Shown: in pieces, positions 1-64,000 of the stretch | How positions within the stretch are numbered: the first letter of the stretch is position 1 | How the letters are laid out: each line of letters starts with the position of its first letter | DNA from: Seleniivibrio sp. | GTDB lineage: Bacteria; Chrysiogenota; Deferribacteres; Deferribacterales; Geovibrionaceae | Direction: 5' to 3' | Assembly (NCBI RefSeq): GCF_021209385.1 | Contig: NZ_JAJOIL010000005.1 | Span: 16,877-80,876, forward strand | DNA length: 64,000 bases | Notes under the pieces: model-generated | What the model saw: only the letters and a program-made list of their open reading frames with translations | Databases searched by the model: none | Told to the model about the DNA's origin: nothing | Translations under genes and position numbers: made by a program

Positions 1-2228
1 TTACAGAAGATGCCGGCTGTTGCAACAAAGTCCTCCGGCAGAGCTATGCAGCCTTTGGATACTTTCTTTTCTATTTCGACAAGAAACTCACCTTCAAAGC
101 CTTCGCCTTTGACCTTGACTCTGTCCTTGGCGGAGATGCCGAGTTCTTTGGCGTCTTCGACGCTGAGCTCAAGCATAGGCTCGCCGTAAACCTTGGCAAG
201 ATCGGGTGACCATCTTGTGAAAGAGCCTGAGTGGAGTCTGAGGCTGGCGGGATAAAGGAAGAATCTGCCTTTACCTTTCGCCTTGCCGTCTGTTGCAGCG
301 ACTTCACCCGCAAAGACATAAGGGTAGGAAACCACGCCGCCGTCCCAGTTTATGCCTGAGTAAAGCGGAACTTCCTTCTCTATCATGCCTCTTACGGCAC
401 TCACTTCGGCGGGAAGCTTTATTCCAAGTCCTTTTGCTATTGCGGAAACGACACAGGCATCAGTATTAACACCTTTATCAACCGCTTTTGCTATGGACTG
501 GACATGTCCCTCAAGGTTTGTGAATGAACCGCTCTTCTCTGCGAAAGTGCTTACGGGAATGTAAACATTCGCCATTGCAGCCGTTTCGCTCATGAAGGGG
601 TCTGTCACCAGCAGAAGCTCAAGCCCTGCCGCCTTGGAAGCCGATTTTGTCCAAACGGATCTCGCAGACAGGTTTTCACCCAGAACCACTACAGCCTTGA
701 ATTTGCCGGACTCAAGTCCCTGTGCAAATTCTGTGGGGCATTTGGCTCCGAATCCCATGTCAACGATACCCACTGAGTTGTTTTTAGCTTTCGCGGGAAC
801 AACTTTAACTTTCGCACAGGCTTTTTTGATATCCTGAGCGAGTTTAACGTCCGCTTTGTTATAGGGATCAAATATAACCACGGGTCTTTCGGCGTTTGTA
901 AGTTTAGCCGCCCATTCGGAATATTCGTTGGAAGCGCCCGCAACCGCAGCCGCGTAGCTTTCCATAGCCGCTCTCACCTCGTCGGGTGTGCCTGTGACGA
1001 ATTTCTTCGACACTCTTCTGAGCGCTGTATATCCGGGGTAGAACACTGCAAGGGGAGCTGTGCCTGTTCTTGCGGCGTGTCTCACTGCCAGACCGAGTAT
1101 GGGGTTTGATTCTGTTACGTCTATGTTAAGAACTGTGACGCAGTCGCTGTTCTCAACTTCTTCCAGTGTCGCTTCGGGGTTGACTTCGTTTGTCTCGGTT
1201 GAGAACAGGTTTGAAGTTCCCAGAACGTCTTTAGCAAGTTTGCCTGCAAGGAAAGCCTCTTCATTGGTCAGTCTGGGGGAGACGACAACAGCGATGGCGT
1301 CGGCGCCGGCTGTGTCTTTAACCTTTTTGAGTTTTTCCACTGCAACATCAACCGCTTCGTTAAATGATACCTTTTTGGATTCTCCGCCCGCTTTAACAAC
1401 CGCCTCAGATTCACGTTTGATGCTGTTGATAAACTCGAAACCGAAGCGTCCTTTTGCACACATATATCCGTGGTTGATGCCCTCTTCGGGGCTTTCTTTC
1501 ATACGGAAGACCTCGTTGCCTTCATAATCTATATCCACGGTACATCCGCAAGAGCAGAGTCCGCATACGGATTTGACACGGTCGAGGTTCCAAGGTCTGT
1601 TTTTGAACAGATATATCCTGTTGTTCAGTGAACCCACGGGGCATACGCTGATGCACTGTCCGCAGTATTCACAGTTCCAGGGCTGTTCAAAAGAAGTTCC
1701 TATTATTGTATCAGTGCCTCTGTTAAGGAAGCTTATTGCCTGAATGTTCACCACTTCGTCGCAGACACGAACGCAGCGTCCGCAGAGAACGCATCTGTCG
1801 ATATCCCTTTCGATGAAAGGGTTTGTATGGTCAACGGGGGTGTCGTTGGGTTTCGCATCAAAACGAACCTTAGTGACGCCCACTTCATATGTAAGATCCT
1901 GCAGAGTACACTCGCCGCCCTTATCGCAAACCGGGCAATCCAGAGGGTGATTTATAAGAAGCAGCTCGATGGCTGTCTTGCGCACTCTGGAGAGCTTTTC
2001 CGAACGGGTGACTATCTCCATCTTGTCAGTTACGGGTGTTGTACAGGCTGCCTGAAGCTTGGGGTTTCCCACCTGCTCAACAAGACAAACCCTGCATGCA
2101 CCGAAAGGATTAAGACGGGAGTCATGGCAAAGTGTCGGGATGGAGACACCCGCCTCCTTAGCGGCGTCGAGGATGAGCGTGTTGGGAGCTACCTGTACCT
2201 CTTTTCCGTCAATTTTTACAGTAACCAT
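1..2228 (-). CDS. nuoG: NADH-quinone oxidoreductase subunit G (partial, C-terminus outside window)
   Basis: Open minus-strand frame of 742 codons running off the left edge; the ORF track misses it because it has no stop here. It carries the iron-sulfur wire of complex I. I see an N-terminal 2Fe-2S ferredoxin domain (Cys near residues 34, 45, 48, 62), the His(Cys)3 motif HPLDCPVCDKGGEC, two 4Fe-4S motifs (CVLCGRCVRVC and CEYCGQCISVCP), an extra N7-type cluster motif (CGLCSCGC then MCAKGR), and a long molybdopterin-oxidoreductase-like domain. The ATG lies 19 nt downstream of the nuoF stop. It is the last gene visible in the nuoA-G operon; nuoH onwards would lie to the left. The molybdopterin-like domain is normally without cofactor in this family. 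Confidence 0.93.
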   Translation of the reverse strand, partial: MVTVKIDGKEVQVAPNTLILDAAKEAGVSIPTLCHDSRLNPFGACRVCLVEQVGNPKLQAACTTPVTDKMEIVTRSEKLSRVRKTAIELLLINHPLDCPVCDKGGECTLQDLTYEVGVTKVRFDAKPNDTPVDHTNPFIERDIDRCVLCGRCVRVCDEVVNIQAISFLNRGTDTIIGTSFEQPWNCEYCGQCISVCPVGSLNNRIYLFKNRPWNLDRVKSVCGLCSCGCTVDIDYEGNEVFRMKESPEEGINHGYMCAKGRFGFEFINSIKRESEAVVKAGGESKKVSFNEAVDVAVEKLKKVKDTAGADAIAVVVSPRLTNEEAFLAGKLAKDVLGTSNLFSTETNEVNPEATLEEVENSDCVTVLNIDVTESNPILGLAVRHAARTGTAPLAVFYPGYTALRRVSKKFVTGTPDEVRAAMESYAAAVAGASNEYSEWAAKLTNAERPVVIFDPYNKADVKLAQDIKKACAKVKVVPAKAKNNSVGIVDMGFGAKCPTEFAQGLESGKFKAVVVLGENLSARSVWTKSASKAAGLELLLVTDPFMSETAAMANVYIPVSTFAEKSGSFTNLEGHVQSIAKAVDKGVNTDACVVSAIAKGLGIKLPAEVSAVRGMIEKEVPLYSGINWDGGVVSYPYVFAGEVAATDGKAKGKGRFFLYPASLRLHSGSFTRWSPDLAKVYGEPMLELSVEDAKELGISAKDRVKVKGEGFEGEFLVEIEKKVSKGCIALPEDFVATAGIFC

Positions 2229-2247
2229 ACTGAGTCTCTCCTCTGCC

Positions 2248-4035
2248 TTAATCTATTGCATTGAAAGGACAGTTAACTATACATTCGCGACATTTCACGC
2301 ATTTGGATTTGTCAATGTATGCGACTGTTCCTTTTTCCCATGTGATAGCATCAACGGGACATGCTTTTTTGCAGATACCGCATTTTTTGCATCTGTCGTC
2401 AACAACAACGAACTCGATAAGTTCCGCACACTCCCTTGCGGGGCATTTTTTGTCTCTGATGTGCGCCTCATACTCGTGTCTGAAATATTTCACAGTCGTA
2501 AGTACGGGGTTTGGTGCTGTCTGACCCAGACCGCAGAGTGACGCAGTCTTGATGTCGTTACCTACTTCCAGAAGAAGATCAATATCCTCTTCCCTTCCCT
2601 GACCTGTGATGATCCTTGTAAGGATATCAAGCATGGTCTTTGTTCCGATACGGCAGGGGATACATTTGCCGCATGATTCTCTCTGGGTGAATGTAAGGAA
2701 GAAATGAGCCACGTTAACCATGCAGTTCGTTTCATCCATAACAACAACACCGCCGGAACCCATCATCGCACCTGCTGCGATGAGCGAATCGTAGTCTATG
2801 GGTGTTTCAAGGTGGTCAGGTGTAAGACAGCCGCCAGAGGGACCGCCAAGCTGAACAGCCTTGAATTTTCTCTTTTTCGGGATACCGCCGCCGACATCAA
2901 AAATGAGTTCGCGCACGGTGATACCCATAGGAACCTCAACAAGTCCGGTTGACTTAACCTTGCCTGAAAGGGCGAAGATCTTAGTACCTTTTGACTTTTC
3001 AGTACCTATGTTTGCATACCATTCGGATCCGTTAAGCAGGATGCCGGGGAGGTTTGCAAAGGTCTCAACGTTGTTAACGTTTGAAGGTTTCTGCCAGAGA
3101 CCCTTAACAGCGGGGAACGGAGGTCTGGGACGGGGCATGCCTCTTTCGCCTTCAATTGAGGCGATGAGAGCTGTTTCCTCGCCGCAAACAAACGCGCCGG
3201 CTCCTTCTTTCAGCTTCAGTTTGAAGTGGAAGTCGGTACCGAACACCTTGTCGCCAAGTATTCCTGCTGCTTCAGCATCTTTAATGGCTTTGATAACCCT
3301 TACGATGGCAAGCGGATACTCCGCACGGCAATAGATGTAACCTTCGTCGCATCCGATTGCATAACCTGCGATAAGCATACCCTCGATGACCGCGTGGGGG
3401 TTACCTTCGATTATGGAACGGTCCATGAACGCGCCTGGGTCACCTTCATCCGCGTTGCAGATAAGGTATTTGTGGTCGCCGGGGCTGTTTCGGCAGAACG
3501 TCCATTTAAGACCTGTGGGGAAACCGCCGCCCCCCCTGCCTCTGAGGCCTGACTTCTTGACTTCGTCAATAACCTGCTCAGGGGTCATGGTGAGCGCTTT
3601 TTTAATCGCTTCGTATCCGCCGAGTTTAATGTAGTCTTCAAGACTTTCGGGGTCTACACGTCCGCAATCGGCAAGAACGTAGCGTTTCTGTTTATCATAG
3701 AATTGAAAATAGTCGGCCTTTGCCGCCCACTTCTCAACAACATTACCGCCGACAATGTGTTCCTCAACTATTGTGGGAACCATTTCAGCCGAAACGTGTT
3801 CGTAAGTGACCGGTTCTTTGCCCGGGATATAAACGTCTATAAGTACATCACGGGCGCAGAGTCCTCTGCATCCTGTCTGTTTTGCGGCACAGTTGCGTTC
3901 TTTTGATTCCGCGTTTTTAAGACCTCTTTTGGCAAACTCCTGTTCCAGAGCCTCCATGACCTCATGTCCGCCGGAAGCAACACCAGCCGTACCCATACAG
4001 ACGTGTACTTCAACGTGATCTGTTGTATAACTCAT
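2248..4035 (-). CDS. nuoF: NADH-quinone oxidoreductase subunit F, HydB/HndC-like architecture
   Basis: 595-residue NADH- and FMN-binding subunit, which takes hydride from NADH. Domain order seen: N-terminal thioredoxin-like 2Fe-2S segment (Cys at about 13, 49, 56, 60), FMN loop GRGGGGFPTGLKW near 166-178, NADH-binding region around GAGAFVCGEETALIAS, 4Fe-4S motif ESCGKCIPC near 455, and a C-terminal ferredoxin domain with two 4Fe-4S motifs (CKKCGICKKACP, CVKCRECIVNCP). Ordinary NuoF is about 420-450 residues and lacks both end domains; this longer layout is the one of HydB/HndC subunits of multi-subunit hydrogenases and NAD-dependent formate dehydrogenases. The usual second Cys of the first domain is replaced (CMGTAGVASGG). 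Three bases separate it from the nuoE stop. Confidence 0.94.
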   Translation of the reverse strand: MSYTTDHVEVHVCMGTAGVASGGHEVMEALEQEFAKRGLKNAESKERNCAAKQTGCRGLCARDVLIDVYIPGKEPVTYEHVSAEMVPTIVEEHIVGGNVVEKWAAKADYFQFYDKQKRYVLADCGRVDPESLEDYIKLGGYEAIKKALTMTPEQVIDEVKKSGLRGRGGGGFPTGLKWTFCRNSPGDHKYLICNADEGDPGAFMDRSIIEGNPHAVIEGMLIAGYAIGCDEGYIYCRAEYPLAIVRVIKAIKDAEAAGILGDKVFGTDFHFKLKLKEGAGAFVCGEETALIASIEGERGMPRPRPPFPAVKGLWQKPSNVNNVETFANLPGILLNGSEWYANIGTEKSKGTKIFALSGKVKSTGLVEVPMGITVRELIFDVGGGIPKKRKFKAVQLGGPSGGCLTPDHLETPIDYDSLIAAGAMMGSGGVVVMDETNCMVNVAHFFLTFTQRESCGKCIPCRIGTKTMLDILTRIITGQGREEDIDLLLEVGNDIKTASLCGLGQTAPNPVLTTVKYFRHEYEAHIRDKKCPARECAELIEFVVVDDRCKKCGICKKACPVDAITWEKGTVAYIDKSKCVKCRECIVNCPFNAID

Positions 4036-4038
4036 ATC

Positions 4039-4545
4039 CTACCCCTGAAGTTCTGCATAATCCCTGAAGATCTTTCTTGCTTCTTCAGGTTTCAGGTTGC
4101 CGTATGTTTTATTGTTGATCATGATAACGGGAGCCATTCCGCATGCGCCGATACATGAAACTTCCTCAAGGGTAAACTTGAGGTCTGCGCTTGTCTCACC
4201 GTTTTTTATCCCGAATTCCTCACACACAACTTCGGAGATACGACCCGAACCCTGCACGTGGCAGGCTGTTCCTCTGCATACCCTGATGACATACTTGCCT
4301 CTGGGTTTAGTGTAAAACTGTGCATAGAAGGTAATAACGCCATAAATCTGGTGTGCTGACATATTCAGGTTGTCGGCAATCCTTTCAACAATTTCGCTGA
4401 AGAGATATCCGTATGCTTCCTGAACCTGCTGAAGAACCGGAATGGTTGCGCCTTTCCAGTCTTTGTACTTTTCGCAGATCTCGTCGCAAGCGGTAAAATC
4501 TATCTCTTTGCCTGCTGATTCTGTCTCTTTTACTTCTGTCGCCAT
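4039..4545 (-). CDS. nuoE: NADH-quinone oxidoreductase subunit E
   Basis: 168-residue thioredoxin-fold 2Fe-2S subunit that sits beside NuoF in the peripheral arm of complex I. The four cluster ligands are visible as VCRGTACHV (C-x4-C) and VSCIGACGMAP (C-x3-C). The N-terminal half is the usual helical bundle of this family, with the conserved stretch QIYGVITFYAQF. The length is typical. It lies 11 nt after nuoD and 3 nt before nuoF, so it is translated within the same operon. Confidence 0.95.
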   Translation of the reverse strand: MATEVKETESAGKEIDFTACDEICEKYKDWKGATIPVLQQVQEAYGYLFSEIVERIADNLNMSAHQIYGVITFYAQFYTKPRGKYVIRVCRGTACHVQGSGRISEVVCEEFGIKNGETSADLKFTLEEVSCIGACGMAPVIMINNKTYGNLKPEEARKIFRDYAELQG

Positions 4546-4556
4546 TATGTCACCCC

Positions 4557-5741
4557 TTACCTGTCGATTTCGCCGAGTACCACGTCGTTGGTACCGACTA
4601 TCGCAACAAGGTCAGCCAGCATGTGTCCTTTGGCCATCTTGTTCAGTGCGCCGAGGTTGACATAGGAGGGGGCTCTTATCTTCATTCTGTAAGGTCTTTC
4701 CTCTCCTTCGGAAACAAGATAGAAACCGAGTTCGCCTTTGGGCGCCTCGATACCTTGATATGTTTCGCCTTTAGGAGCCTTGAAACCTTTGGAAACGATG
4801 TAGAATCTTCTGATAAGTGCTTCCATGCGCTCGTAAACGTCTTCGTGTTTGGGCAGAGCAACTCTGGGGTCGTCAGTCATGACTTCGCCGGTTGCGGGGA
4901 TCTGCTCAAGAGCCTGCTGAAGAATTTTGTTGGATTCACGAAGCTCTTTCATTCTGACCTTGTAACGTGCGTATGTATCGCCTTCCTGCTGTACGGGAAT
5001 TTCCCATTTGAATCTGTCGTATATACCATAGGGTTCGTCGCGGCGAAGGTCGAAGTCAACACCTGAGCCTCTCATAAGGGGACCTGACGTACCGTAAGCC
5101 TGAGTATCGTCAGCGGAAAGATGTCCGATGCCGATTGTTCTCATTTTCCAGATCCTGTTGTTTGTCAGCAGGTTTTCGTATGTATCAACGTTAGCGTCGA
5201 ATCTCTCCACGAAGGATTTAAGCCTTACGAAGAAATCTTCGGGCATGTCCGCGCGTACGCCGCCGATACGGATCCATGAGCTGGTCATACGCTGACCTGT
5301 ACCCACTTCAAACATATCAAGTATCTCCTCGCGCTCACGGAAAGCGTAAAGGAAAACAGTCATCGCGCCTATGTCAAGGGCGTGTGTCGCAACCCACACA
5401 AGGTGAGAAGCAATTCTTGCCATCTCTGCGAGTATAACGCGGAGATATTCAGCCCTTTCGGGGATATTAACGTCAAAGAACTTCTCTACTGCAAGGCAGT
5501 AGGCAAGGTTATTAGAAAGAGGTGAAAGGTAGTCAAGTCTGTCTGTGAGCGGAATAACCTGGTGGTATGTTCTGTTTTCGGCAAGTTTTTCAGTGCCTCT
5601 GTGGAGGAAGCCCACATCGGGTTCCACGTTGACAATGGTCTCGCCGTCGATGTCTACCACAAGTCTCAGAACCCCGTGTGTAGAGGGGTGCTGGGGTCCC
5701 ATGTTGACGGTAATTACTTCTGAAATGTTATTATTAATCAT
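4557..5741 (-). CDS. nuoD: NADH-quinone oxidoreductase subunit D (49 kDa subunit)
   Basis: 394 residues, the normal length for NuoD. It forms the quinone-reduction site together with NuoB. Conserved blocks include MGPQHPSTHGVLRL near the N-terminus, EPDVGFLHRGTEKL, and the C-terminal ending VGTNDVVLGEIDR. Related to the large subunit of NiFe hydrogenases but without the nickel-binding cysteines. It follows nuoC by 8 nt. nuoC and nuoD are separate genes here, not fused as in Escherichia coli. Confidence 0.96.
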   Translation of the reverse strand: MINNNISEVITVNMGPQHPSTHGVLRLVVDIDGETIVNVEPDVGFLHRGTEKLAENRTYHQVIPLTDRLDYLSPLSNNLAYCLAVEKFFDVNIPERAEYLRVILAEMARIASHLVWVATHALDIGAMTVFLYAFREREEILDMFEVGTGQRMTSSWIRIGGVRADMPEDFFVRLKSFVERFDANVDTYENLLTNNRIWKMRTIGIGHLSADDTQAYGTSGPLMRGSGVDFDLRRDEPYGIYDRFKWEIPVQQEGDTYARYKVRMKELRESNKILQQALEQIPATGEVMTDDPRVALPKHEDVYERMEALIRRFYIVSKGFKAPKGETYQGIEAPKGELGFYLVSEGEERPYRMKIRAPSYVNLGALNKMAKGHMLADLVAIVGTNDVVLGEIDR

Positions 5742-5749
5742 ATCAGTTC

Positions 5750-6247
5750 CTACCTTGAAAACTTAAGACCGAGACCTTGCTCATCAGCATTGTTGAACCA
5801 TGATCTCTCTTTAAGCGGGAAGTCTTTTCTTAAGGGGTGACCCTCGAAGAATTCGGGAAGCAGGACTCTTTTAAGATCGGGGTGACCTTCAAAGACTATG
5901 CCCATAAGGTCATACTGTTCCCTTTCCATAAGGTTTGCACCCGGCCAGATATCTGTAATAGTGGGGAACTTATTGTCCTCACCGGACAGTTTGACAAAAA
6001 CGCGCATCTTGTTCTCAATAGAGAACAGGTTGATTGTGATCTCAAACTTTTCACGTTTTTTGGGCCAGTGTACGGCAACAACGTCCACTATGTACTTGAA
6101 GGATGCTTCGTCTCTTAAAGCAGTTAAAACCGCTTTATAGGCGGCAACGTCCTTCACTCTTATGAAGTTGCACTTAAACTCCGTATAGCTGTTGAGCTTT
6201 TCGGGGAAAAGCGCTTCCAGTTTGGCTGCAAGCTGTTCAAATGTCAT
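5750..6247 (-). CDS. nuoC: NADH-quinone oxidoreductase subunit C (30 kDa subunit)
   Basis: 165-residue stand-alone NuoC. The signature region for the 30 kDa subunit, with EREQYDLMGIVFEGHPDLKR and the following HPLRKDFPL, is present at about residues 112-145. It belongs to the peripheral arm and has no cofactor. It starts 9 nt after nuoB and ends 8 nt before nuoD, consistent with one polycistronic message. Confidence 0.95.
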   Translation of the reverse strand: MTFEQLAAKLEALFPEKLNSYTEFKCNFIRVKDVAAYKAVLTALRDEASFKYIVDVVAVHWPKKREKFEITINLFSIENKMRVFVKLSGEDNKFPTITDIWPGANLMEREQYDLMGIVFEGHPDLKRVLLPEFFEGHPLRKDFPLKERSWFNNADEQGLGLKFSR

Positions 6248-6256
6248 CCTTTCCTC

Positions 6257-6733
6257 CTACTTTCTCACGACTTTTTCAGTCATGATTTTCTTTTGCAGAG
6301 CAGTAATGGCATCGAAAAATGCTTCGGGTCTGGGAGGGCAGCCGGGAACATAGAAATCAACCGGAATAACCTCATCAACACCCTGTACTGTAGAATAGGT
6401 GTTATAGATTCCGCCGCTTGTTGCGCAGCTTCCGATTGCTATGACCCATTTGGGCTCAGGCATCTGCAGGTAGACCTTTCTGACGACAGGCGCCATTTTT
6501 CTGGTAACAGTTCCGGCAACCAGCATCAGGTCAGACTGACGCGGTGTCGCACGGAAAATGATACCCATTCTGTCAAGGTCGTATTTGGCAGCGCCGCAGG
6601 CCATCATTTCGATCGCGCAGCAGGCGAGACCGAACGTAACAGGCCAGATAGAGCCTTTTCTGCAGTAGTTGATCACACTGTCAACTGTCGTCGTGAGAAC
6701 GTTGTCAGGTAATTTTCTGTCAATTAAGCCCAT
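6257..6733 (-). CDS. nuoB: NADH-quinone oxidoreductase subunit B
   Basis: Holds the N2 4Fe-4S cluster that passes electrons to quinone. Ligand motifs seen: the adjacent pair [10 protein letters not shown], then GSCATSGG and [10 protein letters not shown] place the start at 6733 (MGLIDRKL, 158 residues) rather than the track start at 6754, because AAGGAG lies 7 nt upstream of this ATG and inside the longer reading. With this start the gene overlaps the end of nuoA by 10 nt, which suggests translational coupling. Confidence 0.93.
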
Positions 6734-7077
6734 TCTAACGCTCCTTTCTGCCATGCGTAAAAGTAACCGAACACAAGGATTACGATGAACAGAATCATCT
6801 CGATGAGACCGAAAAGCCCGATCATGTCGAAGCTGACGGCCCAGGGGTACAGAAACACTGTCTCCACATCAAAAATAACAAACAGCATAGCGATTATGTA
6901 GAACCTGAGGTTCAGACGCTTTCTGTTTTCATCCAGCGAGGGCATTCCGCACTCATATACGCTGAATTTGACCTTTTCATATTTCGCGGGACGGACAATG
7001 GCTCCTACGAACATAATTATTATGCCGAGAGCTCCGGCCACGATAAGGAAAAGCACTATAGGCAAATATCCACTCAT
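6724..7077 (-). CDS. nuoA: NADH-quinone oxidoreductase subunit A
   Basis: 117-residue membrane subunit with three hydrophobic segments (about residues 5-27, 60-80 and 85-108). The family signature [20 protein letters not shown] and the acidic pair in [13 protein letters not shown] are present. First gene of the nuo operon; a promoter-like sequence lies 34-62 nt upstream. Confidence 0.94.
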
Positions 7078-7110
7078 ACCTCACCTCTGTATTTTGTATA
7101 CAGTATGCAG

Positions 7111-7139
7111 TATCTATCATGAAGCAGTAAAGGTGTCAA
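7111..7139 (-). promoter_or_regulatory. Candidate sigma-70 promoter of the nuo operon
   Basis: On the minus strand TTGACA (7134-7139) is a perfect -35; 17 nt later comes TAGATA (7111-7116), a weaker -10 (GATACT two bases further on is an alternative). It is the only good -35 in the rluD-nuoA gap. The -10 match is only partial, so the exact start is uncertain. Confidence 0.5.
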
Positions 7140-7228
7140 CAAGAAACATCGTTTTAGGACTAAAAGAATCCCCGTATTGGAAGGGGGTTTGCGCGCCTGA
7201 GCCATTGTAGCGGGAGTTCAGAATAATA

Positions 7229-8137
7229 CTATAATTTAAGTCTTTTTACAAGCTCTTCAATATCTGTGGGAAGCGGCGATAGAAAAGACTTTTGAGTGTT
7301 ATCGAAAGGATCTATAAAGGACAGATGCCACGAATGCAAAGCCTGTCTTTTGATGGGCATCGCAGCGGAAATCTTGTTTCCGTATACGCTATCACCAGCC
7401 AGCGGAAAGCCCATATGAGACATGTGCACCCGTATCTGATGGGTTCTTCCGGTGTATATTTTTACCTCTGCAAGGAATGCCCCTTTTAATAATTTTAGAA
7501 CAGTGATTTCACTTTTAGCGTATTTGCCGTTTTCGTCCACAGCCATCTTTTTACGGTCTTTTTTGCTCCTTGCGATGGGAAATTCGGCTGTAAATTTCTC
7601 TGTTTTCGGATTGCCCGCACAAACGGCAAGGTATTTTTTATCCACTGTTCTATCCGCAAACATCTTTGACAGTTTCTCCCGCGCATTTCTGTTCTTCGCC
7701 ACGAGAAGAAGCCCTGAGGTGTCTTTGTCCAGACGATGCACAATGCCGGGTCTGACATCATTATCGTCTTGTATATCAAACATATAAAGCAGTCCGTTAA
7801 CCAGTGTGTCAGCATCTGTGCCGTGAGCTGGATGCACTGTCACACCTGCCGGCTTGTCGATGACTGCGTAATTATCACATTCATATACAACTGTCAGATT
7901 CATCTCCACCGGTGTCATATCCGGCATTTTTTCCGGCGGTATAACAACTATTATATTATCACCAACCCTGACCTTATATTTCTTTTCGCGCACGGCGCCA
8001 TTCACCGTAACGCTCCCCTGTTCTATGAGCTTTTCAGCATGGGAGCGTGAAATTTCCGAATTTGCTGATATGTATGCATCCAGTCTCACGGAGCTTTCAG
8101 ACGCGGTCATTGTGATTATTTGGCTATTTTCTGTCAT
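7229..8137 (-). CDS. rluD: RluD-family 23S rRNA pseudouridine synthase
   Basis: 302 residues. An N-terminal S4 RNA-binding domain (about 15-75; SRSHAEKLIEQGSVTVNG) is followed by the pseudouridine synthase domain with the catalytic motif HRLDKDTSGLLLVAKN (catalytic Asp within HRLDKDTSG) and the family block GRTHQIRVHMSHMGFPLAGD. RluD and RluC share this layout; the overall pattern fits RluD/YlyB, which modifies helix 69 of 23S rRNA, but the exact target uridine cannot be read from sequence. It is a single gene on this strand; nuoA downstream has its own promoter. Confidence 0.88.
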   Translation of the reverse strand: MTENSQIITMTASESSVRLDAYISANSEISRSHAEKLIEQGSVTVNGAVREKKYKVRVGDNIIVVIPPEKMPDMTPVEMNLTVVYECDNYAVIDKPAGVTVHPAHGTDADTLVNGLLYMFDIQDDNDVRPGIVHRLDKDTSGLLLVAKNRNAREKLSKMFADRTVDKKYLAVCAGNPKTEKFTAEFPIARSKKDRKKMAVDENGKYAKSEITVLKLLKGAFLAEVKIYTGRTHQIRVHMSHMGFPLAGDSVYGNKISAAMPIKRQALHSWHLSFIDPFDNTQKSFLSPLPTDIEELVKRLKL

Positions 8138-8153
8138 TTTCTCTCATCTTCAA

Positions 8154-8215
8154 AGATTGCTTCGTCAGTACTTTCCTCGCAAAGACGTCTCTGCGAGCCG
8201 CAGGTGAAGCAGTCT
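8154..8215. repeat. Interspersed nested-palindrome repeat, family 2, copy 1
   Basis: 62-nt element with outer arms AGATTGCTTC (8154-8163) and GAAGCAGTCT (8206-8215) and inner arms CTCGCA (8176-8181) and TGCGAG (8192-8197). The same plan with the same arms recurs at 39730-39794. It lies between the divergent rluD and rpsF transcripts. Similar 'gattgcttcg...tctgcgag' elements are common REP-like repeats in many unrelated bacteria. Confidence 0.75.
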
Positions 8216-8229
8216 GACTATAAATTTTC

Positions 8230-8258
8230 TTGACTTATATTACCCGAACGGATATAAG
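8230..8258 (+). promoter_or_regulatory. Promoter of rpsF-ssb-rpsR
   Basis: TTGACT (8230-8235), a 17-nt spacer and TATAAG (8253-8258) make a good sigma-70 promoter. The expected start near 8265 gives a leader of about 57 nt before the rpsF ATG. I looked for the S6:S18 autoregulatory motif in the leader and did not find a convincing one. Confidence 0.65.
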
Positions 8259-8321
8259 TTTCAACCACCTTTGTTGCGCATAGTATAAGTGCGTGACTAT
8301 TTAATCCACGAAGGAGGACAT

Positions 8322-8771
8322 ATGAACACTTACGAAACCGTATTCATCGTCCGCCCCGATCTCCAGCAGGATGAGATCGAAAAAGAGCTTGAGTTCTTCA
8401 AAGGGAACATCGAGCAGAACGGCGGAAAGATCATCAAAGTTGAGCCCTGGGGCAGAGTAACAATGGCATACGCCATCGAAAACTATGCAGAAGGCTACTA
8501 CTTCCTTATCCAGTTTGAAGCAGACATCAACTATCCCGACGAGCTTACAAAACGTTTCCGTTACAACGAGAACGTACTCAGATTCGTCATCGTTGCTATT
8601 GATGAGAAAAAATTCAAACTCAACCCCAAAAAAGACACTGGTGCTAAGCGCTATGTGAAAAAACCCGGTGCAAGAAAACCCCGCGAAGGTGAAGAGGGTG
8701 AGGAAATCGCTCCAGCTGAAGCTGAAGAGAGCGAAGAAGCAACAACTACAGAAGACTCAGCGGCTGAATAA
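8322..8771 (+). CDS. rpsF: Ribosomal protein bS6
   Basis: Small-subunit protein that pairs with bS18. The core (about residues 1-95, YETVFIVRPDLQQDEIEKEL onward) is typical. A long acidic C-terminal tail rich in Glu and Ala (last 40 residues) follows a basic linker; bS6 tails vary between species. The start is ATG 8322, 11 codons inside the track ORF (GTG 8289), because AAGGAGG sits at 8311-8317 just before it. First gene of the rpsF-ssb-rpsR operon. Confidence 0.95.
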   Translation: MNTYETVFIVRPDLQQDEIEKELEFFKGNIEQNGGKIIKVEPWGRVTMAYAIENYAEGYYFLIQFEADINYPDELTKRFRYNENVLRFVIVAIDEKKFKLNPKKDTGAKRYVKKPGARKPREGEEGEEIAPAEAEESEEATTTEDSAAE

Positions 8772-8788
8772 GCCAGCAGGAGAATACT

Positions 8789-9184
8789 ATGGGTTTCCTT
8801 AATAAAGTCATGCTGCTCGGCAATGTTACACGCAACCCCGAAGTTCGGTTCATCCCGGGGCGTGACCTGCCTGTCGCCAAATTCGGACTGGCAGTCACAA
8901 GGAAAACAAAAGACAGAGAAGAGACCTGTTTCATCGACATAGTAACTTTCGGCAAAACTGCCGAAATGTGCGGAGAATACGTTACAAAAGGTATGCCGCT
9001 GCTTATCGAAGGCAGACTCAACTACAGCACATGGGAAGCCGACGGACAGAAACGTTCCAAGCACGAGGTGGTTGCCGAAAATATCCAATTCGTCTCCAGA
9101 AGAGACAAATCGGAATATTCCGGTTCAAGTGCATTTGACGAGCCCGCATCCGGTTCCATGGACGAAGACGATATCCCATTTTAA
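8789..9184 (+). CDS. ssb: Single-stranded DNA-binding protein
   Basis: 131 residues. OB-fold domain in the first 105 residues (MGFLNKVMLLGNVTRNPEVR), a short linker, and the C-terminal acidic tip DEDDIPF that recruits replication and repair partners. An SD (AGCAGGAG) precedes the ATG. The position between rpsF and rpsR is the common bacterial arrangement. Confidence 0.96.
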   Translation: MGFLNKVMLLGNVTRNPEVRFIPGRDLPVAKFGLAVTRKTKDREETCFIDIVTFGKTAEMCGEYVTKGMPLLIEGRLNYSTWEADGQKRSKHEVVAENIQFVSRRDKSEYSGSSAFDEPASGSMDEDDIPF

Positions 9185-9196
9185 GGAGGAAAAGAA

Positions 9197-9427
9197 ATGG
9201 CTGTTGTAAGACGCAAATTTCAGCGCAGAAAAGTATGCAAATTCTGCACAGAAGCTATAGATATAGACTACAAAGATGTTAAACTGCTTCGTCAGTATGT
9301 TACAGAAAGAGGCAAAATAATGCCCCGCAGGCTCACCGGAACATGCGCAAAGCACCAGAGAGCCCTTTCAACCGCTGTTAAGACTGCAAGAGTTATCGCT
9401 CTTCTGCCTTTCAGCCTCAACAGATAA
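9197..9427 (+). CDS. rpsR: Ribosomal protein bS18
   Basis: 76 residues, normal length. The core [20 protein letters not shown] and the [12 protein letters not shown] motif identify bS18, the partner of bS6 on the 30S platform. AAGGAGG lies directly upstream. The gene is followed by a strong terminator. Confidence 0.97.
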
Positions 9428-9435
9428 TAAGGAAA

Positions 9436-9463
9436 GGGGAGGTCAAAAGCCTCCCCGTTTTTT
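9436..9463 (+). terminator. Intrinsic terminator after rpsR
   Basis: Stem GGGGAGG (9436-9442) with CCTCCCC (9450-9456), 7-nt loop, then a run of six Ts. The next ORF's ATG (9465) begins immediately after the T-run, so the hairpin may also act as an attenuator for that gene. Confidence 0.85.
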
Positions 9464-9464
9464 C

Positions 9465-10373
9465 ATGACAAAAACCATTTTATACCCACTGGCATCAGTT
9501 CTTTTTTACGCACTCCTCGCTTACTATCCGCAGTATGCGATAATCGGCGCAGTTTTCAGCCCTCTCCTTCTGCTTGTTTATCTGGGTTCTGAAAAACGGA
9601 ACAAATATTCCGACCTGATGCTTGGCGCGGCAATAGCCCTTACAGCGGGTATAAGCATCATAACCACAGGTCTTTATGTCATTTCCGTGGCATTCACGGC
9701 AGTTTTTATATTTAAATTTCTGCATAAGGGACACAGAGACATATGGTTTCCGGTGACAGTTGTACCGCTTTTGGTTTTCATAGTTATGGCGGCTATAATA
9801 TACGGTATACCCGATTATCGCAACACCCTTATCAACGTTGCCGAACAGGGTATAAAAAGTTTCATAGAAACAGTTAAGGCATCCAAAGGTCCCATGTCCA
9901 ACGACCCTTATTTCCTGAACATAGAAAAACAGAGCAGACTGGCAGCCCAGTCCGTCGTACTTATCTTCCCTGCGGTAAACTATATTCTGACCGCATTCTG
10001 CACCCACATAGCTTTCAGCCTTTACACCAAGCTTAAGCGCATAGAGATAAACAGATTCAGACTGCCCGACAACCTTGTATGGATTCTAATCCTCGGTTTC
10101 GCGCTCGTCTTTGTCAAACAAACTATGGCAAAACACGCAGGACTGAATATCATACTTATCATGATGACACTGTATGCATTTCAGGGATTCGATATAGTTT
10201 CATACTGGATGACAAAATTTAAGTTCATTCCTGTCATCAAAGCGATAATTTTTATCTTTATCTTTTCAGAACCCCCGTTTATAATCTTCATAGCCCTGCT
10301 GGGACTGTTCAGTGTATGGTTCAACCTGTACGGCAGGCAGGAGAATGATCGGGAGCAGACGCCATCAGACTGA
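9465..10373 (+). CDS. DUF2232 (YybS-like) integral membrane protein
   Basis: 302 residues, mostly hydrophobic, with about eight membrane segments. The length, the position after rpsR and the C-terminal part (NRFRLPDNLVWILILGFALV) fit the DUF2232/YybS family, which often sits between rpsR and rplI; no biochemical role is known. The ATG at 9465 has no SD at normal distance, because the rpsR terminator occupies the space; a later start would remove part of the first membrane segment. rplI does not follow here. Confidence 0.72.
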   Translation: MTKTILYPLASVLFYALLAYYPQYAIIGAVFSPLLLLVYLGSEKRNKYSDLMLGAAIALTAGISIITTGLYVISVAFTAVFIFKFLHKGHRDIWFPVTVVPLLVFIVMAAIIYGIPDYRNTLINVAEQGIKSFIETVKASKGPMSNDPYFLNIEKQSRLAAQSVVLIFPAVNYILTAFCTHIAFSLYTKLKRIEINRFRLPDNLVWILILGFALVFVKQTMAKHAGLNIILIMMTLYAFQGFDIVSYWMTKFKFIPVIKAIIFIFIFSEPPFIIFIALLGLFSVWFNLYGRQENDREQTPSD

Positions 10374-11296
10374 CTAAGCTGAATGCCACCAAAGTATCTA
10401 TAGGTACTGCGGTTTTCCTTTCTGTTTTCAAGGCGGCGGTGGGGATATGGTCCGGTTCGCTGGCAGTTCTTTCATCCGCTTTTGACTCTTTGCTGGATGT
10501 AATATCCTCCACAGTGAACTACTATGCTCTTAAGGTATCAATGACTCCGCCGGACGAGAACCACCAGTACGGTCATGCTAAGTTTGAACCCCTGGCGGCT
10601 CAGATACAGTCATTCTTAATACTGTTCTCTGGTATTTATATACTTTACAAGGCTTACGGTAACTTCCATTCCGAGATGCAGATAAAAGCCGTAGGGATCA
10701 ACATAGCCGTTATGGCTCTGAGCATGGTCATAACCGCGGTTCTGGTGTATTTCCTGAAATATGCCGCTAATAAATTGCGCTCCACAGTGCTTTATGCAGA
10801 CAGCCTCCACTACCGTACTGATCTTCTCAGCGGTGCAGGGGTTCTTATAGCGCTGATTATAATAAAATTTACCGGTCTGCACATAATAGACGCTATTGTA
10901 AGTGCCGTAATTGCAGTGTATATTATCGTTTCCGCTCTCCGGCTGAACTTTCAGGTGACAAGGGAACTCTTAGATGAGACCCTTCCGGAAGAGGATATGA
11001 AGGTTGTTCAGGAGATACTGGACAGGCACAAAATAGAGATAGTCAACGTGCATAAACTGCGCACCAGAAGCGCGGGAAATCAGAAGTTCATAGACATGCA
11101 TCTTGTGCTCTACCACGGCTTAAGCCTTCAGGACGGAAACGACATCCGTACTGATATTGAAAAGCGCATTAAAAAAGGCATCAAGGGTGCCGACGTTAAC
11201 ATATATATAGAACCCTGCGACCCAGACCACTGCGACACATGCTGTGTGTGCGGCGAACAGGAACAGGATAAAAATACGAACTCAGGGAGTAACTAA
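10370..11296 (+). CDS. Cation diffusion facilitator (CDF) family transporter, non-AUG start
   Basis: Metal-ion/proton antiporter. The first helix pair carries SAFDSLLDV, and the second metal site is YADSLHYRTD; PPDENHQYGHAKFEPLA is the conserved loop between them. The cytosolic C-terminal domain ends in a Cys/His-rich tail (DPDHCDTCCVCGE) that may bind metal. The track starts at GTG 10439, inside helix 1. The frame is open upstream to 10349 but has no ATG, GTG or TTG; CTG 10370 overlaps the previous stop as CTGA and gives the N-terminus expected (TKLNATKVSIG). I therefore propose CTG, with GTG 10439 or a lost start as alternatives. Confidence 0.82.
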   Translation: MTKLNATKVSIGTAVFLSVFKAAVGIWSGSLAVLSSAFDSLLDVISSTVNYYALKVSMTPPDENHQYGHAKFEPLAAQIQSFLILFSGIYILYKAYGNFHSEMQIKAVGINIAVMALSMVITAVLVYFLKYAANKLRSTVLYADSLHYRTDLLSGAGVLIALIIIKFTGLHIIDAIVSAVIAVYIIVSALRLNFQVTRELLDETLPEEDMKVVQEILDRHKIEIVNVHKLRTRSAGNQKFIDMHLVLYHGLSLQDGNDIRTDIEKRIKKGIKGADVNIYIEPCDPDHCDTCCVCGEQEQDKNTNSGSN

Positions 11297-12526
11297 ATGA
11301 GCTTATTCATGGAAAACTTGATTTCCGACAGACTCGGCGGCAAGATGTTCGGCAAAGACACCACCATCTACAAGTTCGAGAAGATCAAACGTGCAAAAAG
11401 AGCTGCTGTGAAAGACAACCCGGGCGTTGAACTCATCGACATGGGCGTAGGCGAACCTGACGCTATGGCACATGATGAGGTCGTCAAAGTTCTTCAGCTT
11501 GAGGCTACAAAAAAAGAGAACAGATTCTATTCAGATAACGGCATTGACGAATTCAAACATGCAGCCGCAAACTATATGAAAAAACGTTTCGGAGTGGAGC
11601 TTGACCCCAACACACAGGTAAACCACTGTATCGGGTCAAAACCGGCTCTGGCACTGCTCCCCATCGCTCTTATCAACCAAGGCGACGTTGCACTCATGAC
11701 AGTCCCCGGCTACCCTGTTTCCGGAACAACTACAAAATATCTCGGCGGCGAAGTTTATAACCTCCCCCTGCTTCATGAAAACAACTTCCTCCCCGTGCTT
11801 GAAAATATACCTGCAGATATCCTGAAAAGAGCAAAATTCCTGTACATGAACTACCCCAACAACCCAACAGGAGCTGTTGCAACTAAGGAATTCTATGAAA
11901 AAGTAGTTAAATTCGCGAAAGAAAACGATCTTGCGGTTATCTCCGACGCAGCATACATCGAGCTTTCATACGGCGAAGAACCGTTATCGTTTCTCAGCAT
12001 AGAAGGTGCGATGGAAGTAGGCATAGAAATACACTCACTCTCTAAATCATATAACATGACTGGCTGGCGTCTCGGTTTCGTATGTGGTAACGAACATCTC
12101 GTTAAAGCATTCGCAACCGTTAAGGACAACAACGACTCAGGACAGTTCATACCGATTCAGAAAGCAGGATGCTACTGCCTTGAAAACCCGAAACTCATCG
12201 AGCATACAAAGGCTAAATACGCAAGAAGACTGAATATGCTGGCGAAAGTTCTCCGCACACACGGCTTCACCGTGAACGAACCCAAGGGAACTTTCTACCT
12301 TTACTTCGGCATCCCCAAGGCGACAGTTTCAGGTCGCAAGTTTGAAAGCGCCGAACAGTTCTGTGACTTCCTCATCAGAGAGAAGCTGATCTCATCTGTT
12401 CCGTGGGACGACGCGGGCAACTTCCTGCGCTTCTCCGTAACCTTCGACGCTCCCACGGTGGAGGCGGAAGAACGGATAGCCAAGATCATCGACGAACGAC
12501 TGGCAACAGAAAAATACATATTCTGA
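11297..12526 (+). CDS. dapL: LL-diaminopimelate aminotransferase
   Basis: 409-residue fold-type I PLP enzyme. It would convert tetrahydrodipicolinate plus glutamate directly to LL-diaminopimelate for lysine and peptidoglycan. Seen: GVGEPD near residue 50, YMNYPNNPTGA, the PLP-lysine motif SLSKSYNMTGWRLGF, and the C-terminal arginine region NFLRFSVTF. The early motif DTTIYKFEKIKRAK fits DapL better than aspartate aminotransferases. The ATG follows the CDF stop directly, with GGGAG upstream. A strong terminator follows. Confidence 0.82.
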   Translation: MSLFMENLISDRLGGKMFGKDTTIYKFEKIKRAKRAAVKDNPGVELIDMGVGEPDAMAHDEVVKVLQLEATKKENRFYSDNGIDEFKHAAANYMKKRFGVELDPNTQVNHCIGSKPALALLPIALINQGDVALMTVPGYPVSGTTTKYLGGEVYNLPLLHENNFLPVLENIPADILKRAKFLYMNYPNNPTGAVATKEFYEKVVKFAKENDLAVISDAAYIELSYGEEPLSFLSIEGAMEVGIEIHSLSKSYNMTGWRLGFVCGNEHLVKAFATVKDNNDSGQFIPIQKAGCYCLENPKLIEHTKAKYARRLNMLAKVLRTHGFTVNEPKGTFYLYFGIPKATVSGRKFESAEQFCDFLIREKLISSVPWDDAGNFLRFSVTFDAPTVEAEERIAKIIDERLATEKYIF

Positions 12527-12530
12527 TAAG

Positions 12531-12561
12531 AGCCCCGCTAAAAAGCGGGGCTTTTTTTTTT
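12531..12561 (+). terminator. Intrinsic terminator after dapL
   Basis: AGCCCCGC (12531-12538) pairs with GCGGGGCT (12545-12552) around a 6-nt loop, followed by about ten Ts. It ends the dapL transcript. Confidence 0.93.
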
Positions 12562-12577
12562 CGTTACAGGGGGAGAC

Positions 12578-14146
12578 ATGAACCGACTGCTCACAGTCTT
12601 GTTCTTAATTATTTTTACGTTATTTTCGGCTAATGCAGAAAATGTAAAAATAATCCATATAAACGATACACATTCCCATCTGGACAGCACAAAGGTTGAC
12701 GATGTTTCCACAGGAGGAATGGCGAAAGCGGCTACGGTCATAAAACAGCTTAAAGCCGAAAACCCAGACGCACTCCTTCTGCATGCGGGGGATGCCGTTC
12801 AGGGAACAATTTACTATAACATGTTCAAGGGGCGCTCCGACGCTGACGTTCTGAACCCGCTTGGGTTTGATGCTATGGCGATAGGAAACCATGAGTTTGA
12901 CGACGGCGACGCACAACTCGCCTCTTTCATAGGGATGCTTAACTTTCCGGTTATAAGCGCTAACATCATCCCCGCAAAAGGGAACGTTCTTGACGGCAAA
13001 TTCAGCCCTTACATAATAAAGAACGGCATCGGCATAATAGGTGTCACTACCGTCAAAAAGACAAAACACTCCTCAAGTCCCAGCGCTGAAATAAATTTTA
13101 AAGATGAGGCAAAGAGCGTTCAGAAATATGTGAATGAGCTGAAAGCCCAGGGCATAAACAAAATAATCGTCCTCAGCCACGAAGGATATAAGAACGATAT
13201 TGAACTCGCCAAAAAGGTCACCGACATAGACATCATAGTAGGCGGCGATTCCCATACGCTTCTGGGTGAATTTAAAGATGCGGCGGGACCATACCCCACT
13301 GTTGCAGAAAACAAAAACGGCGACAAGGTTTGCATAGTTCAGGCATGGGAACACGGCAAGGTCGTGGGGTTTCTTATTGCTGATTTTGACGGCGGTAAGA
13401 TACGCGCATGCGGCGGTAAGCCCTACCTGACAGCAGTTGAGGACGACAAACAGACTGCGGAGATAGTATCAAAATATTCTTCGCAGGTACAAACACTGAA
13501 AAATTCCGTTGCAGGCGTTGCAGAAGAGGAAATAATCCACAGACGCACACCCGCAGGTGCAGACCCCTATTCCGGCTCGGAAGTTGTGCCGATAGTCGCA
13601 CAGTCCTTTTTTGAAGCCAGTAAACGGGCTGATTTCAGCATACAGAATGCCGGCGGTATCCGCATGAGTATCCCGAAAGGTGACATCACAGTGGACGACG
13701 TGTATACGATGCTACCCTTTTCCAACACTATCTTTGAAATTGAGCTTTACGGTCGCGAGGTCAAAGAACTGCTGGAAGACCAGATACAGTCTATCATAGA
13801 CAAAGGTTCTAAAGGAGGCTTTCCTTATTCATACGGTCTGCGTTACTCAATAAACGGGAAAAAACCGTATGGCGAGCGGGTAACAGACATTGAGATTAAA
13901 GACAAAAAGACCGGAAAATGGATGGCGGTTCAGGCTGACAAGCTTTATGTAGCTGCTACCAACTCGTTCCTTGCCAAAGGAAAAGACGGATATATGGTCT
14001 TTCCGAAGGTCATAAAAGCGCGCAACGCAGGCACCGACACAGGGCTTGGGTATGCCGAAACTTTCATAGAGTTTCTGCAAAGGCACAAAACCATAAAGAA
14101 ACTGCCGAAAGAGGAATATCCCATAAAAAGTTACATAGCGCCTTAA
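12578..14146 (+). CDS. Periplasmic 5'-nucleotidase (UshA/YfkN-like)
   Basis: 522 residues with a signal peptide ([20 protein letters not shown]). The N-terminal calcineurin-like metallophosphatase domain has metal motifs [21 protein letters not shown] and VLSHEGY; the C-terminal 5'-nucleotidase domain has [20 protein letters not shown] and [10 protein letters not shown], the substrate-binding part. It probably removes phosphate from extracellular nucleotides or related sugars. Its own transcription unit appears to start after the dapL terminator. Confidence 0.88.
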
Positions 14147-14231
14147 TCTGACCGATTCGGCACAGGTTCTGAACTGCTGTGTACTTTTCACCGCCTCTTT
14201 AAGTGATATTATGCATGAAAAGGAGGCTTAT

Positions 14232-14750
14232 ATGAGATACATAACCTTTATAATCATCACTCTGCTCGCGGTCTCTGCCTATGGTGCAGATTTCAGTGTG
14301 AGTGTCCCCACCGCAAAGAACGGCGTTTTTTCCAACGAACAGGTATTCAACGGATTCGGCTGTTCAGGAGAAAACGTCTCGCCGGAAGTGGTCTGGGAAA
14401 ACCCGCCTAAAGGTACAAAGAGCTTCGCTCTCACAGTATACGACCCAGATGCGCCCACAGGCTCAGGCTGGTGGCACTGGGTGGTAACGGACATTCCCGC
14501 AAACCTGCGCAAAATAGAAAAAGGCAAAACTCCTGTAAGCAGCGTACAGTCAGGTACTGATTTCGGCAGACCAGGATACGGAGGTCCCTGTCCTCCGGAG
14601 GGAACAAACCACAGATACATATTTACGGTAACAGCTCTCAAAGTCGAAAAACTCGGAATAGATCCGTCCTCAACTGGTGCCTTGGCAGGATTTATGATAA
14701 ACATGAACGCCATAGGAAAAGCATCGACAATCGTCAGATACGGAAGATAA
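14232..14750 (+). CDS. YbhB/YbcL-type phosphatidylethanolamine-binding-like protein
   Basis: 172 residues: signal peptide (about 1-18, ending SAYGA) followed by a PEBP fold with the family motifs [20 protein letters not shown] and [19 protein letters not shown]. The ligand is unknown; bacterial members are called Raf-kinase-inhibitor-like only by homology. The start is ATG 14232, preceded by AAGGAGG (14220-14226); the track start 14211 lies before this SD. Followed by a hairpin. Confidence 0.9.
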
Positions 14751-14755
14751 ATTTT

Positions 14756-14785
14756 CGGGTGCGGTAAATCCGCACCCGTATTATA
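14756..14785 (+). terminator. Hairpin after the PEBP-like gene
   Basis: A perfect 9-bp stem, CGGGTGCGG (14756-14764) with CCGCACCCG (14770-14778), and 5-nt loop. The following tract (TATTATACTTT) is only moderately T-rich, so termination may be partial. Confidence 0.65.
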
Positions 14786-14804
14786 CTTTCTACTAAGGTG
14801 AAAC

Positions 14805-15608
14805 ATGAGCAGAGAGATACGTTCCAGAAAGGGCATCGGCGCTGTCGGCACCATCGTTCAGGCATGTGAGGAAACACTTTACAACCTTGCGATTGCTGAC
14901 CCCTGCGTCATAATGGTGGAGCTTGGCACCAAAAAGATGAAATCAAAGGAAAAGGGTTTTGAGATACGCTCTTCACAGGCACTCGCCATCTGGAATACGG
15001 TTTACATAGATGTCACCAACCTCAAGGCAGATGCAGGTTTTTATCAGGCATCGTGGATAGCGTGGGACAGGGAACTCATTTCCGAATACGTCCTTAAGCG
15101 CGCTGCAAAAAAGAATGATACCCGAAGAGATGTTATCCATATCCCCAAAACCGATAAAATACTGAAAGAGACATTTACGAGAGCAGCAGAAGGTATATCC
15201 GACGAATCCGTACCGGAAGAGATAGCCGCACACAGAATGATTGAACTGCTGATGGTTCTGGATGCAAAAGGAAGCTTCTCACCGCCCGGCGCAGAAGTTC
15301 CGCTTTCATGGCGTGTGCGCAAGATGCTGAACAGCGATCCGTCGTATAAATGGCGCATAGCAGATATGACCAGAGAGTTCGGTATGAGCGAGTCCACGCT
15401 CCGCCGCAGACTTGCAGAAGAGAACATTAACGTGGCAGAACTCATAACCGACGTGCGGATGTCATATGCGCTGGCACTCTTGCAGTCAACAGATATGACC
15501 GTAACCCGTATCGCGTCCGAAGCCGGCTACGACTGTGTTTCGCGCTTTACTGCACGTTTCCGAACCCGTTTCGGGTTTACCCCGTCGTCAGTCCGCGGGC
15601 AAAGATGA
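14805..15608 (+). CDS. AraC-family transcriptional regulator
   Basis: 267 residues. The C-terminal ~100 residues contain two helix-turn-helix motifs of the AraC type (WRIADMTREFGMSESTLRRRL and VTRIASEAGYDCVSRFTARFRTRFG). The N-terminal half (EELGTKKMKSKEKGF-like region) is a sensor I cannot assign to a ligand. An SD (AAGGTGA) precedes the ATG. The 3' end overlaps the convergent radical SAM gene by 21 bp, so the two transcripts are antisense to each other at their ends. Confidence 0.88.
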   Translation: MSREIRSRKGIGAVGTIVQACEETLYNLAIADPCVIMVELGTKKMKSKEKGFEIRSSQALAIWNTVYIDVTNLKADAGFYQASWIAWDRELISEYVLKRAAKKNDTRRDVIHIPKTDKILKETFTRAAEGISDESVPEEIAAHRMIELLMVLDAKGSFSPPGAEVPLSWRVRKMLNSDPSYKWRIADMTREFGMSESTLRRRLAEENINVAELITDVRMSYALALLQSTDMTVTRIASEAGYDCVSRFTARFRTRFGFTPSSVRGQR

Positions 15609-16934
15609 TATATCCATTATGCGTTCGTCGGCTGTGGTAAGCCCGCTGCGCATGCTTTCGCGTATGTAGTCCATGCCGTTATAAAAACATTTCAGCATAA
15701 CCGACAGAAGAAACCTGCCCTTCGGGGTTATCTCCGCATTATCACCATGACCGTTAACAGCTCCCAGAAGACGCAGTGCGTTATATTCTATGAAAGGTTT
15801 ATGCGCCGGATTGCCATCCAGCCCGAACATTTCCACCATCATCCTATAACGGTTTATTGCGCTTGTGCCGAATGTCACGCTCTTCGTCGCGGATGTCATA
15901 CCCTCTGATATCCTGTCTGCGTATGTTTTAAGAGAAAAAGAGTTAGCATAGAGCGTCCCGTCCAGAAAGCTGAATGCACCGGAGCCAAGCCCGACATATT
16001 CCTGATGTTCCACAACGTATTCGTCAATGTTCGTACCCGCCTCGTGTGAATAAGCCCAGGAAGTTCTCTGAATATAAGGTGCGCCCATCATCTGTGTAAT
16101 AAGCCTGTAATGACCAGCCTCGCTCTCATATCCTGCCTTTCCTAAACGTCTGCCGAATTTATGTCCGGCGAAGGGGGCATACATAAGCGGATAAAAAGTA
16201 ACCTGCTGGGGGTTCAGCTTTAAAACTGTAAAAATATCTTCCCCAAGTTCGTGTGCCGTCTGCTCAGGGAAGTTATACATCATATCTACGTTCACCACCG
16301 GAAAAAGCCTGAGAATCTCCTCTACCTTGCGATACTGTTCCTCGCCGCTGCCGAATTTCATTTTGCGTCCGATGCGCTCCAGATATTTGTCGTTAAATGT
16401 CTGTATCCCAACTGAAAGTCTGTCCACCCTGCCAACTGTATGCTCCAGATTATCAGGGTCGATATGGTTCGGATCGGTCTCAATAGAAACCTCCTTCACA
16501 TCGAAAAGCTCTTTTGCAAGGTCTATTGTCTTTGCAAGCTCTCTGGGGATCACGGTTGTTGTTCCGCCGCCAAAGCATACAGAGCTGAATTTATAACCCA
16601 GTGCGGCTGTCATACGCATTTCGCGCCGCAGAAAGCGGAAATAGTTCGCCGCTGTCTCCTCGTGGAATTTGAATCTATGAAAAGAACAATAAGGACAAAG
16701 TGTTATACAGAAAGGGATATGGATGTAGAGCATATACGATCTGCCCTCTATGGGCTTCGGAAGGGAAACTATATCCGTTTCATCGCTGAAACGCAGGTAA
16801 TACTTTACCGCCTGCTTCATCACAGCGCGGACAAGCTTTGCCGAATAGTCCCATTCAATGGCACCAGTGTCAGAATCCGGATCAAAATGTGATACAGCCT
16901 TGGAAAATGAAGTTTCTCTGGGAAAACCGCTCAA
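15588..16934 (-). CDS. Coproporphyrinogen III oxidase-like radical SAM protein (HemN/HemW/ChuW superfamily)
   Basis: 448 residues. The radical SAM cluster motif is YIHIPFCITLCPYCSF (C-x3-C-x2-C), followed by GGGTTTVIP, RLSVGIQTFNDKYLERIGR and the HemN C-terminal domain. The size and the extra N-terminal ~65 residues fit either a HemN-like coproporphyrinogen dehydrogenase relative, the haem-chaperone HemW group, or the ChuW/HutW-type haem-degrading methyltransferases; I cannot separate these by eye. TTG 16934 is the start, with AGGGTG a few bases upstream; no ATG is placed better. AT-rich 172-bp gap to dnaA. Confidence 0.78.
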   Translation of the reverse strand: MSGFPRETSFSKAVSHFDPDSDTGAIEWDYSAKLVRAVMKQAVKYYLRFSDETDIVSLPKPIEGRSYMLYIHIPFCITLCPYCSFHRFKFHEETAANYFRFLRREMRMTAALGYKFSSVCFGGGTTTVIPRELAKTIDLAKELFDVKEVSIETDPNHIDPDNLEHTVGRVDRLSVGIQTFNDKYLERIGRKMKFGSGEEQYRKVEEILRLFPVVNVDMMYNFPEQTAHELGEDIFTVLKLNPQQVTFYPLMYAPFAGHKFGRRLGKAGYESEAGHYRLITQMMGAPYIQRTSWAYSHEAGTNIDEYVVEHQEYVGLGSGAFSFLDGTLYANSFSLKTYADRISEGMTSATKSVTFGTSAINRYRMMVEMFGLDGNPAHKPFIEYNALRLLGAVNGHGDNAEITPKGRFLLSVMLKCFYNGMDYIRESMRSGLTTADERIMDISSLPAD

Positions 16935-17106
16935 ATCAGCACCCTCAATAAAAAATATTTAATCGTTTGTTTTATATTAATCTCGGGTTCAAAATAAATA
17001 AAGAAAAAACATTCACAAACAAACAAAAAATTGAAGCCAGCGTGAATATTTAAATATTAATTATAACAGGTTATTTGGAAATTTTCTCAGATAAATAGAT
17101 TGGATA

Positions 17107-18441
17107 TCAGGAATAGAGCTCACGCTCAATGGTTGTGATTATAAGCTGAACCTCGCGGCTCTCCTTATATTTATCTGCTATGGAATTTACCGCGTGCAGA
17201 ACTGTTGAGTGATCCCTTCCGCCAAACATGGAACCAACCTCCTGCAATGATAGGTTGAGTTTTTCGCGCAGAAGATACATCGCCACCTGACGGGGCATAG
17301 AGATGCTTTTTGTGCGTTTTTTGGACTTCATATCAGCCAGCTTCACATTGAAATAGGATGAAACAGCCTCAATGATATTATCTGATGTGACAATCCTGTC
17401 CTTTTTCACGAGGAACTTTTCAAGTGCCTGCGTTGCAAGGTCTATGGTCACTTTGCGCTTATGGAAGCTTGAGAACGCACTCAGACGCACCAGAGCGCCG
17501 ATAAGTTCTCTGATGTTCTCCGTAACAAGGTTCTCCGCCATGAAGAACGCAACCTCCTGCGGCATGGGAAGCCCCATGAACTCCGCACGTTTGATAAGTA
17601 TAGCGGTCTTTTCCTCAACACTGGGCGGCTGAATGTCTGCTATAAGTCCCCATGAGAAACGGCTTTTCAGCCTGTCTTCCATCTCAGGAATCTCAGCAGG
17701 GGTCTTGTCGCTGGTTATGATTATCTGTTTCTGGTTGTCATACAGAGCATTGAAAGTATTGAAAAACTCTTCCGTACTCCTCTGTTTGCCGGAAAGAAAC
17801 TGAACGTCATCGAAAAGAATAAGGTCGATATTGCGGTATTTATTCTGAAATTCGTCCATCTTTTTCATACGGATGGCGTTTATCATCTCGTTTGTAAAGG
17901 TTTCACTGGTGCAGTAAAGCACCTTCATTTTCGGGAATTTCTCAAGGATACGGTTTCCCACCGCCTGCATCATGTGGGTCTTTCCAAGTCCTACACCACC
18001 ATAGATAAAAAGCGGGTTATACTGCATGAACTGCCCTTCGGAAACTGCCTGACAGGCGCTGTATGCAAATTCGTTGGAACTTCCCGCAACGAAATTTTCA
18101 AAGATATATTCCCTGTTGAGGTTATTTCCGTTCTTCGGCTGGGGTACTACTGTTCCGGAGGGTACACTGTTGCCCTCGGTCTGTGCCGGACGTTTTTCAG
18201 CGCCGACAGTAATGGAGACATCCGCCTCAACGGCAAGATTCTCCTTGAATACCTTTTTTATCTGAGGGAGGTATTTGTCTTCTACCCATTTTTTATAAAA
18301 TTTGTTCGGTGCGGTGAGTGTTATAAGGTCGCCGCGCAGCTCTGCAACAGCCAGCGGTTCAAGCCATACCTTGACTTCCTGCTCGGATATCTCCTTGCGC
18401 AGGTATTTAAGCACCTCTTCCCAGATTCCCGTTTCGTCCAT
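17107..18441 (-). CDS. dnaA: Chromosomal replication initiator DnaA
   Basis: 444 residues. Domain I at the N-terminus, a variable linker (about 80-110), AAA+ domain with Walker A GGVGLGKTHMM and Walker B LILFDDVQFLSG, and domain IV with the DnaA-box recognition signature GGRDHSTVLHAV. Normal length. Neighbours are unusual: no dnaN, recF or gyrB beside it, and I found no run of DnaA boxes in the flanking gaps. An extended -10 promoter lies 39-47 nt upstream. Confidence 0.97.
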   Translation of the reverse strand: MDETGIWEEVLKYLRKEISEQEVKVWLEPLAVAELRGDLITLTAPNKFYKKWVEDKYLPQIKKVFKENLAVEADVSITVGAEKRPAQTEGNSVPSGTVVPQPKNGNNLNREYIFENFVAGSSNEFAYSACQAVSEGQFMQYNPLFIYGGVGLGKTHMMQAVGNRILEKFPKMKVLYCTSETFTNEMINAIRMKKMDEFQNKYRNIDLILFDDVQFLSGKQRSTEEFFNTFNALYDNQKQIIITSDKTPAEIPEMEDRLKSRFSWGLIADIQPPSVEEKTAILIKRAEFMGLPMPQEVAFFMAENLVTENIRELIGALVRLSAFSSFHKRKVTIDLATQALEKFLVKKDRIVTSDNIIEAVSSYFNVKLADMKSKKRTKSISMPRQVAMYLLREKLNLSLQEVGSMFGGRDHSTVLHAVNSIADKYKESREVQLIITTIERELYS

Positions 18442-18479
18442 ACTACCCTGATTACCCTGAAAAAATTGAATGAAAGAGT

Positions 18480-18488
18480 ATTATATCA
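18480..18488 (-). promoter_or_regulatory. Extended -10 promoter of dnaA
   Basis: On the minus strand TGATATAAT is a perfect extended -10 (TGnTATAAT). No good -35 stands 17-18 nt upstream, as is usual for this promoter class. The predicted start is about 30 nt before the dnaA ATG. Confidence 0.6.
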
Positions 18489-18528
18489 GAACCCCACAAA
18501 AATGTATACTGCAACCGAAACAAATTCA

Positions 18529-19776
18529 TCAGTTCAGTATATATACAGTTTTGGGGCCTTCAAATATCCTGGACGCCCTTTTGATGTCCTCTTTCGTGAT
18601 GTGGCGAAGTACGTCGATGTAATTCTCGAAATAGCTGCTCGAAAGCCCTACGTTCTCGAAGAAACAAGCGTACCATGCCTGTTTGGAGTTGGTCTGCGAC
18701 TCGGTGAGTATCTTGCCCAGCATATAGTTTTTAACAGCCTCAAGCTCTTCGTCTGTGAGGGTCTCTATGAAAGTCCTGTTTATCCTGTCGATTGATTCCA
18801 CCGCATCCGGAATATTTTCGGAGTTCAGCCCGATGTAAGACATAAACCTTGACCGGCAGAGTTTCGATCCGTAAGCCGAACCTACGGAATAGGCATAGCC
18901 TTTGTCTTTGCGCAGTTCGTTAAAATATCTGCTGCTCATTCCGCCGCCTAGTATGTCCGCAATGACCTTAATGGAAGGATAATCCTTATCACCTGCATCG
19001 GGAGCTGTGTAGCCTATATAAAGTTTCGCCTGTTTGGCGTTCTTGTCTTTCTCTTCAATTCGGGAATCTTTAGTTATCTCGCTTCCTTCGCATGATGGAA
19101 CGTATTCTTTTCCGGCAGGAAGCGCCGCAAAGATGGCGCGGATGCGTCCCATCTGGTCGTCTGTGAAGTTACCCGCCACAGCAAGCGTGATGTTCTTTCC
19201 TGCGAACATCTCCTTCGCATATGCCTTCATGTCTGCTTCAGTGAGGGATTCCACACTTTTAAGAGTGCCTTCGGAGGGCAGACCGTAAGGGTGTGAGCCG
19301 TATGTAGCTTTATTAAAGTTATTAAATGATCTTGATGAGGGGTTGTCTTCTGCGGAAATTATAGCCTCTTTCAGCAGATTCTTTTCACGCTTGAACACCT
19401 CGCTGTCGACAACGGGGTTGTTCAGCATTGTAGAGTAAAACCCGATAAGCTTGTCAAATTTGTCTGAAGGGATGGAGAATGAAACCTCCATGAAATCCGA
19501 ACTAGCGGATGCGGATATACTCCCGCCGTAAAACTCAACCTGTTTAAGCAGTTCGCTGCTCTTAACCCATGCCGATGTGAAAAGATCGCCCAGACCGTTA
19601 TTCTTTTCAGTCTCTCTTATGGTGCCGCCCTTAACAAAAAATACAATAGACATAGTGTTAGTATACGGGCGTTTGATCTCGATAACTCTGACACCGTTTT
19701 CCATAACAGGCTTTCCTCCGGCATAAACATAAAGCGAGCTGAACAGGCTCAGCAGACAAATTAAAAATATTCTCAT
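18529..19776 (-). CDS. M16 (insulinase/processing peptidase) family protein lacking the zinc motif
   Basis: 415 residues: signal peptide (MRIFLICLLSLFSSLYVYAG), then two M16-type domains. The conserved context GTIRETEKNNG, GGSISASASSDF and GGGMSSRYFNELRKDKGYAYSVGS marks the family. At the place where active enzymes have HxxEH (after the NNG) this protein reads GDLFTS, and no HxxEH occurs elsewhere. It is therefore probably a non-catalytic partner, as in M16 heterodimers. No active M16 partner is encoded in the window. It overlaps purN by 4 nt in one operon. Confidence 0.85.
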   Translation of the reverse strand: MRIFLICLLSLFSSLYVYAGGKPVMENGVRVIEIKRPYTNTMSIVFFVKGGTIRETEKNNGLGDLFTSAWVKSSELLKQVEFYGGSISASASSDFMEVSFSIPSDKFDKLIGFYSTMLNNPVVDSEVFKREKNLLKEAIISAEDNPSSRSFNNFNKATYGSHPYGLPSEGTLKSVESLTEADMKAYAKEMFAGKNITLAVAGNFTDDQMGRIRAIFAALPAGKEYVPSCEGSEITKDSRIEEKDKNAKQAKLYIGYTAPDAGDKDYPSIKVIADILGGGMSSRYFNELRKDKGYAYSVGSAYGSKLCRSRFMSYIGLNSENIPDAVESIDRINRTFIETLTDEELEAVKNYMLGKILTESQTNSKQAWYACFFENVGLSSSYFENYIDVLRHITKEDIKRASRIFEGPKTVYILN

Positions 19777-20375
19777 ATCACAAAGACCTTGCGTCCTTCA
19801 ACCTTAAGTTTGTCAGCACAGAACAGTGCCACAGCCTCAGGGTATATTCTGTGTTCTTCTTTCAGTATACGCTCGGAGAGTGTGTGGTCATCATCATCCT
19901 GATTAACGGGTACCACCGCCTGAAGGATTATGCTTCCGTGATCCATCTCCTCATCAACGAAATGCACGGTGCATCCTGCGAATTTCACACCGTACTCGAA
20001 AGCCTGTTTCTGAGCATCCAGCCCCTTGAACGAAGGGAGAAGAGAAGGATGTATGTTGAGTATCCTGTTGCGGAACTCGCTGACGAAATAAGGTGATATG
20101 ATGCGCATGAAGCCAGCCAGACAGATAAGCTCTACACCGTTCTCTCTGAGGATACGCACCAGTTCCCTGTCATAAGCTTCGCGTCCGTCGAACTCTTTCG
20201 GGTTAACGAACACTGCGTTCAGCCCCTGTTCCCGTGCAAACTCAAGCCCCTTTGCGTCGGCTTTGTTGCTTATAACAACGGCTATCTCACCGTTTATAGC
20301 GCCTTCGTCTATTTTCTTTTTGATTGATATAAAGTTACTGCCGCGACCGGACAGAAGAACTGCTATCTTTTTCAA
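19773..20375 (-). CDS. purN: Phosphoribosylglycinamide formyltransferase
   Basis: 200 residues. Transfers a formyl group from 10-formyl-THF to GAR in purine synthesis. Seen: LLSGRGSNF near the N-terminus, the active-site region FMRIISPYFVSEFRNRILNIHPSLLPSFKG (Asn/His) and CTVHFVDEEMDHGSIILQ (Asp). It overlaps both purM (4 nt) and the M16 gene (4 nt), indicating translational coupling. Confidence 0.95.
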   Translation of the reverse strand: MKKIAVLLSGRGSNFISIKKKIDEGAINGEIAVVISNKADAKGLEFAREQGLNAVFVNPKEFDGREAYDRELVRILRENGVELICLAGFMRIISPYFVSEFRNRILNIHPSLLPSFKGLDAQKQAFEYGVKFAGCTVHFVDEEMDHGSIILQAVVPVNQDDDDHTLSERILKEEHRIYPEAVALFCADKLKVEGRKVFVI

Positions 20376-21397
20376 TTCACACCCTCAATCTCCACTTCTC
20401 CGGTGGATGTTACACTGCCTATGACAGCCGCATCGTCCAGAAGTTTGATAATTTTATCCGCTTCGGACTTTTCAACTGCAATGATAAAACCGACGCCCAT
20501 GTTGAAAACCCTGTAGAGTTCTTTGGGCGCAACACCTGACTTTTCGAGAATAAATTTATATATTTCAGGCAGTTTGAAGGTTTTCGGGTCTATTTTGCAT
20601 CCTGTGCCTTCGGGAAGCACTCTGGGTATGTTGTCGTAAAATCCGCCGCCGGTGATATGCACCATTCCTTTGATGTCGATACCTTCGGCAAGCAGTTTCA
20701 TGATATGGGGAACATATATTTTTGTGGGAATGAGAAGTGCGTTCTTAAGCTTCGTGTCGCCGTATACAACGTCGTCGGGTTTCATGCCGAGGCTGTCAAA
20801 GAACAGCTTGCGCGCCAGTGAAAATCCGTTGCTGTGCAGACCGCTGGAAGATATACCCACCAGAACGTCGCCCGCCTTTATGCGTTCGCCTGTGATAGCC
20901 TTTGGCTTGTCCAATATACCGACCGCGAATCCGGCGAGGTCGAAATCATCGCCCGCATACATTCCGGGCATCTCCGCAGTTTCGCCCCCGACGAGAGGAC
21001 AGTCGGATATGCGGCACCCTTCGGCAATACCTTTAACAACTTCCGCCATCTTCTCGGCGGAAAGTTTGCCTGTCGCCATATAATCCAGAAAGAACAGCGG
21101 TTTGGCACCAGTTACAATTATATCGTTTACACACATGGCAACAAGGTCAATCCCGACAGTGTCCAGAATATTAGTATCTATAGCCACTTTCAGTTTTGTT
21201 CCCACTCCGTCGGTTCCCGACACAAGAACGGGATGTTCCATGCCCTTCATACAGGACACATCAAAAAATCCGGCGAATCCGCCTATGCTTCCCAGCACGT
21301 TTTTATTGTATGTGGACTCGACCGTCTTTTTTATTACCGATACGAAACGGTTGCCCTCGTCAATATCAACGCCGCTTGATTTGTAATCCAGAGACAC
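20372..21397 (-). CDS. purM: Phosphoribosylformylglycinamidine cyclo-ligase (AIR synthetase)
   Basis: 341 residues. ATP-dependent ring closure of FGAM to AIR, the step after PurL. Family motifs: YKSSGVDIDEGNRFV at the start, SGTDGVGTKLKVA, VGGETAEMPGMY and HITGGGFYDNIPRVLP. Coupled to purN by a 4-nt overlap and located 9 nt after the response-regulator gene. Confidence 0.96.
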   Translation of the reverse strand: MSLDYKSSGVDIDEGNRFVSVIKKTVESTYNKNVLGSIGGFAGFFDVSCMKGMEHPVLVSGTDGVGTKLKVAIDTNILDTVGIDLVAMCVNDIIVTGAKPLFFLDYMATGKLSAEKMAEVVKGIAEGCRISDCPLVGGETAEMPGMYAGDDFDLAGFAVGILDKPKAITGERIKAGDVLVGISSSGLHSNGFSLARKLFFDSLGMKPDDVVYGDTKLKNALLIPTKIYVPHIMKLLAEGIDIKGMVHITGGGFYDNIPRVLPEGTGCKIDPKTFKLPEIYKFILEKSGVAPKELYRVFNMGVGFIIAVEKSEADKIIKLLDDAAVIGSVTSTGEVEIEGVN

Positions 21398-21406
21398 ACT
21401 CTCCCC

Positions 21407-22924
21407 CTATTTTCCTTTTACAAGTCTTTCTATCTCTTTTCTGATGGCGCGCTCCACAAGAACTGGAAGCTCCTCCTCCAGAATACGGGTTATCTTATCT
21501 GTCAGAACCTCTTTTATGGCAAATTTCAGAGTATCCTCATCAATCGCCTCGTATACTGCTTCAACAAGTTTTTCCTCGCTGATGCGTATCATGGGTTCTG
21601 GGTCTATTATCCCTTTATCTTCAATGTATTCGGGTTCTTCCTCAATATGAGGTTCAGGCTCGGCAGAAGGTTCTTCATATGCTGGCATATCAGTATGCAC
21701 ATCATCCGATTCTATCGGGTCATGCACCTGCTCTTCCATAACATCGCTGAGCGAAAGTTCCGCCTGGATATCGGTAAGAACGGTTTCAACCGTCTCGTCA
21801 AGAGCTTCTTCCGCATCGTTCAGTGTTGCGTCGGCATGTGTCACATCTTCTGAAATATGTTCTTCGTTTATACCGTCGAGGATATTGTCAAGCTCGTCCC
21901 CTTCCGGTTCATCAAGCTCGCTGAACAGATTCTCCTGTTCAGCCTCTGTCAGCTCTGTCTCCGGTTCAAGTACTACCTCAACAGTCTCTTCCGGCTCTTC
22001 CTGTTTCTCTTCTTTTTCCTCAAGCTGATCCTCATCAACCTCAATCAGTCCTTCAAACGTTTCCTGAGGTTCGGTTCCGGTCTGCTCAGGTTCATCCTCT
22101 ATAACCTCTTCCGGCTCAGGAACTGTCATTGCAAGCTCCGCAGCAAGTCTCTCTTCCTCTTTCTTTCGTTCCTCTTCCGCAAGGAGCTGGTCTTCGTCAA
22201 CCTCTATCAGCCCTTCAAACGCACTGGAAGAAGGAGCCGCCGAACGACCTATATCAGCAAGGGCATCCTCTGCCACCGACGGCATTTCCACTTTGGTCAC
22301 AGGATGCACCTGCACAGGTTCTTCAAAAACCGCTTCTTTCTGTATCTCAGGCTCTTCCTGTATTTCCGGTTCAGCCTGTACCGCTTGCTCTTCAAAAAGC
22401 TCTTCGGGAATTGTCACATCTTCAACAGTTGCGGGGAGTTCCTCCTCTTCGGGTTCCTCCTCCGTGAGCATCATCTCCATCTCTTCTGGGACGTCGGTCA
22501 TAGCCGCCGCAAGTTCTTCATCCGTGGGAGTTTCAGATATATCGAGTGTTTCATGATAGGGTGCGCTGTTGAATCCGCTTGCTATCTTTTCTTCAAGAGT
22601 TTTCGCGTCGAATGGTTTGTATATGAAATCGTCTGCGCCGACTATATGGCAAAGATTGCTGTCAAACTGGTCAAAGGCGCCTGTGAGCAGGATTATCACA
22701 ACATTTCCCGCCGCATTCCGCAGTGCCGCTATCATGTCTTTTGAAGCTATGTCGCCGAGTTTGTTGTCCAGAAGAATCAGGTCGGGTTTGTCTGTTTTTA
22801 TATGACTCAGAGCTTCTTCTTTGCTGAACACCTTGACAACATCGTATTTTTCCTTGTCCAGACAAAGGTCTATGACCCTGTGGATGGTAACGCTGTCGTC
22901 GATAAGCATTATTCTCTTCTTCAT
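21407..22924 (-). CDS. Response regulator with long acidic disordered region
   Basis: 505 residues from ATG 22924 (MKKRIMLIDDS); the track start 22957 lies before the likely SD (AGGGGTG). Residues 1-120 are a receiver domain: acidic pair IDDS, phospho-acceptor DLILLDN, Thr in LLTGAFD, Lys in IYKPF. Residues ~130-430 are extremely Glu-rich and of low complexity, with the motif FEGLIEVDEDQL occurring twice. The last ~60 residues (EEKLVEAVYEAIDE to KEIERLVKGK) form amphipathic helices. There is no DNA-binding or enzyme domain, so output is probably by protein contact. First gene of an operon with purM-purN. Confidence 0.85.
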   Translation of the reverse strand: MKKRIMLIDDSVTIHRVIDLCLDKEKYDVVKVFSKEEALSHIKTDKPDLILLDNKLGDIASKDMIAALRNAAGNVVIILLTGAFDQFDSNLCHIVGADDFIYKPFDAKTLEEKIASGFNSAPYHETLDISETPTDEELAAAMTDVPEEMEMMLTEEEPEEEELPATVEDVTIPEELFEEQAVQAEPEIQEEPEIQKEAVFEEPVQVHPVTKVEMPSVAEDALADIGRSAAPSSSAFEGLIEVDEDQLLAEEERKKEEERLAAELAMTVPEPEEVIEDEPEQTGTEPQETFEGLIEVDEDQLEEKEEKQEEPEETVEVVLEPETELTEAEQENLFSELDEPEGDELDNILDGINEEHISEDVTHADATLNDAEEALDETVETVLTDIQAELSLSDVMEEQVHDPIESDDVHTDMPAYEEPSAEPEPHIEEEPEYIEDKGIIDPEPMIRISEEKLVEAVYEAIDEDTLKFAIKEVLTDKITRILEEELPVLVERAIRKEIERLVKGK

Positions 22925-23020
22925 ATAACACCCCTGACCGATTGATTCACAATTCACCGCTTCAGAAAACCTGACAAATCATGATAACATCATAATGCTG
23001 ATTAATCAACGGATTAAGGC

Positions 23021-23515
23021 TTATCTGCACTCCATTTCGGGCTTGCCGAAACGCTCGATGATACGTTTGTTCACACAGGCGGGAACAAACTGGGCAACAT
23101 CGCCTGCGTGGAGGGCAACCTCGCGTATGGTGCTTGAGCTTAAGAAGATATGCTCCTGTGTGGGCATAAGAAAAACGCTTTCACAGTCCGGATCCATGTT
23201 TCTGTTCATGAGTGCGAGCTGAAACTCAAACTCAAAGTCGCTCACAGCCCGCAGACCGCGCACAACAACGTTCGCTTTATGCTTTTTGAGAAAATTCACC
23301 AGCAGGCAGGTGAAAGGCACTACAGTTACCTGCGGCATATACGCCATGGTTTCTTTAGCCATCTCCACTCTCTCTTCCAGAGTGAACGCAGTCCCCTTTT
23401 TTTTATTCTCGGACACAGCAAGAATGACATTGCCGAACAGCTTTACCGCCCGCTCAGCAATATCCACATGACCGTTTGTCATCGGGTCGAATGTTCCGGG
23501 ATAGACTGCAATCAT
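23021..23515 (-). CDS. coaD: Phosphopantetheine adenylyltransferase
   Basis: 164 residues. Fourth step of coenzyme A synthesis. Motifs: YPGTFDPMTNGHVDI (nucleotidyltransferase TxGH), VVRGLRAVSDFEFEFQLALMN, and the C-terminal SSSTIREVA. The ATG overlaps the rsmD stop by 4 nt; this rsmD-coaD pairing is very common. Confidence 0.96.
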   Translation of the reverse strand: MIAVYPGTFDPMTNGHVDIAERAVKLFGNVILAVSENKKKGTAFTLEERVEMAKETMAYMPQVTVVPFTCLLVNFLKKHKANVVVRGLRAVSDFEFEFQLALMNRNMDPDCESVFLMPTQEHIFLSSSTIREVALHAGDVAQFVPACVNKRIIERFGKPEMECR

Positions 23516-24051
23516 TTGCCACCGCCGCCTGCCGCGAGATAATATATTTTCGTATCGCCGTATTTTTTCTCATTCTCTATAAAAAAGTCTGTATTTGCAA
23601 CATCAAATGGTGAACGGAAGCTCTCTTCAAATACGATTGTTCCGCCCTCTGCCAGAAGTTCTCCGTCTGCTATCATACCCAGAAGCTCCGCAGGAGCGTA
23701 TTTACCGTATGGCGGATCGATGAAGATAACGTCAAACTTTCCTGTAAGCGTCGGAAGAATTTTTATAACGTCGCCTTTTATGATATCTGTGCTGTCTTCC
23801 ATGTCTTTGATATTCTTTTTGACGAATGTAACGTCAGTATCCACAAAAACTGCCTTGTCTGCGCCGCGGCTTATCGCCTCTATACCGTATGACCCTGTTC
23901 CGCAGAAGAGGTCGAGAACATGCGCACCCTCCACAGTATCAAAAAGAACGGAAAATACAGCGTTGCGTACCTTATCCGTTGTGGGGCGAACCGACAAGTC
24001 TTTCGGCGTGAAAAGCTGCCTGCCTTTGAATGTACCGCTTATAACTCTCAA
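23512..24051 (-). CDS. rsmD: 16S rRNA (guanine966-N2)-methyltransferase
   Basis: 179 residues. Start motif MRVISGTFKGRQL and RPTTDKVRNAVFSVL are typical of RsmD. The SAM motif is VLDLFCGTGSYGIEAISRGA and the N-methyltransferase motif FIDPPYGKY. The first 80 nt overlap the end of the upstream radical SAM gene in another frame. Followed by coaD with a 4-nt overlap. Confidence 0.94.
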   Translation of the reverse strand: MRVISGTFKGRQLFTPKDLSVRPTTDKVRNAVFSVLFDTVEGAHVLDLFCGTGSYGIEAISRGADKAVFVDTDVTFVKKNIKDMEDSTDIIKGDVIKILPTLTGKFDVIFIDPPYGKYAPAELLGMIADGELLAEGGTIVFEESFRSPFDVANTDFFIENEKKYGDTKIYYLAAGGGGK

Positions 24052-24997
24052 CTTCAGTTATCCTCTTGCATATTGTTCTGATGTCGGGCTTTGCGCCCTC
24101 TTTTATCTCAAGTCTGCCCTCACAGGCTTCTCTGTTATATCCGTTATAACCGTATGCAGTGTTTATATATTTCCTGTCCAGAGCCAGATTATGCCCCAAA
24201 CCTAAATATATGGCAACGGCTATTGTTTTAACCATGTCTCCGGTCGCCGGATGATACTCACCCGCGGCGATCTGCTCCTGCATACTCTCAGCGTCCTGTA
24301 AACCGATGCGGATAACCTCTATATCTTCCGCCTCAAACAGTATAAGACCATACGCACAGCGTGCCAGTGTCTCTGCCAAAGGAAGACAGACGTGTTCGCC
24401 GGACAGCCAGAGAGAATAGAGTTCCGTATCTTTCAGTACAACACATGGGTATATGCGCACATATTCAGGCTTTACACTCAGCACAGAAGTCACTGTGGCG
24501 TCGAAGCTACAAAAATTCTCGCCGTACATGCCTGTCATTATCTGTGCGGAAAGTTTTTTAATGTGTTTTTTTACCGTGTGCAGCGCTTGAATGGTCTCTT
24601 CTGAATTACATGGACGTTTATTAAGCTTAAGAACGTCATCGTCAAGACTCTGCACACCTATCTCAACTGTCTCTACACCTTTTGCCGCAGCCTCTGCCAT
24701 ATTTGCGTCGGTTACACAATCCGGGCTGGTGGAGAAACGCAACTTTTTGAAACCATAGCCGCGAGCAATAGAATAAAGCCTCTGCTGAAGCGCGTCAGGC
24801 AGACAGGTAAAGCTTCCCCCGTAGTAGGCGAGCTCATCCCAGTTATCTGATATATCAAGATATTTTCTTATCTGCTGTTCGACTGATGAAAGAATTTCAG
24901 AAGGATTCTGACCTGTAATTGAGTTTTGACTGCAATAGACGCATCTTTGTCTGCATCCGGCGAAAGGAATGAATACGGGAAGTATCCTATTTTTCAT
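23972..24997 (-). CDS. Radical SAM protein (Elp3-like superfamily), unknown substrate
   Basis: 341 residues from ATG 24997 ([15 protein letters not shown]). The cluster motif CRQRCVYCSQ is C-x3-C-x2-C; the rest has the Elp3/MiaB/NifB pattern (YYGGSFTCLP, VETVEIGVQSLDDDVLKLNKR, GLQDAESM). It lacks an acetyltransferase domain. The track start 25117 would overlap rnc by 131 nt; the chosen start overlaps it by 11. The C-terminus overlaps rsmD by 80 nt, which is long but both frames show conserved sequence at least in rsmD. This family often sits with rnc in anaerobes; function unknown. Confidence 0.8.
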   Translation of the reverse strand: MKNRILPVFIPFAGCRQRCVYCSQNSITGQNPSEILSSVEQQIRKYLDISDNWDELAYYGGSFTCLPDALQQRLYSIARGYGFKKLRFSTSPDCVTDANMAEAAAKGVETVEIGVQSLDDDVLKLNKRPCNSEETIQALHTVKKHIKKLSAQIMTGMYGENFCSFDATVTSVLSVKPEYVRIYPCVVLKDTELYSLWLSGEHVCLPLAETLARCAYGLILFEAEDIEVIRIGLQDAESMQEQIAAGEYHPATGDMVKTIAVAIYLGLGHNLALDRKYINTAYGYNGYNREACEGRLEIKEGAKPDIRTICKRITEVESYKRYIQRQAAFHAERLVGSPHNG

Positions 24998-25691
24998 TAC
25001 CCAGTTTCTTGAGCGCTTTTGCCGCGGCAGCTTTCTCTGCGTTCTTTTTTGTCTTTCCCTTGCCCTCTTCAGTAACAAGTCCTTCGACATGCACCCGAAC
25101 CAGAAAAATCTTGTCATGCTCGGGACCGGATTCGTCCAGAACCGTATATTCAGGCAGGGTGCCGAACTGGCGCTGGGTTATCTTCTGCAGTTCGCTTTTG
25201 GAATCTATAAAGGTGCTGTTTGAAATATCCTCGTCAATTCTTGTACCGAAATGGTCGATGATGATCTTGCGCGCTTCGTCATAACCGCCGTCAAGATAGA
25301 TGGCAGCCACCACGGATTCAAATATATCGCAGAGGAGTGATTCTTTATATTTGCCGCCGGACGCTTTTTCACCTTTGCCAAGAAGGATGTGATCCCCAAG
25401 CTCCATCTCAGTTGCGACCTTGCTCAGAAATCCTTCACTGACGAAAAAGCCCCGAAGTTTTGAGAGAAGTCCCTCGTCATAGTCCTTATATCTGTCCAGC
25501 AGATATTCCGTGACTATGAGCTGAAGAACTGCGTCGCCCAAAAATTCGAGCCGTTCATAGTTTTTGTTGTTCTTCTTCTCATGGGCGTAAGATCTGTGGG
25601 TCAGAGCCTCCAACACCACAGACCTGTCGCCAAAGCTGTAACCTAGCTTATGTTCGAGAGTTTCGAGATCCGAACTCAGCTTTTTATTCAT
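24987..25691 (-). CDS. rnc: Ribonuclease III
   Basis: 234 residues. Catalytic domain signature [19 protein letters not shown] (residues about 45-63) and second acidic site [15 protein letters not shown], then a C-terminal double-stranded-RNA-binding domain ending [16 protein letters not shown]. Processes rRNA precursors and structured RNAs. Start overlaps the fabF stop by 8 nt; acpP-fabF-rnc is a widespread order. Confidence 0.96.
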
Positions 25692-26931
25692 ATCTCTTAA
25701 ATATTAATGTACCGTTTGTTCCGCCGAATCCGAACGAGTTGCTGAGAGCGTATTTGAAATCACATTTCTCAGGCTTATTGGGAACGTAGTAAAGATCGCA
25801 GTCGGGATCGGGGGTGGTATAGTTTATTGTCGGGGGGAGTATGCCTTTTTCAAGCGCCATACAGCAGTAGATAGCTTCAACGGAACCTGCCGCACCGAGA
25901 AGGTGACCTGTCATTGATTTTGTTGAGCTGATCTTCACATTTTTAGCATGATCGCCGAAAACTTTTTTAACAGCAAGAGTTTCTATCTTATCGTTAAAAG
26001 GAGTTGAAGTGCCGTGTGCGTTTATATAGCCGATGTCTTCGGGTTTAATACCTGCGTCCTCAAGTGCCGCCTGCATACATCTCATAGCGCCGTCACCTGT
26101 TTCATCGGGTGCTGTCATGTGATATGCATCGGCAGACGCGCCGTACCCTGCATATTCGCCGTAAATTTTTGCGCCTCTCGCCATAGCGTGCTCGTATGAC
26201 TCAAGAAGCATGATGCCGCAGCCTTCGCCCATAACAAAACCGTCACGGTCTGAATCGAAGGGACGTGAAGCCTTTTCGGGGTCGTCGTTTCTGCGTGAAA
26301 GTGCCTTCATATTGCCGAAACCGCCGATGGAAAGCGACGTGATGGCGCTCTCTGTGCCGCCTGCGAGCATAACGTCGGCATATCCGTGCTGAATAAGTCT
26401 TGCCGCCTCGCCCACAGAATGGGTTCCTGTTGTGCAAGCTGTAACGATGCTGTAGTTAGGTCCTTTGAATCCGAATTCAATAGATACCGCACCGCTCGCC
26501 ATGTTTATGATGGAAGTGGGGATGAAAAAGGGTGAAATCTTCTTAACGCCCTTCGCATCAAAATCTCTTGTGGTGTCTTCAATAGCTTTGAAGCCGCCGA
26601 TACCTGAACCGATGTGAGTACCGCATCTGGTGAGATCGGCCTTTTCCAAATCGAAGTTCGCCATTTTCACAGCGATAGCTGAAGCAGCGATGGCAAAAAT
26701 TACGAACTGTTCGTGCCTTTTGACAGCTTTGGGGTCTTTAACATACTGGGCGGCATCAAAATCGTCAACAACACCTGCAAACTTAACAGGGAGTTCCTCA
26801 GTGTTAAGTCTTTCAGCAGGAATATATTTGATTCCGCTCTTACCGTTCATAAGAGCATCCCAGTTTTTCTCATTTCCGCTGCCGAGGGGAGTTACAAGCC
26901 CGTAGCCTGTTACAACTACTCTTCTCTTCAC
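25684..26931 (-). CDS. fabF: Beta-ketoacyl-ACP synthase II
   Basis: Condensing enzyme of fatty-acid elongation. Catalytic Cys in [14 protein letters not shown], and the two histidines in [11 protein letters not shown] and [13 protein letters not shown] place the start at GTG 26931 ([17 protein letters not shown], 415 residues), because GGAGG lies 6 nt upstream, whereas ATG 26943 of the track has no SD and itself contains this SD in its second codon. Located 74 nt after acpP. Confidence 0.94.
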
Positions 26932-27005
26932 AAAATCCTCCATTTAGAAAAGGTCGGGGGGACAACCTTAACGGAAATCCCCCCTCATCTGAATTATGAT
27001 AAAAT

Positions 27006-27242
27006 TTACGCTTTTGCTTTTTCGATGTGAGAAATGGCATCGCCGACAGTTTTGATCTTTTCAGCTTCCTCATCGGGAATTTCAAGATCGAACTCTTCTT
27101 CAAAAGCCATGATAAGCTCAACAGTGTCAAGAGAGTCAGCGTCAAGGTCGTCTATGAAAGATGCGTCTTCTGTAACTGCGTCCGCATCAACATTAAGCTG
27201 CTCAACAATAATCTCTTTTACTTTAGCTGCGATATCTGACAT
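27006..27242 (-). CDS. acpP: Acyl carrier protein
   Basis: 78 residues, acidic. The phosphopantetheine-attachment motif [20 protein letters not shown] is intact (serine near residue 37). A strong SD (AGGAGG) precedes the ATG. The gap to fabG upstream (134 bp) contains a hairpin. Confidence 0.97.
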
Positions 27243-27356
27243 TTTCTGTCCTCCTATGATCTCTTTAAAGAATTATCTTCTTCTCATCACATTGCATGTG
27301 TTATTTACTAAATATTGCGGCAGAAATCCAGTCATTTTAATTTCCGCCTTATATAT

Positions 27357-27374
27357 AAGCTTCTTACGAAGCTT
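27357..27374 (-). other. Inverted repeat between fabG and acpP
   Basis: AAGCTTC (27357-27363), 4-nt loop, GAAGCTT (27368-27374), directly after the fabG stop. Only ATATATAAG follows on the minus strand, so it is a poor terminator; it may be an mRNA processing or stabilising hairpin ahead of acpP, whose product is needed in excess over the enzymes. Confidence 0.45.
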
Positions 27375-27376
27375 TA

Positions 27377-28129
27377 TCACATGTACATTCCGCCGTTGAC
27401 GTGGATTGTCTGACCTGTGATATAGTCTGATGCGGGTGACGCAAGGAACATTACGGCTTCCGCAACATCGTCCGCCTCGCCCAGTTCGCCAAGAGATATC
27501 TTCGCGAGCATTGCGTCCACAACTTCTTTGGGAAGTCCGTCTGTCATTGCGGTGCGGATGAAGCCGGGAGCAACAGCGTTAACTCTGATACCACGGCTTG
27601 CAAGTTCCTGTGCGGAAGTTTTTGTGAGACCGACCAGCCCCGCTTTGCTTGCGGAATAGTTAGCCTGTCCTGCGTTTCCTGAAAAACCTACTACGGAAGC
27701 GATGTTTACGATCTTTCCGTATCTCTTTTTCATCATGCCTTTAAGAGCGGCTTTTGTACAGATGAACGCGCCTTTAAGGTTGATGTCGAGAACTCTTTCC
27801 CACTGTTCAACCTTCATACGCATGATGAGCCCGTCCTGAGTGATCCCTGCGTTATTCACAAGGATGTCCACAGTGCCGAGTGTGCCTTCAACCTCTTTTA
27901 TCATTGCCTCAACGCTGTCCTCTTTTGAAACGTCGGCAGCAAACGCAGCTGCAACGCCGCCTTTGTCTGTGATCTCTTTAACAACAGCTTCTGCATCGGC
28001 TTTGATGTTTGCGATGTCGATATAGTTCACCGCAACTTTTGCACCCTGTGCGGCCATTTTAAGCGCGATGATACGGCCAATGCCGCTGGAAGCGCCTGTA
28101 ACCAGCGCTACTTTTCCTTCAAGTACCAT
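27377..28129 (-). CDS. fabG: 3-oxoacyl-ACP reductase
   Basis: 250-residue short-chain dehydrogenase. Cofactor motif TGASSGIGR, catalytic Ser and YSASKAG (Tyr-x3-Lys), NNAGIT and the C-terminal ITGQTIHVNGGMYM typical of FabG. NADPH-dependent reduction of beta-ketoacyl-ACP. Two bases after fabD. Confidence 0.96.
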   Translation of the reverse strand: MVLEGKVALVTGASSGIGRIIALKMAAQGAKVAVNYIDIANIKADAEAVVKEITDKGGVAAAFAADVSKEDSVEAMIKEVEGTLGTVDILVNNAGITQDGLIMRMKVEQWERVLDINLKGAFICTKAALKGMMKKRYGKIVNIASVVGFSGNAGQANYSASKAGLVGLTKTSAQELASRGIRVNAVAPGFIRTAMTDGLPKEVVDAMLAKISLGELGEADDVAEAVMFLASPASDYITGQTIHVNGGMYM

Positions 28130-28131
28130 GT

Positions 28132-29046
28132 TTACTCCGGTAAATCCGCGACCTTGGAAACGTTTTCAACGGTCACGTTTTTGTCTATTTTTTTGATGAG
28201 CCCCGCAAGAACCTGTCCTGCTCCCACCTCTATGAATCTGTCCACCCCTGAGTTTACCATATTTTTTATCAGGGTTGTCCATAAAACTGCTCCGTCCACC
28301 TGTCTGCAAAGCGCATCGTAAACATCAGCAGAGTTCTTTTCTTCTTTAGCATCAACGTTATTGAACACAGGAGTGTTCAGGTCTTTTATGACTATGTTAT
28401 TTTTGAGGTAATCCGCCATCTTCTCTCTGGCGGGTCTCATGAGCGAGCAGTGGAAGGGTGCTGAAACCGGAAGCAGAAGAGCTCTTTTCGCTCCTTTTGC
28501 CTTTATCTTCTCTGAGAATTCTTCAACCGCTTCTTTATGCCCTGCAACAACTATCTGTCCGGGGCAGTTAAAGTTTGCGGGTTCAACAACCTTAACGCCG
28601 GAAACCTCTTTACAGGTTTCAACAACCGCCTCGTCGTCTATACCCATAACAGCAGCCATAGCGCCGACGCCCACAGGTACGGCGTCCTGCATGAACTTTC
28701 CTCTGTTGTGGACGGCAAGAACGCCCTCTTCAAATGTGAAGCCGCCAGCCGCAACAACCGCAGAATATTCCCCCAGAGAATGTCCGGCGAAATAATCCGC
28801 CTTAACTCTGTTTTTAAGCACTTCCCAGATACCGACACTCATTGTGAGCAGTGCGGGTTGGGTGTTGTATGTGGTTTTAAGTTCCTCTTCGGAACCTTCA
28901 AACATTATCTTTGTCAGGCTGTAGCCCAGAGCCGAATCAGCCTTATCGAAAATCGCTTTAACTTCCGGCATGGCATCATAAAAATCCTTTCCCATGCCTA
29001 CGAACTGTGACCCCTGTCCGGGGAAAACAACCGCTGTCTTACCCAT
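28132..29046 (-). CDS. fabD: Malonyl-CoA:ACP transacylase
   Basis: 304 residues. Active-site serine in FAGHSLGEYSAVVAAG, N-terminal FPGQGSQFVGMGKDF, and catalytic His in PVSAPFHCSLM. Loads malonate on ACP. Followed by fabG after 2 nt; preceded by an interspersed repeat that separates it from fabH. Confidence 0.96.
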   Translation of the reverse strand: MGKTAVVFPGQGSQFVGMGKDFYDAMPEVKAIFDKADSALGYSLTKIMFEGSEEELKTTYNTQPALLTMSVGIWEVLKNRVKADYFAGHSLGEYSAVVAAGGFTFEEGVLAVHNRGKFMQDAVPVGVGAMAAVMGIDDEAVVETCKEVSGVKVVEPANFNCPGQIVVAGHKEAVEEFSEKIKAKGAKRALLLPVSAPFHCSLMRPAREKMADYLKNNIVIKDLNTPVFNNVDAKEEKNSADVYDALCRQVDGAVLWTTLIKNMVNSGVDRFIEVGAGQVLAGLIKKIDKNVTVENVSKVADLPE

Positions 29047-29066
29047 TATATATGTCTCCTTATATC

Positions 29067-29148
29067 TCCCCCTTTATAAAAGGGGGATTAAGGGGGATTT
29101 AATTAAGAAAATCCACCCCGACCCTCCTTTGCTAAAGGAGGGAGGGAA
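29067..29148. repeat. Interspersed double-palindrome repeat, family 1, copy A
   Basis: Left palindrome CCCCCTTT...AAAAGGGGG (29068-29086) with a second AGGGGGATT, a spacer with AAAATCCACCCC, and right palindrome CCCTCCTTT-GCT-AAAGGAGGG (29122-29142). Two more copies occur at 32064 and 51407. It sits inside the fab operon between fabH and fabD, where it would form hairpins in the mRNA. Confidence 0.85.
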
Positions 29149-29152
29149 ATAA

Positions 29153-30130
29153 TCAGAACGTAAACGCCATGCTTCCCCATGTAAGTCCGCCGCCGAATGC
29201 CGCAGACACAACGTTGTGTCCGCGCTGTATACGTCCGTCGCGTACAGCCTGATCAAGCGCCGTGGGGATAGTTGCCGCTGACGTGTTCCCATAGTTTGTA
29301 AGGTTAATTATCACCTTCTCTTTGTCAAGTCCAAGTCTCTTCGCAGCCGCGTCGATGATACGCAGATTTGCCTGATGAGGAATCATCCAGTCAATCTGGT
29401 CGGATGAAAATCCGGCAGCATCCGCCGCTTCCTGTGCCGCATCCGCCATAGCCCGCACGGCAATTTTGAACACATCGTTGCCCTTCATTTTTATCATGTG
29501 GTCGATGGCGGGTTCATTTATCATTTTTTTCAGATACTGCGATCCGAGATTGTCCTGTTTAAGAAGCTCGCCGTATTCCCCATCGGCATAGTTGAATATG
29601 CTTCTGATGCCGGGTGTGGAATCAGCAGAGACAACAGCCGCACCCGCTCCGTCACCGAAAAGGATGCATGTCGATCTGTCGCGCCAGTCAACGCATGCTG
29701 TGAGATGTTCCGCACCGATGACCAGAATATTTCTGGCACCTCCGGAGCGTATCATGCCATCAGCGACACGCACTCCGTAAAGGAAGCCTGAACATGCCGC
29801 AGCAATGTCAAACGCCATGCACGGCTTTGCGCCGAGTTTGTATTGAACTCTGCAAGCTGTTGAAGGCATTATGGTATCCGGAGAAAGTGTACCAACTATG
29901 ATGGCGTCAAGCTCGTTAGCGTTCAGCCCAGCCATTTCAAGCGCTCTCTTACCTGCTTCCGTTGCCATATCGCTGCAGGATTCTTCTTCTGCAACGTGCC
30001 TCTGCTTTATACCTGTGCGGGTTACGATCCATTCATCCGAAGTATCAAGAAATTGAGCGATATCATCATTGGTCATTATTTTAGAAGGGAAATAGGAACC
30101 GGTTCCTGTGAATCTTGAATATATACTCAT
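29153..30130 (-). CDS. fabH: Beta-ketoacyl-ACP synthase III
   Basis: 325 residues. Starts fatty-acid synthesis by condensing acetyl-CoA (or a branched acyl-CoA) with malonyl-ACP. Catalytic Cys in FDIAAACSGFLYGV, His in WMIPHQANLRIID and Asn in NLTNYGNTSAATIP. The N-terminal motif GTGSYFPSKIMTNDD is typical. 83-nt gap from plsX. Confidence 0.96.
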   Translation of the reverse strand: MSIYSRFTGTGSYFPSKIMTNDDIAQFLDTSDEWIVTRTGIKQRHVAEEESCSDMATEAGKRALEMAGLNANELDAIIVGTLSPDTIMPSTACRVQYKLGAKPCMAFDIAAACSGFLYGVRVADGMIRSGGARNILVIGAEHLTACVDWRDRSTCILFGDGAGAAVVSADSTPGIRSIFNYADGEYGELLKQDNLGSQYLKKMINEPAIDHMIKMKGNDVFKIAVRAMADAAQEAADAAGFSSDQIDWMIPHQANLRIIDAAAKRLGLDKEKVIINLTNYGNTSAATIPTALDQAVRDGRIQRGHNVVSAAFGGGLTWGSMAFTF

Positions 30131-30213
30131 GCGCCACCTGAAAGTTCAGCAAAAATTAATTAGTTACCATGTCGAACTTTTCGGGAACATTGTTCCAGAA
30201 ACAGACATTTTTG

Positions 30214-31236
30214 TCAACTCGTAATACCTGTGTCTGCTTTGGGGAGGGCTTTCTCTATCTGGTCATTGAGTTTTTGCTTCGCAAGCTCATACGCCATTTT
30301 GATACTGTATTTCACAGCGGTGGAATTTGAGCTTCCGTGACCTATGATACATACGCCGTTTACCCCGAGAAGAGGTGCGCCGCCGTATGATGAGTGATCC
30401 GCCTTCTTTTTGATCCTTTTAAGCGCGGGGATCATGAAGAGAGCGCCTATTTTTGAAAGTGTGGATGAGCGTATTTCATCCTTAAGCATTTTTGAAATAT
30501 ACCAGCCTGCGGACTCGGACACCTTAAGCGCCACGTTTCCGGCAAACCCGTCAACAACTATAACGTCGGAAGTGCCTCTGAAAAGATCTTTGCCTTCGAC
30601 ATTGCCGTAAAAGTTGATGACACCGCGGTTTCCAAGTTCTGAAAGTTCTTTGAAAACCGTTTTGGTGGTCTCGTTCCCTTTAACGTCCTCTTCGCCCACA
30701 GACATAAGACCGACGGTGGGTTTCTCTTTTTCCATCACGATAGATGCATACGCACTCGCCATGATTGCAAACTGAATGTAGTTTTCAACCTTGCAGTCAA
30801 CGTTAGCACCCACGTCGCACATCACGGTATGCCCTTTAACTGTGGGCATGACAGCAGCGATGGCGGGACGGTCTATCCCGGGAAGAGTTTTCAGCACCAT
30901 TTTGGCAACAGCCATGACAGCGCCGGTGTTACCCGCACTGTAAAATGCCGCGCCGCTTCCGTCTTTCACAAGACGCAGACCTTCATGGATAGAGGAATTC
31001 CTCTTTGCCCTGATAATCTGTGAAGGAAGGTCATCCATAGTGACGACCTGATCGGCATGAACAATTTCGATATTTTTCGAGGCTTTCGGACCACAGGCAT
31101 CAAGCTCTGCTTTGACCTGTTTCTCATCCCCGACAAGGATAAGTTCAGTTCCGAATTCCTGAACAGCTATAACGGCACCCTTGACAATCTCATGCGGGGC
31201 GTAGTCTCCCCCCATGGCATCAACGACGACTTTCAT
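30214..31236 (-). CDS. plsX: Phosphate acyltransferase
   Basis: 340 residues. Converts acyl-ACP to acyl-phosphate for phospholipid synthesis. Family motifs VVDAMGGDYAPHEIVKGA, FYSAGNTGAVMA, VDGFAGNVALK and GGAPLLGVNGVCIIGHGSS. Starts one base after the rpmF stop, which is the usual rpmF-plsX coupling. Confidence 0.96.
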   Translation of the reverse strand: MKVVVDAMGGDYAPHEIVKGAVIAVQEFGTELILVGDEKQVKAELDACGPKASKNIEIVHADQVVTMDDLPSQIIRAKRNSSIHEGLRLVKDGSGAAFYSAGNTGAVMAVAKMVLKTLPGIDRPAIAAVMPTVKGHTVMCDVGANVDCKVENYIQFAIMASAYASIVMEKEKPTVGLMSVGEEDVKGNETTKTVFKELSELGNRGVINFYGNVEGKDLFRGTSDVIVVDGFAGNVALKVSESAGWYISKMLKDEIRSSTLSKIGALFMIPALKRIKKKADHSSYGGAPLLGVNGVCIIGHGSSNSTAVKYSIKMAYELAKQKLNDQIEKALPKADTGITS

Positions 31237-31237
31237 G

Positions 31238-31420
31238 TTATATCTCTTCTTTCGCCACTACCTGTTTCTTGTTGTAATACCCGCATGAAGGACATACTCT
31301 GTGGTTGAGCTTAAGCTCGCCGCAGTTTGAGCATTTGCTGTAAGCCATTGTTGTTGCATGGTGATGGCTTCTTCTGTTGCCCTTTTTCATTCTGGAAGTT
31401 TTACCCTTCGGTACACCCAT
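31238..31420 (-). CDS. rpmF: Ribosomal protein bL32
   Basis: 60 residues. GVPKGKTSRMKKGNRRSHH at the N-terminus and a four-Cys zinc ribbon (CSNCGELKLNHRVCPSCGYY), the zinc-binding form of bL32. Between yceD and plsX as in most bacteria. Confidence 0.97.
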   Translation of the reverse strand: MGVPKGKTSRMKKGNRRSHHHATTMAYSKCSNCGELKLNHRVCPSCGYYNKKQVVAKEEI

Positions 31421-31463
31421 TTTAATACTCCTGTATCAGAGTAGCTGTGTCATCTGCACAGCC

Positions 31464-31961
31464 TCAATTATTTTTTAATTTATCAAGTCCCGACCATCTG
31501 GGGTCGGTCACGTCTTTGCATTTACATTTGCCAAGGTTGAGGTTCTCTCCGCACTGGGGACAAAGCCCTTTGCAGTCCTCTCCGCATATCATTCTGACGG
31601 GGAGGTGAAATACAACCTCCTGACGGACTATCTCCTCGAGATTTATCTCGTCCTCTTCCACCCAGCAGACGCCCATATCGTCGTCTGTAAGCTCCGTCTC
31701 TTCTTTAACATCCTCAAGACTCTGACGCATAAGCTGTATGCCCGCGGTCTGTTTTCCGAACCCTGTCACAGGTTCCAGACATCTGGCGCAGGGCGCTTCA
31801 AAACTGTAGCTGAACTCAACATCCAGAAACAGTCCCGAATCTGTGGGGATGAGCTCCGCAGAGAAGTTCTCCACGTTAACCTTCATGTCGTCTTCGGTAA
31901 AGGCGAAGTCTCCCTCGAAATGTCCGCCTTCCGCAAGAAGTTCTTCAAAAGACAGCTTCAC
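31464..31961 (-). CDS. DUF177/YceD family protein
   Basis: 165 residues from GTG 31961 (VKLSFEELL), which has AGGAG 8 nt upstream; the track start is a TTG 13 codons earlier without a clear SD. Seen: CARCLEP in the middle and a C-terminal Cys-rich zinc-like segment (CGEDCKGLCPQCGENLN then CKC) that defines the family. YceD homologues are linked to 23S rRNA maturation and sit before rpmF; the molecular role is not settled. First gene of the long fab operon. Confidence 0.87.
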   Translation of the reverse strand: MKLSFEELLAEGGHFEGDFAFTEDDMKVNVENFSAELIPTDSGLFLDVEFSYSFEAPCARCLEPVTGFGKQTAGIQLMRQSLEDVKEETELTDDDMGVCWVEEDEINLEEIVRQEVVFHLPVRMICGEDCKGLCPQCGENLNLGKCKCKDVTDPRWSGLDKLKNN

Positions 31962-32063
31962 GATATCAACTCCTGAAAGCCCTGACCGTTTAAGGGTCAA
32001 AGAGCAACAATACTAGTCATACAAATTCTGAAAGTCAAGTTTATTTTATCGCCCTGTTCCACA

Positions 32064-32150
32064 AGCCCCTTCAATGAAGGAGTACCAAGGGTGATTTACA
32101 TTTACTATTAAGAAAATCCACCCCAACCCTCCTTTGTTAAAGGAGGGAGA
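32064..32150. repeat. Interspersed double-palindrome repeat, family 1, copy B (left half degenerate)
   Basis: The right half is well kept: ATTAAGAAAATCCACCCC, then CCCTCCTTT-GTT-AAAGGAGGG (32127-32147). The left half (AGCCCCTTCAATGAAGGAG...AAGGGTGATTTA) has decayed. It lies between the hisE stop and the yceD gene region. Confidence 0.75.
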
Positions 32151-32156
32151 AAGTCC

Positions 32157-32459
32157 TTATTTTCGTATACCCGAATGCCCGAAACGCTCTGTGAGCACTG
32201 CCGTGACTTCCTCAAAAGCTACGCCTCTCATTTCAAGAGCAACTATCATATGATATAAATAGTCGGCAGCTTCACCTGCCACGTCTCTGTCAGTTTCGAC
32301 AAGGATAGCCTTTATAAGTTCCGCGTTCTCCTCGCCAAGTTTTTTAATTATCTTGTTGGTGCCGCCCTGCAATAGCTTACAGGTATATGATTCGTCTGAC
32401 GGATTCGCTTTTCGCTCGCGAACCACATCGACAAGTTTGCCGATTATTGATACATCCAT
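32157..32459 (-). CDS. hisE: Phosphoribosyl-ATP pyrophosphohydrolase
   Basis: 100 residues. Second step of histidine synthesis. MazG-like all-helical fold with the acidic motif GEENAELIKAILVETD and EAADYLYHMIVAL. It is a stand-alone hisE, not fused to hisI. Begins 4 nt after hisF; followed by a repeat element. Confidence 0.92.
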   Translation of the reverse strand: MDVSIIGKLVDVVRERKANPSDESYTCKLLQGGTNKIIKKLGEENAELIKAILVETDRDVAGEAADYLYHMIVALEMRGVAFEEVTAVLTERFGHSGIRK

Positions 32460-32463
32460 CGCC

Positions 32464-33231
32464 TTACTCCGTTATCCTCACCGGAACGTTGCGTTCCGCA
32501 AGAAACTTTTTAACTTCGCCTACGGAATATTCCCGAAAGTGAAAAATGCTAGCAGCAAGCGCTGCGTCCGCCTTTCCCTCTGTCAGTCCGTCATATATAT
32601 GCTGAGGGTTGCCTACGCCTCCGCTGGCGATAACAGGTATTCCCACAGCCTCAGCAACGGCACGGTTAAGCCCGTTGTCATATCCGTCCTTTGTTCCGTC
32701 GCAATCCATGCTTGTAAGTAAAATCTCGCCCGAACCGAAACTCTCCATCTTCGCCGCCCATTCAAGAACGTCTATCCCCGTGGCATTTCGTCCGCCATGG
32801 GTATAGACCTCCCAGCCCTCGCCATTATGTCTGCGTTTTGCATCTATGGCAACGACGATACACTGGGAACCGAACCGGAGCGCCGCTTCTTTTACAAACT
32901 CCGGTCGATGCACAGCCGCAGTGTTTATCGACACCTTGTCCGCGCCGGAGTTCAGCAGATTTCTGATATCCTTTATCTCGCGAACGCCTCCGCCCACCGT
33001 AACAGGCATAAAAACACGTTCAGCCGTGCGTGCAACAACATCAAGAATTATGCCTCTGTTGTCTGAACTGGCTGTTATATCAAGAAAAGTAAGTTCATCT
33101 GCGCCCTGTGCGTCATATATTTCGGCAACCTCCACAGGGTCGCCGGCATCTCTGAGATTTACAAAATTCGTACCCTTAACAACCCGTCCGTCTTTAACAT
33201 CCAGACAGGGAATAATGCGTTTTGCCAGCAT
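32464..33231 (-). CDS. hisF: Imidazole glycerol phosphate synthase, cyclase subunit
   Basis: 255 residues, TIM barrel. Catalytic Asp in [15 protein letters not shown] and in [15 protein letters not shown]; phosphate-binding VTVGGGVRE and VIASGGVGN. Works with HisH (not in the window). In an operon with hisE. No His-rich leader peptide was seen upstream. Confidence 0.96.
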
Positions 33232-33293
33232 AATTATACCTTTAATAATATTGTACGAAAATAATGGACTAAATAGAGAAAAGGGTCAAGAAA

Positions 33294-33950
33294 TTAAAAG
33301 TTGAGCTGAACTTCCCTGCCCTTTATGGTCAGACATCCGTCCTTCGTCATCTGTTTTATGACGCGGGACAGGTTTTCAGGGGTACTGCCCAGAAGCACAG
33401 CCAGCTCGCATCTGGGAACAGGCAGGCGGAACCGTCTGTTACGCTCCCTTTTTGAAAACTGCTCAAGGTATGCGCAAAGACGTTCCCGCGTGCCGTTCAG
33501 CGCATGGGATTCTATCAGCCCGACAAGATGCACCATATCCAATGCACACCTTTGAAGCTGGTTTTCCAGAAGCTCACTGTCCGCCATAATGAGCTTCTTT
33601 ATACAGTCCCTCTCCACCATGAGGATTTCCGAATTTTCAAGCGTCATGGCACCGAAAAGACTTTTTGTTACCACAATGCCCGAATCGCTGAGTTCACCGG
33701 GAAAAATGTACTTAATTGTTATCTCTCTGCCGTCCTCCCGTATCCTGTTCAAACGAACAAGTCCGTTCACAAGAAAACAACAGTGCGCCGAATTTTCTCC
33801 CTGCGCAAAAAGAACCTCCTGCCTTCCGTAGCGGACAAAACTGCTTTTCGACATGACAGCATCCGCAAGCGCCTTAGTATGCTTTCTGAACCTCAGACGG
33901 ACAAAATCGTCCACAGCATCTTTTTTTCCCGAAATCTTAACATGTGTCAA
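33294..33950 (-). CDS. Crp/Fnr family transcriptional regulator
   Basis: 218 residues. An N-terminal cyclic-nucleotide-binding-like domain (LFAQGENSAHCCFLVNGLVRL) and a C-terminal winged helix-turn-helix with RCELAVLLGSTPENLSRVIKQM. The Cys pattern of oxygen-sensing FNR (N-terminal cluster of three Cys) is absent, so it is not a classical FNR; ligand unknown. It is divergent from the TonB-receptor/ABC operon across a 101-bp gap, which makes it a candidate regulator of that operon. Confidence 0.87.
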   Translation of the reverse strand: MTHVKISGKKDAVDDFVRLRFRKHTKALADAVMSKSSFVRYGRQEVLFAQGENSAHCCFLVNGLVRLNRIREDGREITIKYIFPGELSDSGIVVTKSLFGAMTLENSEILMVERDCIKKLIMADSELLENQLQRCALDMVHLVGLIESHALNGTRERLCAYLEQFSKRERNRRFRLPVPRCELAVLLGSTPENLSRVIKQMTKDGCLTIKGREVQLNF

Positions 33951-33987
33951 TGAATCCCACCTTTATTAATGATACTAAAAATCAATA

Positions 33988-34016
33988 TCAACTGATTCGG
34001 AATTTTTGTCAACTGA
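33988..34016 (+). promoter_or_regulatory. Direct repeat TCAACTGA in the divergent control region
   Basis: Two identical TCAACTGA boxes (33988-33995 and 34009-34016) lie 21 bp apart, two helical turns, so they face the same side of the DNA. They are followed by an inverted repeat CATAC-N6-GTATG (34020-34035) just before the receptor SD. Possible binding sites for the adjacent Crp/Fnr protein or for a metal regulator; inference only. Confidence 0.35.
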
Positions 34017-34051
34017 AAACATACCAACAAGTATGATATCCGGAGGTTATT

Positions 34052-36150
34052 ATGAAGAAACTTCTGCCGGCGGCCGTTGTGCTGCTTCTGGCATCAACGG
34101 CATCTGCGGACAAAAACAGCATGATGCAGGACACCATCTATTTTGAGACGGTGAAAGTAACGGACACAGCCGTTTCGGAAGGACAAACGCTTCAGTCCAC
34201 CAGTGCGACCGTTCAGGAAAAGAAGAAGAGCAACAATATTGCGGATTTCATTGAACAGGATCCTGAAATCAGCCTTAAACGCAGGAGCGCTTTCGGCGAC
34301 AGCGGCGATATTCTCACTATAAGAGGGCAGAGCGGTCAGCGTATCATGCTGAACCTAGACGGACGCAATCTGAACTCAACAGGCGTTAACGGCGGCAACT
34401 ACATAGATTTCAACACGATCCCGCTGGATAACATCGAAAAGATTGAAATAATCAAGGGCGGAAGCAGTGCAGAATACGGGAATAACGCTATCGGCGGCGT
34501 TATCAACGCATACACAAGGCGCCCGGCAAGCGATCCGTCAATAACCTTTTACGGAACTATGGGCGGATGGAACGCAAGCGACGACTTTATGAACCTTCGG
34601 GGCAGTTATTCCCAGAAATTCGGCAATCTGGGCATCAGTCTGGGCATGAGCCGTCAGGAGGCTGACGCGTACCTCTGGAACAACGACTACCGCTCAACTC
34701 ACATAGCTCCGAAGTTATATCTCACAACACCGTGGAAAGGTGAGTTCATCGCGGGACTTGACTACACAAAAACACGCAGAGGACTGATAAAGAATAACCG
34801 CGCGTCCCTGGACCCTGATTCCGACGGATGGAGCCAGACAATAAACTCTGACTCCCCACTCTCACTCGGTGACGTATTCTCCGGCGCGCCGGTGGAAAAG
34901 CTATGTCTGTCATAGGTGAAGGCGCACACTCAAACGTCGAGAAAAAGCTATACAGCACGTCATATTCTCAGCCCATAGGAAGCAGCGTCTACTTTGAGCT
35001 GTCGGCATACAAAAACGACGAGGACAGGTCTGACATCAACTATTCCGACGGCACCGGAGGCGTTGCGGCGGGTGAACTGGTTCTGGACAGAGAGGTTGAA
35101 GTTGACAGCAGCTACGGGTACAAAGCTAAAGTTGATGCCGAATTCGGAGTGCACAATGTAATTTTCGGAGCGGAACAGAAGAACCTCAGAGGCGGCGAGA
35201 TCGACGTAAACTACGTTGCCGCAAGCTGGAAAGGCAGCATTGCCAGTTCCGATTCCGACCACAAAATATACAACACGGGCGTCTTCGTTTCCGATTCATG
35301 GAAACTCACCGACAGATTTACAATTGACCTCGGTCTGCGTTTCGACGATTACGAGGCGAGCCAGCTCAAAAGCGGAAGCAGGGTCAAATATGACGACAGC
35401 AAGGTAACGCCAAAACTCGGCGCCACATATGCACTCACTCCGTCGGACAAAATAGGAATGTTCGTCTACCAGAGCTACAGAACCCCTGTCGCAAACGAGA
35501 TGAACCACTACATTGACGGATTAAGCTATTCCATGCTGGCGGCTAAAGACCTTAAAGCGGAAACGGCAAACGCGATCGACCTTGTTTACAAGCACACTTT
35601 CGGTTCAAAAGGTTTTGCGAAAGTGTCCGCTTTTTACTATGACATTGACGATTATCTCCTTTTCGGGAGCAAACCGGACGGCACCAGCGGACGCATCGCA
35701 TATAATATTGATAACGCGAAATTCACTGGCGTAAGCACCGACGGAAGATACAACGTAACATCAAAACTCAGCCTGAACGCCGGTCTTGCATGGCAGAAAA
35801 CTGAAAAAGAGGGAGACCCCGTCGCAGATGCATATTCAGACTATGCAGACGACAAGGTTGACTACATCCCCGACTGGAAAGGTACAGCAGGCGCAAGCTG
35901 GAAATTTTCCGAAAAATTCACTCTGGACGCATCACTCAATTATGTGGGGGAGCGCAGTTACTTCTATTACGGCAAATCGCGCGAGCTTGACCCATATACA
36001 ACAGTTGATGCAGGACTGACATACGCTATGTCCGAACACACAACACTTGAGGTCTATGCGGAAAACCTGCTGAACAGAACCATAGAAGAACAGTACGGCT
36101 ACCCCACTGTAGGTCTGATACTCGGCGCAAGCGTCAAGCTGGTGTTCTGA
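34052..36150 (+). pseudogene. TonB-dependent outer-membrane receptor, interrupted by a frameshift
   Basis: Two ORFs (34052-34915 in one frame, 34903-36150 in another) together make one receptor of about 700 residues. Part 1: signal peptide, TonB-box-like ETVKVTDTA, plug domain with LTIRGQSGQRIMLNLDGRN and EKIEIIKGGSSAEYGNNAIGGVI. Part 2: beta-barrel ending VYAENLLNRTIEEQYG...KLVF with terminal Phe. The frame changes between about 34880 and 34905 near GGTGGAAAAGC; one extra base would restore a continuous frame. No classical slippery heptamer is in phase. Either a recent mutation, a sequencing error, or less likely programmed shifting. Likely substrate: iron, haem, siderophore or corrinoid, from the ABC genes that follow. 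Confidence 0.85.
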
Positions 36151-36899
36151 TGAAAAACATGATGAATCCCGAAGCGAAATGGGACAAAAAAGCGCTTACA
36201 TATCCGAGATACACATCATCCGAGGATACATATGAAGCAAAGATCATCCGCACTCTGGAGGGTGCGGATGTCTCCTTTAAAGGGAAACGTGTTCTGGACG
36301 TAGGCTGCGGAAGCGGCAAATTCACCCTCAGAATTGCAAAAGAGGCGGCATCGGTTCTCGGCACGGACATTTCCTCCCAAATGCTCAGAATACTCCATGA
36401 GGATGCCGAAAAAGAGGGGGCGGATAATCTCCGCTCCCTCAAATGCACCTTTGACGATTTCGACCCGAAAGGCGAAAAATTCGATATCGTCTTCGCCTCC
36501 GTAACGCCCGCAGTAAGGACAGAAGAGCATTTCAGAAGGGTGACTGAACTTGCGGGAGAACGCGTCGTATACATCGGCTGGGCAGGCAGAAAAGAATCGG
36601 AAATGCTCTATGCCATATATGAAAGATGCGGCATAACACCCAAAATATTCAACGACGTTCCCGTGCTTAAAGAATGGCTGGCGAAACAGAACATCCCATA
36701 TAAAACAATACCAGTCGAAGAGACATGGGTGAGAACTTATGACCGTGCAAAGGCGGAAGCCCTCTGCATGGAAGCAATAGAGGACAATGCTTCCGGCGCC
36801 TGCATCAAAACCGTCGCGCCGCTGCTTGACACCATGGCGGGTGCGGACGGCAGAATAACAGACAGGATGCATGTCAAAATGGAGATGATAATATGGTAA
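36150..36899 (+). CDS. Class I SAM-dependent methyltransferase in a metal-uptake operon
   Basis: 249 residues. SAM motif I VLDVGCGSGKFTLRIA (about 50-65) and the acidic FDIVFASVTPAV are clear; the C-terminal half is not one I recognise. The ATG overlaps the receptor stop by 1 nt (TGATG), and the stop overlaps the substrate-binding-protein gene by 7 nt, so it is an integral member of the operon. Methyltransferases are not usual parts of FecBCDE systems; it could modify the imported ligand. Substrate unknown. Confidence 0.8.
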   Translation: MKNMMNPEAKWDKKALTYPRYTSSEDTYEAKIIRTLEGADVSFKGKRVLDVGCGSGKFTLRIAKEAASVLGTDISSQMLRILHEDAEKEGADNLRSLKCTFDDFDPKGEKFDIVFASVTPAVRTEEHFRRVTELAGERVVYIGWAGRKESEMLYAIYERCGITPKIFNDVPVLKEWLAKQNIPYKTIPVEETWVRTYDRAKAEALCMEAIEDNASGACIKTVAPLLDTMAGADGRITDRMHVKMEMIIW

Positions 36900-37969
36900 G
36901 GCTGCTGACTATACTTGCCCTGTCCGTATGTTTTGCAACAGCAAACGCGGACGTAACCATAACCGACATGATAGGCAGGAAGGTGAAACTTCCTGCCGGA
37001 AAAATTGAAAGAGTTATACCGCTGGCAAGCAGTATGAGCTTCATATCGTTCTTAAACGCGCAAAATATGGTGGTCGGAATTGAAAAAACAGACACAATAA
37101 ACCATGCAAAACGCACCTATGTGTATGTCAATAAGCCGATAACCGACAAACTGCCGATAATCGGCGAAGGCGGCGCGGCAAGGCGCCCGAACATAGAAGC
37201 CATGGTGGCTCTGAAACCCGACATAATATTCACTATAACAGCAGACGCTTCGGAAGCGGACATGCTCCAGCGCAAAATACGCGTTCCGGTGGTGGTACTC
37301 AGCTACGGATACACAGGGGTTGAGCTTGAAACTGTGTACAAATCTCTCCGGCTCACTGCGCAGATACTCGGCAGAAAAGAGAGAGCGGAACAGCTCATTT
37401 CGTACGTCGAGGGGCTTAAAAAAGAACTCTCATTCAGACCCAAAACCCCTGCAAAGGCATACATAGGAGCTGTTTCATATAAAGGTATCAGAGGTATAGA
37501 CAGTACGGAGGCGAACTTTCTGCCTTTCCGGCTGGCTGGCATAGCTAACACTGCGGACGCGGCGGGGCGAAAGGGTCACATTTTTCTTGAAAAAGAATAC
37601 GTCGTGATGCTGAATCCGCCTCTGGTTTTTATCGACAGCGCAGGTTTCGCCACTGCATCACAGCAGGCGGCAAAATCGCCGGAGCTTTATAAACGCCTGA
37701 ACGCTTTCAAAACCGGAAGAGCATATCTCATACCGGCTAACACCTTCTATTACATAAACATCGACCTGATGCTGTCCAATGCCTTTTTCATGGCAAAGAC
37801 GGCATATCCGGAAGCATACGCAAATCTTGATCCTGAAAAGAAAGCGGGCGAGATAATCAAAGCCTTCACAGGGCAAAACGTATTTGATGTGATCAAAAAC
37901 GATTCAGGCGGATACAAACGCATTTCACTTTCACCTGACGGATTCAAAACAGAGGAAATCAAATGGTAA
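36893..37969 (+). CDS. Periplasmic substrate-binding protein of an iron/siderophore/B12-type ABC transporter
   Basis: 358 residues: signal peptide (about 1-18, ending ANA), then TroA/FecB-like fold with ITDMIGRKVKLPAGKIERVIPL, RPNIEAMVALKPDIIF and the C-terminal TGQNVFDVIKNDSGGYKRI. Class III binding protein; ligand unknown. No lipobox, so it is probably soluble in the periplasm. It overlaps both neighbours by 7 nt. Confidence 0.88.
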   Translation: MVRLLTILALSVCFATANADVTITDMIGRKVKLPAGKIERVIPLASSMSFISFLNAQNMVVGIEKTDTINHAKRTYVYVNKPITDKLPIIGEGGAARRPNIEAMVALKPDIIFTITADASEADMLQRKIRVPVVVLSYGYTGVELETVYKSLRLTAQILGRKERAEQLISYVEGLKKELSFRPKTPAKAYIGAVSYKGIRGIDSTEANFLPFRLAGIANTADAAGRKGHIFLEKEYVVMLNPPLVFIDSAGFATASQQAAKSPELYKRLNAFKTGRAYLIPANTFYYINIDLMLSNAFFMAKTAYPEAYANLDPEKKAGEIIKAFTGQNVFDVIKNDSGGYKRISLSPDGFKTEEIKW

Positions 37970-38979
37970 GTCGGCTTATTTTCTGGGTTGTCCTTTCGCT
38001 ACTGCTTATAATTTTCGTTCTGTCGGCGCTGAAACATGGAGCCATAGAACGTTCGTGGGCGGATACCGCATCGGCTCTTTTCGGAGTCGGCAATGACGAA
38101 GACCTGCAATATTTCATATGGCATCTTCGGCTTCCCCGCATAGCTGCGGCACTGGCTGTGGGCGGCGCACTGTCTGTCAGCGGCGTGATACTGCAGAACA
38201 TACTCAACAACCCCCTCGCCTCCTCCTTCACCCTCGGACTTTCACAGGGCGCGGCATTCGGAGCGACCTTTTCAATAATAATTCTCGGTGCGGGAACGGG
38301 GCTGTTCGCAGGGCTTGGCAACGTCGCAATTGGCGCTTTCGCAGGTTCAATTCTTTCGGCGCTTATAATCCTGCTGTTCTCGTTCGTACGCGGTATGACA
38401 CCTCAGGGGCTGATCCTTGCAGGTGTTGCAATGTCGGCGTTCTTCAGCGCCTGTACAATGCTTCTGCAGTTCTTTTCCACAGACACACAGCTTGCGGCGG
38501 CGGTCTTCTGGACGTTCGGCGACCTTGGCAAAGGAGGCTGGAGCGAAGCCCTCACAGTGCTTATCGTAACGATGGCTGGCATACTGTTCTCTCTTCGCCT
38601 TAGCTGGAGCTACAACGCAATACAATGGGGAGAACTCTCCGCATCCGGTCTTGGCGTCGAAGTGAAAAAAATACGCATAGCGTCTCTTGCGGCGACATCT
38701 GTCATGGCGGCTTTCGCAACCGCATACTACGGTGTGATCGGTTTCGTCGGTCTTATCGCGCCGCACATGGTGCGTCTTATCTTCCGCCATTCAGGTCACG
38801 GGTTTCTTATTCCGGCATCCGCAGTTCTTGGCGGCGTTTTCCTTCTTGGTGCCGACCTTATGGGGCAGCTGATGTTCTATCCCATATCGCTCCCCGTGGG
38901 CGTGATAACCGCATTCGCGGGGGTGCCTATGTTCCTTTTCCTGCTTCTTAGGAGGTCTATGAAACATGCTAACCGCTGA
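37963..38979 (+). CDS. FecCD/BtuC-type ABC transporter permease
   Basis: 338 residues with about ten membrane helices. Family blocks: RLPRIAAALAVGGALSVSGVILQ, NPLASSFTLGLSQGAAFGAT and GVIGFVGLIAPHMVRLI, the last one being the coupling loop to the ATPase. Overlaps the binding-protein gene by 7 nt and the ATPase gene by 14 nt. Confidence 0.94.
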   Translation: MVSRLIFWVVLSLLLIIFVLSALKHGAIERSWADTASALFGVGNDEDLQYFIWHLRLPRIAAALAVGGALSVSGVILQNILNNPLASSFTLGLSQGAAFGATFSIIILGAGTGLFAGLGNVAIGAFAGSILSALIILLFSFVRGMTPQGLILAGVAMSAFFSACTMLLQFFSTDTQLAAAVFWTFGDLGKGGWSEALTVLIVTMAGILFSLRLSWSYNAIQWGELSASGLGVEVKKIRIASLAATSVMAAFATAYYGVIGFVGLIAPHMVRLIFRHSGHGFLIPASAVLGGVFLLGADLMGQLMFYPISLPVGVITAFAGVPMFLFLLLRRSMKHANR

Positions 38980-39715
38980 AAACCTTACTTTTAAGCTCAA
39001 GAACGGCAGAAAAATACTGGATAACGTGTCATTTTCGCTCGGCGCGGGAGAACTTTGCGCAGTTATCGGGCCCAACGGGGCGGGCAAATCCACCATGATG
39101 AAAATTGCCTGTGCCATAATGAAACCCACTGGCGGAAAGGTAACGGTAAAAGATAAAAACATATCGGGGATGAAACGCCACGAAATCGCAAAACATATAG
39201 CATACCTGCCGCAGTTCACCCACGCCGTACCCTGTACGGTTTACGATTCTGTGCTTCTGGGGCGCAAACCCCACATAAGCTGGCACCCGGGGCAAAACGA
39301 CAGAAACATCGCGGATAGAGTGATGAACGAAATGGGGATAGACTGCATGCGGGACAAATGCGTCACGGAGATATCCGGCGGCGAGTTTCAGAAAACGCTT
39401 ATAGCCCGCGCGCTTGTTCAGCAGGCGGAGATACTTATGCTGGACGAACCGATAAACCACCTGGATGTTAAAAACCAGCTCGACATCATGGACAGCATTG
39501 CAGAAATAACAAAGCGCTCAAAGCTTGCCACTCTGGTGGTCATGCACGACCTGAATCTCGCCATGCGCTACGCTGAGACCATTATGCTGATGCACAACGG
39601 AAAGATACTTTACCACGGTTGTAAGAGCGGGCTTACGGACAAACACCTTACCGAAGCCTATAGAACTGAAATAAGTATCAGACAGGTGGAGGGGAAATAC
39701 GCAGTGATATTTTAG
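38966..39715 (+). CDS. FecE/BtuD-type ABC transporter ATPase
   Basis: 249 residues. Walker A GPNGAGKSTMM, Q-loop LPQF, ABC signature ISGGEFQKTLIARAL, Walker B ILMLDEPINHLD and H-loop VVMHDLNLA. Energises the permease encoded just upstream. Last gene of the operon; followed by an interspersed repeat rather than a clear terminator. Confidence 0.95.
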   Translation: MLTAENLTFKLKNGRKILDNVSFSLGAGELCAVIGPNGAGKSTMMKIACAIMKPTGGKVTVKDKNISGMKRHEIAKHIAYLPQFTHAVPCTVYDSVLLGRKPHISWHPGQNDRNIADRVMNEMGIDCMRDKCVTEISGGEFQKTLIARALVQQAEILMLDEPINHLDVKNQLDIMDSIAEITKRSKLATLVVMHDLNLAMRYAETIMLMHNGKILYHGCKSGLTDKHLTEAYRTEISIRQVEGKYAVIF

Positions 39716-39729
39716 GCGGTTGAAAAGAG

Positions 39730-39794
39730 AGATTGCTTCGCTTACGCTCGCAAAGACAAGCCGTCTCTGCGAGGGCTATTGCCCGAAGCAGTCT
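39730..39794. repeat. Interspersed nested-palindrome repeat, family 2, copy 2
   Basis: 65 nt with outer arms AGATTGCTTC / GAAGCAGTCT and inner arms CTCGCA / TGCGAG, as in the copy at 8154-8215, including the shared core GCAAAGAC...GTCTCTGCGAG. It lies between two convergent genes and could fold into a hairpin that ends either transcript. Confidence 0.78.
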
Positions 39795-39796
39795 CA

Positions 39797-39919
39797 TTAT
39801 TTATCCGTTTTCTTCGGCTTGCAGAGCTTCTCTTTTTTGTCAGATTGCGCCCCGCATTTTGAACATTCAAACTCTTTTTCTTTGTCTTTATTAGGCTTTT
39901 CGCCGCATTTCTTGCTCAT
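39797..39919 (-). CDS. 40-residue zinc-ribbon-like protein coupled to ppk
   Basis: Too short for the ORF track. Starts MSKKCGEKPN and holds FECSKCGAQSDKKEKLCKPK, i.e. C-x2-C-x10-C plus an early Cys at position 5; very Lys-rich (about one third). Its ATG overlaps the ppk stop as ATGA, so it is translationally coupled to polyphosphate kinase. A basic protein made together with a polyanion-forming enzyme suggests a polyphosphate or nucleic-acid contact, but this is inference. I know of similar small Cys/Lys-rich ORFs in other bacteria without function. Confidence 0.7.
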   Translation of the reverse strand: MSKKCGEKPNKDKEKEFECSKCGAQSDKKEKLCKPKKTDK

Positions 39920-41943
39920 AGCTTTGCCTTCTGTGTGTAGAGCTTAAGGTTGTTCTCTATAAGATAGTCCTGATAGTTCAGTTTGTCTTTAGTTCCTTTT
40001 ACTTTTACATATTCGGAACCTTTCTGCATCCACACCTTCTGGTTGTCGCGTAGGTTCAGGTCGAGGATATTCAGCAGAAAATTTCTGCCCTCTTTCTTTG
40101 TCACTTCAAAAAAAAGCTCCACGCGCCTGTCCATGTTGCGCTCCATCCAGTCGGCGGTGCTGAAAAACACCCTCTTCTTACCGCCCGCGTGGAAATATAT
40201 GATTCGCGGGTGTTCAAGAAACCTGCCCACGATACTGCGCACGCGGATATTCTCCGTCACGCCCTTGATACCTGCCTTGATTCCGCAGATACCTCTGACG
40301 ATAAGCTCTATCTTAACTCCCGCACATGAAGCCTCAATAAGCTTGTCTATCAGCTTCTTATCTATTACGGCGTTGACTTTTACGATCATCTTCGCCTCTT
40401 TGCCCTCTTTGGCAAAGGCAATCTCTTCGTCGATAAGCTCAAGCACTTTCGGCTTTATATATTTCGGAGCGAGATAAAATCTGTTCCATGTGCCTATATC
40501 GGTGTAACCCATAAGGAAATTGAACATGGCGGCACTGTCCTTGCCAACCTCATCATCCGCAGTGATATAGTCGATATCTGTATAAATTCCCGCTGTAAAC
40601 TCGTTAAAGTTGCCTGTGGACATGTGGGAATAGCGCACGACACGCCCGCTCTCTCTGCGGACAATCATAAGGTTTTTGGCATGTATTTTAAGTCCGGCTA
40701 TGCCGTATGTGACTATACAGCCCGCCTCTTCCAGCATATTCGCCCAGTCAACGTTTCTCTCTTCGTCAAAACGTGCCTTAAGCTCAATGACAACACTGAC
40801 GTGTTTCCCGTTTTGCACCGCCCTTATAAGGCTTTCCAGAATGGTGGAATTTTTGTTTGCCCTGTAAAGAGTCATCTTTATCGCCATAACGTCAGGATCT
40901 GCGGCGGCTGTCGCCACCATTCGGGAGACCAGACCGAAATCATGAAACGGGCGGTACATTATGATATCCTGCTTTTTGATCTGCTCGAAAATATTGATAC
41001 TGCCGTCGATATAATCCGGCAGAATCGGCTTAAACGGCGGATAGCAAAGGTCGGGACGTTCCCCCGCAACGGAGAACAGCGAAGTCATATCTATTATGTC
41101 GTCGATAATGTAAACGTCGTTCTTTGAAAAATGCAGGTGAGATTCCATATGATCCAGTATCTCCTGCGGCAGACGGCTGTCGGTCTCCACGCGGCAGATA
41201 CCTCCCTTTTTACGGGATTTCAGGAAGTTCTGAATTGAAAGGAGCAGGTCGTCCGATTCCTCCTCGTCAAGTGTGAGGTCGGCATTCCGCGTGACCCTCA
41301 GCAGATAACTGTCAAGAACTTCATAGTCGGGGTAAACAATATTAAGGTATTTTGTAAGTATATCTTCCGTAAAAAGAAAATAAATCTTATCCAGTTTAAC
41401 GCGGAATATCCTGCGCAGGTTCTCCGGCAGAATGATTATTGAATGATGAACAACTCCGTCTTTTTTTATAAGCACATAAAGGCAGAGGCGCAGGTTGTGT
41501 ATGAACGGCATGGGGTTGTTTGAGGAGAGAGTCACAGGGGAAATCACAGGGTATATCTCCTCGTTGAATATCGCCTCGGTGATATCATCCAGATTAGCCG
41601 TAAGTGTGGGGGCTATCATGATACTCTCTTTCTCAAGATCCTTTTTCAGCCCTGCAAATATCTCCTGACGTAAATTGGTCAGTTCATGCGCTTTGGCGCT
41701 GATATGCTCAAGCTGTTCCTCCGGTGTGCTTCCGGATGCGTCCAGCTTCGTGTAGCCCGCTTCTATCTGGTCACGCAGACCGCCCACGCGTATCATGAAA
41801 AATTCGTCGAGGTTGGATGAGAATATGGCAAGGAATTTCAGACGCTCCAGAAGCGGAACGGAAGAGTCCACTGCCTCCATCATCACCCGCCTGTTAAACT
41901 CCAGCCAGCTAAGTTCTCTGTTTATGTATGGGCTGATACTCAT
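39916..41943 (-). CDS. ppk: Polyphosphate kinase 1
   Basis: 675 residues, normal length. Makes polyphosphate from ATP reversibly. N-terminal YINRELSWLEFNRRVM, the HxK-type phospholipase-D-like motifs (IHAKNLMIVRR and the later IIYFHAGGKKRVFFSTADWMERN), and YSHMSTGNFNE. The autophosphorylated His is expected in the first of these. ATGA overlap with the zinc-ribbon gene; a 90-nt gap with a dyad separates it from the ppx paralogue. Confidence 0.96.
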   Translation of the reverse strand: MSISPYINRELSWLEFNRRVMMEAVDSSVPLLERLKFLAIFSSNLDEFFMIRVGGLRDQIEAGYTKLDASGSTPEEQLEHISAKAHELTNLRQEIFAGLKKDLEKESIMIAPTLTANLDDITEAIFNEEIYPVISPVTLSSNNPMPFIHNLRLCLYVLIKKDGVVHHSIIILPENLRRIFRVKLDKIYFLFTEDILTKYLNIVYPDYEVLDSYLLRVTRNADLTLDEEESDDLLLSIQNFLKSRKKGGICRVETDSRLPQEILDHMESHLHFSKNDVYIIDDIIDMTSLFSVAGERPDLCYPPFKPILPDYIDGSINIFEQIKKQDIIMYRPFHDFGLVSRMVATAAADPDVMAIKMTLYRANKNSTILESLIRAVQNGKHVSVVIELKARFDEERNVDWANMLEEAGCIVTYGIAGLKIHAKNLMIVRRESGRVVRYSHMSTGNFNEFTAGIYTDIDYITADDEVGKDSAAMFNFLMGYTDIGTWNRFYLAPKYIKPKVLELIDEEIAFAKEGKEAKMIVKVNAVIDKKLIDKLIEASCAGVKIELIVRGICGIKAGIKGVTENIRVRSIVGRFLEHPRIIYFHAGGKKRVFFSTADWMERNMDRRVELFFEVTKKEGRNFLLNILDLNLRDNQKVWMQKGSEYVKVKGTKDKLNYQDYLIENNLKLYTQKAKL

Positions 41944-41979
41944 ATCAAACCGACCCCCTGTATAACTATTGACATCCGG

Positions 41980-41994
41980 AATGCGCCGCGCATT
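41980..41994. promoter_or_regulatory. 15-bp perfect dyad upstream of ppk
   Basis: AATGCGC-C-GCGCATT is a perfect inverted repeat with a single central base. The one-base centre does not favour an RNA hairpin, so it looks more like a protein operator, about 40 nt before the ppk ATG. No matching copy was noticed elsewhere. Confidence 0.35.
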
Positions 41995-42033
41995 AGGCTC
42001 GGTTACGAGGCTGACGCGGCAGTTTCAAAAAAT

Positions 42034-43551
42034 TTATTCGTAAAGGATTCTTGCTTCAAGCTCTATGGGAATACCGAACGTATCGGTGAATATTTTGCTC
42101 TTTTCGCTGAAAGCATGTTTCTCAAGGAACGCCATGCATTTACATTTTGCCTTTATGACAACCTTTCCGGTCTGTATGTCCACGTCAAAATCCTGAACAA
42201 TGTTCATATGAGATGCATCCAGCGAATCGGCTATTCTCAGTATGCTCACCAGTTTCTTAATAAGGAGCTGTTTCTCGATGGGGAAATAGTGATATTTCTG
42301 CTCAAACCACTTGTCCACGTCGCCGTTGTGCATCAGCACGAGATATGAGACGAGCTTAACCCTTTCACGCGGAAGCCCCGGAATCTGTAGAGACTGAACA
42401 AGGTAGTAAGAGTGCTGATTATGTCTGACAGAGTCGATATAATAGCCCACATCTGAAAGCACCGCCGCCGCTTCAAGTATGAATTTTTCCATTCTGCCCA
42501 GCGAGTGCAGAGGTTTTAAGGCATCAAACAGCTTCATGGAAAACCTTACCGTGGTGTCGGCATGCTGTCTGTCCATGTTGAAACGCTCGCCAAGTGCATA
42601 TACCGTGTTGCGTACGCGGGTGAAAAATCCGCGGTCGCGCACTGTCTTAGTGTGGAAAAGACTGAGCATGTGGGGGAACGACATCCGCGAAAACCGAACG
42701 TGGTCAGTGCCGATGAAGTCCATCAGTTTCAGGTACGTCACCAGCGTCGGAACAAGAACGCTTGCCTCATCCCTGCGGATATTCATAACCGTTTGTATCG
42801 TGTCTCTGGGAAGCTGTTTAACACGCTCGTACAGTTCTTCGAGCTGTTTTCTTGAGAGCATTGTCTTTTTCGGCTGAAAGATGTTCAGAAGAACGTTCAG
42901 CGATGAACCCGCACTGACGAAATATTTCAGTTTGCAACCGGCAGGAAGCGCACTTTTCATGGAATAGCACATCTTCTCGACGTACTGCTCGTAAGCCTTA
43001 TATCTTATTCTGGCGGGAATATCTCCGAAGATACGGCGAAGACGCAGCGACCCGTAAGGAAGAGCGCCTGAATAGACATTCTGTTCGTCTTTCAATATCG
43101 CCATGGCAATGTTGCCGCTGGAAATATTTGCCAACAGAACGCCGGCTTTCTCGTAATCGTCAAAATTTTCTATATCATTCTTAACACTTACAAATTTAAT
43201 ATATATTTCATCAGATGGCTGGATAACCTCAAGCTCAATGCCTGTTTCCTGACGGATATGGTTGATAAAGAAAGCCTGATTGCCCGCCTCGCGCACACCG
43301 CTGGTGCAGACGGCGGCATAGTTTTTCTTTATGCCGTATTCATCCATTTTGGTCTTGAATTTTTTCAGTATGTCGGTGGCGGCGTATACGCTTTCCAGCG
43401 AGATGTACCCTTTTGTAAATGTGTCCCTGCCCAGCCTGAAAGGCTTGATCAGATATTCAAGGGTGCGTTCCTCTCCTTTAACATATTCGCTTATGTGCAT
43501 TCTGAAGGCGCTGGCGCCTATGTTTATGGCAGCAAAGATTCCGTTCTTCAT
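42034..43551 (-). CDS. Degenerate Ppx/GppA-like protein with HD-type C-terminus
   Basis: 505 residues, same overall layout as its neighbour (Ppx/GppA ASKHA domain then HD-like domain). The catalytic motifs are changed: DIGSNS of active enzymes reads NIGASAF, the glutamate motif EEA reads SDEIYIKF, and DIGGGS reads NISSGN. The HD-domain metal residues are also altered (LSDVGYYIDSVRHNQHS, MHNGD). It overlaps the active ppx gene by 4 nt and precedes ppk. Probably a non-catalytic regulatory or polyphosphate-sensing paralogue. Confidence 0.8.
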   Translation of the reverse strand: MKNGIFAAINIGASAFRMHISEYVKGEERTLEYLIKPFRLGRDTFTKGYISLESVYAATDILKKFKTKMDEYGIKKNYAAVCTSGVREAGNQAFFINHIRQETGIELEVIQPSDEIYIKFVSVKNDIENFDDYEKAGVLLANISSGNIAMAILKDEQNVYSGALPYGSLRLRRIFGDIPARIRYKAYEQYVEKMCYSMKSALPAGCKLKYFVSAGSSLNVLLNIFQPKKTMLSRKQLEELYERVKQLPRDTIQTVMNIRRDEASVLVPTLVTYLKLMDFIGTDHVRFSRMSFPHMLSLFHTKTVRDRGFFTRVRNTVYALGERFNMDRQHADTTVRFSMKLFDALKPLHSLGRMEKFILEAAAVLSDVGYYIDSVRHNQHSYYLVQSLQIPGLPRERVKLVSYLVLMHNGDVDKWFEQKYHYFPIEKQLLIKKLVSILRIADSLDASHMNIVQDFDVDIQTGKVVIKAKCKCMAFLEKHAFSEKSKIFTDTFGIPIELEARILYE

Positions 43552-45074
43552 ACCAGCCTTACGGGGAGTTTTAAAAGCTTAACAAGCATGTCCCGATTTC
43601 TTTCAAAGTCTTTTATCTCAAGGGTGATGTCCTTGTCGGATATTGGCTTTATGTCTATGGAAACGTTTGTCACGGTGATCTCAAGTCTGTCTATCAGACC
43701 CTTGTGGGTTCTGTCCAGAGCGATGGCGAGCCTTAAAAGCGCCGCAAGTTTTTCAACGCGAAGCTGCATTGCAGGCGACAGAGAGATGAATTCGTCATGG
43801 GCGACCTTCGGCATACTCTTTCTGTGATATCTGGCTATGCTGGCAATCGCCTCTATCTCCTCGTGGGTATAGCCCACAAGTTCTGAATGTTTTATCATGT
43901 AGTAAGAATGTTTATGGTGCTTTGAATAGGCTATGTGCTTGCCGATGTCGCGAAGAAGAGCCGCCGCTTCAAGCAGAGCCCAGTCACGCTCTATCAGCCC
44001 CATACGGTCTTTCAGCCCGTCAAAAAGCATTTTTGCCAGCTTCTCAACCTGAAAAGCGCCCGCCTCGTCAAAATCGAACTTATTGCCTATCTCAACAAGC
44101 CTCGAATAGCGTACTCCGTCCATGCTGTTCTGAAACGGCAGTTCGATGCCCATCTTGTTTATGGTGTCTATGGTAAGCCCTGCGCGCAGTCCTCCTGTCA
44201 GGGTATAAAATCCGTCTATTCCCGTCTCTTCCAGTATCATATCCGTCTGAATTGCTGCGGAAAGTATGATATCCGCACGTTTCTCTTCCATCCCCTCTAT
44301 CTTTATGCGCTCTTCGTTGCTCTTCATTCTGATGTCGCTGATGAATTTTTTCAGAAACTTCCGCTCAACGTATTTAACAAGGCTGTCGCGAAGATTTTTA
44401 TCCTTATAGTGGCAGATATAACCGACGTTGTTCATAGAACCGCCGGTGCATATGACCATCTCAAGCCCTCTGCCCAATTTCATCTTGTCAATGAATTCCG
44501 CGATATGCTCTTTCATTGCAAGTATCTGTGCCGATGTCGGCGGGTCGCCTTCCAGAAATTCCCGCGTGAGTCTGTTGCATCCCAGCGGAAGGCTTTTTGC
44601 CTTTTCGACATCTCCGTTTCTGACAACGGTGTATTCGGCGCTTCCGCCGCCTATATCCGTTATGAGAGCATATCTGTCTTTCAGCTCAAAGTTTGCACTC
44701 GCCGCCAGATATGTCAGCCGCGCTTCCTCCTGTCCGCTGATAACCTCGATCTTTATTCCGCATTCCTGCTCTATAATATTAAGTGTCTCGCCCAGATTGT
44801 CCGCCTCGCGGAACGCCGCAGTGGCAATGGCGCGTATTGTTCTGCACCCTTTGCTCTCGGCAAGACGCCTGACATTATTAAGTGTGTCTACAAGTATCTC
44901 TATGGTCTCTTTTGGGAAATAGCCAAGGGTGTATATGGTGTCGCCAAGACGTATCATCTCTTTGTAGTCTTCAAGGACGCGGTAGCTTTTGTCCTTAACC
45001 TCGGAAATCTGTAGGCGGAGCGAATTGCTGCCGATGTCGGCAACCGCCACCCGAACGTTGTCGTTAGATGCCAT
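43548..45074 (-). CDS. ppx: Exopolyphosphatase / pppGpp phosphohydrolase
   Basis: 508 residues. ASKHA-fold motifs are intact: VADIGSNSLRLQI, the catalytic-glutamate region ISGQEEARLTY, and TDIGGGSAEYTV. The C-terminal half has an HD-type domain (LRDIGKHIAYSKHHKHS, ARYHRKS). Ppx and GppA cannot be told apart by sequence alone, but the ppk neighbourhood favours polyphosphate. It overlaps the degenerate paralogue by 4 nt. Confidence 0.88.
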   Translation of the reverse strand: MASNDNVRVAVADIGSNSLRLQISEVKDKSYRVLEDYKEMIRLGDTIYTLGYFPKETIEILVDTLNNVRRLAESKGCRTIRAIATAAFREADNLGETLNIIEQECGIKIEVISGQEEARLTYLAASANFELKDRYALITDIGGGSAEYTVVRNGDVEKAKSLPLGCNRLTREFLEGDPPTSAQILAMKEHIAEFIDKMKLGRGLEMVICTGGSMNNVGYICHYKDKNLRDSLVKYVERKFLKKFISDIRMKSNEERIKIEGMEEKRADIILSAAIQTDMILEETGIDGFYTLTGGLRAGLTIDTINKMGIELPFQNSMDGVRYSRLVEIGNKFDFDEAGAFQVEKLAKMLFDGLKDRMGLIERDWALLEAAALLRDIGKHIAYSKHHKHSYYMIKHSELVGYTHEEIEAIASIARYHRKSMPKVAHDEFISLSPAMQLRVEKLAALLRLAIALDRTHKGLIDRLEITVTNVSIDIKPISDKDITLEIKDFERNRDMLVKLLKLPVRLV

Positions 45075-45118
45075 TGTAACTCCAAATATCCATCAGAATT
45101 TCTTCTGTCTTAAGTATA

Positions 45119-46465
45119 TCAAATTCCGAGAGATTTTTTAACCCGTTTCCTGCCCTTGCGGAATATTCTGATAAACTCCACTGCGGTTTCCCTCTCCTGC
45201 GCCTTTTTCAGCGTAAGCACGGCAAGGATATACCCGCAGGCTGTAAGAACTTTCGCGTCCTTTTCCGCATTAAGTCTCTCCTGCATATGCACACACTGCA
45301 CGGAAAGGTCGTTGTATCTGCCCAGACTGTCCTGCAAAGCCCTCAGACGGGTCAGAACATCCGCAGTGTTCTCCTCTTTTATGAACAGCGTAAAGAATTC
45401 TATGCAGTAGCGCAGTTTTTTAAACGCTATCCGAACCGAATGTATCTGTTCGGCTGGAGTGTCTGCACCAATGCCGTCTGTGATCCCTTCCGCCAGACCG
45501 AATATTTTAGCAAGCGCCTTCTTAGCCGCTTTCTTTGTATTCACAAAACCTTTGCGCCCGATATGCGCACGGGATGATATCAGCTTTTCCCAGCCCGCAA
45601 GGTCAATATTATACTCTTCCGATGTCAGAAAATTTTTCAGTTTTTCATAGCTTTCGTCCCGTTCCCATCTGAAATGTTCCCGCAGAGGCGCAAGCGCATC
45701 CTTCATCTCGTCAGGGAGCAGTTCGTCGTAACATTCAAGCTCTTCCAGATACACGTCCATGTCCCTTGCTCTGCCGGTATATCCGCCGAGGGTACGGAAA
45801 AAATTCTTATAACGCGCCTCTTCCGCATCTTCATAAACGCCTTTCAGCATAGACATTGCAGACCTTGTTCTGCGCACGGAAACACGGAAATCGTGCAGGA
45901 ACTCCGAATCGTAACCGTTTATTATGCCGTCGGTGTTCAGCCGCATTATCTTTATCAGCTCCCCGTACACAGTTTCCATGGAATCATGAAGCACGGCGGA
46001 ATCATCCGCAGCGCACTGAACCCGTGTAGTGTAGCTCATCATGGGGTCGCCTTTGCGTTTCACATATGCCAGAAGTCCTCCGCCGAAACTTTTCAGCTCT
46101 TCCATGCAGTAATGAAAAGCAAATTCGTCCTGTACCTCTGCGGTATAAACAATATATGATCCGGGAAGTGTATAGAGGATGCCTTTGATATCGTTCGCAG
46201 TGAATGAATGAACGGTTATGTCCACTGACATTTTTTCAAAGAGATGCCGCTTTTCCGATTGTCCGGAACAGTCGCCGTCTTTAACATCAGCATTGCCGTT
46301 AAAGAACACAGTGTCTTTTCCGTCACTGAAAAGCAGACATCCTGAGCGGATGAGCAGCCACTCGAAAGTGTCGTATATATTTGCCGTAAGATCTTTGTTC
46401 TTTCTGTATCTGAGCCTGAATTTTCTGTCCGATGCAGGTTTTACGTCTGAAATATAGTATGGCAT
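45119..46465 (-). CDS. CHAD domain protein (polyphosphate-associated)
   Basis: 448 residues. The C-terminal 290 residues are a CHAD domain: HDFRVSVRRTRSAMSML and QIHSVRIAFKKLRYCIEFF carry the conserved His and basic residues that bind polyphosphate. The first ~150 residues are not recognised; a CYTH domain often precedes CHAD, but the ExExK motif is not obvious here. Two bases after sixA and 44 nt before ppx, so a member of the polyphosphate cluster. Confidence 0.88.
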   Translation of the reverse strand: MPYYISDVKPASDRKFRLRYRKNKDLTANIYDTFEWLLIRSGCLLFSDGKDTVFFNGNADVKDGDCSGQSEKRHLFEKMSVDITVHSFTANDIKGILYTLPGSYIVYTAEVQDEFAFHYCMEELKSFGGGLLAYVKRKGDPMMSYTTRVQCAADDSAVLHDSMETVYGELIKIMRLNTDGIINGYDSEFLHDFRVSVRRTRSAMSMLKGVYEDAEEARYKNFFRTLGGYTGRARDMDVYLEELECYDELLPDEMKDALAPLREHFRWERDESYEKLKNFLTSEEYNIDLAGWEKLISSRAHIGRKGFVNTKKAAKKALAKIFGLAEGITDGIGADTPAEQIHSVRIAFKKLRYCIEFFTLFIKEENTADVLTRLRALQDSLGRYNDLSVQCVHMQERLNAEKDAKVLTACGYILAVLTLKKAQERETAVEFIRIFRKGRKRVKKSLGI

Positions 46466-46467
46466 GA

Positions 46468-46923
46468 TTAAAGCAGAGCCTTCTGCTGTATGAGGTTCAC
46501 AAGAACGCTGTCGTCTATATGGGCTATGGAACCTTTCTTAAGCTGGAGCCGCAGAGCCTTTCCGCCTGTTATGAATGATATTACTTCCGAAAGATCCGGT
46601 TCGTGTCCCACAACAGCCAGAGGCGATGCATGACGCCAGTCGGAGATCGTCTCCAGATAATCCTTTATCTTTGCTCCTGGGTTCAGACGCTCCTTAATGT
46701 CGTATTTGACACCGCATATCTCAGATATTATGGATGCCGTTTCAACCGAACGCACAGCGGCGGATGTCAGAACAGCCGCAGGTTTATCATAAATATTAAA
46801 GAAACGGGTAAAGGCTCGTTTTGCCCTGACCTTCCCTTTTTCAGTCAGCGGACGGTCAAGGTCTCTTCCCTTAAACGCCTCTCTCTCTTCCGCGTGACCG
46901 TGGCGAATCAGATAAACTATCAT
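46468..46923 (-). CDS. sixA: SixA-like histidine phosphatase
   Basis: 151 residues. Catalytic motif YLIRHGHAEE at the N-terminus, RPLTEKGKVRAKRA, SAAVRSVETASII and the second catalytic His in VVGHEPDLSEV. Short, SixA-sized member of the branch-1 histidine phosphatase family. SixA acts on phospho-histidine proteins in E. coli; here the link to CHAD, ppx and ppk suggests a polyphosphate or nucleotide role. First gene of the cluster. Confidence 0.85.
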   Translation of the reverse strand: MIVYLIRHGHAEEREAFKGRDLDRPLTEKGKVRAKRAFTRFFNIYDKPAAVLTSAAVRSVETASIISEICGVKYDIKERLNPGAKIKDYLETISDWRHASPLAVVGHEPDLSEVISFITGGKALRLQLKKGSIAHIDDSVLVNLIQQKALL

Positions 46924-47020
46924 AACTGTCCCCGCATTATGTTAATAATACAAGGATACCAGAGGGGACACCGTTATACAAGAACAGGGGCGTGTATTAA
47001 TGTCAGAAAAGTGTAAAAGA

Positions 47021-47248
47021 TTAAGACTGGCAGGAGAGTCCGTAACGGACATAGCTGCGCAGGGCGATGAGGGCGAGATCGGCGAATTTCCCGTCGCCGC
47101 TGTTAAGTGTTATCTGCTCCATGCTGTCAACGGTGAATTCGGCAACAACAGCGCCTTCGACATCTTTAACGCTGCCTTTGCCGCCTGTTATGCGAACCTT
47201 CCAGCCCGCAAACTCTATATCGCCAGTTTCAAAACTTGAAATATCCAT
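47021..47248 (-). CDS. Small hypothetical protein
   Basis: 75 residues from ATG 47248 (MDISSFETGDIEFAGW), with GGAG 11 nt upstream; the longer track ORF (to 47458) runs through the satP terminator and the end of satP and is unlikely. It alternates polar and hydrophobic residues like a beta-sandwich (WKVRITGGKGSVKDVEG, VVAEFTVDSMEQITL). I do not recognise it. It lies downstream of satP and upstream of the polyphosphate cluster. Confidence 0.55.
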   Translation of the reverse strand: MDISSFETGDIEFAGWKVRITGGKGSVKDVEGAVVAEFTVDSMEQITLNSGDGKFADLALIALRSYVRYGLSCQS

Positions 47249-47270
47249 CCGCCTGCTCCGCGCAATAAAC

Positions 47271-47296
47271 GAAAACGGCGGTCGATGAGGACCGCC
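47271..47296 (-). terminator. Intrinsic terminator after satP
   Basis: On the minus strand GGCGGTC-CTCATC-GACCGCC, a 7-bp perfect stem, is followed by GTTTTCGTTTATT. It lies between the satP stop and the small hypothetical gene. Confidence 0.75.
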
Positions 47297-47330
47297 ATTA
47301 CCGCTTTGCTTTAACACCTTTGCAAAATTC

Positions 47331-47945
47331 TTACCCGATGGGCAGAACTGTTTTTTTGTAAACTTCGTTGAGAACCTGAGCCGCGCCTGCATACATTGCA
47401 GAAAGACCGCAGAGAACTCCTTCAAATCCGGCGAATTTTTTGATGGATGCGCTTTCAAACATATCGCCTATGGCAAGAAGCATGAACAGTATCACAAGCA
47501 GGAAGAAAACAACCTGAAGAGCTTTGTTCAGCTTGAAAGTACCTATGAAAAGAATGAGAGAGAAGAAGCCCCACAGAAACAGATAAGCAGACATTGCTAC
47601 TGTGTCGGGTTTCTCAAATCCCATCTTGGGAAGGACAATTATACCAACGAGAGTAAGCCAGAAAAGTCCATATGATGTAAAGGCTACTGTGCCGAATGTA
47701 TTTTTCTTTTTCCATTCCATCATGCCGACGATTATCTGTCCGAGACCGCCGTAGAAGATACCCATTGCAAGGATTCCGCTGTCCAGCGCAAAAAGACCGA
47801 TGTTGTGCAGGTTAAGAAGAATGGTTGTCAGACCAAAACCCATAAGTCCCAGAGGAGCAGGATTTGCGGTGGAATCTGCGATAACTGTCTCCGCAATCTG
47901 TCCGAGAGCCGTGTCAGTATTCACAGCTTCAACTTTGTTGCTCAT
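47331..47945 (-). CDS. satP: Acetate/succinate-type transporter, GPR1/FUN34/YaaH (SatP) family
   Basis: 204 residues with six membrane helices. The family signature [21 protein letters not shown] is at about residues 29-49, before helix 1; helix 6 ends with the short C-terminus. Members move acetate and succinate with protons. SD TTTGGAGG before ATG. Solitary gene with a terminator, so it is its own unit; acetate uptake fits an anaerobic respirer. Confidence 0.9.
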
Positions 47946-48870
47946 ATTCTACCTCCAAAGTTATAATGACCAATCATCAATAAACTTGCTTATTTCTCAG
48001 TTTATCAACCTTTGCTGATTTCTATATACAAACGGTTTTATGACAATGCAATAACTATTTATTCCGAGTGAACAAGGTTAATTAATGCTATATTATTTAA
48101 AAACATAGTTATATATTTATAACATACGCTCTATCTTTCTTATATAGGGCTTTAAATATATTGTTCAGCATACATTCATCTTTTTATGCACCGGAAATGT
48201 CCCATTAAAATTACATTATGTTCTATTTTAATTTTTTTATGTCCGATGAAAAATTTTTGCTTACCGCTGACAAAAACTATGACATATAACCCCTATTTTA
48301 CTTATTTTACGCTTATAATGAATCTGTAAACACCAATGGTTAATCATGCCGCTGACAGAAGCAGCATGACACGTTTTAAGTATAGATGCATATCATTTTT
48401 GACAGATTGCAGCAGGAAAGCAGCTATTATTAAAAAAATACAAAACTTTGTTTCTTTTATATTAATATTAAGACCGAATACAGCATACATACTTTATCAT
48501 AAATGCTATATTTACAGCTATTATTGACCTGTTTTACTGTTTATAACAGATTACTATTTACACTGTCAGAAAAACTAGAATAAATAAGCTGACTTATTTT
48601 TCATGCTGGCAGTAAGCCTTAATGTTTACCAGTTATTACACCGATCTGAACCTATAACGGTAACAATCTTCCAAAATACATGTTAATAGCAGTATTAACA
48701 CAGATAAAACAATTTAAGGCATCAATTAAATAATACTAATTATCAGCTCTTTATACACTTCCAACATTGATTTTAAATTTTATATGATTTTTTAAAATTA
48801 AATTTTCCTGACATTCCAACTATTTCCAAACTTAAACAAACAAAAGTTAGTTCGCAAAACATTATTTATA
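47946..48870. other. AT-rich non-coding region
   Basis: About 925 bp with long A/T runs and no ORF that looks real (a 63-codon plus-strand ORF at 48336 has no SD and AT-driven composition). No tRNA, repeat-family copy or DnaA-box cluster was seen. It must carry the satP promoter at its left end; the rest shows nothing I can name. Confidence 0.6.
48023..48051 (-). promoter_or_regulatory. Possible satP promoter
   Basis: Minus strand TTGCAT (48046-48051), 17-nt spacer, TATATA (48023-48028), about 80 nt before the satP ATG. Both hexamers match only in part. Confidence 0.35.
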
Positions 48871-48899
48871 TTGACACTAAAATTAATTTACGAAATAAT
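48871..48899 (+). promoter_or_regulatory. Promoter of the Phe attenuator operon
   Basis: TTGACA (48871-48876) is a perfect -35; after 17 nt comes AATAAT (48894-48899), five of six bases of the -10 consensus. The expected start is 48905-48907, which is the A of the leader ORF's AUG at 48906. The leader would thus be translated from a leaderless end. Confidence 0.75.
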
Positions 48900-48905
48900 C
48901 TATTC

Positions 48906-48980
48906 ATGAAAATGAACAGAACTTTCACAGAAACCTCTTTTTTCTTTTTTGGTTTCTTTTGGTGCTCAGCCTCTGAGTAG
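48906..48980 (+). CDS. Phenylalanine-rich attenuator leader peptide
   Basis: 24-codon ORF, too short for the ORF track: ATG 48906 to TAG 48978-48980. Seven codons are Phe (one at residue 7, then the run SFFFFGFF at residues 11-18), followed by W and C. This resembles pheL and pheM leader peptides of enterobacteria. No SD precedes it, but the promoter geometry predicts an mRNA beginning at this AUG. A second in-frame ATG is at 48912. The ribosome's position on the Phe run would choose between two RNA folds downstream. Confidence 0.82.
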   Translation: MKMNRTFTETSFFFFGFFWCSASE

Positions 48981-49011
48981 ACCGTGGAGTTCTGCACGAT
49001 AAGCTTGCAAG

Positions 49012-49045
49012 GGGCTGTGAGAACGAACTCACAGCCCTTTTTTTT
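49012..49045 (+). terminator. Attenuator terminator
   Basis: GGGCTGTGAG (49012-49021) pairs perfectly with CTCACAGCCC (49028-49037) around a 6-nt loop, then eight Ts (49038-49045). Located 41 nt before the next gene's ATG, so it acts on that gene. Confidence 0.93.
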
Positions 49046-49086
49046 GGCTTGGTATCACAGTGTAAATATATAATCGGAGGTAAACG

Positions 49087-50199
49087 ATGAAAAAAACGGT
49101 AATTACGATTCTTATGCTTCTTGTCTCGGTATGCGCCTACGCCGAGATAAAGATCGGTGCTCTTCTGGCGCTCTCAGGTCCTATTTCAAACCTTGGAAAA
49201 CCCGGTCAGGAGATCATCGACGGTGTCATCGCCGAGGCAAACAAAACGAACATGCTGGGCGAAAAGATAACTGTAGTGTCCTATGATACTCAGTCGCTTC
49301 CGGACAGAGCGCAGACATATGCGAAAAAGCTCATCGCAAAGGACAGGGTTAACGTTATCGTGGGTCCCAACGGAACGGGCGAGGCGCTCTCTGTCTTAGG
49401 CGAAGCGATGTCCTCCAAAACGCCGATGATGGCATTCGCCGGAGGAACATCAGTTGTAATGCCTGTCCGCCCCTATATTTTCAAATCCCCCCAGACAACC
49501 ACAACAGCAATCGAAAAAGCTTTCAACTATCTGAAGAAAAAAGGAATAACAAAAATTGCAGTCGCAGCTGACGCAACGGGTTTCGGTCAGGACGGTCTCG
49601 ACCAGATTAATAAATATTCCAAAGGTTTTACTATCACAGGCATTGAGAAGTTCAACGCAACCGATAACGACGTGACAACACAGATGTCAAAACTGCTCTC
49701 TGCAAAACCGCAGGCGGTTGTCATCTGGACAGTGGGCAGAGCGGGCGCAATAGCTGCAAAAAGTCTCCGCGCACTCGACCCAAACATTCTTATGGTTCAG
49801 TCACACGGGATCGCGGACAACTCATACCTTAAACTGGCAGGTGCTGCCGCAGAAAACACCATCATGCCCTCGGTCAAACTGACAGTGGCATCAAGCATAC
49901 CCGCAAGCGACCCGCAGAAAAAAGCTATCGACCTTTTCGTTAAAAAATACGGCAAACTCATAGATGAAACGTCCGTACACGCAAGCTATGCATACGACGG
50001 TATAAACATTGTCCTTGCCGCCCTGAAAAAAGCTAAAGCAGAAAAAATACCTCTCCAGCAGGCGATGGAAAAGATAACCAACTTTGTCGGTGTAACAGGC
50101 GTTTACAACATGAGCAAATCTGACCACTGCGGTCTTGACCTCTCTTCAATGGTCATTGTCAAGGTGAAAGACGGCAAGTTTGTTCTCGAAGAAATGTGA
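49087..50199 (+). CDS. LIV-type (Peripla_BP_6) amino-acid/aryl-acid binding protein 1
   Basis: 370 residues: signal peptide (about 1-18, CAYAE), then a type I periplasmic-binding fold (EIKIGALLALSGPISNLGKPG at the start, VIVGPNGTGEALSV, TGFGQDGLDQINKYS). Typical ligands are branched-chain or aromatic amino acids and aromatic acids. GGAGG lies 6 nt before the ATG. It is the first gene behind the Phe attenuator. No permease or ATPase genes (livHMGF) are in the window, so it must work with transporter parts encoded elsewhere. Confidence 0.88.
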   Translation: MKKTVITILMLLVSVCAYAEIKIGALLALSGPISNLGKPGQEIIDGVIAEANKTNMLGEKITVVSYDTQSLPDRAQTYAKKLIAKDRVNVIVGPNGTGEALSVLGEAMSSKTPMMAFAGGTSVVMPVRPYIFKSPQTTTTAIEKAFNYLKKKGITKIAVAADATGFGQDGLDQINKYSKGFTITGIEKFNATDNDVTTQMSKLLSAKPQAVVIWTVGRAGAIAAKSLRALDPNILMVQSHGIADNSYLKLAGAAAENTIMPSVKLTVASSIPASDPQKKAIDLFVKKYGKLIDETSVHASYAYDGINIVLAALKKAKAEKIPLQQAMEKITNFVGVTGVYNMSKSDHCGLDLSSMVIVKVKDGKFVLEEM

Positions 50200-50211
50200 T
50201 TTTCATATTAT

Positions 50212-50246
50212 AAAGGCTGCAGAATACACTGCGGCCTTTATTTTTT
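50212..50246 (+). terminator. Hairpin between the two binding-protein genes
   Basis: AAAGGCTGCAG (50212-50222) with CTGCGGCCTTT (50229-50239), 11 bp including one G-U, then ATTTTTT. The next gene's SD begins directly after the Ts. It probably reduces transcription of the second gene or protects the mRNA of the first. Confidence 0.75.
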
Positions 50247-50256
50247 GGAGGAAAAT

Positions 50257-51369
50257 ATGAAGAAAGTTCTCATAACTACATCTGTGCTTCTTCTCAGCAT
50301 ATCTGCATATGCAGAGGTGAAGATAGGTGCGCTGCTGGCTCTTACAGGTCCCATATCTAACATCGGCAAACCCTCGCAGGAGATACTTGAAGGTGTTATC
50401 GCCGACGCGAACAAAGCAAACTTCATGGGCGAAAAGATCACCCTTGTCTCATATGACACACAGGGGATGCCCGACAAAACGATGATGTTCGCAAAAAAAT
50501 TAATAAACAAAGACAAGGTTGACGTTATCGTGGGTCCCACGTCCACAGGCGAGGCGATGTCAGTTATCGGCACCATCATGGAAGCCCAGACACCCACAAT
50601 GGGATTCGTCGGCGGAACTCCTCCTGTTGAGCCGGTACGTCAGTACATGTTCAAATCACCGCAGAAAACATCCACTGCTGTTGAAAAAACCTTCGGCTAT
50701 CTGAAAAAGAAAGGCTGGACAAAGATAGGCGTTGTTGTGGATGCAACCGGTTTCGGTCAGGACGGACTTGACCAGATAAACAAATACGCCGCCGGTTTCA
50801 CAATCACAGGCGTTGAAAAGTTCAACATGACAGACACCGACATGACAACACAGATGAAAAAGATACTGGACACAAAACCTCAGGCGATTGTGGTGTGGAC
50901 AGTGGGCAAAGCGGGTGCAGTAGCCGCGAAGAGCCTGCGCGCACTGGATAATGACATCCCGCTGATCCAGTCACACGGCATAGCGGACTTCGCATACACA
51001 AAACTTGCAGGTGCGTCTGCGGAAGGTTCAATCATGCCCGCACTTAAGATCGTCGTCGCAAAACAGCTTCCTGCGAACGATCCCCAGAAAAAGGCAATAG
51101 ACCTTTTCAACAAACGCTACGGCAAACTGATAAATGAAACCTCCGTACACGCAATTTACGCATACGACGGTATAAACCTGATGCTGAACGCTATGAAACG
51201 CGCCAAAAACGAAAAGATAAGCATCGTTCAGGCGCTGGAAACAACAAAGAATTTCGCCGGAGCAACAGGCGTTTATAACATAACAAAAACAGACCACTGC
51301 GGACTGGATATGTCCTCTCTGGTGATGGTCAGAGTTAAGAACGGTCAGTTTGTTCTTGAAGATATGTAA
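50257..51369 (+). CDS. LIV-type (Peripla_BP_6) amino-acid/aryl-acid binding protein 2
   Basis: 370 residues from ATG 50257 (GGAGG at 50247-50251); the track start 50245 lies in the hairpin tail. Signal peptide ending AYAE, then a close tandem duplicate of the preceding protein (same length; shared TGFGQDGLDQINKYA, VVWTVGKAGAVAAKSLRALD, DHCGLD). The two differ in the segments that usually line the ligand pocket, e.g. GGTPPVEPVRQY against GGTSVVMPVRPY, so their ligands may differ. Followed by a strong hairpin and a repeat. Confidence 0.88.
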   Translation: MKKVLITTSVLLLSISAYAEVKIGALLALTGPISNIGKPSQEILEGVIADANKANFMGEKITLVSYDTQGMPDKTMMFAKKLINKDKVDVIVGPTSTGEAMSVIGTIMEAQTPTMGFVGGTPPVEPVRQYMFKSPQKTSTAVEKTFGYLKKKGWTKIGVVVDATGFGQDGLDQINKYAAGFTITGVEKFNMTDTDMTTQMKKILDTKPQAIVVWTVGKAGAVAAKSLRALDNDIPLIQSHGIADFAYTKLAGASAEGSIMPALKIVVAKQLPANDPQKKAIDLFNKRYGKLINETSVHAIYAYDGINLMLNAMKRAKNEKISIVQALETTKNFAGATGVYNITKTDHCGLDMSSLVMVRVKNGQFVLEDM

Positions 51370-51374
51370 AACTC

Positions 51375-51404
51375 AACAAGGGAGGCAATCGCCTCCCTTG
51401 TTTT
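51375..51404 (+). terminator. Terminator after binding-protein gene 2
   Basis: AACAAGGGAGGC (51375-51386) pairs perfectly with GCCTCCCTTGTT (51391-51402), 12 bp with a 4-nt loop, and is followed by TTAAG. The T-tract is short. It may end the attenuated transcript before iorA. Confidence 0.75.
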
Positions 51405-51406
51405 AA

Positions 51407-51498
51407 GTCCCACTTTGAAAAAGGGGGATTTAGGGGGATTTTCTTTCCGGCTTTTTAAGAACAAATCCACCCCGCCACTCCTTTGCTAAAGGAGGGAG
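51407..51498. repeat. Interspersed double-palindrome repeat, family 1, copy C
   Basis: TCCCACTTTGAAAAAGGGGGATTTAGGGGGATT, a spacer, AAATCCACCCC, and CTCCTTT-GCT-AAAGGAG (51478-51494). Same order of parts as copies A and B. The ORF-track start of iorA (51483) lies inside this element and is therefore unlikely. Confidence 0.82.
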
Positions 51499-51575
51499 AA
51501 AATCAGCTTTTTTCTTTAAATTCTTATTTCATTAGTGTACTATCTCATTCTGTCATTAATTTTACGGTGATTCAG

Positions 51576-53318
51576 ATGGTAAACGGTTTTTTTCTCGGCA
51601 ACGAACTGATTGCTCTTGCCGCTGTTGATTCGGGAGTTAAAAGCGCATACGCATATCCCGGAACCCCTTCAAGCGAGATACTTTTAGCTTTTTCAAAATT
51701 CGCACCGGAGCGCTATGCCCAATGGTCGCTGAATGAAAAGATAGCCCTTGAGCTTGCCGCAGGCGAAGCGATATCAGGTTCCTCCACACTCTGCTGTATG
51801 AAAATGGTGGGACTCAACGTCGCCGCCGATCCGCTTTTCAGCGTGGCATACACAGGTGTTGACGGTGCGATGGTGCTTGTGTCCGCGGACGATCCGGGAC
51901 CTTACAGCAGCCAGACGGAGCAGGACAGCCGCATGTATGCCGTAAGCGCAAAAATGCCCGTTCTCGACCCGTGCAACCCGCAGGATGCTTACCGTCTGAC
52001 AATGCTTGGATATCAGATATCCGAAAAATACCGCCTTCCCGTGATGGTCAGACCCGTTATGCGCGTCTGCCATTCCCGCCAGAATTTTGAGGCTGGCGAC
52101 GTTTCCAAGGAACCGATTCATGGACAGTTCAGTAAAAATACTCCGCGCTGGGCGGCAACACCGAAATTCCGCCGCATCCTCCATGAAAAGCTTAACAAGA
52201 ACCTTGACCTGCTCGCCGCAGAGATGGCTCCTAAAATACCGGAAAAAAGATACGACATGGCTGTTGTTGCCTCAGGCTACGCATACGCCATGGCAAAAGA
52301 CGTCATAAATGAAATGAACCTTCCCTTCGACATGATAAAGGTTGATATGCCCTTCCCTCTGGACAAACAGTTTGTCATAGAGGCGGAGATGGTATACGAC
52401 CGCATCGTCGTACTTGAAGAAACCTTCCCTGTTATCGAACATAACTTTACAATAAAGACCGTGGGCAGGTTAACGGGACTTGTACCATCCGAAGGGGAAC
52501 TTACAGTGGACATCATCGCCGATATACTTTTCAAAACGGCGGGGATGACACGCAAAACCGATAAAGCCGAAATAACCACTTCCGAGACACCTGTCCAGCT
52601 CAAACCTCGCCTCTGCGCGGGATGCGGACACAGACCCGCTTTCTATGCCATGAAGCTTGCCGCTCCCAGCGGTATCTTCCCCGGAGATATAGGCTGTTAC
52701 ACTCTCGGCGTAAACCTTGACGCAGTTGACACATGCATCTGTATGGGCGCATCCGTAACTTTTGCGGAAGCAATGAAACGCTCCAACCCGGACAGACCCG
52801 TCATATGCACCATAGGCGATTCAACATTCTTCCACACAGGTGTCGCGGGACTTACAAACGCCGTGGTCAACAGCGCTCCTATAGTCGTGGCGATACTTGA
52901 CAACGAAACCACAGCCATGACAGGCTTTCAGCCTGTACCCCACAAAACAGGCAAGCTTACTATTGAGCAGGCGTGTCAGGGTGCAGGCGTCAGGCACATA
53001 GCGAAAGTTGATCCCTATAATCTGAAAAAAGGCGTTGAAGCACTCAAACAGGCGCTTGCATACGCGCATACGGATAATTCCCCCGCAGTGGTGATCTTCA
53101 CTAAAGAATGTGTCACCAAAACCCGCTATAAAAATAAAAAAATTGCTGAAATAACAGATGCATGCACCGACTGCACCATATGCTATGAAAAGTTCGAGTG
53201 TCCGGCGATATACAGAGACAAAGCGAAACGCATGGCAAAGATTGACGAAACTGCATGCGTGGGCTGTATGGTCTGTATTCAGGTATGCCCGCAGAAAGCT
53301 ATCGGGGTGAAGAAATGA
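51576..53318 (+). CDS. iorA: Indolepyruvate (arylpyruvate):ferredoxin oxidoreductase, alpha subunit
   Basis: 580 residues from ATG 51576 (MVNGFFLGNELIALAA, SD GGTGAT). Catalyses arylpyruvate + CoA + ferredoxin to aryl-acetyl-CoA + CO2, reversibly. Layout: pyrimidine-type domain (AYAYPGTPSSEI), a central domain, a TPP-binding domain with ARLCAGCGHRPAFY-like LCAGCGHRP, GDIGCYTLG and TIGDSTFFHTG, then two 4Fe-4S motifs at the end (CTDCTICYEKFECPA and CVGCMVCIQVCPQKA). The track's longer start would read through the repeat. Coupled to iorB by an ATGA overlap. Confidence 0.93.
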   Translation: MVNGFFLGNELIALAAVDSGVKSAYAYPGTPSSEILLAFSKFAPERYAQWSLNEKIALELAAGEAISGSSTLCCMKMVGLNVAADPLFSVAYTGVDGAMVLVSADDPGPYSSQTEQDSRMYAVSAKMPVLDPCNPQDAYRLTMLGYQISEKYRLPVMVRPVMRVCHSRQNFEAGDVSKEPIHGQFSKNTPRWAATPKFRRILHEKLNKNLDLLAAEMAPKIPEKRYDMAVVASGYAYAMAKDVINEMNLPFDMIKVDMPFPLDKQFVIEAEMVYDRIVVLEETFPVIEHNFTIKTVGRLTGLVPSEGELTVDIIADILFKTAGMTRKTDKAEITTSETPVQLKPRLCAGCGHRPAFYAMKLAAPSGIFPGDIGCYTLGVNLDAVDTCICMGASVTFAEAMKRSNPDRPVICTIGDSTFFHTGVAGLTNAVVNSAPIVVAILDNETTAMTGFQPVPHKTGKLTIEQACQGAGVRHIAKVDPYNLKKGVEALKQALAYAHTDNSPAVVIFTKECVTKTRYKNKKIAEITDACTDCTICYEKFECPAIYRDKAKRMAKIDETACVGCMVCIQVCPQKAIGVKK

Positions 53319-53824
53319 TTCAGGGCGTAATTTGCGGAAAAGGCGGACAGGGTGTCATAACTCTTAATGCCATGATAGGAACTCTGGCAGCTAACATGGG
53401 AATACCTGCCGTTTCTGCGGAAACACACGGCATGGCTATGCGCGGAGGTTCAGTCGCAACATACATAAAAATAGGCGAATGTCTCAGCGCCGCAGTTGCG
53501 GAAGGTTCTGCAGATTTCATTATCAGCCTAACAAAAGACGAGGCGCTCAGAAATCTCAACTATATAAAAAAAGACGGGGTAATCATCGTAGACACGGATG
53601 AACCCTTTGACATAAGCGGAGTTAAAATAATCTCCCTGCCGGCTTCCGACATGGCGGAAAAAGAATTCGGCGGCAGGATATACGGCGGTCAGGTGCTTCT
53701 TGGCATCTTGCTCGGCTGTTTTGACGGTATTGACACCGAAAAAGCGTTGGAAATACTGGAAACAGCCCCAAAAATAAGCATCCGCGCCATAGAATACGGA
53801 GTCAGATATGCACAAACTCACTGA
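53315..53824 (+). CDS. iorB: Indolepyruvate (arylpyruvate):ferredoxin oxidoreductase, beta subunit
   Basis: 169 residues from ATG 53315, which overlaps the iorA stop (ATGA) and has GGGGTGA upstream; the track start 53255 is inside iorA. 2-oxoacid:ferredoxin oxidoreductase gamma-type domain: IQGVICGKGGQGVITLNAM and SAETHGMAMRGGSVATYIK. Forms the IOR complex with IorA. It overlaps paaK by 17 nt. Confidence 0.92.
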   Translation: MIQGVICGKGGQGVITLNAMIGTLAANMGIPAVSAETHGMAMRGGSVATYIKIGECLSAAVAEGSADFIISLTKDEALRNLNYIKKDGVIIVDTDEPFDISGVKIISLPASDMAEKEFGGRIYGGQVLLGILLGCFDGIDTEKALEILETAPKISIRAIEYGVRYAQTH

Positions 53825-55031
53825 CATACAGCTTTTAAAGCTTGGTACCACACTGCATCATATAAAAAAGGCGAACCCCTTCTATTTCCAAAGATACGAA
53901 ACGGACAGAATCACTTCATATGAAGACCTCACAAAAATGCCCTTCATCACGAAAGATATACTTCGTCAGGGATACCCCTTTGCGTATGCGTGTGCAGACA
54001 CAAAAAACTGTATGCGGATGCATATGTCAAGCGGTACCACAGGCAAACCTATTATAAACCCCATGACCGAAGGGGACGTTAACCAATGGGGCGAGATAAT
54101 GGCGCGCTGCTACACCACAGCAGGCGTAACCTGTGAGGACACAGTCCAGATAACCCCTTCGTTCGGGCTTTTCAACGGCGGTTTCGGCTTCCACTACGGC
54201 GCGGAAAGGCTGAAAAGCTTCATAATACCAATGGGTGCCGGACGCTCACTGCTCCAGCTCCAGTTCATAAAAGACCTTGAGACTACCTGCCTCTGCGCAA
54301 TCGCTTCCTATCCTCTGAGGCTTATTGAAGTTGCGAAACAGGAAGGCTTTAACTTTAAAGAGACGAAACTCCGCGTGGGCATATTCGGTGCTGAAACATG
54401 GACGGAAGGCATACGCAGGCGTATCGAAAAAGAGATGGGCATAGAGACGTTCGACATCATCGGCATGACAGAAACCGGCGGCGTGGGACTTGGAATAGAC
54501 TGCAAAGACCACAGCGGGATACACGTCTGGGACGACCATTATATTGTCGAGATAGTCGATCCGGAAACTGGCGAACCCCTGCCCGACGGTGTTGAAGGCG
54601 AAATGGTGGTGACAACGCTCACGCGTGAAGGTCTTCCGCTCATACGCTACCGCACGAGAGACATCACAAAAGTAATAAGCCGCGAACCCTGTAAATGCGG
54701 TCTGCATACGATGAAGATAGCCAGACTGAAAGGCAGAACGGACGACATGCTCAAGGTGAAAGGTGTAAACTTCTATCCGGCACAGATAGAATCCATACTG
54801 ATGGAATTCACCGAAATCGGTGAGGAATACCGGATAATACTTGATAAAAAGAAGGGCAAAGGGGATGTCACCCTAGCCGTTGAAACCAATACGATAACCG
54901 ACGACGCAAAAGACAGACTTGATACGAAGCTTTATGACTTCCTCGGATTCCGCGTGGACGTGCAGTATCTTAAACCGGGTACTCTGGAGCGCTCCGCAGG
55001 AAAAGCCATCAGGGTTGTTGATAACAGATAG
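53808..55031 (+). CDS. paaK: Phenylacetate-CoA ligase (AMP-forming)
   Basis: 407 residues, slightly shorter than the usual ~430. Adenylation motif MHMSSGTTGKPI, FGAETWTEGIRRRIEKE, DIIGMTETGG, RYRTRDITKV and the C-terminal RLKGRTDDMLKVKGVNFYP. Converts phenylacetate or another aryl acid to its CoA ester. Coupled to iorB, so aryl-acetyl-CoA is the shared intermediate: IOR plus ligase can run towards aryl-acetate release (with the ligase reversed) or towards arylpyruvate synthesis from arylacetate. The stop abuts the convergent neighbour's stop (TAGCTA), with no terminator between. Confidence 0.92.
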   Translation: MHKLTDIQLLKLGTTLHHIKKANPFYFQRYETDRITSYEDLTKMPFITKDILRQGYPFAYACADTKNCMRMHMSSGTTGKPIINPMTEGDVNQWGEIMARCYTTAGVTCEDTVQITPSFGLFNGGFGFHYGAERLKSFIIPMGAGRSLLQLQFIKDLETTCLCAIASYPLRLIEVAKQEGFNFKETKLRVGIFGAETWTEGIRRRIEKEMGIETFDIIGMTETGGVGLGIDCKDHSGIHVWDDHYIVEIVDPETGEPLPDGVEGEMVVTTLTREGLPLIRYRTRDITKVISREPCKCGLHTMKIARLKGRTDDMLKVKGVNFYPAQIESILMEFTEIGEEYRIILDKKKGKGDVTLAVETNTITDDAKDRLDTKLYDFLGFRVDVQYLKPGTLERSAGKAIRVVDNR

Positions 55032-55637
55032 CTATTTTGACGCTCTGGGCAGGTGATATCCGAACCGGAGCGTTATCATTCTTATACCGAACACAAGAAG
55101 TGCGCTTACGGTGGCATTCATGGCGGGAGCAACACCCACATGGTGCAGAACACAATAAAGCGCGCCGCCGACTATACATGCCGAGGCATATACCTCACGG
55201 GTGAGAACGAACGGAGTAGCGTTTATAAGCACGTCCCGTATCATCCCGCCCAGCGTTCCGGTCATCACTCCGAATATCATACTTCCCAGATACCCAACTC
55301 CCGCGTGGAGAGCTATGTTTATACCTATTACATTGAACACGCCGAGACCCAGCGCATCCATCCATACAAGCAGGTTATATGTCCGTTTGACGTGGCTGTG
55401 GAAAAGAAACACCACAAGCGCACCGGCAATGGACAGAAAAAGATAGTTCATATCGTTGAAAAGGAACGGAGGCACACGCCCCAGCATCGTGTCGCGAATG
55501 GTTCCGCCGCCCACAGCCGTAACAACGGCAAGGAAGCTTACACCGTAAAGATCGAGGTTTTTTCGTACTCCCGCAAGCGCACCGCTCACAGCGAATGCGA
55601 AGGTTCCAAGAAGGTCGAGTGCATATAAAAGCGTCAT
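55032..55637 (-). CDS. TRIC-like/UPF0126 membrane protein
   Basis: 201 residues, about seven membrane segments. Two repeated halves each carry the family motif: AVGGGTIRDTMLGRVPPF and GTLGGMIRDVLIN. Relatives in bacteria form trimeric cation channels (YadS/YicG group); some are proposed to be glycine transporters. Overlaps the fetB-like gene by 4 nt. Confidence 0.88.
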   Translation of the reverse strand: MTLLYALDLLGTFAFAVSGALAGVRKNLDLYGVSFLAVVTAVGGGTIRDTMLGRVPPFLFNDMNYLFLSIAGALVVFLFHSHVKRTYNLLVWMDALGLGVFNVIGINIALHAGVGYLGSMIFGVMTGTLGGMIRDVLINATPFVLTREVYASACIVGGALYCVLHHVGVAPAMNATVSALLVFGIRMITLRFGYHLPRASK

Positions 55638-56380
55638 TCATGATCTCCGGTTGCTGCCGCCATCACCATGTCGTTTCTGAACATCCGGCAGGCGAGATAT
55701 GAGGTCAGTATGTTGACCGCAAAGATCATATACATTACCACGAGCTGATATACAATAGCTTTCATAGGGGATACGCCAGCCATTAAAAGTCCGGCAGCAA
55801 GACCGGGGAGAAGCACCACGCCCAGTGATGCAATATTGTTCAGAACCGGAGTTACTCCTGCCCGCACAGCCGCCACCACAGAGTCTTTTGCAGCGACGTC
55901 CATATTAAGTCCCAGAGCCAGCATCCCCTGAATTGTCGGGATATTTGCCTTGCACTCAGCGCGCAATCTGTCCACGCTGATGCTGTGCGCGTTCATGCAG
56001 TTGCCGACCACCATGCCTGCAACGGGAAGGACGGCATTCATCTGCACAGGCACCGCCCCGCTCAGTATCACAGGCAGAAGCCCCAGCATTGAAGGAAGAT
56101 AAATTGATAGGAAACCGCGCACGATATGTCCGCCCTCGGTACGCGACCTGCCCTTTGCGGTATATGCGGCAAAAAAAGACATGAAAGCGGCGAAATATGT
56201 CACATGCCATACGTTTTCCAGACGGAAGATATATTCCAGAACAAGCCCCATGATAAACATCTGCACAACGGAACGAACCGCCGCAAAGCTTATGGATCTG
56301 TTCATATTCAGTCCAAGGCGGGATGAGGCAAAGATGGTAAACAGAAAAAAAGCTATAATCGCAATATATGAACCTGTCAT
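55634..56380 (-). CDS. FetB/YbbM-like ABC permease (UPF0014)
   Basis: 248 residues, six or seven membrane helices. Family marks: SFAAVRSVVQMFIMGLVLEYIF and AGMVVGNCMNAHSISVDRL. In E. coli FetAB exports iron. The ATPase partner (fetA) is not next to it in this window; upstream there is a 166-bp gap and the divergent sensor-kinase gene, downstream the TRIC gene. A distant fetA or a different partner must be assumed. Confidence 0.86.
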   Translation of the reverse strand: MTGSYIAIIAFFLFTIFASSRLGLNMNRSISFAAVRSVVQMFIMGLVLEYIFRLENVWHVTYFAAFMSFFAAYTAKGRSRTEGGHIVRGFLSIYLPSMLGLLPVILSGAVPVQMNAVLPVAGMVVGNCMNAHSISVDRLRAECKANIPTIQGMLALGLNMDVAAKDSVVAAVRAGVTPVLNNIASLGVVLLPGLAAGLLMAGVSPMKAIVYQLVVMYMIFAVNILTSYLACRMFRNDMVMAAATGDHE

Positions 56381-56452
56381 TTTTCCTACCTTTTGTTAAA
56401 AAAATCCACCATTAGTAAATACTTGATACTCAAATGTTTTTAAAAACTATGT

Positions 56453-56482
56453 ATTGAAATACTAACAACACGCGTCTTATTA
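56453..56482 (+). promoter_or_regulatory. Candidate promoter of sensor kinase 1
   Basis: TTGAAA (56453-56458), 18-nt spacer, TATTAT (56477-56482); each hexamer matches five of six consensus bases. About 58 nt of leader before ATG 56547. Confidence 0.5.
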
Positions 56483-56546
56483 TTGTATCATATATACATA
56501 ATATTGAGTCAATTTAACTGATTCACACTGATTGGGGGCACCTACT

Positions 56547-59273
56547 ATGCAGCCTCTCGCTTCTGCCGCATCGAAGAAACAGAAATATTACGATGCAGCA
56601 ATGATAATTTTTCTGTCTGCCGCCGGATACCTCGGAAACATTTTTAAATTCGAGATATTCTTTAACGTCGATTTCCTTTTCGGCAGTATAGCGGTAATGT
56701 ACGCCATCAAGCGCTACGGCAAGCTGGGCATAATCCCTGCCATCATAGCGTCGCTTTACACCTATACCCTCTGGAACCACCCGTATGCAATAATAATCTT
56801 CACGGCAGAGGCGGCATTTGTTGCTTTTACGCGCAGACGTGAAGAGGATATAATTATCCTTGATCTCATATACTGGCTGACTTTCGGAGCCGGCATGGTG
56901 TTCTTTTTCTATCATTACGTCATGGGGCTTCCGACCGAATCATCCCAGATAGTTATCCTTAAACAGAGCATAAACGGGATAACAAACGCGCTGTGCGGTT
57001 CGCTCATTTACCACGGACTTAACTATTTTCGTAAAGTATCCGGTTATAATTTCAGACGGATATCCTTCCGCCAGACATTTTTCAAAATAATCATGCTCAT
57101 CGCCGCCATACCTGCGCTTCTTTACGTTATCATCGGAGTCAAAATGCAGACGGTCGCTCTTACGGAAGGGCTTAAGGACAACCTCAACACCATATATAAT
57201 ACAGCATCCATATCATTCGGATCGCTCACAAAAGATGTTAACAAAAAAATAAGAATAATCGCCTCAATTGAAAAAGAGCACGAACAGCCGCGCATTGAAG
57301 ATAATATGAAAAGCATTCTGATGTCGTCTGACACCTTCACGGGCATAGGGTATGTTTCACCTGATATAAAACCGAGAGTGATCTACAGCAAGACATACGA
57401 CAAACTTTCTGAACACAGAAACGTCGATTTGAATAAAAATGCGATTTACAGGCAGGCAGCACGCTCCGGTAACGTTATCTTTTCAAATCTCCTGCCGAAC
57501 AGTCTTCAATATCCTCAGCAGAATACTGTTCTTGCTGTGAAAGCTTTGTTTGACGACAAGAACAAGCTGTCGGGTTATGTTCAGGGCAGTATAGATTTCA
57601 AAACAGTGGAAAATCTTCTGCGTTCTGTTTCACAGGATTCAAGGGTTCTGCTGACACTCTCAGACAGCCGCGGGAAAATCATAATCAGCACCGATCCGCA
57701 AAAATCACCCGGACAAAAACTCACCTTTCCGTCGGGTTCATTTGCGGAGGATTATGACAAAAGAGGCATTTTTCTTCTCACGCCCTGCCCGGCAGACAAC
57801 ATCTCTGTCATGACGAAATGGAAAAACGCCTTCTATATAAAGAAAGGTACTCTGGGAGATTCGGGGCTGACCCTGACGGCAATGGTTCCACTTTCCGCCC
57901 ATGTACAGCGGGTGAACGATATCGGATTCAGTGCGCTAAAAATAATATATATCATGATGATACTCTGTATTCTTGCCGCACTGTTCATAAGCAGACAGGT
58001 ATCGTTTCATCTTGAAACTCTGCGCAGATGCTCCAGCGAATTGCCTGAAATAGTCCATTCGGGCAGTAAGTTTTCAAGAATCAACTCGGTCTTCTCGGAA
58101 GTGTCCGAGCTTTCGGATAACTTTGTTAACATATCCGCTATGCTCTCCGCAAAGTTTTCAGAGCTTTCAAAACAAAAAGCTGAACTGGCTCTGATACTTA
58201 ATTCAATACCCATGATAATCTTTATGAAGGATATCAACAACAGATTTCTGAGCGGAAACAGTGAGGCGGCTAAAAAAATGAACGTTAAAGAAGAAGCTCT
58301 GGCAGGCAAAAAAGTGAGCGAACTTTTTCCGGAAATGGCAGATGACGTATATGAAAACGACACAAAGGTTATTACCACTAAAAAACCTTTGCTGGGTGTT
58401 ATACAGAACTACAAACTAAAAGACAGAACCCTCGTTGTCAAAACTGACAAAATACCTATACTCGACGAAAACGGGGATGTGGCGTATATACTGGTAATAT
58501 CAACGGACATCACGGATGAACATAAGGCGCAGGCAGAGAAGCAGCGTATGCTTGAAACCCTTTATCAGCAGGCAAAAATGGCGGAGATGGGCGCCATGAC
58601 AGCCGCTATCGCCCATCAGTGGAAACAGCCGCTTAATACTATAGCTCTGTTGACGCAGATACTGATTTCCGATGCAAAGGACGAAAGCGCCACAAAAGAA
58701 TCAATTCTGTCATCCACAGATATGATAATGAAAAACGTGGAATTTATGGTGCATACAGCTAAGGATTTCACCGAATATTTCAAAATCACAAAAGAGAAAC
58801 AAATGTTTCGCGCCTGTGAGACGATATCGGAAGTTTATACCCTTGTTGAGCCTCAATTCAGGAAACACAGCGTCACCGTTGATGTCCACGAACACGAGCA
58901 TTTCCTCATATACGGACTTCGCAACGAATTTAAACAGGTTTGTCTGAATATTCTGAACAACGCAAAAGACGCTCTTGTCGAACGGAATGTCGAAAACAAA
59001 AGGATAGACGTTTATTATGAAAATGATGACAATTTCAGAAAAATCATAGTACAGGACAACGCCGGAGGTATAGACCCGAAATTATTGCCTGATAAGGTAT
59101 TTGAGATATTCCAAAGCACAAAAGGTGAAAAAGGAACCGGGTTAGGACTTTATATAAGTAAGTCTATAATTGAGGAACATATGGGCGGAAAAATAACAGC
59201 TGAGAATTCGGATCATGGAGCAAAATTCACCATATTTCTTCCAATAGATCAGACAATTACGAAGGAGAATTGA
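56547..59273 (+). CDS. Membrane sensor histidine kinase 1 (MASE-like, Cache, PAS, HisKA, HATPase)
   Basis: 908 residues from ATG 56547 (GGGGG 8 nt upstream; the track's TTG is within that SD). Order: N-terminal multi-helix membrane domain (about 20-165) with FNVDFLFGSI and LWNHPYAIIIFTAEA; one more helix, a ~270-residue extracytoplasmic Cache-like sensor; a second anchor helix near 470; a PAS domain (SIPMIIFMKDINNRF); the H-box AAIAHQWKQPLN; and the ATPase domain with NILNNAKDAL, DNAGGI and GTGLGLYIS. The H-box type (HQWRQPL) is common in anaerobe and epsilon/deltaproteobacterial kinases. No response regulator is adjacent. Ligand unknown. Confidence 0.9.
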   Translation: MQPLASAASKKQKYYDAAMIIFLSAAGYLGNIFKFEIFFNVDFLFGSIAVMYAIKRYGKLGIIPAIIASLYTYTLWNHPYAIIIFTAEAAFVAFTRRREEDIIILDLIYWLTFGAGMVFFFYHYVMGLPTESSQIVILKQSINGITNALCGSLIYHGLNYFRKVSGYNFRRISFRQTFFKIIMLIAAIPALLYVIIGVKMQTVALTEGLKDNLNTIYNTASISFGSLTKDVNKKIRIIASIEKEHEQPRIEDNMKSILMSSDTFTGIGYVSPDIKPRVIYSKTYDKLSEHRNVDLNKNAIYRQAARSGNVIFSNLLPNSLQYPQQNTVLAVKALFDDKNKLSGYVQGSIDFKTVENLLRSVSQDSRVLLTLSDSRGKIIISTDPQKSPGQKLTFPSGSFAEDYDKRGIFLLTPCPADNISVMTKWKNAFYIKKGTLGDSGLTLTAMVPLSAHVQRVNDIGFSALKIIYIMMILCILAALFISRQVSFHLETLRRCSSELPEIVHSGSKFSRINSVFSEVSELSDNFVNISAMLSAKFSELSKQKAELALILNSIPMIIFMKDINNRFLSGNSEAAKKMNVKEEALAGKKVSELFPEMADDVYENDTKVITTKKPLLGVIQNYKLKDRTLVVKTDKIPILDENGDVAYILVISTDITDEHKAQAEKQRMLETLYQQAKMAEMGAMTAAIAHQWKQPLNTIALLTQILISDAKDESATKESILSSTDMIMKNVEFMVHTAKDFTEYFKITKEKQMFRACETISEVYTLVEPQFRKHSVTVDVHEHEHFLIYGLRNEFKQVCLNILNNAKDALVERNVENKRIDVYYENDDNFRKIIVQDNAGGIDPKLLPDKVFEIFQSTKGEKGTGLGLYISKSIIEEHMGGKITAENSDHGAKFTIFLPIDQTITKEN

Positions 59274-59276
59274 TAT

Positions 59277-59292
59277 TTTATCATTTGATAAA
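59277..59292. promoter_or_regulatory. 16-bp dyad between the two kinase genes
   Basis: TTTATCA-TT-TGATAAA, a perfect 7-bp inverted repeat with 2-nt centre, directly after the first kinase stop. Without a T-tract it is a poor terminator. It could be an operator for the second gene. Confidence 0.35.
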
Positions 59293-59365
59293 TTGAATAC
59301 TATCTGTTATAGATGTTATATCTTACGCAGTAAGACTTATTTGCTTTTTTTATTGGGAGCGCAAC

Positions 59366-62083
59366 TTGTTGAATACTGTCCGCATTAATTTTTATGCGGT
59401 TTTAGTCATAGCCATGCTCGGAACGCTTGGATATGTCTTTAACCAGAATAAACTTGAACTCTTTTTCAATGTGGATTTTCTGTTCGGCGGTTTTTTCGCC
59501 GTAATAGCCGTAAAAAGATACGGGGTATACGGGATCTTTGCCGCAGCTATTGCTTCGTTCAGCACATATTTCCTGTGGAATCACCCTTACGCAATTATAA
59601 TCTTTACCGCAGAGGCTTCAGTTCTTGCATATTTCAGCAATAAAAGCGATGACCTCGTAATAATCGACATATTATACTGGCTGACACTGGGTCTGCTGTT
59701 TGTGTTCTTTTTCTATTCGGGCGTGATGGGTCTCGGAATAAAAAATTCCGCCATCGTATATCTGAAACAGAGCATCAACGGCATATTCAATACACTTTTC
59801 GCAGTTACCGCCGGAAACTTATGGAATCTCATTTCAAAAGAGATAGGGATTAAATATGCAAAAGTATCCCTGAGATCCATAATTTTCAGCACGATCCTGT
59901 TTCTGACTGCTGTTCCGGCGCTGTTTTATATCGTTTCAAACGTGCGGCACCACTCGCAATCAATGTCAAACGATATGCAGCTTGAACTGAACTCCATGAC
60001 AAACGCAGCATCGCTCTCCACCGACAACGTTCTGCGCTCCAGCATGACAAGTCTGAACACCCTTGCGGATAATATTCAGGAATGTTTAAACGAGTCCGGC
60101 GTAAATTCTCTGGGCGAAGAAAGGATAATAACCGTTCTGCGCTCATCGGAAGCTTTCCTTGGGCTGGGCTTCATCAAAACAGACAAAACATCCGCGCCTA
60201 TATACACCTACAGCGACGGTGAACTGAAAAGGTATTACGGCAAAGACTACAGCGACCGGAATTATTATGCTCTTGCCGACAAAAGCAAAGATATCATCAT
60301 TTCGGAAGCACGCAAAAGCAACCTGCTTAACCTGAATAACTCCATACTGATATTGGTTAAAGCCGTAAAAAATGCCGATGGAAAAGTATTGGGATATGTT
60401 CAGGGCGGCATACAGTTCCAGTCTGTCTATAACCTTCTGAACACAGTATCAAAGGATTCAGGAATCTTCTTCACCCTTGCAGACAGGCAGAACAGACCCC
60501 TTGTGACTACAAACCCGCAATATCAGGGGCAAAGCATCATCCCTGCCAAAAGCACCGACGGCATAATTGAGGATTTCGGCAACGGCATAATGCAATGGAC
60601 CGTGCTGCCCAAAACCAATAAATCCGTCATGACACGATGGCAGAAGTCTTATTACATTAAATCCGTACCAATCAATTCCGACCCCAAGCTGACACTCACT
60701 GCGGAAATGCCTCTAACCTCTTATGTAGCAGATATCATTAACATGGGTCTGAATGCCCTTACAGTAACATATATAACCATAGTGCTGTCTGTGGTGCTTG
60801 CCTGGTTTGTAAGCCGCAGAACCGCATTCCACCTGAGCAGGCTGTCCTCAAGAACTGCCCACATACACGAAAACCTGCAATCCGAATCGTCAGACGGCTG
60901 GCCGAACTCCGTATTCAGCGAGATAACAGAACTCTCAACAAATTTCCGTCAGATGGAGCAAGAGCTTACAAAATATTTCAAAGAACTCAACATACAGAAG
61001 AACGAACTGGAAATAATCCTCGATTCACTGCCTATCATTATTTTCCTGAAAGATACCAGAAATTACATAACATTCGCCAATAAGACCGCTTCAAACTTTG
61101 TTTCCATCGGCAGAATAGACAAAAAACCTGTCAGCGATATCTTCCGCCACGACCACGCAAGATTCTATGCCGACGACAAAAAAGTCATGGAAACAAAGAA
61201 ACCCGTACTGAAGATAGTTCAAACCTATCCTTTTGAATCAGGAACAATTACAGTCATTACCGACAAGATCCCCCTTTTCGGAGATGACGGAAACGTTAAG
61301 TCCATTCTTGTGATCTCCAGAGACATTACGGAAGAACTCAAGGCGCAGGAAGATAAGCAGAGAACCCTTGAAATCCTCTACCAGCAGTCAAAAATGGCTG
61401 AAATGGGAGCAATGATCGGCGCCATAGCACACCAGTGGAAACAGCCGCTTAACTCCATAGCTATTCTGACACAGCTTATCGAAGCAGATGTGGAAGACGA
61501 TCAGCTATGCACAGAAACACTGATGAAAAACACTTCAATAATAATGAGCAACGTCAACTTCATGTCCCAGACGGTGAACGATTTCATAGGCTTCTTCAAA
61601 CAGGGAAAAACCAAAGAACTGTTCAAAGCCTGCGAAACCATGACGGAAATATATAATCTGCTGGACAGACAGTTTACAAAAAACAATATAGAAGTGGTGT
61701 TCCACGATCACAGACACTTTGATGTCTTCGGAATAAGAAACGAATTCAAACAGGTCTGCCTGAACATAATGAACAACGCTAAAGAAGCCCTAATAAACAG
61801 CGAAACGGAAAATAAACGCATTGATGTATATTACGAGCAGGATGATCTGATGAACAGAATCGTGATAGAGGACAACGCGGGCGGAATCCCCGAAGACCTG
61901 CTGCCGAACAAACTTTTTGAAATGTATCAAAGCACTAAGGGCGAAAAAGGAACAGGACTCGGGCTGTACATATGCAGGTCCATCATAGAAGAACATATGG
62001 GCGGACGCATCATCGCAGAAAACACTCTTACCGGGGCAAGGTTCATTATCATGCTACCTTCCGAAGAGGTTGCGATGTCCTGA
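59366..62083 (+). CDS. Membrane sensor histidine kinase 2 (paralogue of kinase 1)
   Basis: 905 residues starting at TTG 59366, supported by GGGAG 6-7 nt upstream. It has the same domain order as the preceding kinase, with shared motifs FNVDFLFGG, LWNHPYAIIIFTAEA, KSVMTRWQKSYYIK, a PAS segment (SLPIIIFLKDTRNYI), AHQWKQPLNSIAIL, NIMNNAKEAL and GTGLGLYICRSI. The membrane and kinase parts are close; the Cache sensor is the most diverged, which suggests different signals feeding one output. 92-nt gap from kinase 1. Confidence 0.9.
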   Translation: MLNTVRINFYAVLVIAMLGTLGYVFNQNKLELFFNVDFLFGGFFAVIAVKRYGVYGIFAAAIASFSTYFLWNHPYAIIIFTAEASVLAYFSNKSDDLVIIDILYWLTLGLLFVFFFYSGVMGLGIKNSAIVYLKQSINGIFNTLFAVTAGNLWNLISKEIGIKYAKVSLRSIIFSTILFLTAVPALFYIVSNVRHHSQSMSNDMQLELNSMTNAASLSTDNVLRSSMTSLNTLADNIQECLNESGVNSLGEERIITVLRSSEAFLGLGFIKTDKTSAPIYTYSDGELKRYYGKDYSDRNYYALADKSKDIIISEARKSNLLNLNNSILILVKAVKNADGKVLGYVQGGIQFQSVYNLLNTVSKDSGIFFTLADRQNRPLVTTNPQYQGQSIIPAKSTDGIIEDFGNGIMQWTVLPKTNKSVMTRWQKSYYIKSVPINSDPKLTLTAEMPLTSYVADIINMGLNALTVTYITIVLSVVLAWFVSRRTAFHLSRLSSRTAHIHENLQSESSDGWPNSVFSEITELSTNFRQMEQELTKYFKELNIQKNELEIILDSLPIIIFLKDTRNYITFANKTASNFVSIGRIDKKPVSDIFRHDHARFYADDKKVMETKKPVLKIVQTYPFESGTITVITDKIPLFGDDGNVKSILVISRDITEELKAQEDKQRTLEILYQQSKMAEMGAMIGAIAHQWKQPLNSIAILTQLIEADVEDDQLCTETLMKNTSIIMSNVNFMSQTVNDFIGFFKQGKTKELFKACETMTEIYNLLDRQFTKNNIEVVFHDHRHFDVFGIRNEFKQVCLNIMNNAKEALINSETENKRIDVYYEQDDLMNRIVIEDNAGGIPEDLLPNKLFEMYQSTKGEKGTGLGLYICRSIIEEHMGGRIIAENTLTGARFIIMLPSEEVAMS

Positions 62084-62181
62084 CACACCATTTTCGGTAG
62101 CCCCCCAACATAGGACGCGTAATTTTTCCATTACGGGTGTATATTTATAAAACATACACACAGAGCTTATGGAGGGCATTT

Positions 62182-63651
62182 ATGCTCGAAAGTTTCAAAG
62201 AATCCGAAATCCTCTCAAAAGACCAATACACTCAGGAACTGAACAAACTCCGCACACAGCTTATCGACGCACAGTACGAATTCAAAAAATACAAAAGACC
62301 GATGATAGTCATCCTTACGGGGCTGGACGGTGCAGGCAAAGGCGAGCTTGTAAACTTTATGGCAGACATAATGGACACAAGACTTATCGAAACCTCAACC
62401 TTCTGGCAGGAAACGGACGAAGAGAGGGAACGCCCCTATTACTTCCGCTACTGGAACGCTATGCCCCCAGGCGGAAAACTGGGAATTTTTTTCAACGGAT
62501 GGTACGACAGAACAATACGCCGCGCACTGGAATCAAACGACGATCCGGAAGCTTTCGCAAGAGGTCTTGAAGAGGCGGCGGATGTTGAAAAGATGCTTGC
62601 ACAGGACGGCACGGTAATTGTCAAGATATGGGCTCATATAACCAAAAAAGAGCAAAAGAAACGCCATGACAAACTGATCAAAAAAGGGAAGCAGTCCGAA
62701 GAAATAACCAAGCGCGCCCTGTGGTATTTCAGCAAATACGAAAAGATAACCGAATGTGCGGAAGCCGCGTATAAAGCAACCCACAATGAATTTGCCCCAT
62801 GGGAGGTCATAGACTGTACGGACAGGCGCACGAGAGAGATACATTTCCTGCGGGTGATACTGGACAATATGAACCGAGCCCTGAAAGGAAATATGCCGAA
62901 AAGCAGAACTGAAAATCTGTCCGGTCTGAGTTTCCCTGACGTTCTCGGCAGTCTGAAACAGCACAAAGAGACGGATCAGAAAACTTACCGGAAAGAACTG
63001 GACGAACTTATCGACGAAATAAAGCCGCTGGCATGGGAGGCATATCAGAAATGCATCAGTACCATGATAGTCTTTGAAGGCTGGGACGCAGCAGGCAAAG
63101 GCGGCTGCATCCGCAGGCTTTTAAGAGCATTCGATATGCGTCTTTCAAAGGTAACTTCCATCGCAGCACCGACGTCGGAAGAACTTTCACGCCATTACCT
63201 CTGGCGCTTCTGGCGTCAGGTACCCCGTGCAGGTCACATCGCCATTTTCGACAGGTCGTGGTACGGCAGAGTTCTGGTGGAAAGGCTTGAAAATATTACT
63301 CCTCCCGCCGACTGGTTCCGCGGGTATTCTGAGATAAACAGCTTTGAAAAGCACCTGAGCGATCGCGGCGTACATCTGGTGAAGTTCTTCCTTCACATAA
63401 CGGACGACGAACAGCTTGAACGTTTCAAAGAGCGGCAGGAGATCCCATGGAAACAACACAAGATAACCGATGAGGACTGGCGGAACAGAGAAAAGAACGC
63501 TGAATACAAAGACGCATACAACGAGATGTTCTTTAAAACCAGTACAAAATATTCGCCATGGAAGATAATTCCGGCAAACGACAAAAAGGGCGCGCGGATG
63601 GAAGTTTTAAAGCATATAAAAGGAAGCCTGCAAAAGGTTCTGAACAAATAA
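62182..63651 (+). CDS. pap: Polyphosphate:AMP phosphotransferase (double-domain PPK2, class II)
   Basis: 489 residues from ATG 62182 (GGAGGG upstream; the track start 62137 lies before it). Two PPK2 domains in tandem: the first with Walker A LTGLDGAGKGELV, the second with FEGWDAAGKGGCIRRL, plus FDRSWYGRVLVERL and WRQVPRAGHIAIFDRS. Tandem PPK2 proteins transfer phosphate from polyphosphate to AMP, making ADP. It links to the ppk/ppx cluster 16 kb away. Ends at a double hairpin. Confidence 0.9.
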   Translation: MLESFKESEILSKDQYTQELNKLRTQLIDAQYEFKKYKRPMIVILTGLDGAGKGELVNFMADIMDTRLIETSTFWQETDEERERPYYFRYWNAMPPGGKLGIFFNGWYDRTIRRALESNDDPEAFARGLEEAADVEKMLAQDGTVIVKIWAHITKKEQKKRHDKLIKKGKQSEEITKRALWYFSKYEKITECAEAAYKATHNEFAPWEVIDCTDRRTREIHFLRVILDNMNRALKGNMPKSRTENLSGLSFPDVLGSLKQHKETDQKTYRKELDELIDEIKPLAWEAYQKCISTMIVFEGWDAAGKGGCIRRLLRAFDMRLSKVTSIAAPTSEELSRHYLWRFWRQVPRAGHIAIFDRSWYGRVLVERLENITPPADWFRGYSEINSFEKHLSDRGVHLVKFFLHITDDEQLERFKERQEIPWKQHKITDEDWRNREKNAEYKDAYNEMFFKTSTKYSPWKIIPANDKKGARMEVLKHIKGSLQKVLNK

Positions 63652-63654
63652 GAA

Positions 63655-63674
63655 AGGCACGCTAACGCGTGCCT
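63655..63674 (+). terminator. First hairpin after pap
   Basis: AGGCACGC (63655-63662), TAAC loop, GCGTGCCT (63667-63674): perfect 8-bp stem four nt after the stop, without a T-tract. It probably protects the 3' end or assists the next hairpin. Confidence 0.6.
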
Positions 63675-63686
63675 CAGACTGATGAC

Positions 63687-63724
63687 AAACGCCGTATTTC
63701 GTGAGAAGTGCGGCGTTTTTTGTT
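63687..63724 (+). terminator. Second hairpin, terminator after pap
   Basis: AAACGCCG (63687-63694) pairs with CGGCGTTT (63711-63718), 16-nt loop, followed by TTTTG and more Ts (T-rich to 63728). Acts for pap; it is also near the 3' end of the convergent transposase. Confidence 0.75.
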
Positions 63725-63752
63725 TTTGTATCTTGTTATTTCTTTTTCCGGT

Positions 63753-64000
63753 TTATATCGCATCCGAAAGCTGATTTTCATCATTTATCACGGGTATTTC
63801 AAGCATCTCTCTGAAATATATAAACAAATATGACAGCACAAGGGCTATCTTCTTCATATTCTGCACTGCCGCTGAAAGAAGGCACTGCTCAAATACTTTA
63901 CCTATTCCACGCATCCGGGCATAGCGGTGACCGTGAAGCTCCTTCGCATCCGCAAAGCTGCGCTCTACCGTCTCCTTACGCCTCCCGTATATCTTCTTAC
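63753..64000 (-). mobile_element. IS1182-like transposase, C-terminal end (partial)
   Basis: Minus-strand frame of 82 codons entering from the right edge and stopping at 63753; not in the ORF track because its start is outside. It reads KKIYGRRKETVERSFADAKE then HGHRYARMRGIGKVFEQCLL and AAVQNMKKIALVL, which is the end of the DDE transposase of the IS1182/IS5-type group (the Glu in KETVERSFADAKE is the last catalytic acid). Whether the element is complete cannot be seen. No terminal inverted repeat was identified with confidence. Confidence 0.8.

Follow-up and report, generated by a model that had tools for sequence, protein, structure and literature searches.

A conserved, apparent phenylalanine attenuator precedes a pair of solute-binding protein genes that are probably linked in function to a neighboring iorAB-paaK unit in Seleniivibrio

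The locus described here lies in a window of 64,000 nucleotides from Seleniivibrio sp., the whole stretch of DNA that was analyzed, and comprises five genes, all of them on the forward strand. Two encode solute-binding proteins (SBPs) of the Peripla_BP_6 family, namely SBP1 (49087-50199; PF13458, 6.6e-48) and its paralogue SBP2 (50257-51369), which are 68% identical. They are followed by iorA (51576-53318), which encodes the alpha subunit of a 2-oxoacid ferredoxin oxidoreductase of the aryl-pyruvate type and of a compact subtype, by iorB (53315-53824), which encodes the beta/gamma subunit (PF01558), and by paaK (53808-55031), which encodes a paaK-type AMP-forming CoA ligase. The calls and coordinates of these genes in the initial annotation were borne out, and the ATG of iorA at 51576 is backed by orthologues. 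As all three enzymes scored below the NCBIfam equivalog cut-offs, their names are to be understood at the level of the family and not of the substrate: IorA matched TIGR03336 (IOR_alpha) over its full length (9.1e-176) with 585.7 bits and thus below the curated cut-off of 650.9, IorB matched TIGR03334 (IOR_beta) with 93 bits, below the cut-off of 206, and PaaK matched TIGR02155 (6.9e-108) with 360.9 bits, below the curated cut-off of 646.3. As judged from its sequence, the paaK product is a PaaK-like ligase whose substrate is not fixed by the score. The orthologues of iorA were 78-93% identical within Seleniivibrio and 57-58% identical in the genomes G016, G018, and G025, the latter two of which we take to be Deferribacter, and the paaK orthologue that adjoins iorAB in Deferribacter was 71-72% identical.

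The region upstream of SBP1 contains, likewise on the forward strand, the elements of an attenuator. A sigma-70-like promoter for the leader/SBP transcript, TTGACA-17-AATAAT (48871-48899), agrees with the consensus at 11/12 positions and is the top promoter match of the region. It is followed by a leader ORF of 24 codons, MKMNRTFTETSFFFFGFFWCSASE (48906-48980), which includes seven Phe codons (FFFFGFFW), by the 5' arm of an antiterminator, CUCAGCCUCU (48965-48974), which has its pairing partner at 49010-49021, and by an intrinsic terminator, the attenuator proper (49009-49040), with a 13-bp stem and then a U run. The folding of the leader RNA was much more stable than that of shuffled sequences (z -5.3). 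When the intergenic gap was subjected to dinucleotide shuffling, a Phe-rich leader ORF together with a terminator arose in 0/3,000 shuffles, and the ORF alone in 5/3,000. The promoter, the Phe leader, and the terminator were kept, individually and as a set, in 5/5 Seleniivibrio genomes examined, including G001, the most divergent one, in which the leader peptide is rewritten to MIENNVNTLFSGFFFSFFFCFWHSDCHE and is Phe-rich nonetheless, and in which the terminator is retained with an altered upper stem. When folding was carried out for a ribosome positioned on the Phe codons, before synthesis of the terminator's 3' arm, the antiterminator formed by CUCAGCCUCU with AGGGGCUGUGAG reached -18 to -21 kcal/mol in four of the five genomes and was unconvincing in G001. 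The earlier claim of a Phe attenuator at this position is therefore confirmed. On the evidence of the promoter, the leader, the terminator, and their conservation, the attenuator is real and conserved, and it is from this anatomy that we infer its function as a switch.

The leader AUG is located 6-7 nt past the -10 box in all five genomes, which suggests that translation of the leader ORF probably takes place on a leaderless mRNA, as is known for the rhizobial trpL. In the window's own genome, none of 20 pattern matches revealed a further in-frame Phe leader with a terminator behind it, no Phe leader was present in the sequence stretch that surrounds pheA, and a literature search found no account of Phe attenuation in the Deferribacterota. 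Ribosome-mediated Phe attenuation is best known from genes of Phe biosynthesis and from tRNA-synthetase genes. The general mechanism is that of the leader-peptide attenuation of pheA (PMC2659441). With the pheA-type phe operons of enteric bacteria and Shewanella, the Seleniivibrio element has in common the Phe-rich leader ORF, the terminator with its antiterminator as predicted in four of the five genomes, and the expected control by the charging of Phe-tRNA(Phe). It differs from them in that it precedes SBP genes and not pheA or pheST, in that the leader AUG is found at the expected transcript start, in that it belongs to the phylum Deferribacterota, and in that an Rfam search of the whole 64-kb window returned zero family matches.

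The initial annotation had grouped the SBP genes and iorAB-paaK into one possible salvage locus, and a functional link between them is supported by three independent lines, which are conserved adjacency, co-occurrence, and a shared operator in relatives. With regard to adjacency, the order SBP1-SBP2-iorA was kept in 5/5 Seleniivibrio genomes, as was the entire arrangement of promoter, leader, terminator, and two SBP genes, followed by iorA, iorB, and paaK; a scan of contigs revealed only three Seleniivibrio-type loci. With regard to co-occurrence, SBPs of this subfamily (>50% identity) were present in 7/8 genomes with this type of iorA and in 0/18 genomes without it (26 genomes in total; p about 1e-5, uncorrected for shared ancestry, with two lineages involved). 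The third line comes from G018 and G025, where the SBP and iorA genes are far apart, yet have a common 18-nt site near both promoters. The pattern GGTTAAATWWWWTTTRAC, which was derived from four Deferribacter-type promoters, had exactly two matches per genome in G018 and G025, at iorA and at the SBP gene. Outside this definition set, it had one match each in G012, G013, and G017, which belong to three other genera, in every case just upstream of paaK in a paaK-ACT-SBP-SBP-livHMGF-paaK operon, and a related site was also present ahead of paaK in G019. The reversed pattern, which served as a control, had 0 matches. As a point against coupling through this site in Seleniivibrio, an exact search of G000, the Seleniivibrio genome of the window, returned 0 matches as well. 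Another candidate operator, TTAACC-N-GGTTAA, was present where expected in Deferribacter and was rejected as insufficiently selective. There is thus good reason to regard the SBP unit and iorAB-paaK as functionally associated.

None of the genes found near SBP1 and SBP2 in the window encodes a permease. Within the order, the standard form of the PaaK-linked permease operon is paaK-ACT-SBP(1 or 2)-livH-livM-livG-livF-paaK, as seen in G006, G012, G013, G017, G018, and G019, and the ACT pair of the paaK-ACT-livHMGF operons corresponds to PF19571. The Seleniivibrio version of this operon, paaK-ACT-livHMGF-paaK, is located in another part of the genome (G000:C13, around 260-266 kb) and lacks an SBP gene. 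SBP1 and SBP2 are therefore good candidates for subunits of this PaaK-linked LIV-type permease that act in trans. The paaK-ACT-SBP-livHMGF-paaK operons of other Deferribacterales resemble this system in their SBP homologues (34-38%), in PaaK, and in the LIV permease, whereas in Seleniivibrio the SBPs are encoded outside the permease operon, two of them behind a Phe attenuator. As a point against this pairing, every Seleniivibrio genome contains a single LIV-class SBP gene elsewhere, which may be the permease's own, original partner; no leader peptide was seen upstream of this third SBP gene in G000 and G001.

The closest solved relatives of SBP1 and SBP2 by sequence are the aromatic-acid SBPs of subcluster B-III, with 7ylt, 3sg0, 4dqd, 3uk0, and CouP ranking first. 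For SBP1 the nearest were 3sg0, 7ylt, and 4dqd, and for SBP2 the best was 7ylt (2.4e-40); LivJ was much more distant from SBP1 (1z15, 2.5e-4, in comparison to 1.1e-36 for 3sg0). IadK2 (7ylt) binds indole-3-acetate (PMC10374108), and CouP (4jb0) binds phenylpropenoids and 4-hydroxyphenylpyruvate (PMC3610893). In contrast to these two proteins, the Seleniivibrio SBPs have no adjoining permease genes, and the mapping of their pockets argues against a canonical aryl-carboxylate site: the carboxylate-binding Arg (R199 of IadK2, R197 of CouP) corresponds to Met191 in SBP2, to Ala in SBP1, and to Lys in Deferribacter, and Phe168 and Phe308 of IadK2 correspond to Asp and His in the SBP subfamily of the window. 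This differs from the SBPs encoded in the permease operons, in which the Arg is replaced by Asp and the second Phe is retained. An AlphaFold model of SBP2 that was generated from eight sequences had a pLDDT of 45 and was discarded.

As the carboxylate-binding Arg is missing, the uptake of L-Phe has to be considered as a serious rival. SBP1 and SBP2 would then take up L-Phe, or a number of aromatic amino acids, in a plain uptake response to Phe starvation, and iorAB-paaK would be an independently controlled neighbor in the same broad metabolism. L-Phe import is the simplest reading of a Phe attenuator, it is compatible with the separation of the SBP genes and iorAB-paaK into two units that is described below, and the association of the LIV-type permeases with ACT-domain genes also suggests amino-acid metabolism. 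It is opposed by the ranking of solved SBPs, in which aromatic-acid binders come first and LivJ is far more distant, and by the co-occurrence and the shared operators, which tie the SBPs to PaaK/IOR and not to amino-acid genes. Moreover, the alignments with the aryl-acid SBPs have no acidic, ammonium-binding residue at the position that we believe to match Glu226 of LivJ. On these grounds, L-Phe import is a real possibility that falls short of an even chance.

With respect to the direction of the enzymes, a biosynthetic role has been proposed for the IOR of Bacteroides whose genes adjoin that of an AMP-forming arylacetate-CoA ligase, on the basis that AMP-forming ligases favor acyl-CoA synthesis (PMC13285125). 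According to work cited in PMC4162585, M. maripaludis uses aryl acids for the synthesis of aromatic amino acids, and according to work cited in PMC7356843, Phe is made from phenylacetate in rumen cultures. The Seleniivibrio genes are similar to the Bacteroides and methanogen aryl-acid route in that iorA, iorB, and the gene of a PaaK-type ligase occur together and a biosynthetic direction is proposed (PMC13285125, PMC4162585); they differ in that the IOR is of the compact subtype with scores below the equivalog cut-offs, in the neighboring attenuated SBP genes, and in their occurrence in the Deferribacterota. Two catabolic routes were checked in the genomes searched: the aerobic paa monooxygenase family (PaaA/PaaC) was absent, and the BcrB/BcrC pair of class-I benzoyl-CoA reductase was not found. 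One PF06050 gene was present per genome, and E. coli also matches this family. The biosynthetic reading in the initial annotation thus gains support from the published inference for Bacteroides and from the lack of PaaA/PaaC and of the BcrB/BcrC pair, and by analogy the IOR of Seleniivibrio would work in the carboxylating direction. A catabolic role of iorAB-paaK, in which IOR forms phenylacetyl-CoA by oxidation of Phe-derived phenylpyruvate and the product is passed on to PaaK or other enzymes, could draw on the reversibility of IOR and on its part in the conversion of Phe to phenylacetate in B. thetaiotaomicron (as cited in PMC13285125), but the preference of AMP-forming ligases for acyl-CoA synthesis, the lack of both routes for further degradation of phenylacetyl-CoA, and the location of the adjoining SBP genes on a switch that would open at Phe scarcity render it improbable.

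The initial annotation had named pheA as worth looking for, and pheA (chorismate mutase-prephenate dehydratase) was found in 15/15 genomes tested. In G000, an aminotransferase gene comes after it. As pheA is present, de novo synthesis of Phe is expected, and any salvage would be a supplement to it and not a replacement.

As to the reach of the attenuator, a terminator-like hairpin that adjoins the ribosome-binding site of SBP2 is located in the SBP1-SBP2 gap (50210-50241, forward strand). It was kept in 5/5 genomes with differing stem sequences and energies of -17 to -24 kcal/mol, and partial read-through of this hairpin probably accounts for the production of SBP2. The SBP2-iorA gap contains a strong hairpin with a U run, a probable terminator (51375-51404, forward strand), and intrinsic terminators were present in this gap in G000, G004, and G001, while G002 and G003 have a hairpin of ~90 nt without an adjacent U run. 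Next to it is a dispersed repeat element (51405-51498, no strand given), which has relatives at 29102 and 32107, is missing from the same gap in the other four Seleniivibrio genomes and is an insertion-like element. The hairpin and the repeat at 51375-51498 had been noted in the initial annotation together with a caution about the range of the control, and this caution was apt. Between the repeat and iorA, a promoter TTTAAA-17-TACTAT (51515-51543, forward strand), the -10 box of which is TAGTAT in relatives, is conserved in four genomes, and in G016, G018, and G025 iorA-iorB-paaK forms a stand-alone operon. The hairpins, the conserved iorA promoter, and the stand-alone operons indicate that Phe control most likely ends at the SBP genes and that the attenuator probably does not reach iorAB-paaK. 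The case is strong both for the attenuated SBP genes as a unit of their own and for iorAB-paaK as a separately promoted unit. Accordingly, the earlier description of iorAB-paaK as standing behind the attenuator is correct for its position and probably incorrect for its transcription, and the idea of Phe control over these genes conflicts with their own conserved promoter downstream of the hairpins. A single regulon, in which read-through of the SBP2-iorA hairpin brings iorAB-paaK under Phe control, would suit the gene order conserved in five genomes and the state of G002 and G003, where no U run adjoins the hairpin, but is very unlikely in view of the intrinsic terminators in the other three genomes, the -35/-10 elements ahead of iorA in four, and the stand-alone operons.

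The single Phe-controlled salvage locus of the initial annotation thus resolves into an SBP unit with a Phe attenuator and a functionally associated iorAB-paaK unit that is probably free of Phe control, and we lean slightly toward the view that these two adjacent transcription units constitute a module for the scavenging of aromatic compounds. Transcription of the first unit would begin at or near the leader AUG. With plentiful Phe-tRNA(Phe), the ribosome would pass the Phe codons without delay, and transcription would end at the terminator (49009-49040). With scarce Phe-tRNA(Phe), the ribosome would stall within FFFFGFF, so that CUCAGCCUCU could pair with the 5' arm of the terminator and SBP1 would be transcribed, followed by SBP2 via the leaky intergenic hairpin. 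The SBPs, which have no permease of their own, would most likely serve the LIV-type permease of the paaK-ACT-livHMGF-paaK operon in trans. The second unit, iorA-iorB-paaK, would be expressed from its own promoter, PaaK would produce arylacetyl-CoA, and IOR with reduced ferredoxin would probably carboxylate it to the arylpyruvate, from which an aminotransferase would form Phe. The switch function, the permease partnership, the SBP ligand, and the direction of IOR are in this model read from what is present at the sequence level, namely the attenuator with its anatomy and conservation, the separate promoters, the SBP-less permease operon, the co-occurrence, and the operator that is shared between the two units in relatives. 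A more specific version, which we put forward tentatively and regard as somewhat doubtful, is a Phe-starvation switch on arylacetate capture: the SBP genes would have been detached from the PaaK-linked permease operon and, duplicated to a pair, have come under the control of a leaderless Phe attenuator, and tRNA charging would set the salvage of phenylacetate to Phe via PaaK and a reversed IOR.

In Seleniivibrio, a member of a phylum that has received little study, the amount of ABC-transporter binding protein appears to be set by Phe attenuation, beside enzymes of arylacetate assimilation, and the conserved operator together with the paaK-ACT-SBP-LIV-paaK operon marks out a candidate regulon that extends over the order. 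If phenylacetate or phenylpyruvate is the ligand of the SBPs, the sensing of amino-acid starvation would be tied to the salvage of fermentation products of neighboring microbes, and a culturable organism would be at hand in which the direction of a bacterial IOR can be tested.

In most relatives, the PaaK-linked LIV-type permease operon carries a solute-binding-protein (SBP) gene between the ACT gene and livH, whereas the Seleniivibrio operon, paaK-ACT-livHMGF-paaK, has none (L136:6099-12523, on contig C13 of the window's genome, G000; L140; L141). The SBPs of genus g4 (G007 and G011) likewise lie outside the operon, in tandem arrays with no visible leader peptide (L133:8570-11085; L134:9163-12864).

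Between SBP1 and SBP2, a terminator-like hairpin (50210-50241) adjoins the SBP2 ribosome-binding site. Its stem sequences vary among the five Seleniivibrio genomes with retention of the structure, and it may set the SBP1:SBP2 ratio. A dispersed REP-like repeat has copies at 29102-29144, 32107-32149 and 51456-51498; the last of these, lying between SBP2 and iorA, is an insertion peculiar to the window's genome. The IOR encoded downstream is compact, whereas a second iorAB pair of the same genome (L038:3717-6034, minus strand) is canonical and without paaK.

Upstream of the leader promoter, the imperfect inverted repeat AACTATT-N17-AA(T/A)AGTT (48818-48848) is conserved in the four closest genomes and is possibly the binding site of a second regulator. 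An AT-rich gap of ~960 bp separates the leader from a divergent AceTr/SatP-family acetate uptake transporter gene (47331-47945, minus strand).

The 18-nt site GGTTAAATWWWWTTTRAC was found in four loci (L128:6977; L129:6710; L130:10622, minus strand; L135:1437) and twice each in the presumed Deferribacter genomes G018 (C1:42401 and C8:68817) and G025 (C1:1305518 and C1:1123263). A drifted form, TAAAC-N-GTTAAAT...TTTGAC, seems to precede paaK in genera of family f1. The 18-nt site may serve as the operator for an arylacetate regulon in Deferribacterales.
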